Below, in pieces: positions 1 to 64,000 of a stretch of 64,000 nt of DNA. Under the pieces are notes generated by a model. The model worked only from the letters and a program-made list of their open reading frames with translations. It was not told the origin of the DNA and made no database searches. A program made the position numbers and the translations under genes. Source of the stretch: Strigops habroptila (taxonomy: Eukaryota; Chordata; Aves; Psittaciformes; Psittacidae); contig NC_044278.2 of the NCBI RefSeq assembly GCF_004027225.2, positions 58,087,743 through 58,151,742 of the forward strand. The letters run 5' to 3'. Within the stretch, counting starts at the first letter, position 1, and every line of letters starts with the position of its first letter.

Positions 1-3000
1 AAACTGGGATATTTCCTCACCTTACAAAGCAAGCAAAGGTGGCAAGCTTGTAAACACAAATCTCAGTGCAGAGTGAAATGCAAGCCCTCTGCACAACTGA
101 GAAATCCATCAGCAACATCAGTCCTCTAGACAGGTAGAAGAAGAAGAGCTTTTCCAGGCAACATTTTATCTCCATGCTCCCATCTGCCCACAGCTTCATT
201 GAATTGTGGAGCACCATGTACACACATTTCCTAATAGGTGTTATTGCAAACATCCATTCTCCTTGACAATTGCGCCATGCCACAATTGAGTTAGGAAAGT
301 AATGTTACATCAAGATAAATGTGTTTTGCAGCATCAGTAACAAGAGAGGTGCCAGAGGAGCTATGTTTTGAAATTTTTCATTGCTTTGCTTTACAATTCA
401 GTCAGTGCCAGCCTTAGCTACAGATGGCTAGACTAAGCTGAAATCTGTAGCATGGGATATACGAGAACTAGTTATGTGCAAAACTACTGTGCAATTAACC
501 TCTTGTTTTACCCAAGTAAATTAGCAATTGTGTGATCAACAGAACTAGCAAAGTTATTTATATTAGATTTGTACTTTGAGGAGGATCTCCTATACTGTAT
601 TTAATTAAAGATAGTTTTTATTACCATTTCATTAGTATAATTTCATGCTGTGGCCCATATTTCAGTCGGGACACACGCTGGAGCTCTTTCTTTTACAGAG
701 TTACCTATTTCCGTATAACTGGTAGGAATCAGCTTGTGGTTTCAGCTCTCCATCTTATTTGCCTAGAAATGCTCAACTGATTCAGAAGTTAATAGGTGAG
801 GACAGATGGTTAAGCAAGCAAATGATATGCTACCATAAATGTCGCTTTCTTAGGAGGATGGCCAAAATCAGAAGGGAGTACGGCAGCTGAGTAGAGAGTG
901 TATAAAATCGGAAATTGGAAGTCTGAGCTCTAGTTCTAGCTCTCTTGATCTATAACAGTACCACTACATTTCAGTGAACCACCTAAGGGCATGATTTCCA
1001 TACTTACCAAGCACTTTGTTTAACAGAGGCTTACCCGAGGGTATGAAGTTAAGCATGTACGCTACCAAGATAGGACCTTTCCACCTGACTCAGCTTCCCC
1101 CTTTGTGAAACAAGGGTATAGTTACTTAGCCTCAAAGTTTTGCTATGATACCCAGTTCATTTCTGCTCAGAAATAGCTTCGAAATCCTCAAGAGTGTCTA
1201 TTAATCAGCCTGGAAAAAACTTTAACCTTCCAAGGAAGCCAAATGCTGATCTATCTATTTGTCTGATTTTGTTCCCAATCCCTTTGTCTGGAGTAAATAA
1301 TGACATTAATTATTGTAATAGACTAGTAATATTTGTCACAGTTTATCTTATAATCAAGTAAGAGATTTTATCCTTATATTTAAATTTATCTTCAAATAAA
1401 AATTGTTATCTTATTGCACTAATGCATCATTATTTATCAGAGTAACTAGCCCTACTCCAGTAAACGTTTAAGTACTCCTCAGTGTACATTTTGCAAAACC
1501 AGGTGCTAAAACCCAGTTCTGCATTCATCCTGTTCAGACTGGCAACACTTCTAATGAAAAAAACTTTTCTCATTGTTCTGTCCCCATGTTTCTTTTTCTC
1601 TGCTGATGTGTTTTAAGGCAGCAGTGAAGTGTCATCACTGTGTTTGTTTCTTTTTCAGCAACAGACATTTGATCTGTTGGTGGCCCCTGCCAGGGCTGGT
1701 ACAAAACTTAATGAGCTGCATTCACTTTTAGCAAGTGCTGTGGAAGGAACAATATGTCTGGAAAATATCGGTGGTCCTGTTGAGTAGGTAATGAGACAGC
1801 AGGTATAAATGCAGAGCCAGAACGGCCAGAAAGTATCCTGACGTTTGTCTTGCTTGACAACCTTTATAGCATAAGCGAACGAACATCACCCAGTAATTCC
1901 TGCCATGAAGGGAATTATTCTTTTTTTTTTGCTTTATTCTATCACGAAATGCTATTTCACACAATAAATTTTACATCCACTTCCTGCAGATATTTATGCT
2001 GTTCTTTCACTGTCTATCCCTCTCTTGCTATTTTTACAGCATTTTCACCTCCATTCTCCCATTTCATAGTTTCTCACCACTTCAGCACTATTCCTCCCAA
2101 CAGCAACTTCTACTTCAGCCCTTCCTCCTCCGGTTGCCCTGGCGCTGTATGTCCTGGTACAGACAAAGGAGGCAATGAATATTCTCTGAGGAGCAACATG
2201 CTTTGAAGCAGGTGCCAGAACAAGTTTTCTTTTAGAGGAACTGTAAATTCTTAATGTGGTGAAAGTAAGTTAAAACCTCCTTTCTACTTTTTTAGAAATT
2301 ACAAAGATGACTATTAAAACAAATCTATGGATCCATGGAGGAAAAGAGATAGATTTCAAGGGGTTGAAGGGGGAGAAGATCCCTTCTTAAGTTCTTACTA
2401 ACTTGCATACTCATTTGTACCATGGACCAGTACTGAATTTATAATCTGTGTTAGAATACATGGCTTCACCAGTTCATGGATCTTTTGATATGATTTCAGA
2501 GGAAGGAAGACTAGGTCTATCTGAAGAGAGAGTGATCTTCAAAGAGAAACAGCTTAAAGACATGAGTAGTCCCAGCATGCACATCTTTGAATTTCTCAGA
2601 AGAATGCTTCAATTTGCAGTATTAAGTGATGGTGAAGCACTCAGTTGTTTACAATGGTATTATTTTACCAGGATTTATTATTGCTGCCGTTGTCTTGTCA
2701 TGGAAGACAGGCCCTTTATGCCCATCAGGAGGGCACAAGGGAAGTGCTAAGCCAGAAGCAGGCTACAGTCCACATCTCAAAACAGTTTCACACCAGTGTA
2801 TCTATCTCCACCAATCCAAACAGGTTTAAACCTAAGTCATAGTGAGAATCAGGCCTGTGTGATAACATGCAGAAAGAAGCTCTCAGACTGGTAAATAGGA
2901 AGCACATTGTGGTAGGCTTCCCAAGTCTTCTACTGAACGGTGTCGCAGTGGGCACGGTAGGTGTATAGGGTACCCTGGACAAGTTGGGTCCCAGGTACAT

Positions 3001-5802
3001 TATCTGGTGTGTTACAGCTACTCTAACAGGAGAGATCAATAAAAGTAAACCTGAAATAAGTAAGGAAGTTAAAACTTGGGAAGGGAGAGTGACCAGGATA
3101 AGTGACAGATGCTTAATGTTTCCTAAACAGATGCATAGGCTATGTTTGAGTTCCCTTACTGCAGCAAGTTCCTTCCTTGGTGAATTCAGCTAGCGAGGTA
3201 TGATCTAAGCCTCATCAAGCAACTGCATGATGTTTGAATGAATAGAGAATGTCATAAAAGAAATCTGTTTCCCAGTTCAAGCAGAAAACTTCACTGTCTT
3301 CTGGGCATGTTTGAGATTCAGCGCTATCTGAGTTTCAAAAGGAAAAGTCGGCCAAGTGCTGTGACAGCTTGACACAGCCCCTCACTGTTTTGCCATTAAT
3401 TCCAGCTTAACCAGTGCCCTGGATTCAGCGCATGCTACAGGGAGAAAGACTCAAGTTTCTCCTCTGACCTAGATGAAGGACAGCTATTTTCAGGTTACTA
3501 ACTGCACTTCTCTTGCATTCTGCAAGGTAAGCCTGTTGACTCCACCTTTTATTGCTGCATGGCATGATACCTAGAAAAGCACTCATGGGTTGAGATCACA
3601 TCTAGACATTAAAAAAATAAGGAAAAAAGAACTGTCAGTATCACTGCTGATTCACCTAACCACTGAGTAACAGAGTCAGGCTCCCTCTTTCTGCTGCTGT
3701 GCTGGCTCTGCATGGTGCCTTCACTTGCCGTGACTCCTTGGTGGCAGTTCAGAGCCCTAGGTTCAACACATGGTGCAAAGCAAGATGCTGGGATAACGCA
3801 GCTCCTGGCAGCAGCAAGTTCAAAAGAAAGTATAGCAGCCAAATCAAGCCTTAGGCATCTTCAAGAAAGCCTCCTGAACCAGCGGCATGAGTAGAAAGAT
3901 GCCTGAATTATGGTGTTTAGGATGAAAAGAGGCACACCCAGACCAGGCAATGCCTGAGAACATGTGTGTGCCTTCCTTGGCTTGGCAGGTAGAGAGCTTG
4001 CACTCTGACAAAGGAAGCAACGAGCAAGCTGAGGCAGTGAATGCTTTTTCTGGGTCTGTCATTGGACAAAAGCATTTAAAACATACCTCAGTGGCCACGT
4101 CCCCCACTCCCTGCTTTCAAGGGAGATCGGAGCACAGAGATAATGAAGGGTCAGCTTGCACATTTTGGTGGTTCGTTGGTTACACATTTCTAAGAGTATG
4201 ACTGACTCCTCTCCCCAGCTGCTGAGTTGATGCAGGCATAATAAATGTTAAAATGGTTATGAGCTGAGTTTAAATGATTTTTCTTCTTGGAGGGTAGAAT
4301 GATTAAGAAACCCCACTATGACATCGCTGGCAAAAATATTCTCACAGATGCTACGCACAGCCCAGGGATAGTTGGAGCAAGCTGAAAAGAGTTCACTTTC
4401 ATTGCAAAGCTGGAAATGGTTGTGCCATTCTCTCCCACGTGCTCACTTCATATAACCCCTTGTTTGGGAGTCTAATGAGCTGCTTGTATAAACAAAACAA
4501 TAATTTCCAGTAGTTAAAACACCCATCAGCCTCAAAATAGTCAATAACTTTAGCTAGTTAACAAATAATTTGGCCCCTGAAGTCAAGGAAATATGCAAGT
4601 TGTGACACAAAGGAGAGCTGAGGAAGAGAGACAGAGAGAGAAGTGAAACTGGTAACAGTGAGTGGTGAAAACAGGAACAGAATCTGATCCAGCTGCTAGG
4701 ATAGCCTTCACAAACTATATATTTCACATATTAACAGGTATTTATTTGGGGTAGAGCAGTGCACAACCTGGTAATGAACAGGGCTGAGAATATGCTAGAA
4801 GACTGAATGTATGTTTTATTGTGTATTTAAACTGAGACTGGATTTTTTTAATCAAAGATTAAAAGTACCGCATTGAAGCATTCATAACATCTTCAAAAGA
4901 GAGACAAAATAGGCTTCACAGCTGCATGAGAGAAACAGAATTAGGAGAATTAACGAGTTCCCAAAATTAATATCTTAATGTTGGGCATTATATTTTCAAT
5001 TGCCTTGAGACTTGAAAAAGCAGGGGGGAGGGAGGGGAAGCAGGAATGAATGCACTGTACTACATTTAGAAGTACAACAGAAAAAGCTGTAGTTGTGAGC
5101 ACAGAAAACTGGAGAGCCACAGCAAGGCATATTTCTGTACGGAACCAATATATCTGTAGGTCAGCTCTAATTACTAAAGACAGAGCAGAGCTGCACAATA
5201 GCTGCTGGGACTCCTGCATGCTCCAGGGATGCTCTTTCCCTGTAGCTCTCCCTGGACCTGCCAGTGTCCTCTCCTTGTTCCAGTGTTCCTCCAGTTTGTT
5301 GTTATCTGTTGAGTTTTGCCAAGCAAATGAGGGTGGAGCCACTGCTGAAGATGATGCCTCTCACCTCCTTGCATTTTAGCAGATGTGAGCTGCAGGCCCC
5401 AGAGAACCTTTTGCGCACTCAGCTGTGAAAGACCACATCTTCCCAAGCTTGCTGCTTCTGGAGTAGCAGGGTGTTTTGAGCTTGCTAGGCACCCTGCAGT
5501 CACACTTAAGTCTACATAAACTTTCCAGTAAAGCTTGAAGAGTTGAATAAAAGAAGTATTGATCTGGTTATTTGGCAACAGAGACACAGAGACCAACCAG
5601 CACCACCCTGCTGGCTGTTCTCCCTCTGATCAGGTCTCAGGCAGAGCCCTGTACACTGGGTGACAGCAGCACCTCTTAGCTAGCTTGTCCCAGCACAGGT
5701 CATACAGCTCTTTGAGATGGTTGTATGCCCTTACACAAGCCAGCATCAAGCTTTGCTTCCACTGCAGAATTGTGAGACTTGGAGAAAGATCTCTATTAAT
5801 TT

Positions 5803-5831
5803 CCCCACCCCCTTTTTTTTGGGGGGGTGGG
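5803..5831. repeat. C-tract/T-tract/G-tract hairpin
   Basis: CCCCACCCCC is followed directly by eight T and then GGGGGGGTGGG. The stretch 5804-5812 is the exact reverse complement of 5823-5831, which gives a 9-bp GC-only stem with a T-rich loop. It has no adjacent gene. Confidence 0.8.
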
Positions 5832-6220
5832 ATTTTTATAGGCACGGGTGTTTGTTGAAACCTCTTGCTCCATGGGTCATGTCTCAACTCAACTCTCAAC
5901 ATGCACTTGGTGTCATACAGCTTCGTTCCGGACAGAGACCTTTTAAATTCCCATGTGGGTTCACAGTTGCAGCACTGAAAACAGCCTCTTCTTCAGCAGC
6001 TCCAGCCACCATCCCACCCTTGGTCACTTCCTCCTGCCTGCATGGAAATATTCAAGTTGTGCCAACACCACTGTGAAAGGTGGTGGTTTACTTTAACAAG
6101 CAAAACAAAAAGAAAATAAAATGAAAGCTTTTAACATGAGCCCAGCAGCCTGGCTCACATAGATGCCGTGAGCAGCTGTGTTGGTGCAGCAGAGTAGTGC
6201 AGCATGGCAGGAGCAAGCCC

Positions 6221-6270
6221 ATGCTACTGTGGGGGCGCCCATGCTACTGTGGGGGCACCCATGCTGTGGG
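6221..6270. repeat. 20-bp tandem duplication
   Basis: The unit ATGCTACTGTGGGGGC-N-CCC occurs at 6221-6240 and again at 6241-6260 with one mismatch. A partial third copy follows at 6261-6270. It is noncoding and minisatellite-like. Confidence 0.85.
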
Positions 6271-7911
6271 CAGCTGGCTTGGACAGGCAAGGAGCAAGCC
6301 TCTGAGCTGACACAGCATGAAATAGAACCATCAGCCTGACAGGGGAACAGGGGGCTGTTTTGATTCAACTGCAGCTCATAAGGTCAATGTTGATTGAAAT
6401 TGCTGTAGGAAAGCATTCAGCAGCCCCCTAAGGAGCCCCTGTTGCTTTCAAGATGGAGGGTTTGGTTTGTGGTGCAGGTCAGTAGCATTTCACTCTCTAG
6501 ATCTCTAGCCAAATCTTGCCACATATACACAGATAGCAATGGTTGCCCTCAAAACATTTGTCTGCTGTCCACACTACAAACCACTCATCTCCAGTGCTCA
6601 TAGCAGCCAGTTATACCGGGACTGACCTGACACCAGCACTCTCCTCCCTTGGTCTTCTTGTGGACTAGCCTCTAGTAGATGTTTGTAGCTTACACATCTG
6701 CTAGAGGTTACACATACATAAAGTCTTCTGCCTGCAGTCCCACAATACATCATTCCTGGCTTCTTACTCTTCATTTAAATTCCCTAGCCTGCCTATACAA
6801 AGAGATGAGCGCTCTGCAGCCCATTCTCCAAAAGTTCTCAATTCTCAGACCAGAAAAACAGGAGAATATTTGAGTTACACTAGAGAAAGCAGCAGCACAA
6901 TATAGATTATTATAGGAAACAGAAGCTCCCAAAACCCTGGGCTTGTAATGTCAGTCTTGAGGCAGATTTTTAAATAGCCTTTTTACCTGGCTGGATTTAT
7001 ATATGTGAAGATGGTGGACACAAGGGGCTTCCTGTTCTATGTTACAAATAGAATAATCCAAACACCTAATAATACAATTATAAGGCTTTTAAATTTGAAT
7101 GGCATCATGCTGGTGAAGCTTTTAAAGTCTTCTGCAGCACAGCAAACAGATTAATACTTGTGTGTGTCCACCATAATGTTGCAATCCAGAGTGCAAATCT
7201 AACAGTGCTTAGGTAGCCTTTCAAGCTGTATAGGCAGACAACAAGAGTTTAGGAAGGTCCTGGAAAAGACCAATTCAAGGATTGCATTTTAACACACAGG
7301 TTTCTTTGATCCGGATCCTAATGAAACGAGCCTCAAAACAGCTAAGGAGATTCTCAGTACCAGAGAGGTGGAAAATATATTTGAATTCATTCTTAAGAAG
7401 AGTTTCTAGAAGAATCTAGAGAAGATTGTAGATTCTAGTTTCTTTAAGGCTCAAGCACTGACAAGGTTCATATACTATCTGTAGAAGACTCCTTGGATTG
7501 CACTCCATCAATCCAGAAACTTAAAGGACAATTCCAACACCATCTTTAGACCAAAGAGTGTCACTCCAAAGCCACAGCACAGCTTTACATCCATATCCAA
7601 ATGTTAAAGATATTTCATCAGCTTTACCACCATTATAAAGCAGTCTCTCTAGTGCATCTACTTAAAATAATTAGTTACCTGTGCCCATTATGAGGTCTGA
7701 AGTGGTCAGATGAAGCAGACTTCCACACATACTGAATAAAGAGATTCCAACCATGCACGTGGAGACACAAGCTTTGAAGACTATAAAGCAGGCTTCCTTA
7801 AATAACTGCACTGCCAAAAAAAAAATATAATAAAAATAAAAAATGTTCTGTTTAGTGCAACAAATATTCTATAGAAGGGAATAAGATGGACACAACTACT
7901 TTTCACGCATA

Positions 7912-7917
7912 TTTATT
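7912..7917 (-). terminator. poly(A) signal of H2A variant copy 1
   Basis: TTTATT on the plus strand reads AATAAA on the minus strand, about 175 bases past the stop codon at 8092. I see no histone stem-loop 3' element nearby. Together these suggest a polyadenylated, replication-independent histone transcript. Confidence 0.55.
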
Positions 7918-8091
7918 CATGTAAATAGACTTTTTCATTTGAAGGCCATAACTAGGGAAAGCTAACTAGCCACCCTGTCTTTAGCGGCTTTTCAGACATA
8001 CGCATAGGCAGACATACAGAGAAATTTAGACCAAAAAGGCCAATGAGCATGAAAAACTGAGCTGTAGAGAAAGCCAGGGTTAACCACAAGG

Positions 8092-8514
8092 TCAGGAGCC
8101 TGGTGGTACTAAGAACTCCCGTGACCGGGCATATTTGTGGGGTGGTTTAACCGGAGCAGTCATCTTGGGAATAAGTTCAGGACGAACATTAGGTAACACC
8201 CCTCCTTGAGCAATGGTCACACAGTATAAGAGCTTGTTCAGCTCATCGTCGTTTCTCACAGCCAGCTGGATGTGTCTGGGCAGGATCCTGGTTTTCTTGT
8301 TTTCCCGTGCAGCGTTCCCTGCCAGCTCCAGGATCTCAGCGCTCAGGTACTCCAGCACTGCAGCCAGGTAGATGGCAGTGCCGGTACCAATCCTGTCAGC
8401 ATAGTTCCCTCTTTTAAGGAGCCTGTAGATGCGACCCACGGGGAACTGCAGACCAGCTTTGGCTGATTTGGATTTCTTTGGCTCAAGGTGGGACTTTGTG
8501 GTTTTCTTCCCCAT
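8092..8514 (-). CDS. histone H2A variant, copy 1 (140 aa)
   Basis: This is an uninterrupted 140-residue H2A-family protein, a core histone that pairs with H2B in the nucleosome. The fold runs from AGLQFPVGR (about residue 20) through [20 protein letters not shown] to NDDELNKLL and VTIAQGGV. The acidic-patch positions are kept: E in LEY, both E in AEILE, and the D/D/E of NDDE. Compared with canonical H2A as I remember it, about 18 of 90 core positions differ, mostly conservatively ([12 protein letters not shown] in the L1-loop region, [19 protein letters not shown]). The N-tail ([14 protein letters not shown]) is unlike SGRGK. The C-tail is long and basic, and the usual PKKT is PKMT. It is not H2A.Z, macroH2A or a short H2A (H2A.B/L/P), and it has no C-terminal SQ-E/D motif, so it is not H2A.X. 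It probably has a germline or specialised role, but expression is unknown. The start is the first in-frame ATG after a likely 3' splice site at 8535. Confidence 0.87.
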
Positions 8515-8534
8515 TCAGATATTCAGATACCAAT

Positions 8535-8555
8535 CTAGTATAAAAAGAGAAAGCA
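8535..8555 (-). promoter_or_regulatory. candidate 3' splice site in 5' leader of H2A copy 1
   Basis: On the minus strand a pyrimidine-rich run (GCTTTCTCTTTTTATACTAG) ends in AG 20 bases upstream of the ATG. It would let an upstream noncoding exon join the coding exon. This rests on motif shape only. Confidence 0.35.
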
Positions 8556-11500
8556 TTAAAAAAACCCCAAACCAAACAGACACAGAAACTGAAATCCTTT
8601 CTTCCTCTTCATTTCACTCACTGCCTTTCTAATTCCTTTACAAGTCAGTTTTCCATCTCAGAAAGTTTGCTAGTTGTTCATACTTTTGTCTGAAGGAGCA
8701 AATGGGTCAGGCTGCAGCTCTAGGAGAGTCTGACAAGTTTCCAGCCAAGAGGCATAAGCTCAGTAAGATCAACAGGTCATCCATCTGCTAGATTTCCAAA
8801 ACTTTTCAAGACAGTAAGTTAGAACTTAGGAGCAAGGTCTTCTGATTCAGTATCAAAAGGAGGAATGCTATTAAGGAGAAAAGTTAAGCAAACTAGGCTT
8901 CAAGATACTTGCAAGCATTCAGAAACCCTTCAGGGAAGCCTTATTGAACTTGCCCCTCATAAGAACATCAGCAGTTCTTGTGAGAGCCAGACATAGACAC
9001 ATCTTTATCTGAAGTAAGAACAAGAGAAGAACTTCATCTACTGGAAACCACTTCAAATGGATCTTGCCTTCCAGAGGTGAGGGGACCTACAGCTGCAAGA
9101 TAACAAGCCGCAGTCTGGAACAAGACTTATGGGAAGAACAGCTTTAGTTTACGTCAGACACCAAAATTGCTCTGCTCAGCACACTGCACACCAGGCTACT
9201 GCAAATACACAAGTGCAATCTTCTTGTGTGGTACTGAATTCATCCTAACAAGCCCCATCACAAAGTCTTTGCTAATGAATAGTACCAATAACTCTTCAAT
9301 GCATAACACAAAGCAACTGGTCAACAAACATAAAAAAAAAAATCTGCTTCTGTATACATAGTTGTCTCAAGGTTTAAACATTAGTTGTTTTTAAGTACTG
9401 AGAAGCTCTACCTAGATATGGAGAGGAGCTAAATCAGATATCAAATTGAAGTGCTTAAAAATACCATAGAGGTCTTTTAGGAAATTTTTGCAGGCCTCAG
9501 AAAGCTTTTAAAAATAGCCTACACGAGTAGATAAATAAGCCTTTTAAGCAGCCTTAAACCAAACACAGAACTCACAAAAACTCCAGAAACAAATAACGGT
9601 TATCTAACACAAAGAAAACATGTTGACATTTCTTAAAAACAAACACTCACATGAAGAAGTTCTTAGCTTACCTTCTTTCCCAACAATACCACTACCCAAA
9701 ACCACAACTTCTGGGAAGAGCTACCCCCTTTTAAACTCCATAGTGATAGCCATATCCTTACCAGTTCTTGCACCGTTTAAAGCCACCTGGATGAGCAACG
9801 ATTCAACCCCCCAACATAAAGAACAATCAAGGACCAAACACAAGAGCAACTCACTACTGTCTTTGAGAGCATGAAAAATTGTCACTACTCCTTGTAGAGC
9901 TGCTTAGCACCTTGTTAGCTGATATCCTCTGAAAACAAGCCTAATACTTGCTGTATAAGTATTAGGATACTACAGAGAACTGCAGTATCTCTGATCAGCA
10001 GTTAACTTATTACAGCTGGAGGGGGGCACACCTCACGTTGCTGCAGCCATCAAGAATTAAACCGAGCAACCTGTACTACCACTATTTGTGCTGCCAGCAG
10101 TGGCCAAGCTGTTTTGTGACCATGCTGTAGGGCTTGAGAAAGCTCAGGGCCTCTGGCACTTGTTCTCTCTCTTCTAGTACTTGTCCCCACCTGCCACGCA
10201 GTCATTTTTTCTCCAGAATCACTCATAGCTGTGTTGCATGGCATAACATGTCCTTTCTAGGGTCAAGGGTGCAGTGACAGCTGAACAATAATTTTTCTTC
10301 AATACATGAGTGCTGGGAAGTTGAGCTGTGGCCCAACAGAAGCTTTTGCCAAGCAGCTGGGTTAGGAACCCTCTGTTACTCTGAAACCAGAGGGGTGAGT
10401 TTTCAGACCACTATGCTATCTGTTTAACTTAAGAGTGGATTGAGCTATTGGCTAGAAGAAAGCAAAGGAGATTGTTCTTCATCAGTCTTGATAAAAAATA
10501 AAAAACTTTAAAAATTGACTTTCGAATTGGACCAGTGCTTCACCACAAACTCTTTTCTTTGGGTGTAAGTACAGGTAGGGCCACACAGCTCACTCTGTCT
10601 TTTATCATACAGAAAATGGCAGGTGAAGGCACTTCTAGAAGCTACTGAGCACTGGCCGTGCCTTGCAGAGTCTGGTGTGGTGCAAAGTAGGCTTACAGGA
10701 GGGGCATGATGACTGACACACAGTTCTCCAGATTAGCAAAGGGTGCTGTAAGCACCATGCTTAAAACTGCACAAAATTAGTACGTTGATTGGGTCTTCTA
10801 CTATTACCACAAACCTTTAGATTTTCACTTGGTCCAAACAAATAATCATTCTCTAGCCTGCTCTCCCTTGCTATGGTCAAGTGAAGGAAATAAAGTGAGT
10901 TTGATATGTTCATTTCTCATGTGTCTCCTTTAAAGCTTTTTTTTCTTTTTCCCTTTTCATTTACAGGTGTATACAGCCAGCACAAATATAACATCTTCAC
11001 TATACAGAGAAAGCCTAAGATCTACTCTTATTGTTACTTCTCTGCTACAGCATCTTCCACTTTTTCACAGTTCACTGGGTTAATTGCAGGCCAGCCCTGA
11101 TCTCATCAAATTGCTCTTGAAAACCAGCCAGCATACAATCACTGTTCCAGCTGTCCACCACCCTGAAATCACGGTGTCTGCTCAGTCAGGTATCCTCTTC
11201 CCCTTTCTGCATAATCACAGCTTGGAGGAGAGTCATTAACTCGGCTTCATACAGCTCTGATGACTGTCAGCATCACAAATCTGGCCAGTAGGCTCTGACA
11301 CCCTTGTGTCTTGAGGGGGCAAAGGAGGTCAAACTCAATAGGACAAGCAGATATCTTTCAAATAAAACATTTATGCTCCAGTTACAGTTTAGGAAGCTAG
11401 TCCTAGCCAGCTCTTCTCTGTGTAAGATGCTATGAAATCTGTGAGATACTGCCTCAGGGGCAGACTGATACTAATGCAGCTGCAGCAGATCCCTGGTTTC

Positions 11501-12095
11501 CAGTTCAACAGCAAGCTCCAGCACCCACTGTGAACAGAGAAACTCTGGGCACTTTCCTAGGGGAAGACTGTCAATTACTTAGTCAGCAAAGGCCAGGGGA
11601 CTCATTTGGACATGGAGACTTTTGCTTTTCTGCACTGATAGACAGAAGCAAGACAGTCACCTCTACCAACATCACAAATATTGCACCGGATTTTAGATAA
11701 ACTGCGTATGGTTGTTACAACCAGATGGAGGGATAGAGATTTAGTGTCATGTTGGAGCAGTCTAAAGAGAGGCAACCATTCATTACAGCTTTACAACAGT
11801 AAGATTTTAAAGCATAGGGTTACCAACTTCTAAAGCAGACTTAAACAACATCCAGGACACTGAACTAATTACACTGTGAATCCGTGATGTAGGAAAAGTT
11901 CACATGAACAGCAGCATGGGTCTTGACTTCTCTGCCTGACCACAACAGTTACCTGTTGTTTTTTCAAAAAGTAAACATGTACTTGTCATTAGAAAAACTT
12001 ATTTGGGTGGTATGCTAGACTTTTTTGATATTTTCTATGTTCCTCCATCCCTGGAAGGGGAGCTGAGAAACGAAAGGAGAACAGTGTTGCATTCT
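8556..12095. other. noncoding spacer between the two H2A variants
   Basis: It contains no recognised gene and no H2B, H3, H4 or H1 coding sequence, so this is not a canonical histone cluster. The DNA beside copy 1 does not resemble the DNA beside copy 2 by eye. The sequence is AT-rich with short A-tracts and no recognisable CR1. Confidence 0.6.
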
Positions 12096-12101
12096 AGGAA
12101 C

Positions 12102-12107
12102 TTTATT
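12102..12107 (-). terminator. poly(A) signal of H2A variant copy 2
   Basis: TTTATT on the plus strand is AATAAA on the minus strand, about 133 bases past the stop codon at 12240. As with copy 1, no replication-dependent histone stem-loop is visible. Confidence 0.6.
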
Positions 12108-12239
12108 ACAAGCTTTAAAAGTGTATAAAAATTATCAAGGAAAAAAACCCACTTGATAAAGAAGCAAAGACACATACAAATTAGTGCTGCTGAATCTCAT
12201 CACTCGTAAGTACACAGGCCAGCCCAGGAAAAGCAAGTT

Positions 12240-12659
12240 TCACTGGCTACCACCTTTTTCCTGAGAAGGAACAGTATCTCTGGAAGTTTTCTTGGGAAGG
12301 AGCTGGGAAAGGATATTTGGCATAACCCCGCCTTGAGCAATGGTCACACAGGATAAGAGCTTGTTCAGCTCATCGTCGTTTCTCACAGCCAGCTGGATGT
12401 GTCTGGGCAGGATCCTGGTTTTCTTGTTTTCCCGTGCAGCGTTCCCTGCCAGCTCCAGGATCTCAGCGCTCAGGTACTCCAGCACTGCAGCCAGGTAGAT
12501 GGCAGTGCCGGTACCAATCCTGTCAGCATAGTTCCCTCTTTTAAGGAGCCTGTAGATGCGACCCACAGGGAACTGCAGACCAGCTTTGGCTGATTTGGAT
12601 TTCTTCAATGCATCTCCAGTTTTCCCATCCGCTACGTGTTTCTTTCCACATCCAGACAT
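12240..12659 (-). CDS. histone H2A variant, copy 2 (139 aa)
   Basis: This is an intact H2A-family protein with the same fold core as the copy at 8092-8514. From SKSAKAGLQ to CVTIAQGG the proteins differ at one residue: S here, Y in copy 1, in the NKLL-(S/Y)-C stretch. The tails differ. The N-terminus MSGCGKK is closer to canonical SGRGK, but R3 is replaced by C. The C-tail keeps LLPKKT, so both lysines of the H2A ubiquitination site are present, and ends in SQ with no following acidic residue. The acidic patch is conserved. It looks like the less derived member of the pair. The ATG is the first after a good 3' splice site at 12726-12750. It is a nucleosome core component by homology. Whether it is testis-, oocyte- or embryo-specific cannot be read from the sequence. 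Confidence 0.88.
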
Positions 12660-12725
12660 GCTGACAGGTGAGGACGCAAGGGGCTGGAGATCTTCAAATT
12701 AGCCGGGTGCTTGGGCTACAGCTAA

Positions 12726-12751
12726 CTGATAGCAAGAGGAGACAACAGCAA
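12726..12751 (-). promoter_or_regulatory. candidate 3' splice site in 5' leader of H2A copy 2
   Basis: The minus strand reads TTGCTGTTGTCTCCTCTTGC then TATCAG, a good pyrimidine tract and AG about 66 bases upstream of the ATG. The same placement is seen in copy 1, suggesting that both genes have a noncoding first exon. Read on the plus strand, the adjacent AAG/GTGAGT at 12749-12757 is a strong 5' splice-site match, which may be coincidental. Confidence 0.4.
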
Positions 12752-14831
12752 GGTGAGTTACAATTTGTGCTTTTTCCACATCAGGAAGAAAGCCTGTTCT
12801 TGTCTTCAGGAAAGAGAGCACCACACAGCACGGTTCATTAATAGCAGAGCTAAGAGTTTAACTACTAAAACCTTTTTACAGCGTACACTTTAGGAGAGGG
12901 GCCTCATTGTAAAATCAGAGTGGTCTGACAAGCTGTCAAGAAAGGCTTATTGAAGTAGATACGAACAGCTCAAAAGAGAGGCTTTTTCCTGCTACTTGGA
13001 ATGTATTTGGGATTGAGGCACAGTGGGTCTTCCTCAGTAATATTTTCTTAGCACAACTGTTACCTCAAAGCTAACGTGAGCCTGCCTCTTCCTCTAGAGG
13101 AATCTGTATTCTAACTTCTTCCATTATCAAGTGACATCTTTCTTTCATTTTAAATCTAGTAATTGAAGAATTTCTGCAGCCCACAGCATCTTCCACCCAA
13201 AATACTCCAAGAAGTTTTCATACCAAGTTCTAAATTAATTCCTCAAGTGATATTCTCAGGCTGCTATGAGAGTACTGGAGGTGTTCTGCACCAGGGAAAG
13301 TTAAAATTTACTCAAACAGCACAACATGAACTGAAGAATAGAAATTACCATCTGTTTACTCAAGATTAAAGAAATTCAGTCCAGTTAGAGTACTTTTAAA
13401 ATTTGCCTGGCAAAAATACTCATTTAAATATCATTTCTAATCTATGAGTAAATAGCACAGTTAGCTTCCAGCACAGCTGTTTGCAATATGTAAGAACATC
13501 CATCACTAAATTAACATGTGGGAGTTTTTGTGTGGTTTTTCTAGAGAGATTTAAATATTTAAGAAAAATCAGTATAAAATTTGGGAGGGAGAAACAAAAG
13601 AGTCCCAGCACATAAAAGAAACCAAGCCGTAACTCTTTGTCCCTATTATCAGATGATAGTTCTCATGTTCTACTTACTCACATTACAGACATGCTGTGGT
13701 ACTGGCGCAGCTAACTTACAAAATAACATAAATCCCACAACAACTCTAAACCTTTCACCATATATTATAAATTTTAAAAATAGCCCATTACCTTCAAAAA
13801 AATCTTTCTTTTGGCCTGTGCTTCAGCCTGCACTCAAAGGTAAGCAAACCACTTAACATCATTTCCCCTACACCTGGTGCAGAACCTTTTTATTAGCAGC
13901 TTTTTCTCCTCATCAGTGGGTCACCTGGACAATTAATGAGTCATTATCAGATGCGTTTCATCTTCCTCCTAACCCCTGATTTGAGGGAAAAAGAAGAAAT
14001 ATGTTATAGGTGCCCAGAAGCAAGTTCTCTGGGGGGATGGAGAAGCCAGCCTGTCTTCAAGGGTTGAGCCACAGCTATATTTCAGTCTTGCTGTGACATT
14101 ACCATCTCTCACCTGCTCTGGCTGGAGTATTTCTGTCTGTACACCATGCATAAAAATAGTCCTCTCTTTCCTGTTGAAGCTGGATTTAAAAAATAAAAGT
14201 ACATAAGGGAAATGTGCTTTACAAATACAATCTATATTTATTTGGGTGGGAGGGGGTAAGTGTGTATTGCTTTATGTGTGTCCTGGGCAGAGAGAGAGAG
14301 GCTTCGTTCACGGTGTGTCTGAGCCCCATCAAGTGACGTGATGGGGCTGCTCATAAGATTGGGGCTCCTGCTCCCTCTTCTGGTAGCTCTCTGCCCTAGA
14401 TGGGGCTCAGGGCTTACTGTGGGAACAGAAGGGTTCTGGTACCAAGGGTCCTTGGCTAGTTGCTCTCAGTTCACATGGGCAAAAATCTCACCTAACGCAA
14501 ACGAATGGTTTTGAGCACCTTTTAAAAAATGAATGCATGCTCTCTGCTCTTGCTTTTTCTGTTTGTTTTCCAGTGCTCAAAATAGGTTCCAACCAGCAGC
14601 CATGTGGTATTTCAGCCACAGAAGATGACTATTAAACCAGCAGGTCCCCCTGAAAGCCCAGGCTTTGACAAAACATTCATAATTCGTGCAACAAAACTGG
14701 CACCCACAGCTAAGCCTTCATTTCTGCATGCTGGGTACAACTGCGGGTCAGAGCCTTTGGAGCATCTGCAGAAGACTCCAAAATTGTGATACCAAAACCC
14801 TTAGCTCACATGATGCCTTGCCAGAAGGCTC
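12752..14831. other. noncoding stretch left of the CR1 at 14.8 kb
   Basis: I see no gene or recognisable repeat. The open frames are short and without domains. Confidence 0.55.
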
Positions 14832-14995
14832 CATAGAATCATAGAATAGTAAGGGTTGGAAAGGACCTTAAGATTGCCTAGTTCCAACTCCCCTGCCATG
14901 GGCAGGGACACCACACACTAAACCATGTCACCCAAGACTCCATCCAACCTGGCCTTGAACACTGCCAGGGATGGAGCAGTCACAACTTCCTTGGC
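14832..14995 (-). mobile_element. CR1 LINE 3' end, truncated
   Basis: The sequence begins with two copies of the ATAGAATC terminal motif, followed by GGGTTGGAAAGGACCTTAAG, CCCTGCCATGGGCAGGGACACC and TCCAACCTGGCCTTGAACACTGCCAGGGATGGAG. This is the reverse complement of the CR1 3' terminus, so the element lies on the minus strand and is 5'-truncated, as is usual for CR1. Confidence 0.93.
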
Positions 14996-15269
14996 CGTTT
15001 CTGATTTAAAGTTCTCACATCATCTGTACTTGTGGCTCCACCTGTCACTCAGACAGCCGCTTTTCCCACAAGGATCAGCGTTTAGTCCAAGCTGGGTGAG
15101 GCTGAATCTTCTCCGCCTCAGGGCCCAGGGAGGTGGGTGCGCACATCCAAATACTCACCCTAAAGGACTGATGTCCTCTCAAAGTGCAGCTACCCATTTA
15201 TTTTAATTCAGAGGCAGAAAAGGTGGCTGGGACTTCCCTTCATTAAGCCAGACTTAGCACAGGGTATGT

Positions 15270-15830
15270 GCCCTAGCATGCTTCAGGATACATGGGTGTC
15301 AATGGGATGTCCGTGATGTTATAATGGGTTATAATGGAGCTTCTGAATTTCCACTTCAGGCCTTTGGTGGAGTGGAGACAGTAATTCTTCCTCATGCCCA
15401 AAATAAACACACTCTTAAGGCCTGCTGGCAGGTTGTGCTGCGGTCTTTTTCTGGGGCCTCAGAGCTCGGCTAGCCCCCCCGGGTGTGGTGACCATTGGCT
15501 AGAGCATAAAAGGAGGAAGAGCAGGAGCGGGTCTCTCCTTTGAGAGGATCTCTCCTTTGAGAGGAAAGCACGACATCTGCTCAATTCTTTGGAAAGACAG
15601 AGGTGCCCATTTTTAAGGAATGGGTTGTTGATCCCAAATGTATTGGGGTCACCACACTTGACTCACTCCTCAGTGTCTGCAGATTCATGCTTGGCATGCA
15701 ATAAGCCAATTCCACACACTCAGGAGAGAGAATGTTTTTGTTCAGGTCTGGGTGCTGCGTGAACTGTTCCACAAATCAAGCACACCAATATCAACTTTCT
15801 TGTTACATTTATACACAACAGTTACAAGGT
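15270..15830 (-). mobile_element. possible endogenous-retrovirus/LTR remnant
   Basis: On the minus strand, TGGTGACCCC at about 15645-15654 matches the first ten bases of the tRNA-Trp primer-binding site used by avian retroviruses, and the rest is diverged. The plus strand has a CCATTGGCT box and CATAAAAGG 20 bases apart, around 15491-15512, that could be promoter elements. A 17-bp direct repeat lies at 15534-15567. No gag, pol or env frame survives. The assignment is weak, because the LTR ends could not be set. Confidence 0.3.
15534..15567. repeat. 17-bp tandem duplication
   Basis: TCTCCTTTGAGAGGATC is followed at once by TCTCCTTTGAGAGGAAA. It sits just downstream of a TATA-like CATAAAAGG. 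Confidence 0.85.
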
Positions 15831-16259
15831 GGTACACTCCCAGTTACAATGGTTGTAATGGACATATAATATTTGCCACATATAATATTTATAAGGAATT
15901 AGTCATTCCTTCTAATCACTCTGCATGCTCAAAGGAGAGGTCTTTTTGACCTATGGGTGTGATTTTTAGTATTATAATGAAGGCAGTTCACTTCAGGACA
16001 CCTTAAAAGTTAGTTTCATTGCCAAGTTAGGTAATGGAATGGTCACTTTGCCAAGCTGTCAAATAACCTTTAGTGTTACCAATCCTGACTGTTCTCTTTT
16101 GATCTTTCAAACATGACTAGGATCTGGTTGTGCCCATGAGTTCCTTATTGTTTCAAAGAGGGCCACTTCAACCCAGGCCCAAGATGCAATAACTATAGCT
16201 ACCATTTGCAGGTGCACAATATAGCAATCAATGTATTATATCTAACTAGCTATGTAGGA
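15831..16259. other. AT-rich noncoding flank of the CpG island
   Basis: It holds no coding signal. A repeated CATATAATATTT motif occurs near 15862-15892. Base composition changes abruptly to GC-rich at about 16260. Confidence 0.6.
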
Positions 16260-16765
16260 AACCCCTCCAGCATCACTGTCCGGGAAGTACGCAGGGATGG
16301 GCGGCTGCCTGTGAGTCGGGGGACCAGTGGGTGCCCACCACGGCTGCCGGAGGGACGGCGGCCAGCCAGCCCTGGCTGCTCCATGGGGCACCCACACCCT
16401 TCCGCCCGCAGGAGAGAAGGATGGGGAGCACCGAGAGCCCAGGACAGGCGAGGAAGGAGAGTTTCTAAATCACGCTTCTGTGCACGCCGAGGCTCGCTGC
16501 CCGGAACATGAAGTGGGATCCCCGTTAGAAGCAGGGACCGGACCCGTCCCGATGCAGTGGGGGAAGCCGGACCTTTTAAATCCCGGCACCTGTGGCGGCT
16601 ACGGGAAATGCTGGCGGAAAGGAAGGAGAAGAGAAACCCACAGCAAGAGCTGAAACCCCTGAACTCATGTAGCCGGAGCGCCGCGGACCCGCAGTGCTCA
16701 AGCAAGGCGCTTCCCCCGCGGCAGCTCCCACCGGCCCACGCCGGGTCTATGGGAGCCGGGGCCGG

Positions 16766-16775
16766 CCTTATTAGG
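16766..16775. promoter_or_regulatory. CArG box (SRF-type motif)
   Basis: CCTTATTAGG fits CC(A/T)6GG exactly and lies 175 bases upstream of the PDCL3 start codon within an otherwise GC-rich island. Binding is inferred from the motif alone. Confidence 0.45.
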
Positions 16776-16881
16776 CGTTGCGGGAAGAGGCTACGGAGCC
16801 GCTCCCGCCCCGCCGGGGAGCGCCGCCCCCTCCGGCTGCGCCGCGCACGCCGGGACCGGCCCAGCCCTGCCGATCTCCGGT

Positions 16882-16924
16882 GTTGCTGCTGCTGCTGCCG
16901 CCGCCGCCGCTGCCGCTGTTGCTG
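16882..16924 (+). repeat. CTG/CCG triplet tract in PDCL3 leader
   Basis: A run of about 14 triplets (GTT, GCT, GCC/CCG mixtures) ends 25 bases before the PDCL3 ATG, so it probably lies in the 5' UTR. Such tracts often vary in length. Confidence 0.8.
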
Positions 16925-16949
16925 ACCGGGCCCCGGCCCTGCCGGCAAG

Positions 16950-19900
16950 ATGCAGGTGAGCAGCCAGCGGGCTCCGCGCACCCGGCCCGTGTGATGCCGG
17001 GGGAGCCCGCCCGGGCGAGGAGCTGGAGCGGACACCGTGCTTGGTCACGGCCGCCGGGGCGGCCTCGGGCCCCGCCGGCAGCCATGGGCCGCCCTCACCG
17101 ACGGAGCACCCTGGGGCAGCCGGGGTGGGGGGGAGCCCGGTTTCACCCCCCTCTATAGGGGTGTAGGTGTCCGCCGTGTGGGGCCTTGTTATGAAGCTCC
17201 ATAGCTTGGTTTTGTGGTCGTTTGGTGTGCCTTTTCCAGTACCGTATTTATTTTACTACTGTAGTATATGCATGGGCGGGTGGGTGTTTCAGGCACTTTA
17301 GTATGTTGATAAACGGTAGTAGATGGTGTGTGGAGCGAAAATGACCACAGTCAGAGACAAAAGAGAAGTAATCAAGTGTTTTGGAGTAGAGAAAAGATAC
17401 AGTCTCTTGAACGGACCTAGTATAAGCTCTGTTCATACAAGCCATAGCAAAGCAATAGGTGGTATATTCAGTTTTTAAAGTGAACTTAGCTCAAGGCAGT
17501 AAGGAACCAAAATCAACATGTGACTGCATAGCGCTGAGTTTTCGTGTATTAAAGAAATAAAGCTTCTGTCTAATTTGGTAAAAACTTCTGGATTTTTCAA
17601 CAATACACAGGTGCCTGTTGGCCTTATTTTGAAAGATTATTACAACTATGTCACAGTAAAGCCTCTCTTTAACTTTCAGGAACAGTCTAGGCACAGATTT
17701 AGATCTGATTGCCTGTCAATGGGCTTGTCTGGCAGAGTCTGTGTTTGCTTTCCTCTAAGCACTTGTTTAGCCACACAGACTTGAATCTCCCAAGAAGTCT
17801 TCCCATGTATCCAGAATTAGGTCTGCAAGGCTGATGCCTGTGTATCTTCTCACCAGTGCTTCCCGATGCAATGACTGCCGACTTGGTGGCCTGTCATTCT
17901 GTTAAGGCTCTGTACATGAGTGCTGTGGACAGCCCACTTCCATGTCACCCAGCTGATTTCCTCCGCTTCCCTTTCACCTTGTGAGAGCTACAACAATGGT
18001 TACAATGCTTCAAACTCTTGTATCCTACTGAGACCTCCTGTACATGCTGAGAGTGGGATCAGATAAAATAAAGTCACTCTTCTGCATTCACACTCTCCCC
18101 TATTTTATTATTTTATTGTTTTTTAGATGGGAGAAGCTCTTTACTGTGAGGGTGGTGAGGCACTGGAACAGGTTGCTCAGAGAAGTGGTGAATGCTCCAT
18201 CTCTGACAGTGTTCAAGGCCAGGTTGGACAGAGCCTTGGGTGACATGGTTTAGTGTGAGGCATCCCTGCCCATAATGGGGGTTGGAACTAGGTGATCTTT
18301 CACTAGGTCCTTTCCAACCCAAACCATTCTATGATTCAGGGTTGGTCTAGGCTACAAAGAAGCCTCAGCATCAGGAGGATGCACACTGTGACTTTCTGGT
18401 GCCATCCAGACGGTTACCAGTTTAGCGTTGTGCTGTGTCTGTTGAAAAACTTGGCCTGTGTTAAGTTCTCGAAGTGGTAAAGTTCACCTTCAATGCATAT
18501 CATCCATTTCTTGTTCTGTTCTAGGACCCAGATAAAGACACGGAGTGGAATGACATCCTGCGCAAGAAAGGTATCCTTCCTCCAAAGGAAAACCTGGAGG
18601 AACGGGAGCGTGCAGAGGAAGAGGAGCAGCTTGCTATCCTTCAGAAGTCTCTTGGTGAGCAGCAGGAGGACAAGTTTTGGAATGGCTTCTGGTGAAAGCT
18701 TGTACAAGAAACAGCCATCAGTAATGTTCATGTGCCTGTAAAATGATATGTCCTTTTCCAAGTCTGTAAGGGATACCAAAACTTTTTCTCATATAGGGTG
18801 GTCATCTGTTAAGAATCAGACAAATACATTCCTGAACACATGAATTCTTCCAGCACAGGAAAGCTTTGTTCCTGATGTCAGCTTCATATTTTTATAGAAG
18901 TAAATGTTTGAAAACTGAAATAAGAACAGTGTGAAGGAAGTCTGCCATGTGAATGTGCAAGTTAAAGTATCTTATCTGCCTGTTGTATACTTCCTCTGTC
19001 CTCCGTTGTTCAGGCATCCCTGCTGTGGTGTTTTGCGTGTTAGGTACGTCTTTGCTGCAGCCACCAAACTTGAATGCTAGCCCAGGTACTCAGGTGCTAG
19101 TCTAGGCAGCCTTCAAATGAGAGTCCTTTGCATCTGTATGTTTAAAGTGCATAATATTTTCTAAAAGTCCTGTAACAGTAATACTTTAGAGAAGCCATAT
19201 TTCTCATAGTTAATCTGTCCTTAAAGTAAATAAATTTTGTTGGACTGATAAAAGCTGATGAGCTTTAATCCTGGAATGAGTTTTTTGCTGATTTGGTGTT
19301 TCTTTCATTCTAGTGAAAACTTACGAGGACATGACTCTGGAAGAGCTAGAAGAGAATGAAGATGAATTTAATGAGGAAGATGAGAGAGCTATTGAAATGT
19401 ACAGGTCAGAGCAGTGTGCAGAATTTGGTGTTGGTGAAAACTGAAGGTTTTTTTCTTTTATACGCTGTTAGATATTGCTGAAGAGGGAAAGGATGTTAGG
19501 CCTGATGGTGGAAAAAGTTGGTTGTGTTTCTGGTGTCTTGTAGAGCTTCCAAATGTCGTTAATAGGATAAGTGCATTTAAATCGTGTCCTTTATCTACAA
19601 CCTACTTTTGCAGAGATAATGTGCACCTGCTGAGTGCATGGCTGGGGATTCTGAGAGCTTTGAAAATCGCCTCCAAGACTTCTCAATTTTTGCATGAATG
19701 AGATTAAGGTGCTGCAGATTTACATAATTATAGTGTTGGCTTTCCATTATCTCTTTATCTCTACCATCTCTCTGGTTTTTTGCTATTTAGTTTGCTAGTA
19801 TAGTGTCTGCTGAGGGCAGAAATGAGGGGAAAAAATAATTAATGAAACATAATTGTACTTCTTGCATGTCGGCAGTTTAAGCTTGTGATGCAAATACTAG

Positions 19901-22900
19901 AGCATCTATTGACTGTGTAAACTTGCTTTTGTTGCTCTGGGGTTTAAAGAAGTTTGTAATGCGTCTCTAAAGTGTAGATTTCAAGCAGCTGCTTTAAGTG
20001 TTATTCTGTCAAAAATGCATCTATTCTCAAGATCTCTTTCCCATTCCTTGCTGTTCAGGCAGCAGAGGTTAGCAGAAATGAAAGCAGCACAAATGAAGAA
20101 TAAATTTGGGGAAGTTTTGGAGATTTCGGGAAAAGATTACATTCAAGAAGTTACAAAAGCTGGAAAAGATGTATGGGTAGTCCTGCACCTCTATAAACAA
20201 GGGTAAGAATTTATTTTTAAACTTTAAACCTCTCACTGTCAGTAGTTGAAAATACTGTAGACAAATGTGTGGTATTGTGGAGATAAAGGAACTGATTCTG
20301 AAGTTCTGAGAAATAAATTGAATTAGTAATTTCATTACTGTTGACTCAAGACTGCCAAACTTAGCCCTAAAATGATGTTACCATGAAGAACCCTTTTTTT
20401 GTACATCTATATAGCACAGCACGACTTGTACCGTACAGCTACCACAGACATAGCTGCTGCAGTGAAATATCGAGGTTTTGGAAATTATTCCAGATAAGGT
20501 GTGAGAGTCTGTGCTTTAGAAGGATCACTGTGTGTCTTAGCCTGGTTTCTAGAGGCATAAAAAAGGAGTGAACAAGGTTTCCAGTCCTGTCAGCATGTGG
20601 AAGAACGTGTCTGATAAGTTGCCAGAATTTTCTGGAAAGGGTTAGAAGTGTTTGATTTTGTTCATTATCTCTAATTGCCCAACAGGTGTTCATTGTCGTT
20701 TGCATACTTTCTTCCAGGGAAGATCATTTTTATTTTGCCCTTGCTCATGCAATTTCTAAAGATCATATCTTCATAAATCAATTTACCTGTATGGTAGAGG
20801 GAAAGGTTGTATTGCTAATACCTTAAAACAAAAACCCCACCACTCACCAAAACCTCCAGTGATGCTGATTTCTTTTGAACACTGAAGTATTGGACAACAA
20901 AAGTATTCAGAAGTTGCTTCTGGTAAACTTGTCTTTCCATAAATGCTGCTTATTGAGCTGATATTTCTGACCTTTCTTCTGGAGCAGGTTACTGTCTTTT
21001 TTCCCATATGTGTCTGTTGCTGTTCACAGAATTCCACTCTGTGCCTTAATAAATCAACATATGAGCGGGCTTGCAAGAAAGTTCAGAGATGTGAAATTCA
21101 TCAAAGCTATCTCTACCACCTGCATTCCCAACTACCCCGATAAGAACCTGCCTACGATATTTGTCTACTTGGAGGGAGACATCAAAGCTCAGTTCATTGG
21201 GCCTTTGGTGTTCGGTGGCATGAACCTGACAAAGGACGGTGAGTGGCTGCATCTCCCATCTTCCAAAGGAAAAGCAAAACTACTTTTCTGAGAATGAGAG
21301 AAGTGAGGTTTATGAGGAGAAGGGAGCTACTAAAAATTATATTAGATTTTTTTTCTGCACCCTTGTAGCTCAGCAACATGCGATTAAGGCTTCTTGTAAA
21401 AGCAATGAGTGGCTGAGTAGGCCAACATACAGATATTAATCTTACGTGTGTGGAAGTATTCACACCCTATGCTGGGTGAAACAAATTTTTCTGAATATAT
21501 TAAACAGTAAATAGTGCCCACACATATTCTTTGGGGCTCTTGTACCTGAATGACTTACCTTGCCCCCAGTTGCTGAGTAATCTGTGCACTTGATAACTGG
21601 TGCTTGCCTACTGCATTGTAGTGCTCCTTGTCTCAAGCTGATGGCATGCATTTATCTGTTTTGCTTTCCTGACATGCAGGCTCTGCTCCTCATGAAACTT
21701 TAAAGAGAGCATGTCCATTTGTCCAAATGGGGCTGCTAGCCTGAAATTGGGTTACTTCCCTTTCCTTTTGCCATCTCGTAGAGATGGCAGCGTGTTAAGC
21801 TCCTGCCTCAGTAGTTTGGGGGCACAGGGCTCCACGGGGAGAGGCTGTTACCTTTCCCGGAGATCGTAGTTTTCCGTAGACCTGTTTCTCCTTGCCCATC
21901 TCAGTAGCCTGGAGACAGGCTGGGTTGTGCAGCCTCGTCAGCATGATGTGCTTCAGGATGTGATGAGGGCAGTGAGGCAGGTCTTGGAGCACTGTGGCTC
22001 TTCAGCAAAAGCTGCTGTTTGGAGGTGGTTGGGGATGGTGTCCTACAGCAGTGCTTGAAGACAGAGGTCAGCAGTGAAAAAGGTTCTTCTTGGAAAGCAC
22101 ATGCAACTTGGATGTAACCTAGTGGATTTTACTTCAGTTAAAAGGATACTCATCAGCTTTCTCAGTAGGTGTATTGGTCCAGATGCCTTAAAGTTGTTTT
22201 TTTTTTAAGGTCAGACTTTAACGACATCTTTATCTGAAGTGAGCAACAGTTAAGCAGCATTTCAGGGTCCCTGCTGGATTATATCACTGTCTGTACTGGG
22301 ATAGGGTGCAAAGAGGCTTGGGTTTTCTTTTTCCTAAAACCCTGAAGTTTACAGGATACTTTGAGCATGTGCTGTAGAAAATGCTTCTCTGGCTGGAACT
22401 GTCAGAAGGGGAAGAGCTCACCAGTGAGATCAGTGATTTGAGAACAGCTAACTGACTACAGTGCATGCCTAATTATGTACTGAAGTGAGCAGTGGTAGCA
22501 GAACCTATAGTTATTTCTCCCACTTTTAGTACATAAATAATTGATTTTGGGGGATGTCTGAGCCAGCTTAATTCGGTCATCACAGAAAGCTGGGCACTGG
22601 AACTCCACACATTCTTTTATTTATTTCTTCCTTCCTTCTCCCCTAAGCCCAGGTGACTTCCACCAGAGATTAAAGAAAGTGTGAGGTTGTATTCATTACT
22701 CTGTAATTTCTGGAGGAAATTTGATTTAATGATAGGTTTGCAGCAGGAGTAGGAGAAAGGTTTCAACTGAATGTGTTGTATTGACTTTCTGCTGCTTCTG
22801 GGAAGCAATCCAGTTTGGGCCTACGTAGTAATAGGCCTACTATTGATGGTGGAGTCCCTCTTTCTGTATTGCCAAGGAACTAATGAGCAGGCCATAGTGT

Positions 22901-23627
22901 AGTAGGAAAGCAGTGAGTTGCGTTTACAGAATACATCCCTGAAAAATACCTGTAATTCTGATGTGTCAGTGGAATTGCTACAATTTTTTTGCCCCTCCAC
23001 AGGTCTATTCCCTGGCTCTTCTGATTGGGATGAACTCTCTATATGATGGAAACAGCTGTAATATATGAGCAATACTCCTTCACTGGTGACAGATGTGAAA
23101 ACCTGTCTTCTGCCCTTATGTGGTTAGAAGGAGGTTGAATTTGCTGTCACTGGGAGAGTTGCCTCTAAAGCTGCTGCTCAGTATCTATCACCTCTTTTGC
23201 GCTCCTGGTTGTAAAGGGAGCAGGGAGGCACCGGGAATGCTACTGGTGGGCTGTAGAGCAGTACCCCTGTGGCCTGCACTGAAACCTGTGCCCGCAGTAG
23301 TGATTGTGTGAAGGGAGGCCTCAGCAGAGTGGGTGTAGGACAGGGGCTGGGGCCTGGGTGTGGGAGAGGAGGGGAAGGAATAGAGCAGAGCCCTGCTTTT
23401 GGTGGTGGTAAGAGAAAGCTGGAGAAGCAAGGGTGGCCTTTTTCCAGCCCTGCGTTCATGGCTCTCTTGTTTTGTTCTATACAGAATTGGAGTGGAAGAT
23501 TTCAGAGTCAGGTGCCATCAAGACTGACCTTGAGGAGAACCCCAAGCAGCAGATCCAGGACCAGCTTATGTCCTCAATCAGAGCGCGTGTCCCAGCCAGG
23601 GGCGACAGTGACTCAGAGGATGACTAA
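16950..23627 (+). CDS. PDCL3: PDCL3, phosducin-like 3 (six coding exons, 240 aa)
   Basis: The coding exons are 16950-16955 (Met-Gln only), 18525-18654, 19314-19404, 20059-20202, 21030-21238 and 23485-23627. They total 723 nt, all joins keep frame and all introns are GT/AG. The protein is a phosducin-family thioredoxin-fold protein. It acts as a co-factor of the CCT/TRiC chaperonin and, in mammals, as a chaperone reported to stabilise VEGFR2. Diagnostic stretches are [17 protein letters not shown] near the N-terminus, [11 protein letters not shown] and [14 protein letters not shown] (about residues 47-75), [15 protein letters not shown] (about 90-105), the thioredoxin-like region with [16 protein letters not shown] and [32 protein letters not shown] (about 180-196), and the acidic tail DSDSEDD. 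No redox CXXC is present, as is usual for this family. Length matches mammalian PDCL3 (239 aa). No frameshift or lost splice site was seen. Confidence 0.97.
18127..18337 (+). mobile_element. CR1 LINE 3' end within PDCL3 intron 1
   Basis: In sense orientation the copy retains the end of CR1 ORF2: the frame reads [20 protein letters not shown] then [14 protein letters not shown] before a stop at about 18251. The 3' UTR follows (GTTGGAACTAGGTGATC, TCCTTTCCAACCCAAACCATTCTATGATT). The copy is 5'-truncated. It is in the same direction as PDCL3 and lies inside its 1569-bp first intron. Confidence 0.93.
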
Positions 23628-23990
23628 CTTGTGCGGCAGCATCAGGATTGATACAGTACTCTTGAAGCCAGTGTTCCCACCTGGAGCACTGGAGATACTC
23701 ATGAAGATCTCACTAAGCCCCAGAAGAGTAGTATTTTAAGACAAACATTTATCTAGAAACTAAAAAAGTTTTGGTTTGGGTGTTTTTGGGTGGTTTTTTT
23801 TTTTTGTTTGTTTTTTTTAAAAAGACCAACTTAACTGCAGATTCACTTAAGATCGTGAAAGACATTTTATATTAAGAAGCCTAAGTAAATCTGACTCAAA
23901 GTTTTAAAATACGCACTTCAGTATAAACAGGTCTCATTATTTTCTTAGTAAATTGCTGATTTCAGGAAAAATAAAAAGGGAAATATAAGC
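23628..23990 (+). other. PDCL3: PDCL3 3' UTR (approximate)
   Basis: This is noncoding sequence after the TAA at 23625-23627, with T/G-rich tracts at about 23768-23818 and an AATAAA at 23970-23975. The end is set a little past that signal and is approximate. Further ATTAAA-type sites near 24466 could serve a longer form. Confidence 0.55.
23970..23975 (+). terminator. candidate PDCL3 poly(A) signal
   Basis: AATAAA lies 343 bases past the PDCL3 stop codon. It is the first canonical hexamer downstream. Confidence 0.55.
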
Positions 23991-26857
23991 TGGTCTTAAA
24001 CAATTGGTTATACCACTTAGTTCGGCCTTGGCTTGGCTTGTCATGTGTGTATGTTCGGCAGCCTGGACTCTGTGGAGAGCTAGGGAAGGTGACCCAGGGT
24101 GTGGGTGCCACTGAAGGTGGCATGTGGTCCTTTGCAGAGGTGTGCTGTCAGGGGAGCCAGCACAAGGCCATGAACTGGAAGCCCAGACATCTTGAGAGAG
24201 ACCTTAGTGATGGCCAGCATCTCCCAGGACTTGCTGAGTCCAGAACTCCCTTTCATTTAGCAGTGGTATTTTGCCTTTAAAAGGGGCTGAGTTTCCTGGA
24301 CCATCTTATCTGCTAATTGGGGAAAAAAAAAAAAATCCAAGATAGTAGTGCTCGAGTGAAACTGCTGACTTCTTCCACAAATCAGGAGTCCGATGCGTTA
24401 CTAGTGTAGTGCCATTGTCAAATGGCAGAGAAAATTATGTTTGAACACCTGATGTCTTTCTGTATTAAAGCCTTCCATCTTCTAGGTAATTATAATTGAA
24501 GCCTTAGAAGAGAATGAACTGAAATACCACCTTAATTATAGATCTGCTGGCACTCAGAGCTGCTTGCTTATTTTGGGTTGGATTTAATGTCTACCTACAC
24601 TCTCAGTTTGTCTACACTCAGGCTAATAAGCTCCAAGAGCTTTTGCTAACAAGGCTGCCCTAAGGACACTGAGTTACACTGCTGATGGATTCTGTAGGTG
24701 GATGGTATAGAATGTAACAATAAGCAATTTTTTAATAGTTTTGTATAAGTTCATAGCGACTTTGAAGCATATTTCCTGCGCTCTGTCTTCCCAGTCAAAT
24801 CAGTGTGTAGTTCGAACAACAAATAGCTGTGTTCATTCAGTTTCAGGTGAAGTTGTAAAATCCTGACGGAGAGCTTCCTCTTTGAGATGTGAAAGGTGTT
24901 TTGAATGACTTAAGTCTGCTTTTTTTGGCCTTTTTGCTTTTTGGGTTTTTTTTTTTTGACAAAATATTAACATTGTACAAGTAAGCCAAATGTAGCAGGA
25001 TACAAGCTGCTAAATCCTGAACACTATTGTACATAGCACCATACGTCTCGTGACACTGGACTGTCCAAAATGCTATCAGACCTAATGCTTTTCTGTACTT
25101 ATAACTTCTTACAATCTGGGAAGAAGACAGCTCTGTCTCCCCGTAGAAGCATGCATTTGCTTATTTTGTTTATCTTTTGGCTGTCCTCATTTAACTGTGC
25201 TTTGGTGACCTCTGAGCATGTGGACTGGATTTCTTTTGGAGGAAACTATCTAGAAGACCCCCAGCCCCTCACCCCAAAGGTAAAGTCAGTCCCAGAAGCT
25301 AGGTTAGCTTATATTCAGCTTATTTCAGCTAACCTGAAATAAGGCCCTATGAAATGTGTGTAGAGTGAATGTCACACCCTCAGCCTTTCCCTCCAGACCT
25401 GCTGCAGTTGAGCTGTCTATATTGCTGATGCAGACACAGCTGCCATACTCTTCTCAACTTGTTTTTAATTTAAAATTTATCAAACCGTCTAGGGAGGGGA
25501 AGTGGGATCTGCAATCCATCTTGTACCATACTGTGACAACTTCAGTTTGAAATCCAATTTTAAAAGTAGGCAATGCTTTGGATACATATTTGTTTTTTTG
25601 GTTTTTTTTTTTTTTCCTTCTACTACTCCTAGTTCTATTGTCTCCCACTTCAGCGCCTCTATGGAGGCAGAGTAGCAGTGACATTGCAGCTGCCCTTTCA
25701 CTGTCTTCCAGACCACTGGTAATTCATGGACCACAGCAGGAGAGGAGTTCAAAGCAGGATGAGCACTGCATTTGGATGGGGTTTGTGTGGGATCTGATCT
25801 TGGAAACATCTAGGGATGAACACTCCTCAAGTTGTCCCCATGCTTGACGGGCTCTGGAGCAGCCCTCTGTTCTTTGCATTTTGCACAGGACAGCACAGGC
25901 AGCAAGACTTTGAGCTAGAATAACTACAGAGGAGGCTGTTGTCCTGAGCTTGATCCAAAGCTGCTTGTTCAATCAGGAGAACTGGTGTTTCTCAGACAGA
26001 CATCCTTAGGATACTAAACGTAGATCTAATAGAGCTAATCAACAGAGACAGCTGAAGGATAGAGTGCATCTTGTGACCAGACTGTACTGGCTTGCAAGGA
26101 CCTTAGCTGGTGGCTCCCAGCTTAGATTATGTGGCCTGAATGCCCTTCTGGAAGGGGAATGCTGAAGGCCTCTACTCTGCAAGTCTTCCTCAAAAGCTTC
26201 CTGTTTGCTCCTATCCACGCTGGCAGTGTGGATAGGATTCTTGTTCCTTAATACGTAAAGTAAGCTATCTTAGGTGGGATGGTGTCCCCTCAACCAGAAG
26301 TGCCTGGTGAATGAAGCACTGCTTTGGTGCAGGCTTGAGCCCCTCAGGCAAAAGTAAGAATTAAACTGAATTGCTGATGTTTTTGGCATGTGGTGTGATA
26401 AACCCTTGGATAAATAAGAGTGGAAAGTGGGATTTTGAGCTCTTTCCATCAGAGTCTTCCCTTCCAGCAGGGTCTTAAAAGAAAACCGTAGCTGCCTTCC
26501 CCTTTTGTATGGAATCTAAGGGATTTTGTGGTCTCTAGGCCCACCAAGAGGACTGAGCTCCTGAAGAGGACCATGGCTGCATATGGGTATCCTGTTCCCC
26601 CAAGCTGCTCAGCTGCAGTGAGCTGGGTACCCTGAGTCCATGAATGATGCTTATGGCTCCCCCAGGTAGAAGTTATGTCTTTCCTCTACAAGAAGCAAAC
26701 CTGGCCTGCTTGGGAGATTTACCAAGGAGACTAGGCAGGCAAGGGTAAGATTATCTCTTCTTCTAGCCTACTTCCTGCTGTTGGGTCTACAGTCTTGCCA
26801 TTTCATAGGTGGCATTGAGCAATGTGTAACAATTCGGGAAAAATAGAGACAGTTTCA
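23991..26857. other. noncoding, downstream of PDCL3
   Basis: No exon is recognised. T-tracts occur near 24940-24957 and 25590-25616. Short open frames on both strands have no domains. Confidence 0.55.
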
Positions 26858-27053
26858 TCATCGAATCGTAGAATGGTTTGGGTTGGAAGGGACCTTAGAG
26901 ATCATGTAGTTCCAGCCCCACTGCTATCAGCAGGGACACTTTCCACTAGACCAGGTTGCTCCAAGCCCCATCCAACCTGGCCTTGAACACTGCCAGATAT
27001 GGGGCAGACACAACCTCTCTGGGTAACCTGTTCCAATGTCTCACCGCCCGCAT
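26858..27053 (-). mobile_element. CR1 LINE 3' end, truncated
   Basis: ATCGTAGAATGGTTTGGGTT-type terminus, then GGAAGGGACCTTAGAGATCA, ACTAGACCAGGTTGCTCCAA and CCTTGAACACTGCCAG. This is the reverse complement of the CR1 3' region, so it is a minus-strand, 5'-truncated copy. Confidence 0.93.
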
Positions 27054-29988
27054 GGTTTGACTTGTACTAGCTACTTAATGTGTTAACATGTCGTGGGATG
27101 CCATGCTGAAAGGGGCTGATACAAGAATAATCATGAACCAGAAAAGGATGAATGTACTGCCCAGCTGCTGAGACCCATGCGGAGCATCATTTCAAATGGT
27201 GTCTGTTCTTATCAGTATTTGGCTAAATGTGGAAACAGCTTCTTGCAATCTTTTCTTTCCTGCCAATCATATTGCCCCGCTTAAGGCCTTTTCTAGAAAT
27301 TAGGTCTCTGCAGGAAATGGATAATGAGATCTGTTTAACCTTTTGGCAGGGCAGAAGCTATGGAAGCATGCAGTTGAGAGGAATGAGCCTTAGCTTAAAA
27401 GGAAGCCAGCTGCTAAATAGCAAACCAAAACAGCCAATTAATATACATAGTAGAATGAGGCAATATAATAGGAGAAAATAATTGGAGAGTGTGAATTCTC
27501 ATTTGCCAAGATTTGGGGTGCTTTTGCTAAATGCACTAGTAATATTTTTGCAGCTGGTCAACAGTTAATGTCAGATCAGTGCTCGCTTCTCACTGGTATG
27601 AGAAGGGTCTTTCTGTCAGCTATCATGGGAGAAGACAGAGGCAGAGATCCTGTAAACGGTGCCGAGGGTTGTGTGAGTTACTGTCCTGCATACCACTATG
27701 AAAGCATCTCTGACTCATCCCACCCTGCAGCGGTGCCAGCAGGTGTATGTGTGTGTGTGAGAAGTAATCCTGAGCCATAGGCAGGGGCAGATGATCTGCC
27801 ATTCACAGTCATTCTGAAGGGTTTTTGTGTGAAATGTAAGTGAACCACTAGTAATAAAAAAGTTTTTCTTCATGGTACAGGTCTGAAGTCTACTGCTTAC
27901 TCAGGTTATGTTGGCAGCCATATTAGGTTCATAGCAGGCTGCCCTGATCCAAGTAAGTCACCACTCTGATTTTCCTTTACCTGGACCTGTTTGCATTCAC
28001 AATCTGCGCTCACCAAACCCTGTCATACTTTTTACATCCACTTCACATGCTGAGGGAGAGACAGGTCCTGTGCAAGCAGGGCAAGGCTGTGGAAGGCGCT
28101 TAGGTAAACTGCCAGTTCTCCAGGTACTTAATCCAACCATGGTCAGGGGACTGCATGTAGGCAGAAGTGTCTGCAGGACGGCGATCACAGAAGGTGAAGT
28201 TGAGTGTCCTTTGAATACCCGTGCTGTGCTGCACCTGTTTTGGTCAGGTCTTCCTTTCCCAAGGCTCAGCTCAGCCTCACCTGCTTCCTCTTCTGGTCTG
28301 GCTCATCACTTCCCAGTTGCACTCTAGGTGGGTATTTAGTTAGCCTCACTGCTGGGAGTAGTTTAACTTAGGTGAGAAGATTCAGTATGCGAAAGCTCTG
28401 CTTGGCTGGGCTATAGAACAAGCACATGATATTAAGCCGTAAATCAGCATGACATCTGAACACTGATGCTTGTCTCTATAGAGTTCATGAAGAGGGTAGC
28501 TCTGATCTACAGCAATTCCCATGAAAGTCAAGGTGTACTATTTATTCCTGTATTATAATCTCAACTTCACAATGATTTGTGATTATTCTCTGGAAGTCTA
28601 GGGAAGTTGCCTACTACATAGCCTGTGTAGCAATGGGAAATGAGACTTCTAATAGAAAGCTCAGTAACTTAGTTTGGACTGCCTCTTGTTTTGTGAAGGC
28701 CGTAAAAAAGAAAAGCACCATTATCTGAACCTTTTGCTGCATATTTGTTTGGATCGAACCACATCTAAAGAAACTTTGCTCTTACTGAGATCAAAGGGGA
28801 ATGCTTTCCCTTCTCCATTCTTTTAAACTGCTACACTACTAAAACTAATCTATTCCCTGTCAATTGTTTGGAAGGCAGTTGAACTTGTTTCTTATTACAG
28901 GCTATTATAAATCACTCCTCATTTCTATCTCATTCAGCTAATTCAGTCATCAAAGGCTTATAGGAGGCATTAAATATTGATGCATTTAGCTCTTCACAGA
29001 ATTATAAAAAGTATTGAACTTCTTAGGTCTATTTGCAGATGGCTGTTGTGATGCAGGAAAAGACTTCATTCCCTTATGAAGAAGGCAGAACCATTAAAAA
29101 ATGCAAGCAAGAGACTCTCTGTAAGCTTGTGTGCAAGATTGATGAATGATTTGACTCGTTTTCATATAATGTGTTAAAACTTTCATCCCTTGACACTGTG
29201 CCGAATTTTTCAGGACTTCACAGTATTAATTTTAATTTACAGAGCTGACTGAAGGAATTGAGGTCTGATAAAAAACGACAGGAAAAATATCAAGTAATTC
29301 TGAGGCTGTTTCTATTTAACACTTCAGGTGTTAAATAAGCAAGGAATTTTATGATCTAAGGCAGAGCACTCCATGTGACAGATATTAATGGACAATTAAT
29401 GAGATGAATGTAATTACTCATATTTGTAATATATCTGGTTCAATATATCTACTAGAATAAGTCATATTTCTTCCAATATATTGAACAGCTCAAACACAAA
29501 GATGCTTCCTGTGAAGACAAAAGTTACAGCATTTACTGGAGAGAGCATGTCTTGATTTTCCAGACAGCTGTTGCCTACCCGAAGAGTCACCCTGACGCCT
29601 GCTATGGCACGTGTTATCCTGATCCCACTCCCCTAAATATCCACGGGAATATTTTCATTTACAAGGAAGGCAGCAAAGCTAGCTACTGAACTTTTCTTCT
29701 TGCCTGATTGCAGTTTTATCCTTCTGTGCAATAGTACAGACTGTCTGGGGGTGTTGGGAAACTTTATAAATTATCTGCCCATACGCAGATGATTTCTGTT
29801 ATGTAAAGCTGAAAGTAGGGATGTCCTGGAGCCTTCAAGTTGACTATCGCTTTCTGTGGTTTAGTTGTGCCTGGCCTCAGGTGATAAGAGAAGTGATTGT
29901 GAGGCCCATCTTCAAGGCAGGAGAAGACCAGCAATAGACACTTGCAACGGTTGATCTCTGCCATAGCTCTAAGGCATTGACTATTTTT
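27054..29988. other. noncoding stretch
   Basis: No gene is recognised. It is AT-rich with a short GT run near 27746-27758. Confidence 0.55.
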
Positions 29989-30098
29989 ATAGAAACACAA
30001 AATGGTTTGGGTTGGAAGGAATCTTAAAGATCATCTAGTTCCAACCCCCTGCCATGGGCAGGGACACCTTCCACTAGAACAGGTTGCTCAAAGTCCCA
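29989..30098 (-). mobile_element. CR1 LINE 3' end, short
   Basis: AATGGTTTGGGTTGGAAGGA, GATCATCTAGTTCCAACCCC, CTGCCATGGGCAGGGACACC and ACTAGAACAGGTTGCTCAAA appear in order. About 110 bp of a minus-strand CR1 terminus remains. Confidence 0.92.
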
Positions 30099-33000
30099 TT
30101 TTCTTCAAGAAAGTGCTGGTGTTAAAAGGGTGCAAAGTTTGGTGGGATGAAATAAAAACAAGACAATATGCCAAATGTAGAGTAGGCTTTCATGCCTGGT
30201 AATGTCCCCAAACTTCTTTAACTGAGGTGCATTCTCTCTGATTAGCAAATTTAGTAGGGCATGTCAACCAGATCCCATGGGGTGAACTAAGTCCAGATCA
30301 AAGGGCTGATCCTGGAAGTGCTTAAAGAATTTTCTTGTCTTCCTTCCCCTCTGAGAAGAGAGAGATGGGGAGAGCCTTTAAGGCAGCAGAAGAGATGAAG
30401 GACAACAGGCACAGGCAAGTAAAAAGGGGCTCAGATAGGAGCCCCTTAATGGTAAGGCTTAAATTAACCTTTATGCCTTAATGAACAGGCTTAAATGATA
30501 GGTCTGCCCATCACCAGAGAAGAAGAGGAGAGGTGAGGAAGAAAAATCTGAGCACTGGCATTATGATAAAGATTCAGGGATATTTGGTGTTGGGATACAC
30601 TAGGAGAAGCACTGTTCCTTCCTGTGTAGCTGGAGACTGTGCACTGAGGATAGTGGAGTGGATGAGAGCGTTAAATCACAGACCAAAAGGAGAATGTTGG
30701 TGCAGACCCATGAAAGCTTCACCCATGAAAGCTATAGGAAGAAAAAAGTCAGATAAGCATGGATGCTCTGATCCATAGAGAATGTTAGGGGGTGGACTGC
30801 AAGTTAAGTGCCACTATTAATGAGAGCTGTAATCAGGCAGGTTTTCAATTCAGTAAAATCAATTGGTAAAAAATAATCATGTAATTCAAGCCAGGAAAAG
30901 ATATTGCTGTATTATTTGCATACTAATAAGCTGTTTTAGCATAAGTGCAGCAAAAACTGTGACTCTTTCAGGTGAGAGGAGCTGTTTATATCCAGTTTTA
31001 CAAGACACATTAAGCATTAGTGGCATCATGTCATCTGGCATATGTTTGTTACAGATCTAGCCCAGCAGGTAATATGGGCTTTCTCTCTACCTTAAGATGT
31101 CAAACGGTACTTCCAATTTAGCAGCATTACACTGTCATTTTCAAACTTAGCTCCTGCCCTCTGCATTTGTGTTGTATTATAAAAGAGATGTCAGGGCAAT
31201 TATCAAATCAGTTCAGTAATAATGCCACTGCTGGCTTATGAGTAGCAGTCCTACTTGGAATGCAGGATTAGAAAAGGAAGGGAGAGAAAACATCTCTTTG
31301 TCCTTTTGTTGTCTAGTAGCTGATACTTCAGGCCTTACGATGACGAGAAAATGGTGGCCTTTGAGCTTTGACAAAATGAGCTTTGGTGGCACATCCTCAA
31401 AACACACAAGCTCCTGTCCTCCTCCGCTCCTGGTGGTAGGATAACCAGCAAGCACAAGCACATCCTCCTAGCTAAAACACTGTCATACTTCCATCATTCT
31501 GAGCTTCAACCGGGGGAAAATTTTTGACATCAAATCTACATCAGCTCTAACTGTCATTCCAAGTTTGCGTAGAGCATATGGGATTTCCTTAGAAAGTCAT
31601 GCAGGAAACTGGGTCCTGCCATATCCCCTGGCTTGTGCTCCATACACCTTGTTTTGAAATGCAGACAGTGCCCTGGGGATCTAGGCACCCAGCTGGATAC
31701 AGATATTACCTTGCTTGGAAAGCAGGCAGAGGGAAATTGAGAGCTTTCTGTAGACTCAACTATTCCCCCTTGTCCATCAAGGCTCCCTCAAAAGGCCAGT
31801 GAATTTCCCCCTTGGTGTAAAGGACCCCTTGGAGCAAGTCACACACTCCATGTCAGTGCTTGTGGATTTTACTCCATTACTCCATCAAATAGGGAAGATG
31901 TCCAAACCACAGCACATCGTGTCCTGGTGATGGTGTAGTGGTCTGTGCAGATGGGCTCCTGGCGCAGAACGAGTGGCTGGTGAGCTCAGGCTCACCAGGA
32001 CCCAAGGAGTGCTTGAAGCCACCTTTCTGGAGTCACCTTGGAGTTTGCTATTGGTGAGGCAAAGACTTACTTGGAGCAGAGCTGCCCACCTGCAGGTGGT
32101 AAAAAAGTATGGAAGGAGGCAGCATAGGGTGGGAATCCTGGGAATGGCCTAGATTTCATGGGGGATGGGGTGGCAGATCTTCCACATACCCCCACAGGAA
32201 GACTCCTAGGCTGCTGTGGCATATGTTGCTCTGTGCTTTAGGTAGATGTCCTCACAGATGAGGCATGGAAATGCTCTCTCTACGGCTGTGGCAACTTCTC
32301 CTTACTTAAACAACATGGCTTCACTATTTCTCACCAAGGAAATTCATATGTGTGTTTAATGACCATATGTAGGTGTTTCAAGGTTTCTGTAATTTATATC
32401 TTCAATGAGCTATGAAACTCTCTGAGGGCAATTGCTACACTAGGGTAATTGTTTTGTCTATACAAATGTATAGGAGTTCTATACTTCTGTACAGGAGTTC
32501 TCTGCTGTTGCCACACATACTGTGTGTCTGCATGGCTGCCGGCACTTGCAGATAGTTTGTGAGTAAATGCTGCTATCCCGTTTGTTAAAGAATAACAGAC
32601 TTCTGTAAGACTATGTTAGCCCTGATTTTCCACTACTTTATTGATTTCATTGTGATTCAGCTGGCTTTTTTTCATTAAATATTCTTAATGAAGCGCTTTG
32701 CAAGATAAAAGGAAAATTGTGCTAGTTCAGATCTTGTTATCATTGATTAAGGACTGGAACAAGCTGATGCTGTTTAGGGAGACTTCTCCATTCTAGGGCT
32801 TGAACGCTGCTTCAGGCATCCTGGAGTTTTCAGGAGGGGTGAGAAGGGTGAGCAACTTCTGCAATATCACCTGTCACAAGCATGCCAAGCAGAAAGTAAA
32901 TGCAACTGTGCACAAGATGGCAATGTTCTCCACAAAAAGAACCTTTCCTTCCTTGCTCGCTACAGTGTGTGTACATTTAGGTATAATGCTGGTTTCAGTG

Positions 33001-36000
33001 AAATATCCATGGCAGCGCTTGAGATGCTCATTCTGCTGAGTGCCAGGTTGAAGTCTCTGTGAATACATACAGTGAGAAAAGCATGCCAGCTGTATGTTCA
33101 AATATGTCTCACTGCAGGCATGTGTAAACCTGTCCCACGGGTTTCTAACAGCTTTAGCTAATGCACAGACAGCAGCTTGTTTTTCATGCATTCTGACCCA
33201 ACTCTATTATTGCACCTAAACATAGTGTCTACAGCACTAACTTTGCAAGACCTTTTTTCATGAAGAATTAATCTGTCACCATGTTGGTTACAATAGCTGG
33301 CCATACACACTTCTGATTCACCTACCACCACGGCTCCAGGCATCTTGTCAACAAAAACATCGCATCTAAATCAGTCTCCAGGAAGAACTTGGATCCAAAT
33401 CCAGTAAAGGCTGTCTGTAGCACAGCAGTCCCATCCCAGTAAGATATGTGAAAGTCTTCACAGGACTGAAGTGTGCCAGTTCCTCATAGTTGTCCCTGTC
33501 TGGTGCAAGATCATTTCCATCCATTTCTCTAGGATGGTCTGCTGCTTTTTTGGAGAAATACTTACATAAATAGATGGCTTTTACTTGGTGAGCTACATGG
33601 GTTAAGCGTTGGGCTGATTTAGAGAATAGAGAGCACCCTGGATCAGGAGCAGACACCTCTAGACTGAGAAAACTGTATTGAGTGAAGGAGTTGGGGGCTA
33701 ATATCTGTCAGTGGTGTTAAAAGAGACCCAGAAGCTTTAAAACTAAAAAAAGTTTGTATTGGACTGTATTGGTTTGAAAGAATATTGATAAAATATTAAT
33801 CCAAACTGATTATGCAAATCTGCAAGAGTCCCTTCACAGACCTTCAGTTTCCTGATCAGCCTCAGGAAAATCCCTGGCTTGGCATTGCAAGTGCCAGTCT
33901 GGGTGGGTGGCTGCCATGCCAGCAGACAGCCAGCCTGGGAAGAGGCATGAGAGCCTATTCCCGATCCCTGCGGACATCCAGCCCTTCAGTAGCTGCTTGG
34001 TCAGTCTCCCTGTAGCTGAGCCACATGCGAAGATGTTGCCACACAGCTGCCACCACTGCCTCTCCCTGCTGCAGCTCTGCTCCCTTGAGAGGGAGTGCTC
34101 TGGAGAGGGCTCTTAGGCGAGAAACAGGACTTGAAATCTCCACCAGCAAAACCTAATTTCTAGGCTTGGTGAGGGCGCATCTAGGCACAAACCTGTGTGT
34201 TGCTCAGTAACTAAGAGTCAAGCATCCCCCACCTGAACGAACAGTGTGCATAATCAGTTGAGGAGCTTTTCAGTATCTATCACTCGTTGAACAGACTAGG
34301 AGGGATTTTAGCCCTAATTGGTACTTCTTATAAGGCTCTTGTCCCAACTCTGCTACAGCTGGTGATCCAGTTCATCTTCATAGGTTCATCTTCCTCTGTT
34401 CTTCCTGAAGACACATTGGTGTGGGACAGTATTGCTTTGATACTTTGTTTACAGAAGAATAAACTATCCAGGTTGATCCCCCATCATTCTACGGCCAAGC
34501 CCCCCTCAATCTCACCGTCAGGTATGATGATGATGAAGAAAGCAACACCAGTCTGGACAGTTTACAGAACAGAGATGGACTCTGGATGGACGCACTGAGA
34601 TATGACCAAAAAGGACCTGCCTAGAACTACTGGAGCATGCAGCATTCATTATACCTGTTCATAATGAGAGTGGCAGGGTGGATATTTCTCCTTACATTCA
34701 AGGAGGATGTGTGGTCTCTCAAGTCTTAGGATCTAATGCTCTGCTTTACAAAGCTGAAGTGCTGTTCTGTGAGATTTCTGGATCCTGTGTTCAGGTAAAT
34801 GCAGCGACCATATGAGCTTACTGCCTGTGCCCAAGGGCAGAGCACCCTGTACATCTCTATTCCTGTACATGACTGACATTCTGTTATTAGAACCTCCACA
34901 GAGCTTTTCAAACCTTAAATAACCCAGCCTCATAATCACTCTGGGAGGTAATTAAGCCACCCGGTTATCAACAGTGGAACTGAAATGTGGAGTTGGGATC
35001 TAGATTTTGGATGAGATATCCTTTTTTTTTTTTGGTAGGCCAGGTCACAAAACATTAATACAAGTGATGTGGACAAGGATTTCGGTTTCTGTCATGCCTC
35101 AGCATCAATACTTGAGTTAGGAGCCTCCAACGTTCCAGCCCTGTTCTCAGAATATCTTTCCATAAGACAGAATCCCAATGTATCTTGTTAGAAAAATTAA
35201 CAGAACAGGATGTTTTAAAAAATCCAAACTTTATCTAGATCATGGCAATTCTGAGAACATCACAGGCATGTTTCTGTGTCTTGATGCAATGCCAGTGTCT
35301 CTCTTTGTATCAGGTTTTAGCCCAATCTGTGATGGACTGAACATTTTTTCTCCTTTTTTACCATGGCAACCTCACTACGGTGATTTCAGGGCTAGGGAGC
35401 TTTATATTTATCTTGACCAGCATGAAGAAGTCTGAGTCTCATTAACTGAGGAAGGTGGATGGATAGCATATGGAACACACCGCACACGAGACAGTGCTTC
35501 CCTTCCCAGGGCAACTGGGTCATTCGTATTATCTACACGAGCTGCAAGTTTCCTTTTGGAAATACTCAGTTGCTAACTGTTCTCTGTGTCCCAAGGGAAG
35601 AAAATCCAGACAGATGGCTTCAGAGAAACCTTGCATCTTTAAGGGAAGATATCCTCCTGGAACAATAATTAATGCTGGTGGGATTTATTTATTTAATTAT
35701 TTTTTTTTAATTCAGAAACTTGGAAAGAATTCAGTATCACCCGAGGGCATTAACACAGAGCCCAGCAGAGGACAGAGAAAGATAAAGAGGGGGAAAAAAT
35801 AGCTATCACAAACCAGTGATCCTATTAAAATGACATTGAAGAATTCTATTAGTGCTCTTTGCCCCCTCGCCTGCCTGCCTTCGAAGATTCGAGGCAAAAC
35901 ACAAGTGCTTGTCAGTCAGACAAAGCCTACTAATAATCTCTGCTAAAGGGTGACATTCACACATTGCAGAGGGACGCACGGGGCTCCGGGCTGACCATGT

Positions 36001-36955
36001 CAGGAGTCTGCCAGCAGAAAAGCTGCTCCTGGCTGTGGGTGCCAGCACTCCATGCTGCAGGGAAGCGGCTGGTGGGGCATAGGCTGGGGCTGCTCACCCA
36101 CCTGAGGCTCAGCAGCTCTGCCTCTATGCATGGGGCTGAGTGACTGCAAGAGCAGCAGTGGTACCATGACAGTGTTGCCTCCATGGGGAAGGAAGCTGAT
36201 GTTATGCAGGCTTTATGTGATGACTCTCAAGTACTGGGTACGTGGGGTGGACTTCCTCCTCACTATACCCCAGCTGAAACACCTTCCTATGCTGCTATCT
36301 AAGGGTCTCCAGTAAAACCTCAGCTGTATTTAAACACCATTGTTTAAGCTTTGGATGTGTTGACTCGTAGTTGAGGATCATTAGAAGCATACAAGCATAG
36401 GGGAAGAAAAGCTAGATCCTGAACTAGTCTTTTTAAAAAAAAAACCCAAAACCGAAAAAGTAACTAGTACCTTATATGTGCTGCTTAGTTGGGTACTGTG
36501 TGCTGTATCTCAGGGTTCCCCGAAATAGTGGTGATTTTGGGAGCCACAAAAATTGAGACTAAAGATTGCTCTCTACCCAAGATCACTGGCAAAATGCAAG
36601 ACCTCTTTCCCCACTAGCAGGTAAACCTTCTTATTTTCACTTCCTGAACTTGTTCTGCCAGTATGTTTCAGCAAATGTCTGTTTATGCAGGAGTATCTAG
36701 TGCACCATGCAAAGGATTGAGAATGTGTTCTTTTCTTAGACGTGTTCAAAATAATTTTTGAATTCTGTTAATTTTTCCTCTCTCACAGTGTTTTTAGTAA
36801 TAAAACCTGTTTGGATCAGGATCAAAGGGATAGTTATTGCTCTTTGTAGAAAAGCAGATTCTCTTTTACGTTTGGAAATTTCTAAATGTAGCACAGAAAA
36901 CTCATACACCATCTTCCCTGCTTTACTCAGCAGAGATAATGTCTCAGCTGGAGTA
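30099..36955. other. noncoding stretch
   Basis: I found no exon or clear repeat. One perfect hairpin (31977-31998) is listed separately. A T-tract occurs near 35021-35033 and an A-tract near 36434-36443. Confidence 0.5.
31977..31998. repeat. perfect 9-bp inverted repeat
   Basis: CTGGTGAGC, a TCAG loop, then GCTCACCAG. The stem is perfect, with no gene or U-tract to suggest a function. Confidence 0.75.
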
Positions 36956-37400
36956 CTTTGTGTAGCACAGGGCATCACATTCCCAGAGAGGTATGGACCA
37001 GCTGGAGTGAATCCAAAAGGGAGCTGCAGAAAGGATCAAAGGGCTGGAAATCATGACCTACCAGGAAGAATGACTGCATTGGGGTTACTTTGCTTAAAAG
37101 AAAGAAGATTAAGGCTGGGGGAAGGGAGGATGATAATATTGCTCAAATATGCAAAAGACTGCTGCTGAGAGACAAGGGAAAACATCATCTCCCTGATAGA
37201 AAGCAAAAGAAATACTGGGTTCAAATTGCAGCAAGGATAACTTCAGTTAGGCATTATGAAAAACTTTTCTAACAGGAAGAAAAATGAAGCACTGGGCAAG
37301 ATTGTCTGAAAAGACATGTTATAGACCCCACTGTGAGTCTTTAAAACCAAATTAAGCAACTCTTCCTCTTGGGCAAAAGAAAGGAACAGATGACCTTGGA
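36956..37400 (+). mobile_element. old, degraded CR1-like LINE 3' region
   Basis: The order of recognisable pieces follows the end of a CR1-type ORF2. It begins with CCAGAGAGG and GGATCAAAGGGCTGGAAATC, then an AAGAAAGAAGATTAAGGCTG block, AATATGCAAAAGACTGCTGC, AAAACTTTTCTAACAGG, GAAGCACTGGGCAAGATTG and GAGTCTTTAAAACCAAATTA. Divergence is much higher than in the other CR1 copies and no frame is open throughout, so this is an ancient subfamily or old insertion. Confidence 0.7.
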
Positions 37401-39301
37401 GCTAAAGGGACTATTATGACATTTTAGAGGAAAGTAATTCGCCTGGAAATTCAGCTACTGGTAAAGAGGCAAGTTAGAAGAAGAAGAATAAAGTTTTTAT
37501 CATGCTTTTTTACAACTTATAAACTTTTCAAATCATGCTTTCAAGCTTCCTGAGATCTGACATGTCAATTTTAAAACATTAGAGGGTGACACAAAAATTA
37601 CAAAATGTAAAGGGGAGATGTTTCAGGGTTTCAGTACTGGGCTGCACTTGGCAGCGTGGAGCCACTGACTTACCCAGGGGCACTTGGAGCAATATTGCTC
37701 TCTGGAAAGCTCATCTCTTCAGATCATTCAAGAGCAGAAGGCAGATTTCTTCAGAGGGCCTGGTGCTGCCAAATGTGGTTCAGAGAGTATTATTGGGGCA
37801 ATCCAGGAAGGACAATTACACCTGCTCTAAATGGTGGCTGAGCACCAAGCTGAGTACGTAAGAGGATGGAAATGGGAAGAGATGATAAGATGCCAAGTTG
37901 GCCAGTGCAGTTAAAAACATACTGGCAAGCTTCCTTCCCTGCTTCTCTGCTGCGACCTCTCAATCACCCTTGGTACAACCGTTGTAATGCTTTGCCAAAT
38001 AGGATTACACTCCGGCAGAGGGAGAATTTACACATGCCATAGGATTTGATGAAACAGCAATTGGTAAGGATACGCCACAGTATTAACTGGAAAAAATCCA
38101 TACATATTAGGGGCAGGGGAGGTGTCCGGGTGGGGAAAAGGAGAGTTACAACCCCTGTTTGGGTGGGTTTAAGCCTGAACAACCTTTGCCTGTGTGCAGG
38201 GAGTCCTCTTGCAAGCCTTGTGCTTGTTAGAATCTAATTGCTTGCTGATCGTGCTGCTGGCGAACTGGTGCAAATAGAGATGATCCCTCATTAATGCAGA
38301 AGCTTACATGAGACCAGCTCCAAGGAATAGTTTCAATAGTGTCTAAATACTCTCTGGTCCAAGTTTCCTTACACCAGAATGCCATTTTGTTAACATATCT
38401 GACAGAAAAAAAGAAAAAATCATTGGGAAGTCTGACTGGGAACTGCCTCCTCATATTTTTAAAAGTAGGTCTGTGAGTTTGTCTTAGAGGGTATTTGTGG
38501 CCTGGAACTGTGTGGAAATGCATTCGGAGACACATCACCAGTCAAGAGGCCAGAGGGCAAACAGCCGCTATTAATTGCCTTGCAGCTAGGCAGGAGCCAA
38601 AACGCTGCCCTTTGGTCTCGCTCATCTGGAGAGAGCATAGTACAGCTGTAAACAGCTGTAAAGAGCTGTCAGGGATGGAGACAGCTACACCTACCTTTTG
38701 CTTTTTGCCTTGCATGTTAAAAGAAAAAAGGAAATGAAAAAATCAGCTCACAGGTAGCTACACACGGATTACTTCTCTTCCTCTTCTGAAGCCCAAGACA
38801 TCAGCCTTCTTTTGCACAAGAAGCGAGCTGCATGTTGAGATACCCTGTGATTATAAACTCACCTCAGCAAAATTACTGAGGGTCAAGAATTTGGGGACTC
38901 ACGAGATAATCTGATTGGCAGGACAATTAGGTATAGGCTGCGTGCTTTCATTTCTACTGGAAAGAGGAAACGTGGTGTAATTACAACTCCTGTCTCTGGC
39001 TTGTGTGATGACAGAGGTCAGATGAGGTGATCAGGATACTCCCTCTGGCCGTAAAAATCTATTAACCTCGCTTTGCACTGCATGTGGCTCAGGCACACAG
39101 AAATTCAATACCTGTCCACCATCTGAAAGCTTTCTTGACAAGGAGGAAGAAGTAAAAGCATCGAGGTGAGCAGGGTTTCTCTCCAATTTTTCCATTGAAA
39201 TAGCTGGAGAGAAGCTGCCAGGTGAAGTGTTCAGCTTCGAGGCATGGCCAGGTTTTGGGGGGGTCTGCGACAGGCATACCTGAGCTGGGAGCCTGAGACG
39301 A

Positions 39302-39351
39302 GCTCCCAGCTGGGAGCCTGGGACGAGCACCCCAGCCCAAAGCTGGGGTGC
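39302..39351. repeat. palindrome plus adjacent hairpin
   Basis: GCTCCCAGCTGGGAGC at 39302-39317 is a perfect 16-bp palindrome. Ten bases later GCACCCCAGC (39327-39336), a five-base loop and GCTGGGGTGC (39342-39351) form a perfect 10-bp stem. The block also contains a near-repeat of the preceding CAGCTGGGAGCCTG-type sequence. Confidence 0.8.
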
Positions 39352-42300
39352 GCTGCAGAGCTGCTCAGCAAATGATGGACAACTCTAGGTGTGGCAGGCC
39401 GCAGGGATTCCCACACTCACCAAAGGTGCTGCTTTCTTTACTTAAAGGGAATGGAGAAGGAAAATCTGGTGGAGACTTGCTACCCTTTCTCATAAAATGA
39501 AGACTCTTGAGCACAGGAAATTAGGCTGCCCCAGAAACAGGCCAGAAAATCACCATACTCCAGAGACTGTGGTCTTTATTTTTGCACGTATAGGGCAGGA
39601 GGATTTTTTGAATGAGGATCCTACTGATTTATCAGCTTTCTTAGGGGATAGTTTTTGAAGAAAGGGTCTAGTGACAGTTTCTAGTTAATTTGGTAATCTG
39701 CCTTACTGAGTGGGTGATTCATAGGCCTTAAGTTAGGTATCTAAATGTAAAAATGTCCAAGCTTGAGCCAGCCAGACTTTTACTCCCTTTGTAATTGGTA
39801 GGAAAAACAGAAGAGATGGCAAAGGCAGATCAGACTACTCACGCCCTGGAGATGCCTATTTCCCTGCATCATCTACACAAGGAGTCTCGGGTGACCACTT
39901 CAGGCTTCAACACCTGATTTACAGGAATCCAAAGTTAGGTGAGATTCCTAGCAGCCGTCAGAGTGAAAACAGCAATGCTTTTCACAGATGATGTAAACAG
40001 TATTAGAGAGGAAAAAAAGCCACCTAATAATCAATCATTAGCTTAATTAGCTCCAAGCTATGAAATCAGACAGTTCCAACTGGAGGCCAAATCCAGCCTG
40101 TGGGCTGATTCCATCTGGCTTAGCTCTACTTCTGCTGTGGCTGTGTGGTGGGATGGGAGGCAATGAGGACCAGCTGTTAGCACGCTGGGTGAAGTCCAGT
40201 GGTTCCTCTTGCCTCCTACCACGCTTGTGCACAGCCAAACCCTCCACCCGGGGAGGTGCTGTGCCCACATGGCTCACAAGGGGAGCTTCCAAATGGGCAT
40301 CTGGGCTCCAGGAACACAAAACAAAGCTTGGACCACCCTGTGAATTAAGTCATTCTTCTTGGCCAAAAAGAGACTTAGGAAAGTAAACATCTTGAAGCTT
40401 GTATTGCACAGCTCTGCTTTCAAAAACCCAAATTAAACGCCTGGATGTGTAGCTTGTGCTGAGAGGAAGCATTTGTGCAGTCAGGGTTCATGCAATTTCC
40501 TTATTCCCTTTGGAGGAATTTTCACAAAGAAAATAGGACTTCGTGTTTTCTGACATTTGCTTTAACTGAAAGGCATTGTGAGGACTTTTACAGAATACCA
40601 ATTAGACTCACAGGTTAGCAAGAGAGAGCTATGTACTTCATGTTGGCTGAGGTCACTGCACAGCAGAAGAAAAAAGTCAGAGCTATTCACAAACAGCCTA
40701 TCCCAGAGCTGCAAATCTGATTTCTCCACTTTAGCCAGATGGGGGTTGTTAGCAGAAGCAGTGTCTTTCCTTATATCAGCTGATCCTGTTAGGAAAGAGT
40801 AGACTAGCCGCTGGGCTGCTAGCAAAGTCTGAAACAGAACCTGGCAACCAGAAGAAGAGCTTCTAATCCCGGGGGATCATCTGGGCTTTTCTTTCAACTA
40901 CATCAGCCAGTCTAGAAAGAAATAACACCTCACTATAAATCATTACTTACTTCTATGTTTGACAATCACAGCTACTGCAACATTGCTTTTAATTCCTATC
41001 TCTATTCAACAACTGTGTGGCTCAGGTCCCTCTTAAAATATCCTCATGATGTTCAGTGCTTTTGGGTTTGTAAACAGCTTTTTCTGTTAGTTTTACGGGT
41101 GCTGCCTGTTAACTTCAGGGCTGCTGGTGCCATGGGACAGGTTGTGCTCTCAGGTCTCCAGGGAAAGCCCAGATGCTCTGTGCTGGGCTCAGAGACAGCT
41201 GGGCACTGCGGCAGTCCTGGTATAGCACATAGGTGATGTTTTACAGAGGCAAAGCAGTCCTATATCCCAGAGAAACCTTTCTGCATAGTCCTCTGTCTTG
41301 AGAAAGCTGTAGAGCAAAGTGTACCTTGTGTTCTGAAGGTCCTTTCCTCAATGGCTGCCACACAGCAAATACACCTGCCTGGTTTATTGACACAGCGCAA
41401 AGCAGGAGGACAAGAGGGATTCCCTGAGGTAGAGACCAGACACTCAGAGACAGGCATCACCACTCTGAGCTAAAAGAAGGACAGACCATTCCCTAATGCT
41501 CCTGTTCCTGCCTGCATCCAGCTTCTCCATCACCTAACCAGTCCAAAGGCCACCCCTATCTGGCCAAATGCAAGGTTAGTCCTCTGGAGCAGGAGGCTTG
41601 CTTGGGCCACCTAGCCTCATAGTGTCAGGATGGGAGGAGAGAGATAAGTGAATAGTGGACTGCTCTCATTTCCTGAGAAGCACAGCTGGAGTTCACTCAT
41701 GAACAGCCCCAGAGGCACATCCTTGTGCTGTCTTACAGCTATTTTCAGAGTGAGACAGTGAAAACATGCATGAGAAGGAATATGTTGTAATGTTATAGCA
41801 CATCTTCCCAGTGGCGTGGAGCATAAAAAATCTACTTTTCCTATGGCAGTAATGCGCAGTGTTTAACAAAAATAAGTTAAGTAAAGCCAAGGTAAATTGG
41901 AACTATTTACTCTCATTTTTTATTTGTGTTATTTCTAATTCAGCAGACAGAATTACTTGCCATCTCGCGTTGGTATGAAACAAAGGGAATATCTCTAATA
42001 GTGATACATCCATACAGAACAGAATTTAGCCACCTACACAGCTTTAATCAGAACATCTTTCAGTGCTCATAAGGGGAATTAATCCAAGTAACAGGTTTCA
42101 AATTGACCACACTGGTTTTTCTGAGTTAAGATCTCTGTCATTTCTTGGCATTTGTCTCCATCTGTCACATTAACCTTCCTCTGATTTGTCTCTTTTGAGT
42201 GCCAGCTAACCAGGGTCAGAGACAGCCATGACGTGGCCAGGAGAGCCTTGAGGTAGTGCAGCTCTGTCCTCATTACCCAGCTTGGCACACTTGCATCAGG

Positions 42301-45300
42301 CAATGCTTATGTGGCAGCTGAGACTGAAGCCCCTGAGAGTCCCCCAGTTAATCTGTTATTAACAGAACAGTGTTAAACACTGTGTCTTGAACAGAACAGT
42401 GAAAAATGTCATTGTTCTTGATGGGTGTTTCCTCTCACAGCTGACCTAAGCCCAAGTCCCAGTCCTCTAACTCCTCACCAGTGTGTATCATCTGTCTCTA
42501 TAATGTTTCTATTGCTCTACACTGTAACCATGTAGGCAATGTCTGTGCTGCAAAAGAAAGAGGGTTAGATACCAATGCCTGGCCCTAAATCCAAGTGGCT
42601 CATGGGTACAGCTCCTATATAAATATACATAAATATGCATGATGAAATTCTACTTACCTTCAGTTCACATGAGCTGAAGGAGAATGGGTAGCTGCTGTCT
42701 TTTCTAAATTTTAGTCCACATGGTCCTTAGGCTAAATAAATTGAAGAAATAGTTGCTCTACTCAGGTTGATATGAGGCATAGTGTACAGACATAGCATAT
42801 AGCAACAACCTTCTCATTGAACTTATTAGTAAAAGAACAGCTTGCAATGCTAGGAAGAGTTCATTGTCAATTAATGACAGTGTAGTCTTAAAGCAATATT
42901 TGGAAAGTACATACAGGCACATGCACATGCATGCACACACCACCTGATTCATGTCCTGCTCTTTCTCAAGTTCTCTGGGCACTACATGTAAAGTGAGATC
43001 CTTATTTCTTTAAATAACTCATTTCTTCCTCTTTCAATGAACTTACTCATGCTCTTTGAACTTCAAGGTAGAAAAATCAAAGGCAGTCACTGTGTCTCTT
43101 AGGAGTTCTTGACCTACTTTGTACTGATCAGTTCTCATCTCCTACAGAAATGTGGAAACTGTGTCAGAAGGATTTACACAATAAGCTGTCAAGAATGTTT
43201 CTTCTTTTAACTTTATGCATTGCAAGGAAAAGAACCTGAGAGGAATACGCAGAAACTTCAGGTGCAATTGTAGGGAGCGTGTCTGTGTGAACAGATAATG
43301 TAAAAGATACCTCTGTGGGCTCAAGAGGCTACTTGAAGAAGTTGTCGAGTATAATTCGGAAAAGTGTCTCTAAATTCTTTCATGTTGGCAGTAAAATCAG
43401 AACTATTGCAGACTGATTTTGTTGGCAGAGAAAGGAGAAATTTGAAAACTTGGGAGAGGAGGGGAAGAGAAAAATATTTTGCCACCTGAAGAAAAAATGC
43501 CACTAATCAGTCATTGGTCAATACTATGAAATAAAGGCTCATAATTAAAAATACTAATGCATTATGAACATAGGACTTCATATGGCAAATAATCAGAGGC
43601 CTGGTTAGGCACTAGTTCGACCACCTCTCAACCTGGCAAATGCCCATTTTATCAGCAATTCAGGACACTGCTCTGCAGAGACCAGGACAAATTAGGTTTC
43701 TTTGAGAGATAGTCTTTGAATTCTCCCAGAACAACAAAAAAAAACTAGTTACCTTTATAGCCTTGCTCTGTCCCCTCTCCTTCCGCTCCTTCCTGGGACT
43801 TTGTTACCAATGAGGATTTCTCCCCCAGGCAGGCTCTGAGGACCATACCTAGGATGCAACAGATATGGAACAACAGTCTTACAGCTTGCGCACAGTGAAT
43901 AAACAACCTTCTGAGGAAGTGGCACCTTGCAAGAATAAGAAAGAGTTTTGGTCACTGTCATCAGGGTCAGTCTCATGGTTGTCACTGATCACCCAGACAC
44001 GAGTGGGTCACATCAGGCAGAGCTGATCTCTCCTGTAAGTCTTGTACGGTTCTCTGCTAAAACAACCAACATGCCATGCATTTGTTGCTTGGAAATGCCC
44101 TTGTTTCTGGTAGCAAATATTTCTCTACATGGGTAGCAGTGTTAAGTGTGTTGGTACCACCATCAAAACACTACCAGCTTTTTTGAATACAAAGAATTTA
44201 ATTTTTGGCATATTCATGAAGAGGTTCAGTATCTTTTTGTGCCAGTATCTCTGTGGCTGTGTGTGTATACGCATATATGCACATGCAGGTGACTGCTTTT
44301 TCGCAAGCCTTTACTGTGAAAAGTACACCCTGTATCTCTACATCCCACTTAAATACTTTGTGGGGACAAAAGCAAGGCAAACCTGCATCATTACTGTAAT
44401 CCATCCAGTACTTTTCCATTGAGCACTGCCAGAAAAATGCCTCCAATTCAAGGGCAGAGCTTTTCTCAGACTATGGAAGAAAGTCTGCCTGTAAGAGAAA
44501 AACTGATCTAAAAGATGTTGGATCCTTCAGTGACAATTAACTTAAAGCTACAGCAGCAGCGGCATTGCCAGACGGGTAAGCTGCATCAAATGCGATGCTG
44601 ATCTCACATTGCCCCTTAAAGAGTGACCAGTCCTGAGCACAGAGGGATTTAATTGCCAGCATTTCCTGCACTGTGTGGCAGTTTGTCAGCAGGTTCTCTG
44701 AACAGCTTGGTTTAACAACTGTACAGCAGTTGCCCCATGAGATAACATGGGTTTGCTGTGCCCAGAGCTTGTAGCACCTTTGCTCCAGGCCATCTTCTCA
44801 TGCTTTCCCCAGCCCCAAACCTGTCCCCATAGCTGCTATTGGGACTCAGTTTGGATCTTGCTCCTTTCTGCAATGTTTTCTTTCAAGTTGGAGGTGATGT
44901 GCAGGGATGAGCAGGACTATGCTGTGCCTCCTGCGGCTGTTTGCCATGAGCTCCTTCAGACCATTGGAGCTGGACCCCATGCTATGAAAGGAGGTGTGTG
45001 ACCCAGGCTGGCCTTCCTCCCAGCCAACAGAATGCCCTCTTCTCCCCTGCAGCCAGTGTGCTGCGCCACATCCCAGAAAGACCATGAGATGCTTCTCTGG
45101 AAGAGAAAGGAATGTGATAGGCAACTTCCATTTAAAGCCTGCTTGTGAGAATGCTTCAGTGTGATGTTGTAAATACAAGCAGGCCTGTTCTCATGCATAC
45201 AGATGAATGCATCACACCACTGCGTTGTTCTGAGCACAGCTATTAAAATAAGGGGAGTTTGATAGGTAATCACCACCATACATTAAACCTATGGCCTGCC

Positions 45301-48300
45301 AGAGCCATCTCTTCTCCATTTTGTATGTGTACCAGCAGTAACCAGGTAACAGTAAACTGATTTACATTCCAGGGCGATTATCCGCAGTGATGCACTCCAT
45401 TAAATGGGCGGACGGTGGCTTACTTTTCATAATCCATGGTGACATGCTGGAAATGAAAGTGACAAAAATCATAGATAGCTCTTTGGCTGAAGATTCAAAA
45501 GAAAAGGCAGAGAAGAAAGAGAGAGGCCCAGGGGCTTGTGCCTGCAAAATGCCAAGTCAGGCTGCAATGTGCCAAGTGCCTCCATTTCCACTTGAGGGCT
45601 GTGAAAGGAGGGTACTGAGCCCCCCAGAGAGTGCGGAATGGAGCTCTCATTTGGGAAGTAAACATTCATTTCTTTGCAAATATCATTTTCTGTGGTTCAA
45701 AGAACATTAAACCAAATGCAATCTTTGAATTTGCTACTTTTCAAGTACTTTTCTATTTTTTATGAAGGAATGTCTATGAATCTGTGTATGCCAGTGTGTA
45801 TTTGAGGATTTAGCTCAACACACAGTTAGTCTGAAAAACAAGCTATTACTGACCCAAGATCATGAAAGCAAGTAATGAAGACTGAGATGGATGGAACAAA
45901 TAGAAATTGCTGAAGAGATTCTCAGACGCCTGAAATTTGTATTAGGCTGCAATTTTTTTAAGCCATAGGACACTTGAATAGAGATAAACACTCAAACTGG
46001 GTCAGCTCACAGGCACTCAACAATTCCACATCTCAATGGCTGCTTCTTGGGTCACAGAGTCGAATGCTGCACTGTTAAATAAATAAATCAGGCCATCATT
46101 TGTGTCTTCAGGTTTCTGAGGCCAATTGTGGGCACTCTGAGGTTTCTGGAAGAGCCATGATTGAAGCCAGGAATACCTGGAAAATTGTTTTACTCAAAAT
46201 TACCACGGTAAAAAAAGATTTAAATCAGCCACATATCAAGACAGCCTTTAAAATCAGAAACAAAAATAAACCCCTACAGACTTGCCTTAAAAGATAGCTC
46301 CAAACTTGACAGCTCTGAAGTCTAATAAATGCAATATAAACACCTTTTGAGCAAAACATACTAGCGAAAAGACTGTTTATTGTGTTACAAAAATCAATGC
46401 AATCAAATAGCTGTACAGTCTACCCTGTGATTCATCTTACTTTCAAGAGTAAGGGATGCTAGGATGGAATGGAATATATATGTAGCTGGAACAATTGGAA
46501 TATACATGGTGAGAAAATATAATCACTTTTTTTCAGCTTGGAATCTGACAATGACATGTGTTTTTCATTGATTTCATTAATGTATCAAAATGTTTCTGTC
46601 ACGTGGTGAAAACCACTAATTCATGAAAATGCAAATTAGATGCCACAACCCCTAAACTAACCGAGAACCTTTCATTTAGGTATAATTCTGAAATACTACC
46701 ATCAGCCAGTCTTCTGCTGGCATGCAGGATATGCTATCATCATTCGCACATATATTTTTGTGTGAGTTAGACTTGCAGCTCATATTTTCAAAGTATTTGT
46801 GTCAGTCTCTGGGCTCCTTTGCTTTAAATTAAATATCTATCTGCATGAAAAGGATTGGCAGTGTCACCAGCAGCATCTCTTTACTCTAAATGCAGGATGA
46901 TTCAAGCAGAAATTAAATTATAATCAAGTAATACCTATCTTGCATGCAACTGTTGGCCCCTTACTTGCCAGGACTGAGGTAGATATCCACATTTTTCCAG
47001 TGTTTTGAATGTTAACTATTAGAGCTCACAATATGGGAAATGAGCTCACTGTGTTTTGTAAGGCCAGTCTTTGCCCCACAAGCTATATTCCTGCTAAGAA
47101 TGTGTCTATAGGAGAAAGCAAGCAAGTCCTAATAGAGCTCTGAGCATCCTTAGAGCTGCATGAGTGTTGTGCTTAATTCAATCATACCCCAAGAAACAAA
47201 GAGCTGAAGGGTTCATGCTTGGCACCAGGCTGGCTACGGCTACTCTGATTTTGCTTCACAACACCACAGCAAGACTACTTCTGCCTACAAAGCCCTGCGG
47301 ACATATCCTAGTCAGCATCTCCCAGCTCTTAAACAAATAAAGTGCACAGGTGTGGAGATGAGGGGACAAGAGGGTCGTGGTCATGGTGCTGGACTGAATC
47401 TGCATTTTTCTGTGTAGCCTTGGGCTGATCATTCCTTTTACTCCCATCTTAACTCCTCACCTGAAAAACTAAGATAAAGGTACTGGTTTTTATATAGTAC
47501 AAGGACAACTTTCTAAATGGTCATGAGGAGTTTGTGTACTTGGGTGGTGAGGGGCCATACAAGCACCAAGGCAGAGGGAGCAAATCAACAAGGTTGAAAT
47601 GTTAAATAATACATTGCAATAACAGTGGGGTTTATTTATTTCTTTCTAACTAGGAGAATTTCTAAAAGGACAGTAAAGTGATGGCAACCAGCTCATCGCA
47701 TCACAGCCCATCACAGCTCTCCTTCTCTCCTGTGCTGTCACGCTGTGCACCCACTGAATGAATAGGCAAACCCAACCTCATTTCGGCTTGGGACACAGGC
47801 TGTCAGTCACTTCTGACAACAAGCATTTGGTGCCCATTTTTAGCAGGATTTTAACAGATCAATCTTTATCTGGTGGTTCAAAGAAGCAGTTCCATCTGCG
47901 TGCAGCTTGGTACTTGCAATCGCTGCACTTGATCTTTAAACGCATCATTGTTCTGAGTCACCGGCTGCTTCTGTTTTAATGTAGGTGATCTGATTCACCA
48001 AAGTGAGTTAATAATATAACTGGGGAAAATTAAGTTCCTATTTCTATGAAAGCATAAATGTTATCTGAGATGGTGACATTTACGATTCACTGAAAAATAT
48101 GATTTGTTTTATATGCAGTTGTTGAGCTGCCAAGGAGCTTTTTTTATTTCTAGCAATTTAAGCTTCTCTGTGAAGTAGATGATTTAAGACAGGCAGAGGA
48201 TGCTTTTTCCTCACTGTTCCATTATGTCTGCCTCTTCCCTTTACTCTTGGTCTGCAGCAGGCATAGAAGCAGCTCTGGTTAGAAATCACTGGGTAAATGT

Positions 48301-49205
48301 ACACAGCTCATTTTTCATTGTAATATGCGGGAGGGAGAAGAAAACCTCATAAAACACAGAGCCATTAAATGAAAGAAACAGACAATTCTATCATGATGGA
48401 TAACACTTACAGAGTTAAATAAAAATACACTTGCAATACCAAAGAGCAGAGCACGTTTCATTTTTATCTGCAGTGTCACTCTCCTAATGGTTTCTGTCAC
48501 AAAACCTAACCAAAACAAATCTGTGAAGCAGACAGAGTCTTGGATTTCAGGGATGCAGAGTTCTGCCAGGTGGATCAGAAAAGTAGGTCACTGGGTCATT
48601 AATGCAAACCTGACAGGAAATAAACCCCGACCCGCTGAAAAAGAAGAGGTTTAGCACATTTGTCCATTCGACACACTCTGTGCATATCATTGCCTCTAAA
48701 TAGGCATTGCAGTTCAAGCACTGCAAGCCAAGAACAGATCTGAGGACATCTCAGAGACTGAAATACCTTCGTCCTCTCATATTATGTGGACCTCACAAAT
48801 CACGTTACATAGATGGTGGGGTTTTCACACTCAAAGAACAACATATGTTACAATTCTGTGTGTCGAAGTACACTGAAAATAATTCTCAGAAATCTATATG
48901 GCCTTATTTCTATTACTGACCAAGTCACTTAACCCTTAAAATGCTTGTCATCTTTCTATGTCCTCCTAAAAGCCGAAAATATTTTTGACATTTCATTTCC
49001 ACTTGCAGCATTGTACCTTCATCTGCTTTGCAGCTTTCCCCTTGTACACCATGAGGGACATGTAGTGGGTAGGGAAAATGAGTCCGTTCCTTTGGGTACG
49101 GGGCAGGGGAAGGATGCCATGCTGAGACTCTGGTGCCCCACAGGCACCTCTTGCAGCATAGACCCCTCTGCAGCCCTTGGATGGGGTATTTTTTCATTCT
49201 GAACT

Positions 49206-49305
49206 TAATCAGAGTTTCTTGTTTTCCAGTGTTTTGGTTTGGCACCAAGTTTTTCCATTTCTCTTTTTCTTTTCCTTTTTTCATTTTTTTTTTTTTTTTT
49301 TTTTT
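49206..49305. repeat. pyrimidine-rich tract with T22
   Basis: About 100 bases of mostly C/T end in an uninterrupted run of 22 T at 49284-49305. It could be a minus-strand retroposed poly(A) tail, but no source sequence is recognisable beside it. Confidence 0.7.
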
Positions 49306-49837
49306 AATCTCATCAGGGTTTTGGATTTCCCTCCCTGAAAAACCCCTTTAAGGAAATCCAAGCCAGTGGTTAAGAAATCTGTTGCAGCATGGAAATCCCT
49401 CATGATACATTAGTTCTAGGAAATAGCTGACAAACAAAATAGTCTTTTGGTGAGCAGGGCTTTAAAAAAAACCAAACATGTAAGCAAGTAGAGAAATTTG
49501 GAGTTAAGATTTCTTAGTTCTCTTCCATGCAGTAATTTCCTTGCATTTGTTTGTCTTTTCTTTTGGCTGGCATTATATCTTTTCTGGGCCACTTGGAAAA
49601 CCTGAATGCAGATGTGGCATCATAAAAAAAAATGCAGACAGACACATCCCAGATACTAACCTGACTGGTTTAGCTCCAACTTTTCTGAAATGACAAGTAA
49701 GATAATCAACCAAATGGTGCTTGCAGCAACAGCAGATAACTGCATACATTAAAGCAGGGTAGCACATCTCTACTCTTTTATGAGGTGATGCTGACTGCCT
49801 TCTAAGGTCATGGACCTGAATGTCTTGTCCTGGCCAG

Positions 49838-51436
49838 GGCAGCTTTGTGATTCATCGAAGAGTGAAATAATTCACCTAGCACAGACAGCAGGTCTACAGC
49901 AGGAGGAGGAACAGATGCTGACCCTCCTGGTTCCCATGCATGGTCCTTACCATGAGATTACACAGCAGGTAATTGGGTTTGTGTGTCTTGAAAGAGGTGT
50001 ATGGTAAACTAGGGTATACCTACAGTTTGTAGATACTGATTTAAATCGAAGTGATTTAGGCAGTTGCTTTTAATTATGATTTCAGTCATTAACAGACAAC
50101 TGCTAGTCCTTGTTTGCCGCTTGTTTTAAATGTGTACTTCTAGAATATCTTCTCATACAAAGGCCTGTACTCAACAATTAATGTGACTTTAGATTTATTT
50201 TTGCAAGACTAAAAGGTAAACAAAATCAACATGAATTGATCTAAGGAATTATGGTTTACAAACATTTATCCTTAATTTGTAAAAGTTATTTAATTTTGAG
50301 ATGCCAGATGAAACATCTCTTGTTTATTAGGTGGTGTTTCCTTCTTAGTTACAATTTGAATGAAAATTTGAATTGATTAAAATACATGAAATCAACGTTT
50401 TGTTATTATTTGGATTATCTCAGTAATCTTGACTTAGATAAGCTGTGTGTATGGGACAAAGTGAATGTGCCATAGCTCTTTAAGAAACTAAACGGATTTA
50501 TTAAACAGAGGAGGTAACATTTCTGTTTGACTAATTAAATTAACGGCGGTCGCCTGCCTTTGGATTATGTTAGAACTTGTGGTTTTCATCCTCTCACATT
50601 ATTTTTTACTCACTAGGTTTCTTTGGGTTTTAAGTGAGTACTTGGCATTCAATTTAAATTATCTGGTCCTTGACTAGAGCTACTTGGAAAAAAGTGAAAA
50701 GCAGAAAAAGTTCCATTTATACTTACAGTAGAAGTTACCTCTGATAAAAAAAATGGTTAGTCACTGTAGCAAACCTGTATTCCAAGTGTTTACTGAATAA
50801 CTTCCCTTAGCTGTAAGATGACTTCCTTTAAAACTGTGTCTGCAAACATATACCACTTGCTACTTTTAATGTATTTTATATCATTCTAAATATGATAATG
50901 AATTTAGACCTTTCCTTATGTTGTCATATTTTACATATTAGTTTTAAACAATTATTGTTTTACAGAGAAAAATAAGATTAATTTGCTATTGTAATGTTCA
51001 GATTTTTAACGAAAAGATTAACAGACTTTCCTCTAATCAGTACAGCAAGTTGATTACATCAACAAAACAAATTTAGCAGCAGAACTGTTGCCATATATGT
51101 CAACTTATTTTATGCAGTAATAACTTGAAAGCATAATTTTATTAATTACCTCTCTAGCAGTTAAAAGTTCTTCAGTCTTATTCTGTTGATGAAGGGACAT
51201 ACGAGTGCAGTCTAATTTCTACTCAAATCCTGTGTGTAAGTCCTTGTGGAAATCAAATAAAACGAAGCATTGCTGAGTGTTTTGTTAAACTGAGAGACAG
51301 AAGACGGATGCCCACCGATGTAAAGAGATCGAGAATCACTCCAGAAAGTCTAAGCATTAATCTGACATCTCCAAGTAACACAAAAATAAAAGTTGGAGGA
51401 GCAGTCAAACAAAAATTAATGCTTCATTTTAACTAA
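49838..51436 (+). CDS. uncertain: two phase-matched segments resembling an Ig-domain gene end
   Basis: Segment A (49838 or 49885 to 49968) ends in CAG before GTAATT and reads EEEQMLTLLVPMHGPYHEITQQ-like sequence up to the donor. Segment B (51158-51436) follows a good acceptor (ATTACCTCTCTAG) and stays open for 92 codons in AT-rich DNA before a TAA. It begins LKVLQSYSVDEGTYEC, which fits the L-x-V/I...D-x-G-x-Y-x-C signature of the E-F strands of an Ig domain. Both segments join in phase 0. A Cys in segment A (if the 49838 acceptor is used) lies 57 residues before the Ig Cys, a normal disulfide spacing, but the expected Trp is absent. I do not recognise the family. It may be a real terminal exon pair, a decayed gene, or chance. 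Confidence 0.25.
50040..51150. other. AT-rich stretch with clustered TAAT motifs, possible conserved noncoding element
   Basis: It has several homeodomain-type TAATTA/ATTAA sites, including CTAATTAAATTAACGG at about 50531. An unusual CpG-containing ACGGCGGTCGCC sits inside otherwise AT-rich DNA at 50542-50553. There is no repeat signature. Conservation cannot be judged from one sequence. Confidence 0.25.
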
Positions 51437-54400
51437 TAGGTCGTGATGCAAAATAATAGTGACGGAAAAATGATTTGTGCTGCAGTGCTGCTATTGAAGT
51501 CATCATTTTGGCTTTAGAGGTCATCCTGGACTGCAGAGGCCAATCCACTCTTTCAGTGCCATGCACAGATAGGCAGGGGCTGTGAAGGAGCTGGTTGTCA
51601 TCCAGCCCCCAGGTACCCACCCTGGGACCATCTCCTCTATTGCTCCCTGTCTGGGGACTCTTGAGGATGGATCCTCATGGGGTGAAAATGGCCCAGTCCT
51701 GGTGAAGCCAACAGCGATTTACACCAGCTGAGTGCCTGTCCCCTAACTCAGCATGTACCCTGTTAGGGAGCCAGCAGGTGTGGGTTACACAGAGGGAATT
51801 ATCTTTGAGATGGATTTCTAAAACAATGCGTTTAACATATGAAAGCCTGGGAATCTGAAATGAAAGTTTTTACATACTTGGCATTCATTTGTAAGTTGGC
51901 AGTGACAGCTTTCATCCTACAGAAAACATTTTTTATCTCATGAAAGTTGAAAATAGCTTTGTGCAATACTGGTGCCTCTTGCTAAGATGGGGCTTTTCAT
52001 CCGTGACCTACTTTGCTTTCTGAACAATATACCTAATGAGTAATAATGACTTCGGAAAGGGCAGCGCTAGAGAAGAAGTCGAAGTAATGCCTTAAGATGC
52101 TGTCTGTGAAAACATCAAACGGAATATTTTTCATCAGCTGAATAAAAGAATCTGGTTAAAGTACACATAAGTTTAAGAATTAAGCAACGCTCAGCTGATG
52201 GGTGAAGGCTCTTTGCACAAAGTGGCTGTCACGGCTTGAGGCTGGTGGTCATGCTGTGACAGCACAGCAGTGGTGCTGTCAGGCACCCCGGGGGGCCATG
52301 CAGCACACAAGTATCCCTGCGAGCATCCGCAGCACCCGCTGGCAGAGCAGCACTGCAACCTGCTGCTGCTGATGGCTGGCGTGCCTCAGTGGCAAGCAGG
52401 GTGCCCCTGAGACCCTGCATCCCTTAGAGTGGTGTAGAGAGACAGGGGGCAGTGAGAACCAGGGCTGAGCAGGTAGGAGAAGTTGCTGGGAGCCACAGAG
52501 GACAGGGGTACAAAGCTCCATACCCACTCGCAGAGCTGCTCTGCCTTTTACTTCAAGTCACTCATCTGCATGCCCCAGTTCCCCCTGAAATTTGCCCATC
52601 TGCTCTGCTGCAACCTTTCTTTACCCTCCAGCACCCTCCAGCTGAGAGCCAGAGCTGTATGACACCCATCTCCCTCTTTCCTCAGCAGTGGAGCCTATGA
52701 ACAGGTCCTGTTTCTCCAGCCCTTGTCAGGTCCCTGGGTCTCCTTTCCTTCACAACATCCTAGCCCACAAGCCACCTCCTCCCACTTGGGGAGGGTAATG
52801 CTCTACCCTCTCTCACTTTCCCTGCCCCATTTGTCCTCCAGCACCCTAGATAATGTTTAGTTTCGTTGCAGAAGGTGTTGGTTAGACAAAAAAAAAAAAA
52901 GAAAAGAAAAATTTTTTATTTTCATTACTATTGTACTATTATTATTCTCCTTGTCTTTTTAGACTCAGGTGCTTTGATTTTGCCAGCACGACAGAAACTT
53001 TGTTAGATTGCAAAGGTAATTTATTTTCATTTTCTCAGGTGAGCTGAGAATACTCTTGGCAGCAAAAGTATTCCTTGTGAAACTGCATAGAAGGAAAAAG
53101 ATTTTATATATCAAAAAATGCATGTAAGTCTCCATTTCAAAAATCTATGCAAGCCACAACATTGCATCATTTTTCTTTCTTTCTGTCAGCAGATGCCTAT
53201 GAGTTTTCACACCAGGCCAACTTTGAATTGTGTTTTGTTTCTTTGCCCCTGGAGCATAATCAGAAACCTGGGGAGATATAATGAAAAGCACAAAATGCCT
53301 CCCTGAACAACAAGGAGTAAATAAAGCAGGCTGAATGCCAGACAGCTGCGAAGAGACATGAGCTGCAGAAGAAAGATGAGTTGGGAGTTTGATGTTGGCA
53401 GATGAGGAGAGGACACGGCTGGGAATTGTGACCTCCTCAGCCTCCAACCCTGCCTTCGGAAAGAGCTTCTCACCTCAGGCACGGTTCAAGGCAAAGCTTG
53501 ATCTGGAGGATTCAACATACAGGTGATCACCAAGTCCAGATTTGATAATAATTTCAATTCCATACTAGTTGGTATAAATGGTTCCTGATGAAAACTGAAA
53601 GCCATGAAAACCATGTGAAGCAGAGAACAGCTGGCTTCCCTCACGATGTGTCTAGTAGTATAAAGGAGTGTTAAGATACTGATATTCTCAACGTTCATAG
53701 TAGCTGCAAGGACCCTTTATAATACTGACATGTTCTGAAGGGGTGTTTGTCTAAGGGAAAACCATACCCAGTCTTTTAAGTAGGTCAAGTTCAAAGCCTA
53801 GTCAATATTTGAAAAATCTGTGCAAGTTAAAGAGGCAATGAGAAAAATTAGCATGTGAGCCCACCAGAGCTTTTCTTCCCAACCACACTTTGCATGGGAA
53901 AATGAGGACAGTACACAACAAATCTGTATTTGTGTCCCAAATACTCAATTCCTTCTCTGATTTTCCACAGGAAAAAAAAAAGAATTCAGAAACTCTTCTT
54001 CTGAGCTCTTACTTGATCGTCCTTTTTTTCTAAATTGGGAAATGGAAATTTTGATTTCCCATTGTAACTTTGCCAGAAAAATCAAGAGCTAAAAGTGAGT
54101 TTTATTTAACCTAATTCCCAAACTTTTACTGTACATCCTAATTACAGTATATCACTGTGGCTTGGAAAAGCTAGATGCCAGATATATGCACCACAAAATA
54201 TAGACTGTGATGACAGGAGAAGCCTTTCAAACCAATAACTGAAACTGTTTCTTCATTTACAAAAAAGCTGAAGAATGATCTAAGTAATTTAGGGATGGCA
54301 GGGCAGGGAAGGAAGGGAAGAGAGGAAGGACAGCTCATGCCAGCTTGGGCCAGTGACATTTAGGCATAGTTTCCCTTACGTCCCTCTTTAGCCAGTGGAC

Positions 54401-54673
54401 TTCCAGAGAACAGCTCAGAACAGATGCTGTGAGTCATTTTTTTGGCAGAGCCTCTGGTATTTCAGTTCAGATCAGGAGTGCACTTAGGAGGGACTGTCCT
54501 GATTGTCCCCACTTACAACACTGGTTTTCATGGCAGGGCAGCTCTTGACTTCCTTCTAGGCAAAAGCAAGCTGGGGTAGGCACTCCAGGGGGGCACCCAA
54601 AGCGCTACAGCCACCAGAATGCGCGTGCTCAGCACACAGGACTGACCAGGCCTAGTCTGAGGTAAAACATGTA
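51437..54673. other. noncoding stretch
   Basis: No gene is recognised. A moderately GC-rich block lies at 52220-52800. An A13 tract and AT-rich run occupy 52888-52930. AATAAA at 52141 could in principle serve the uncertain exon upstream. Confidence 0.5.
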
Positions 54674-54781
54674 TAATCATAGAATCAGAGAATGGTTTGG
54701 GTTGGAAGGGACCTTAAGGTCATCTAGTTCCAACCCCCTGCCATGGGCAGGGACACCTTCCACTAGACCAGGTTGCTCAAG
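54674..54781 (-). mobile_element. CR1 LINE 3' end, short
   Basis: AATCATAGAATCAGAGAATG, GGTTTGGGTTGGAAGGGACC, TCTAGTTCCAACCCCCTGCC and ACTAGACCAGGTTGCTCAAG appear in order. It is the reverse complement of the CR1 terminus and among the least diverged copies here. Confidence 0.93.
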
Positions 54782-57700
54782 TGTGAACCTCAACACAGAC
54801 TGTTTTGCTCTATAGACCCACATAGAATTTGTGGAAATTTGTTGGAAATTAATTTATGATGTCAATGCAAGAACTTGTGGGTTAGTCTCCTGATCATAGC
54901 CAAGCATGTTTCTGCGATTCATCCAAGTGGAAAACTCGTGCTGAGAGGGAGTACCCAAGCAACTTGGTGAGAAAGGGTTTCTGAGGCAGGTTCATGATTT
55001 TCAGACCAGATGATAGAGAGGAAGGTGGAAAGGAAGCAAGAGACCAGGTGGAAAGACAGCACAGTTTTTATCTGGGTACTGTTTTGTAAAGCTACACGAA
55101 ATCTATATTCTGTGAGGCTAAATGACAATATTCCCACTGATGTTAGTGGAGCCAGAATCTGATCCTTGTGAGTCTGGGATCGTTGGCCTGGAGCTTTCCA
55201 CCAGTATTTGATCCAAGTAAACCAGTGGACTGAAAACTGAAACCAGACTGCAATAGAACTATACATTTCTGCAAGCAGAGAATGACCATTAAAGTCAAAC
55301 ATTATTTATTCATTTCAGAATTTCTTTATTTTATTCTTACAAGAACATAATAGGGCTTGGCCACACCTTTCTCTGTTCAGTTGTAATTATAGCTGTGGTA
55401 CCAACTTCATACCTGAGTTTAGTCAAGAAAATAAACCAAGAAATTGAAAGAGCAGTCTTAAGCTAATGCTATTGGTTATGTTTCTAAAAATACATCAGAT
55501 ATGAGACATGTTAAATAGCATTTTGTTAAGGTAAACATTTCTAACTCTAAAGAGAGAACAATACAGAGAGGTAAATTATTTTGCTTATATTTTATACCAA
55601 CTTGAGATGTAAATAATTTTTCTTATATTTTATATTAACTTTAGAGACCTGAGGATTTTGTCAGTGTCACAACACAAACCATGAGTTATAGTAAAAGCAG
55701 GGACAAGGGTGGCAGTCTTTATATAAGTCTGAAATGCATTTCCTTCTTTCAAAAGAAAAACACGGTGTCAGTACAGTTAAATAATTGCACTGTTTTGAAA
55801 AGTTCACTGTGGTTTTCCATATACAAATGAACACAAGTTCTGCAAAAGAAGAAGTGAATACTAACAAATTGTCTTAGCTGCCTCATACTAAATCCTAGGC
55901 AACACTGATGTGCTTCAGTTTCACACTTCACTAAGGATGAACAATGTGGCAAAACATTGAAAGCTACGCAAACACGGTTTCAGGATCTCATCTACGAGAT
56001 CCTTTTGAAAGCAATATTTTTTTTTTACCTAATGTCCTCACAAGAGTGAATTTCTCATTACATTTCTGCCAACTGGAGAATTCCAGTCAAGTGAGAAGAA
56101 ATAATGAGCAACATTACAGCGACCAGAGAAAACAACATATGAGAAATGCAAAGTATTCCTTGCTAGTCCTGCTGCATAAACATTCACCTTCCAGGGAGAA
56201 AAGAGAAAAGGTAGCAAGGATATTACTCTGCAAACACCTACCCTGCCCCACATCCAAGATGTAGCTGCTTGTTGCTTGTAAGCCACTCTGGGATGGTGAT
56301 GGTTACATCATGTGCCTTCACTGCTTGTTAAATGAAAAAGAGGGACTGAAGACAATGAAAATCCCTTGATGTCAGGAAAACAAGAGTGTTTGAGAGGTCT
56401 GTCTCCTTCTCTGGATGCGATAGTGTTCTGCCAGCTATCCTTACCTTTGGAGGACCTATAAACCAGCCTCAAACACCTCAGAGCTGCAAAACACAAGCAG
56501 GATAGCACCTCTTATGTTATTTTTCCTAGCAGGTAAAACTTCTGCATTCATTTTCGAGCTTGAACGAAGTCTACAGATCACTTGATCTTTCCCATGCCAC
56601 TGAGAAGGAGCATCCTACCTGCCTTCAGAGGTACATTCTCCATGCCCCAGTCTGGTATGCTTCTATGGCTGAGCCATTTAGGCTCCAAAACATTTGGTAA
56701 ATGCTGAATCAGACATGAATTTGACACTATTGAAGTTGTTTAAGTTATCCACACAGTCTGAGCAGTGTGTACTGCTCAAAAGGAAGGAATAAGTGGGGGG
56801 ACTGAGCAAGTGGGTGCGTGGTTCTGAGTTACTGGCTGGGCTTAAGCCACGACAGTACCTTTCATGGCAAAATTCCTTGATTCTTAGTGTAATTACTAAA
56901 TATGAATATTTGGCCTAGGTTTACTAAAACAGCCCTTGGGTCTGCAGAAGCTATCATCACATTTTAATTTTATCCTCAGGCTGAGATGTATTATCTCACG
57001 TAGTTTTGACTAATGAATGACCCAAAAAACCAGTCAGATCACAACTTTGCTTGAGTTTTGAGCAGTTCAGATAAGGACTTACAAGATGGGGGTTCTGAAA
57101 GACACATTAAACAGTATCAATTGGACTCAGATTAGTTAAGTCAGGTCAAATTCAACTGCTGCTGTAAGGTTTTGGTTTTGAAACTCAGATGTGGGAAAAG
57201 AGGACATTAAAATGGAGTTGAATAGTCACATAAATACCCAAATCAGGATTATTTTTTCCCTTAGCAGATGTTTGGGGTTTTTTTCACAATACTTCTTGCA
57301 GCCAGTTGACAGCGTACCAGTGCAGAACTAATGCTGTCAGAGCCAACTACGTGTACTGCAGCATACAACAAAGTAAGGCACTACTGTGAGAAAGTTTGCC
57401 TTAAGGCTGTATTTCTAATAGACATTAAGGCCATAAGATGGAAACAGAAGTCTATGAAACAAGCATTAAAGAGATGCATTCACACAAGGAAAAAAATTAA
57501 ACCAAGGACAAAGTTTTTGGTGCAAGCAAGAGAGAATACCCAATATACTGCACTAAATCAAGTTTCTGGTGATCATTAGCTTTAGCTACTAGTCTAAGTT
57601 AGACCTGAAATCTTTCTGTGAGTTCAGTTTTCTAAAGCTACCCTTCTCTCTCATCCCCATTGCAGGGCAGAGCTAAGAGCTTCTTGACTTGCTCTTCCCT

Positions 57701-58349
57701 CTGTTCCCTTCTCACCCTTTCCCTCCTCACCCTTTCCCTCATGTCCATAGGAAAGCAGGCTTCATTGCTTTGGCTGCTTGAAAAATGGCTAGTTCATGGT
57801 GGTGACATTATGCTTTTCAGCACATAGGATGAAGTCCTTGTCCTAAGGAGATGCATGCCAGAGTGTGGAAACACAATGAGGGTAATCACTGGAGAGAAAA
57901 CGAATGCCATGTGAATATGCGCAAAGGGGAAGGGAGGAAGGGAAATATCCCCAGGGTCCAGCTAATAGGGCTGTATATCTGTAGGACAGATGTTTATTTC
58001 TTTCCTCTCCTTTTTTTTCTCACAGAAACACTCTCTTTTAATGATCACAAACACAAGCATAGTCTTTCTTGCTGGACCAAATAGAAAGAAGAGGCTGATT
58101 ATGAGGATGCTATTGCTATACCTTCAGCTATAGCAAAGGGAATACTGAAAGCTGCTGGAAAAAATAAATTGCTTTTTTGCATCAAAGTTCGCTTATATTA
58201 AAAATGTCCCACTGTGCGAATATCTGAATATCTCTGTGAAAAGAAAGCAAGAAGGACTGAGGTTGGAATTAGGTCTGTTAAACTGTAAAGAATTGAAGCT
58301 TTCCAGAATTCAAGTGCTGAGACGGATGGCAAAGAGAGAAGGATTACAT

Positions 58350-58446
58350 TAAAACAAAACAAAAGAAAACGAACAAACAAACAAAAGTGAAAACCAAAAT
58401 CAAACAAACCAAACCACCACCAACAAAAAAACCCAAAACAAAATAA
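58350..58446. repeat. A/C-rich low-complexity tract
   Basis: About 95 bases are almost free of T and built of AAAC, AAAG and CAAA units with embedded ACCACCACC. It is a degenerate (CAAA)n-type microsatellite. Confidence 0.75.
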
Positions 58447-59599
58447 CTCCTCCCTTCAATCTACTACATTTCAATTACTGAAGTTATTTAACATTTGACC
58501 TTATTTTATTTAAGTTTCTTACTTTTTGGTAAGTTGGACAAGAAGTTACTGCACACCAGAAGATATAGAGCATATAGTGTTCCTCCTGCAATGACTTTGT
58601 GTTCATTGGTATCAAGGTTTTCCATGCTCCCTTATCACTGGGAAATCCACTGGAAAAGAACCATTTTTCAGACCTAACCCTCCACAGCAGAAGTGAGATC
58701 AGACTCTACATACACATTTGGAGGCTGTAGTTAACAAGCAGAATTAATTGCATTAGTCTTGGAAAGGCCTCATCTTCCCCAACCTTGAATTCACACTTTA
58801 ATGATGTTTTGTGATGTGAGGTCTTCTGATCTTGAATAGCACTGAAACTAAAAAACAAAAATACTCCTATTATTACTCTAGCTGTCAGAGAACAACTAGA
58901 TGCTCAAGACAGTTTTGCTGGGGAGAAGAAATTGTGGAAGTGATGATAGAAATAAATCATCTGTATAGGTGTCACTTTGCCTTCTCTATTATTTCCATGC
59001 AATGAAAGAAATGTTGGGATTCTGTGCTCATACAAACTCAGGCAACTTAACATTTCCTTGGGAAGCAGAGCTGAATATCGAGATAAGCTGTATAGGTTCA
59101 AGATAGATAAGGAGACTACTCATCCGTGGCTGGGCCCCCAGCTGTGAGGATTTTCCCTGTGGTGGTGGGCTGGGGCTGAGGTCCGACTGGTGGGATCTCC
59201 CCTTCGCGTGAGCCTCTGCTCGGTCCTTTCCCTCATCCAGCTTACAAGTAGACAGCAAAACTACTGTGCTCTGCAGAAACAACTGGCAAGGCAGACCCAT
59301 ATTGATTGCTCGCAGATTTCTGCCTAAGAGGAAGATGGCTTCTATTATCATACAATAATTCAGTCTTTCGAAATTCCAGTTCTTGGAGGGTAAAGTACTT
59401 CCAGCTCAGACCCCTCTTCTGTGGCCATTTTTGGAGGCTCTAAGGAGCCTTGTCAGCCTGCAAGGACGGTAGACAACAGTTCAGTGCAGCATTTTTAAAA
59501 TTCAGCATGTGTATAGCTCTATGTATGTAAGTGCTTTGCTAAATCAGGGTACCTTGTCACAGCTCTCACATTCAAGGGAAGCTGAGCCCCAGAGCTTGA

Positions 59600-59641
59600 G
59601 GTGAAGCCCCAGAAGGAAAAGGTGAAGCCCCAGAAGGAAAA
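59600..59641. repeat. 21-bp tandem duplication
   Basis: GGTGAAGCCCCAGAAGGAAAA occurs twice in direct succession without mismatch. Exact identity suggests a recent slippage or duplication event. Confidence 0.9.
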
Positions 59642-61829
59642 CAAAGCAGGACTCCCTGCTTTCCCTGGTGACCTTGCAGAACTGCTAAACACCTTCTTTT
59701 TTCCCCCAGGGAAATGATGTGCAGCTTCTTCAGCCAGCTGGCAATTAATTAGAAGATGGCTTCACGTGGTGGCAGTCCTCCACCCTGCTCCATCAGGAGG
59801 GGGACGAAGATGCAGGGTGTTCATTCTGCCCCCACCCAGCTAAAGGATAGAAGATGACTGTGGAGAGCAGACTGCTGCTGCTGCTGCCCCAGTATGATGC
59901 CAGGTCACCTGCAAAACACCTAGGAAGGAGATACGTGTAGATGTGTGTCCCAGCAGACTCCTGTGCTCATGGCTGCCTAGAGCTCTGCACTGCTTAGCAG
60001 GTCTCATCAGCCATCTGTAGGCTGAAGATGGGGGGATCCCCTTATCCTTTTGTTTATTAGCGGCTAATTTGCTTCTGTAAAGGGATATTTCAGGCTTTGG
60101 CTACAGTCAAGACAAAACCTTATTTGGTGAATTTCAGGATTTAAGATCAAGAATACATGGAGCATAGAAGAACAGACGATAGTCAGGAATGCAGTTAAAG
60201 GGGAATGCTGGCAGGGAGCAAGGAGGAGAGTTCAACTACAGCTTGGGCAAAAGAAAAAGAAAAAGCATGGCAGGCTGCTGCCGTCCAGGCTTGCAGAGAT
60301 CCCACTGCTTGCAGAGCCAGCAAGGAGAAAAGCGTGGTTCACAACTGTGAAAAACCACAAGTCTCTTCTGTCTGGAAATATCACTGCATCTCATGGCTGC
60401 AGCACAGAGATTGCTTTCAGAGTGATATCCCAACATCTCACAGTCTCAAGGTTCATTTTGTTCAGTTTTGGTTAGGTATTTTTTTGCTTTTTATGGATTA
60501 CTGAAGCAGTCAAAAGCTTCACCTGAGCTTAAAACTATCTGGAAACAGGGAAAAACCCAAGCAAAGTTTCAGCTGCATTTTATTCTATATCTGCAAGCGA
60601 AGTGTTCCAAGAAAAATGAAGAGGTGCAGAAAGCTCATCTCACTATTGACAGAGGAAGCCTTTGAGGCATTTCAGGTTCTTTATAGCTTTCAGTTAACTC
60701 AAGCAGAGAAAGTTAACAATAAAACTGTAGCATGGAAATATTAAAAGTGCCAAACTCCACACAAAAATGAATAGGAGAGAAATCAACACAGCAGGGCATA
60801 CGAGGAGCTCACATAAGGCTGCTGTACCTGCTGCAATGTTTGTTCTAAACAGATGAAGAGACACAAACATTCCTTGAAACTGTGAACTGGAGAGGTGAAG
60901 TTTATTCATAATTTAATCACTTAAATCAGTAATCTTTGTAAAGACGTCCAGTGAGCACAGAGCACATAGTTAATAACAATTCAAGATACCAAAGATGTCA
61001 ATGACTGGCTTGGTTGCTCTAAGCAATTTATTACTTGTGATGTCATTGCTGACAGCAATGAGAAGAAAGCATAGTTCAAGAGTACTTCACGAGGTATGTA
61101 AAATAAAATGGTGAATGAGGTACCTCTGACAGGTGGATCAAACTCCTCCTCAAAAGACTGAATGTATTATTCAGTTTAAGAAGGAGGAATAGGGGTACAA
61201 ACCAATTCCTGCCTATATTTATGGGACAAGTTAGCTGAAAATAGGTATAGGCCTTTAATGGATACCATGCAAAACTAGGTCCAGAAGGTAGAGAATATTT
61301 TTTCCAGCACAAACAGGATTTGGAAATTGAATGCAAATCTGGAAGAAACAGGGTAGCTGCAAACATGCTCTCTAGAACAGTATTCTCCATACTTTCAGAT
61401 GTGTTGTGTACAAATCTGTACATTGCCTCTCCTGCCCACCCAGTATCAACTCTAGAGAACCTCGAAGAAATACCTTGCTTCAGTCCAGGGACAACAGCTA
61501 TAGAGCATGTGATGAAGTTGCCATAGAACAGAGTCCAGAATTAAAACTTACAAATGTGAAAAATAACCCAAGAAGTATCAGAAAAGCCAACACTATTGTG
61601 AGAAAGCACAGAGTGGTAAAGTACTCACCCATCCTGCCAGGAAACCATGTGTCTGTGGGATTCCTCTGCCATCCAAAGGAAAGTTCTCAGCTCTAGACAG
61701 AGCTTTGCTTAGAAACGCCAGGATGCTAAACCCCTAGATAACACAGGAAATTATATTTTTAAAAATTTAAGGGGCAATTATGGAGACCTAAAAACCTAAG
61801 ATAAGGGTCCTGTGGATATTAACATATAG

Positions 61830-62155
61830 GCTAACACATATGGATGGACCACTCAGTGGATAGAGAATTGGCTGGATGGCCACACACAGAAAGTTGTGGT
61901 CAATGGCTCAGTGTCCAGTTGGAGATCAGTAATGATGAGTGGTGTCCCTCAGGGTTCGGCATTGGGGCCAATCTTGTTCAACACCTTTGTCGGTGACACG
62001 GACAGTGGGATTGAGTGCGCCCTCAGCAAGTGTGCCAACGACGCCAAGCTGTGCGATGTGGTCAACATGCCGGAGGGAAGGGATGCCATCCAGAGGGAAC
62101 TTGACACGCTTGAGAGGTGGGCTGATGCAACCTTATGAAGTTCAATCAAGGGGCT
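61830..62155 (+). mobile_element. CR1 LINE ORF2 reverse-transcriptase fragment
   Basis: The frame at 61896-62138 reads [26 protein letters not shown] and [20 protein letters not shown], then [15 protein letters not shown]. This is the CR1 reverse transcriptase around its catalytic block. The usual F/Y-ADD catalytic site reads CAND, so the enzyme would be dead. The copy starts a little upstream (CTCAGTGGATAGAGAATTGG) and stops abruptly after MKFNQ, where the LTR-like repeat begins. It is neither 5'- nor 3'-complete. Confidence 0.9.
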
Positions 62156-63205
62156 TCTGTGAGAAGCTGCCAGAAGATTCCCGCATGTCCAACAAAGCCA
62201 GTGCCAGCCAGCTTCAACATGGACCCGCTGCTGGCCAAAGTCAAGCCCATCAGCAATGGTGGTAGCACCTCTGGGATTAAATCTTTAAGAAGGGGGGAAA
62301 TTACTGCACAGGAGCAAATACAGCCAGAAAGAGAAGTGAGAATATATAAGAGCAACAGCCCTGCAGACACCATAGTCAGTGCAGGAGGAGGGCAGGAGGT
62401 GCTCCAGGTGCCAGAGCAGAGATTCCCCTGCGGCCCATGGTGCCGCCCATGGCGCCGCCCATGGCAAGGCAGGTTGTGCCCCTGCAGCCCATGGAGGCCC
62501 ATGCTGGAGCAGATATCCACCTGCAGCTCTTGGAGGACCCCACACTGGAGCAGGGGGGTGTCTGAAGGAGGCTGTGACCGCATGGGAAGCCCACATTAGA
62601 GCAGGCTTCCAGCAAGACCTGTGGCCCCGGGGAGAAAGAAGCCCGTGCTAGAGCAGGTTTGCTGCTGGAGAAGTCTGTGCCTGAAGGCCTGCACCCACGG
62701 AAGGGACCAACACTGGAGCAGTTCATGAAGAACTGCAGCCCATGGAAGGACTCACATTGGAGAAGTTTGTGGAGGACTGTCTGCTGTGGGAAGAAGCCCA
62801 TGCTGGAGCAGCGGAAGAGTGTGAGGAGTTCTCCCTGGAGGACGAAAGAGCATTAGAGACAACATGTGATGAACTGACCACAACCCCCATTCCTCGTCCC
62901 TCCTGTGCTGCTGGAGTAAAGTTAAGTCTGGGAAGAAGGGAGCAATGGAGGGAAGGTGCTTTTAAGATTTGGGTTTATTTCTGATCATCCTACTCTGATT
63001 TGATTGGTAATAAATAAAACCATTTTTTTCCCAAGCCGGATCTTTTTTGCCTGTGATGCTAATTGGAGAATGATCTCTCCCTGTCCTTATCTCAACGCAG
63101 AAGCTTTTTGTTGTATTTTCTCTCTCTTATCCAGTTGAGAAGGGGAGTGATAGAGCAGCTTTGGTGGGCTGCTAGGTCCCAGCCAGGGTCAACACACCAC
63201 AACTC
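62156..63205 (+). mobile_element. avian LTR-type repeat (probably ERV, class not certain)
   Basis: A roughly 1-kb block that I recognise as an interspersed repeat found in many bird genomes. Its order is a TTAAATCTTTAAGAAGGGG TATA-like region, a block of degenerate repeats built around CCCATGCTGGAGCAG, CAACCCCCATTCCTCGTCCC, AAGATTTGGGTTTATTTCTG, an AATAAA at about 63010, GATCTCTCCCTGTCCTTATC, and the end GGGTCAACACACCACAA. Promoter, then poly(A) signal, then a CA-rich end is LTR architecture. No internal retroviral genes adjoin it, so it would be a solo LTR. The left edge is approximate. Naming the family needs a repeat-library comparison. Confidence 0.65.
62480..62815 (+). repeat. degenerate ~50-bp repeats inside the LTR-like element
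   Basis: A CCCA(T/C)GCTGGAGCAG-type motif recurs about seven times, at roughly 62497, 62541, 62591, 62642, 62709, 62749 and 62798. Spacing is 42-66 bases, each copy followed by AG/CTG-rich sequence. The array makes all six reading frames partly open, which explains the spurious open frames here. Confidence 0.7.
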
Positions 63206-64000
63206 TTTATTTGACATGGGAGAAGATGGATTGAACAAAATCTGGAGGGAAACCCAAGTTTTCCGATCTGTGATCTCCCCAGGACTGGTGTCACCAGCAC
63301 CGCCGTTTCAGGCATACTAGCACAAGTCAGAAGCCTGTTTGTGCTTTCAGACTCTTCAACAGTATTCATTTCTTGTGGGTTTCCCAATAAGATAAAATAT
63401 CAAGGACAAGTCAAACGGCAAAGCATGAACTATTTTATTTCTCCCCACTTTCTATTACTAAAAGAGCATGAGAAGCACTTGAGGGCAGTTTGTGGAGTGC
63501 ATCTACCATCCAATATGACAAGTAGGTTAATTGGAATGAAGGAAAATGTGACCCTTGACTACAACTGCCCCTTAAGGGTATTGAGTTTAATGTTGTTGTT
63601 ATTGTGTTCTGCAACATTGTGAGGCAAAACACAGCAACGCACTCTTCTCAGCACAGGAGCTGTTCTTAACAAATGGAGCTGCATCGAGTGACTTGGATTA
63701 AATTTGACTAAATCTTGCCCCAAGAAATTTTCCCCTAGAAAATCCTGTAGCAGTCACAAATATCTTAGGAGTGACAATGCTGGGTGCCCAGCTCAGCGGA
63801 AAAGCACACAGGCTATAATAAGGGAGCAATACGATATGCATCTTGCAGGCATGAGGATGTGAGGATCACCTGCCCTTTCTGTCGCTGGATGTGCATGCAA
63901 AGGAATCAGCTCGGTGACTTTGTGTGAATGTTGAGGTGGAAAACAGTTATCTTTTTTCTTTTTATTCAGAGGGAGAAGGCCTTGTAAGAAAATGTGTGCA
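63206..64000. other. noncoding right edge
   Basis: It is unique-looking AT-rich sequence to the window edge with no gene recognised. CR1 sequence does not resume after the LTR-like repeat, so the repeat is not simply inserted inside a longer CR1 copy. Confidence 0.5.

What the first reader, a model, noticed from the sequence alone, without database searches (positions are those of the whole stretch)
8204..12605. Two H2A variants with a 275-bp core homogenised, flanks unrelated
8204-8478 and 12331-12605 align without gaps and differ at two bases only (8225/12352, a Tyr/Ser change; 8440/12567, silent). Immediately outside, the DNA becomes dissimilar in tails, UTRs and spacers. Selection on protein would not keep synonymous sites identical, so recent gene conversion of the histone-fold segment is the simplest reading. 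Natural selection could then be maintaining one core with two different tails.
Basis: partly seen in the sequence, partly recalled or inferred. Interest (0 to 1): 0.8.

Follow-up and report, generated by a model that had tools for sequence, protein, structure and literature searches.

The report
One histone core, two tail sets
In a genome that is very likely a parrot's, two neighbouring histone H2A genes share an almost identical middle but have different ends, and in most of 20 other bird species tested the middles match within the species while the ends match by gene copy, most likely because the genes keep overwriting each other's middle.

Summary
Both genes are intact single-exon H2A-variant ORFs. 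In 21 bird species holding both genes, window included, core columns support "same species" over "same copy" 1761 to 23; tail columns reverse it, 82 to 1049. In the core tree 17 of 21 species have their copies as sisters (14 firmly) and A-copy monophyly is rejected (p-AU 1.6e-6); in the tail tree 0 of 17 do. So this is not one recent event but concerted evolution across birds, best explained by recurrent gene conversion that stops near the same borders. The last transfer in the window probably ran B to A. Of 52 full-length A tails from birds, 44 end in SQEF, the H2A.X-type motif; 0 of 101 B tails do, many of them partial. The window's own A has lost it. Mammalian H2B.W is a published precedent. 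DNA of other birds, expression and function remain untested.

The parts
8092..8514 (-). copy A: intact H2A-variant ORF, 140 aa, A-type tails
   Evidence: C-tail profile A 59.3 bits, B 6.4
12240..12659 (-). copy B: intact H2A-variant ORF, 139 aa, B-type tails
   Evidence: C-tail profile B 62.8 bits, A 29.4
8204..8478 (-). homogenised core in copy A ([10 protein letters not shown]...TIAQGG)
   Evidence: 273 of 275 bases identical to 12331-12605
12331..12605 (-). homogenised core in copy B
8479..8514 (-). copy A N-terminal tail ([12 protein letters not shown]); starts later than the usual bird MSEHGKK
8095..8203 (-). copy A C-terminal tail; SREF at 8113-8124 followed by LVPPGS, where most bird A copies end in SQEF
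12606..12659 (-). copy B N-terminal tail ([18 protein letters not shown])
12243..12330 (-). copy B C-terminal tail (...PSQEKGGSQ)
7912..7917 (-). AATAAA starting 175 bases past the end of the copy A ORF
12102..12107 (-). AATAAA starting 133 bases past the end of the copy B ORF

Best explanation
The two genes are a linked pair of bird H2A variants whose shared histone-fold segment has most likely been overwritten again and again by gene conversion, while the N- and C-terminal tails stayed specific to each copy. Shown: near-identity of the window cores, and over 21 species a species-wise grouping of cores (17 of 21 in the tree) and a copy-wise grouping of tails. Inferred: that the process is interlocus gene conversion; that tracts stop where tail and spacer DNA has no match in the other gene; that in the window's lineage the last transfer ran from B to A. 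Predicted, untested: selection keeps both tails because the A tail carries a phosphorylatable SQEF end (H2A.X type) and the B tail does not, so that one nucleosome body would serve with two signalling ends.
For: Within-species A-B core identity averages 0.944 over 21 species, against 0.847 between species; 0 of 100000 shuffles of the species labels reached it, while the tails show no such effect (N-tail: 19467 of 20000 shuffles reached the observed value, n 17; C-tail: 2810 of 20000, n 21). Column patterns concerted:orthologous are core 1761:23, N-tail 7:300, C-tail 75:749. With one species per order (14 species) the core gives 626:9; inside Charadriiformes 47:0, inside tinamous 33:1. Core tree: 17 of 21 species are sister pairs, A monophyly rejected p-AU 1.6e-6; tail tree: 0 of 17, A|B support 99. 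The switch lies at alignment columns 18-21 and 113-116, within a few codons of the window's DNA borders. 16 of the 20 other species list the same longest-contig length for both copies, so they look linked. At three core sites (columns 52, 54, 73) window A carries the residue of window B, where the four other parrot A copies agree on a different one.
Against: No bird DNA outside the window was available, so synonymous sites of other species, GENECONV and breakpoints could not be tested. In 4 of 21 species (Rhynochetos, Numenius, Urocolius, Colius) the two copies are not sisters in the core tree, and 3 of the 17 sister pairs (window, Chordeiles, Cariama) have no branch support (13 have 80 or more and Rhea's cores are identical). 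Inside Coliiformes the core count is 2:2 and inside parrots only 2:0. Both trees are quick searches and the tail tree has 47 columns. The B-to-A direction is weak: the B copies of other parrots vary at columns 52 and 73, and at 54 and 73 the residue of window A is also that of Grus and Rhea, so an old residue could have been kept or regained. The hit lists are capped at the best 120 of thousands. No expression data were found. The window's A tail lacks SQEF.
Confidence: 0.9

Rival explanations
1. A single recent conversion in this parrot lineage alone, with ordinary divergence of the two genes elsewhere.
For: The two window cores are nearly identical at synonymous sites, which makes the last exchange look recent.
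Against: 19 of the 20 other species have A-B core identity above the between-species A-B mean of 0.847 (Urocolius only just, 0.849; Trogon, 0.828, is below), and 16 of those 20 form sister pairs in the core tree.
Confidence: 0.03
2. Assembly artefact: reads of two similar genes were collapsed, so that the cores only look identical.
For: Identical stretches longer than k-mers can be mis-joined; two hits from short contigs (P0164, P0184) mix A and B tails.
Against: Window cores still differ at two bases, and in 19 of the 20 other species the two cores differ at one residue or more (all but Rhea) while sharing residues that other species lack. The pattern recurs in many separate assemblies, among them ones with contigs above 200 Mb (Grus, Rhea).
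Confidence: 0.03
3. Purifying or parallel selection on the protein keeps the two cores alike without any exchange of DNA.
For: Histone folds are strongly conserved; A-A and B-B cores average 0.84-0.85 identity between species.
Against: 1 change in 67.7 synonymous sites in the window; 1761 column patterns in which both copies of one species share a residue that both copies of another species lack.
Confidence: 0.03
4. Each lineage re-duplicated one gene and the new copy then regained the old tails by unequal crossing-over.
For: Recombinant-looking tails occur: P0171 (Rostratula), P0176 (Anhinga), and P0164/P0184 (short contigs).
Against: It needs two exchanges per lineage flanking the same core each time, whereas conversion needs one; tails split A|B at support 99.
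Confidence: 0.03

Closest known systems
Mammalian H2B.W.1 and H2B.W.2 (PMC8857922, passages seen)
   Same: Neighbouring histone-variant paralogues with divergent N-tails and more similar histone folds, under recurrent gene conversion that gives species-wise clustering.
   Different: H2B rather than H2A, mammals rather than birds, and reported as ended in the fold of simian primates; here both ends differ by copy and one carries an H2A.X-type C-terminus in most birds seen.
H2A.X-F of Xenopus eggs (PMC4191874, passages seen)
   Same: C-terminal SQEF; 44 of 52 full-length bird A tails end the same way, and 9 of 10 salamander proteins and one skink protein fetched end in VQSQEF.
   Different: Maternal expression and phosphorylation are unknown for the bird gene; the window's own copy has lost the motif. 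SQEF alone does not show kinship: a mussel H2A.X and Arabidopsis H2A.X.3 end so too (passages of PMC3256202, and PMC3380720).
H2A.X in general (PMC3380720, passages seen)
   Same: Terminal SQ(E/D)-hydrophobic motif on most bird A copies; the group is described there as paraphyletic or polyphyletic.
   Different: Copy B has SQE followed by a short extension, so the motif is not terminal.

Membership tests
Histone H2A | Histone fold plus H2A C-terminal domain above Pfam cut-offs | tested here: met
   both copies
H2A.X | SQ(E/D)-hydrophobic at the very C-terminus, bird A copies in general | tested here: met
   44 of 52 full-length A tails end SQEF; the other 8 do not
H2A.X | the same motif in the window's copy A | tested here: not met
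   SREF then LVPPGS
H2A.X | the same motif in copy B | tested here: not met
   window B ends GGSQ; 0 of 101 in the B set end with the motif, but many are annotated as partial and cut at SQE, and the set holds a turtle (P0104) and proteins without organism name (such as P0066)
H2A.X-F | Maternal egg and embryo expression | not testable with these tools
   no expression data; a turkey oocyte paper (PMC8508634) does not name H2A in its main text
Replication-coupled histone genes | 3' histone stem-loop instead of polyadenylation signal | tested here: not met
   no Rfam match in the window at gathering score; AATAAA after both genes and no stem-loop pattern in 600 bases downstream
Paralogues under gene conversion | Converted segment groups by species, unconverted flanks by copy | tested here: met
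   protein level, 21 species; 4 of 21 depart in the core tree
Paralogues under gene conversion | Low synonymous divergence in several species | tested here: inconclusive
   only the window could be tested

The most novel reading that the evidence does not exclude
Birds keep a sauropsid branch of the SQEF-tailed egg-type H2A.X as a two-gene unit: conversion makes the pair share one evolving nucleosome body, while selection holds apart a tail that can carry the DNA-damage mark and one whose SQE is capped by an extension and cannot. Swapping tails on one body would set the signalling capacity of germ-line chromatin without changing the nucleosome, and loss of either side (this parrot's A tail, perhaps A in passerines) would be a natural experiment.
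Probability: 0.3. Interest if true: 0.75.

Novelty: new variant of a known kind. Interest (0 to 1): 0.6.

Why it matters
It shows domain-wise evolution of one histone inside a linked pair: the body evolves in concert and the tails by copy, with borders that agree within a few codons over the 21 bird species compared. Trees built on whole proteins could misread such genes as young duplicates in each bird. It also points to a bird H2A pair that databases name piecemeal ('sperm-like', 'H2AX', 'late histone H2A') and that splits a damage-type tail from a plain one. That would make the question of what H2A tails do on an equal core testable by comparing species.

Tried and rejected
Own-genome search for further copies: the genome search 'own' did not complete (13 tries), so copies elsewhere in this bird are unknown. 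Pfam on eight other ORFs of the window gave nothing, one of which the PDB search then matched.

A first tail census used an anchor that missed many B tails, passerine ones above all; it was repeated with a wider anchor, and only those numbers are used for the census. Five proteins still had no readable C-tail (P0001, P0098, P0152, P0183, P0186) and are in neither set; of these P0152 and P0186 end in SQEF and P0183 in PQEF.

GC-biased conversion: core GC is 0.535 against 0.37-0.43 in four 500-base flanks; this does not separate coding composition from biased conversion, so I do not rely on it. The age of the A/B split is left open: by tail profile a turtle protein looks B-like and a skink protein A-like, while the salamander proteins lie between, most slightly to A and one to B.

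Species pairs: 21 pairs (window included) were chosen by eye, by equal species name, from the listed hits, which are capped at the best 120. Pterocles gutturalis and Merops nubicus were dropped, because their second entry proved to be a piece of the same A gene. Four pairs (Nestor, Cariama, Egretta, Phalacrocorax) lack an N-tail in one copy and drop out of the N-tail counts. In Colius and Cariama the two copies come from contigs of different lengths, perhaps different assemblies.

Literature: ten searches listed no paper on this bird H2A pair, as far as titles and starts of abstracts show; only open-licence papers are held. Passages were seen of PMC4191874, PMC8015243, PMC8857922, PMC3380720, PMC8508634 and PMC3256202; no paper was read whole. 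Shechter 2009 (PMC2630098) is not held.

Full report
What is there. The window holds two H2A-variant genes on the minus strand with about 3.7 kb between them: copy A at 8092-8514 (140 aa) and copy B at 12240-12659 (139 aa). Both match Pfam Histone and Histone_H2A_C. Among listed hits with near-full coverage the highest identities are those of parrots: Eolophus for B (P0005, 95% over 96%) and Nestor for A (P0121, 91% over 96%), so the window is very likely a parrot's. In codons this is one Tyr/Ser and one silent Pro change; one change in 67.7 synonymous sites gives dS of about 0.015. In the flanks blastn finds only matches of 12-25 bases with E of 0.06 or more, and tblastn finds no third copy in the window. 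Each gene has an AATAAA downstream and no histone stem-loop pattern in 600 bases, and Rfam has no match in the window, so neither looks like a replication-coupled histone gene.

The test. Conversion predicts that cores group by species and tails by copy. Searches gave proteins of both copies for 20 further bird species, from Rhea and three tinamous to Grus, Trogon, Colius, four shorebirds and Nestor. The alignment shows it by eye: Jacana has VHRHLRMG and AHQNKK in both copies and Rhea AAQENKK in both, while A copies typically read MSEHGKKTTKLLLVPKK and KPPHKYVQSQEF at their ends and B copies MSGRGKKHAVAGKPG and [10 protein letters not shown]. Counted over all pairs of the 21 species, core columns give 1761 species-wise against 23 copy-wise patterns; the N-tail gives 7 against 300 and the C-tail 75 against 749. 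Shuffling species labels reached the observed core identity in 0 of 100000 draws. With one species per order (14 species) the counts are core 626:9, N-tail 3:116, C-tail 21:305.

Trees agree. In the core tree 17 of 21 species have A and B as sisters: 13 with SH-aLRT of 80 or more, Rhea with identical cores, and three (window, Chordeiles, Cariama) without support. A tree that holds all A copies together is rejected (p-AU 1.6e-6; Rhea's identical rows left free). In the tail tree, of 47 columns, no species of 17 has its copies as sisters, and A splits from B at support 99. The exceptions in the core are Rhynochetos, Numenius, Urocolius and Colius. Inside Coliiformes the core count is an undecided 2:2, while it is 47:0 in four shorebirds and 33:1 in three tinamous. 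Conversion is therefore frequent but not constant. The within-parrot count (2:0) is too small to say much.

Borders. On the N side the change from copy-wise to species-wise patterns lies at alignment columns 18-21, on the C side at columns 113-116. The window's DNA borders lie within a few codons of both. In Chordeiles and Eudromia the shared stretch runs further, to LLPKKTV and LLPKKT. The simplest reading, which is inference, is that tracts end where the two genes have no matching sequence, so diverged tails protect themselves. Mixed tails do occur: P0171 (Rostratula), P0176 (Anhinga), and two short-contig proteins, P0164 and P0184, that may be assembly chimeras.

Direction in this parrot. 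At columns 52, 54 and 73 the A copies of Nestor, Pezoporus, Amazona and Melopsittacus agree (A, V, K), but window A has T, I, N like window B. Nestor B shares T and I, and Eolophus B shares I and N. At 54 and 73 Grus and Rhea also have I and N, so these two could be old residues kept or regained. Transfer from B to A is the likely last step, on thin evidence.

The tails. Of 52 A-type C-tails long enough to judge, 44 end in SQEF; the others are LQEF (2), SHEF, SQKF, SQGF, two odd ends (RRSS, LLTL) and the window's PPGS. None of 101 B-type proteins ends in SQ(E/D)-hydrophobic, but many of those are annotated as partial and stop at SQE; 23 show SQ followed by an extension with G, such as SQEQGGSQ or SQEYGGSQ. 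That motif defines H2A.X (PMC3380720, passages), and SQEF marks the egg variant H2A.X-F of Xenopus (PMC4191874, passages), though it also ends a mussel H2A.X (PMC3256202, passages) and an Arabidopsis one. Nine of ten salamander proteins and one skink protein fetched end in VQSQEF. The skink tails score higher on the A profiles and a turtle protein higher on the B profiles, so the SQEF tail may be the older one; this is a lead, not a result. In the window copy A reads SREF and runs on for LVPPGS (8095-8124), and its start codon lies inside the usual N-tail. Its tail has therefore lost the predicted phosphorylation end while its core is still homogenised.

What is known. The kind of process is published: mammalian H2B.W.1 and H2B.W.2 have divergent N-tails and histone folds under recurrent gene conversion, reported as ended in simian primates (PMC8857922, passages). 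The ten literature searches named under Tried and rejected listed no paper on this bird H2A pair. What is added here is the H2A case, its spread over the bird species compared with borders that agree within a few codons, tails distinct at both ends, and the split of an H2A.X-type end from a plain one.

Limits. All cross-species evidence is at protein level and drawn from capped hit lists. No expression data were found. The search for other copies in this genome did not complete (13 tries). The functional reading of the tails is a prediction.

Noticed in passing
window 21010-21291 (+): ORF matches Phosducin-like protein 3 of the PDB (E 1.8e-41, residues 7-79) and phosducin-like 2 more weakly; probably an exon of a PDCL3-type gene, about 8 kb from copy B.
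   Followed up: partly
window 12648-12659 (-): Copy B starts MSGC where most bird B copies have MSGR; Eolophus B shares the Cys, so some parrots may have lost Arg3.
   Followed up: no
proteins: No named passerine appears among the 55 A-type proteins (two come without organism name, and cluster members are not shown), while many passerines appear among the B-type; passerines may have lost copy A.
   Followed up: no
P0031, P0034, P0047, P0054, P0056, P0070, P0079: Seven B-type tails (five named, all songbirds; two unnamed) carry SQEY or SQDY followed by GGSQ or similar, as if an H2A.X end had been extended.
   Followed up: partly
P0164 and P0184: Two proteins from short unnamed contigs combine a B N-tail with an A C-tail and the reverse: real recombinants or assembly chimeras.
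   Followed up: no
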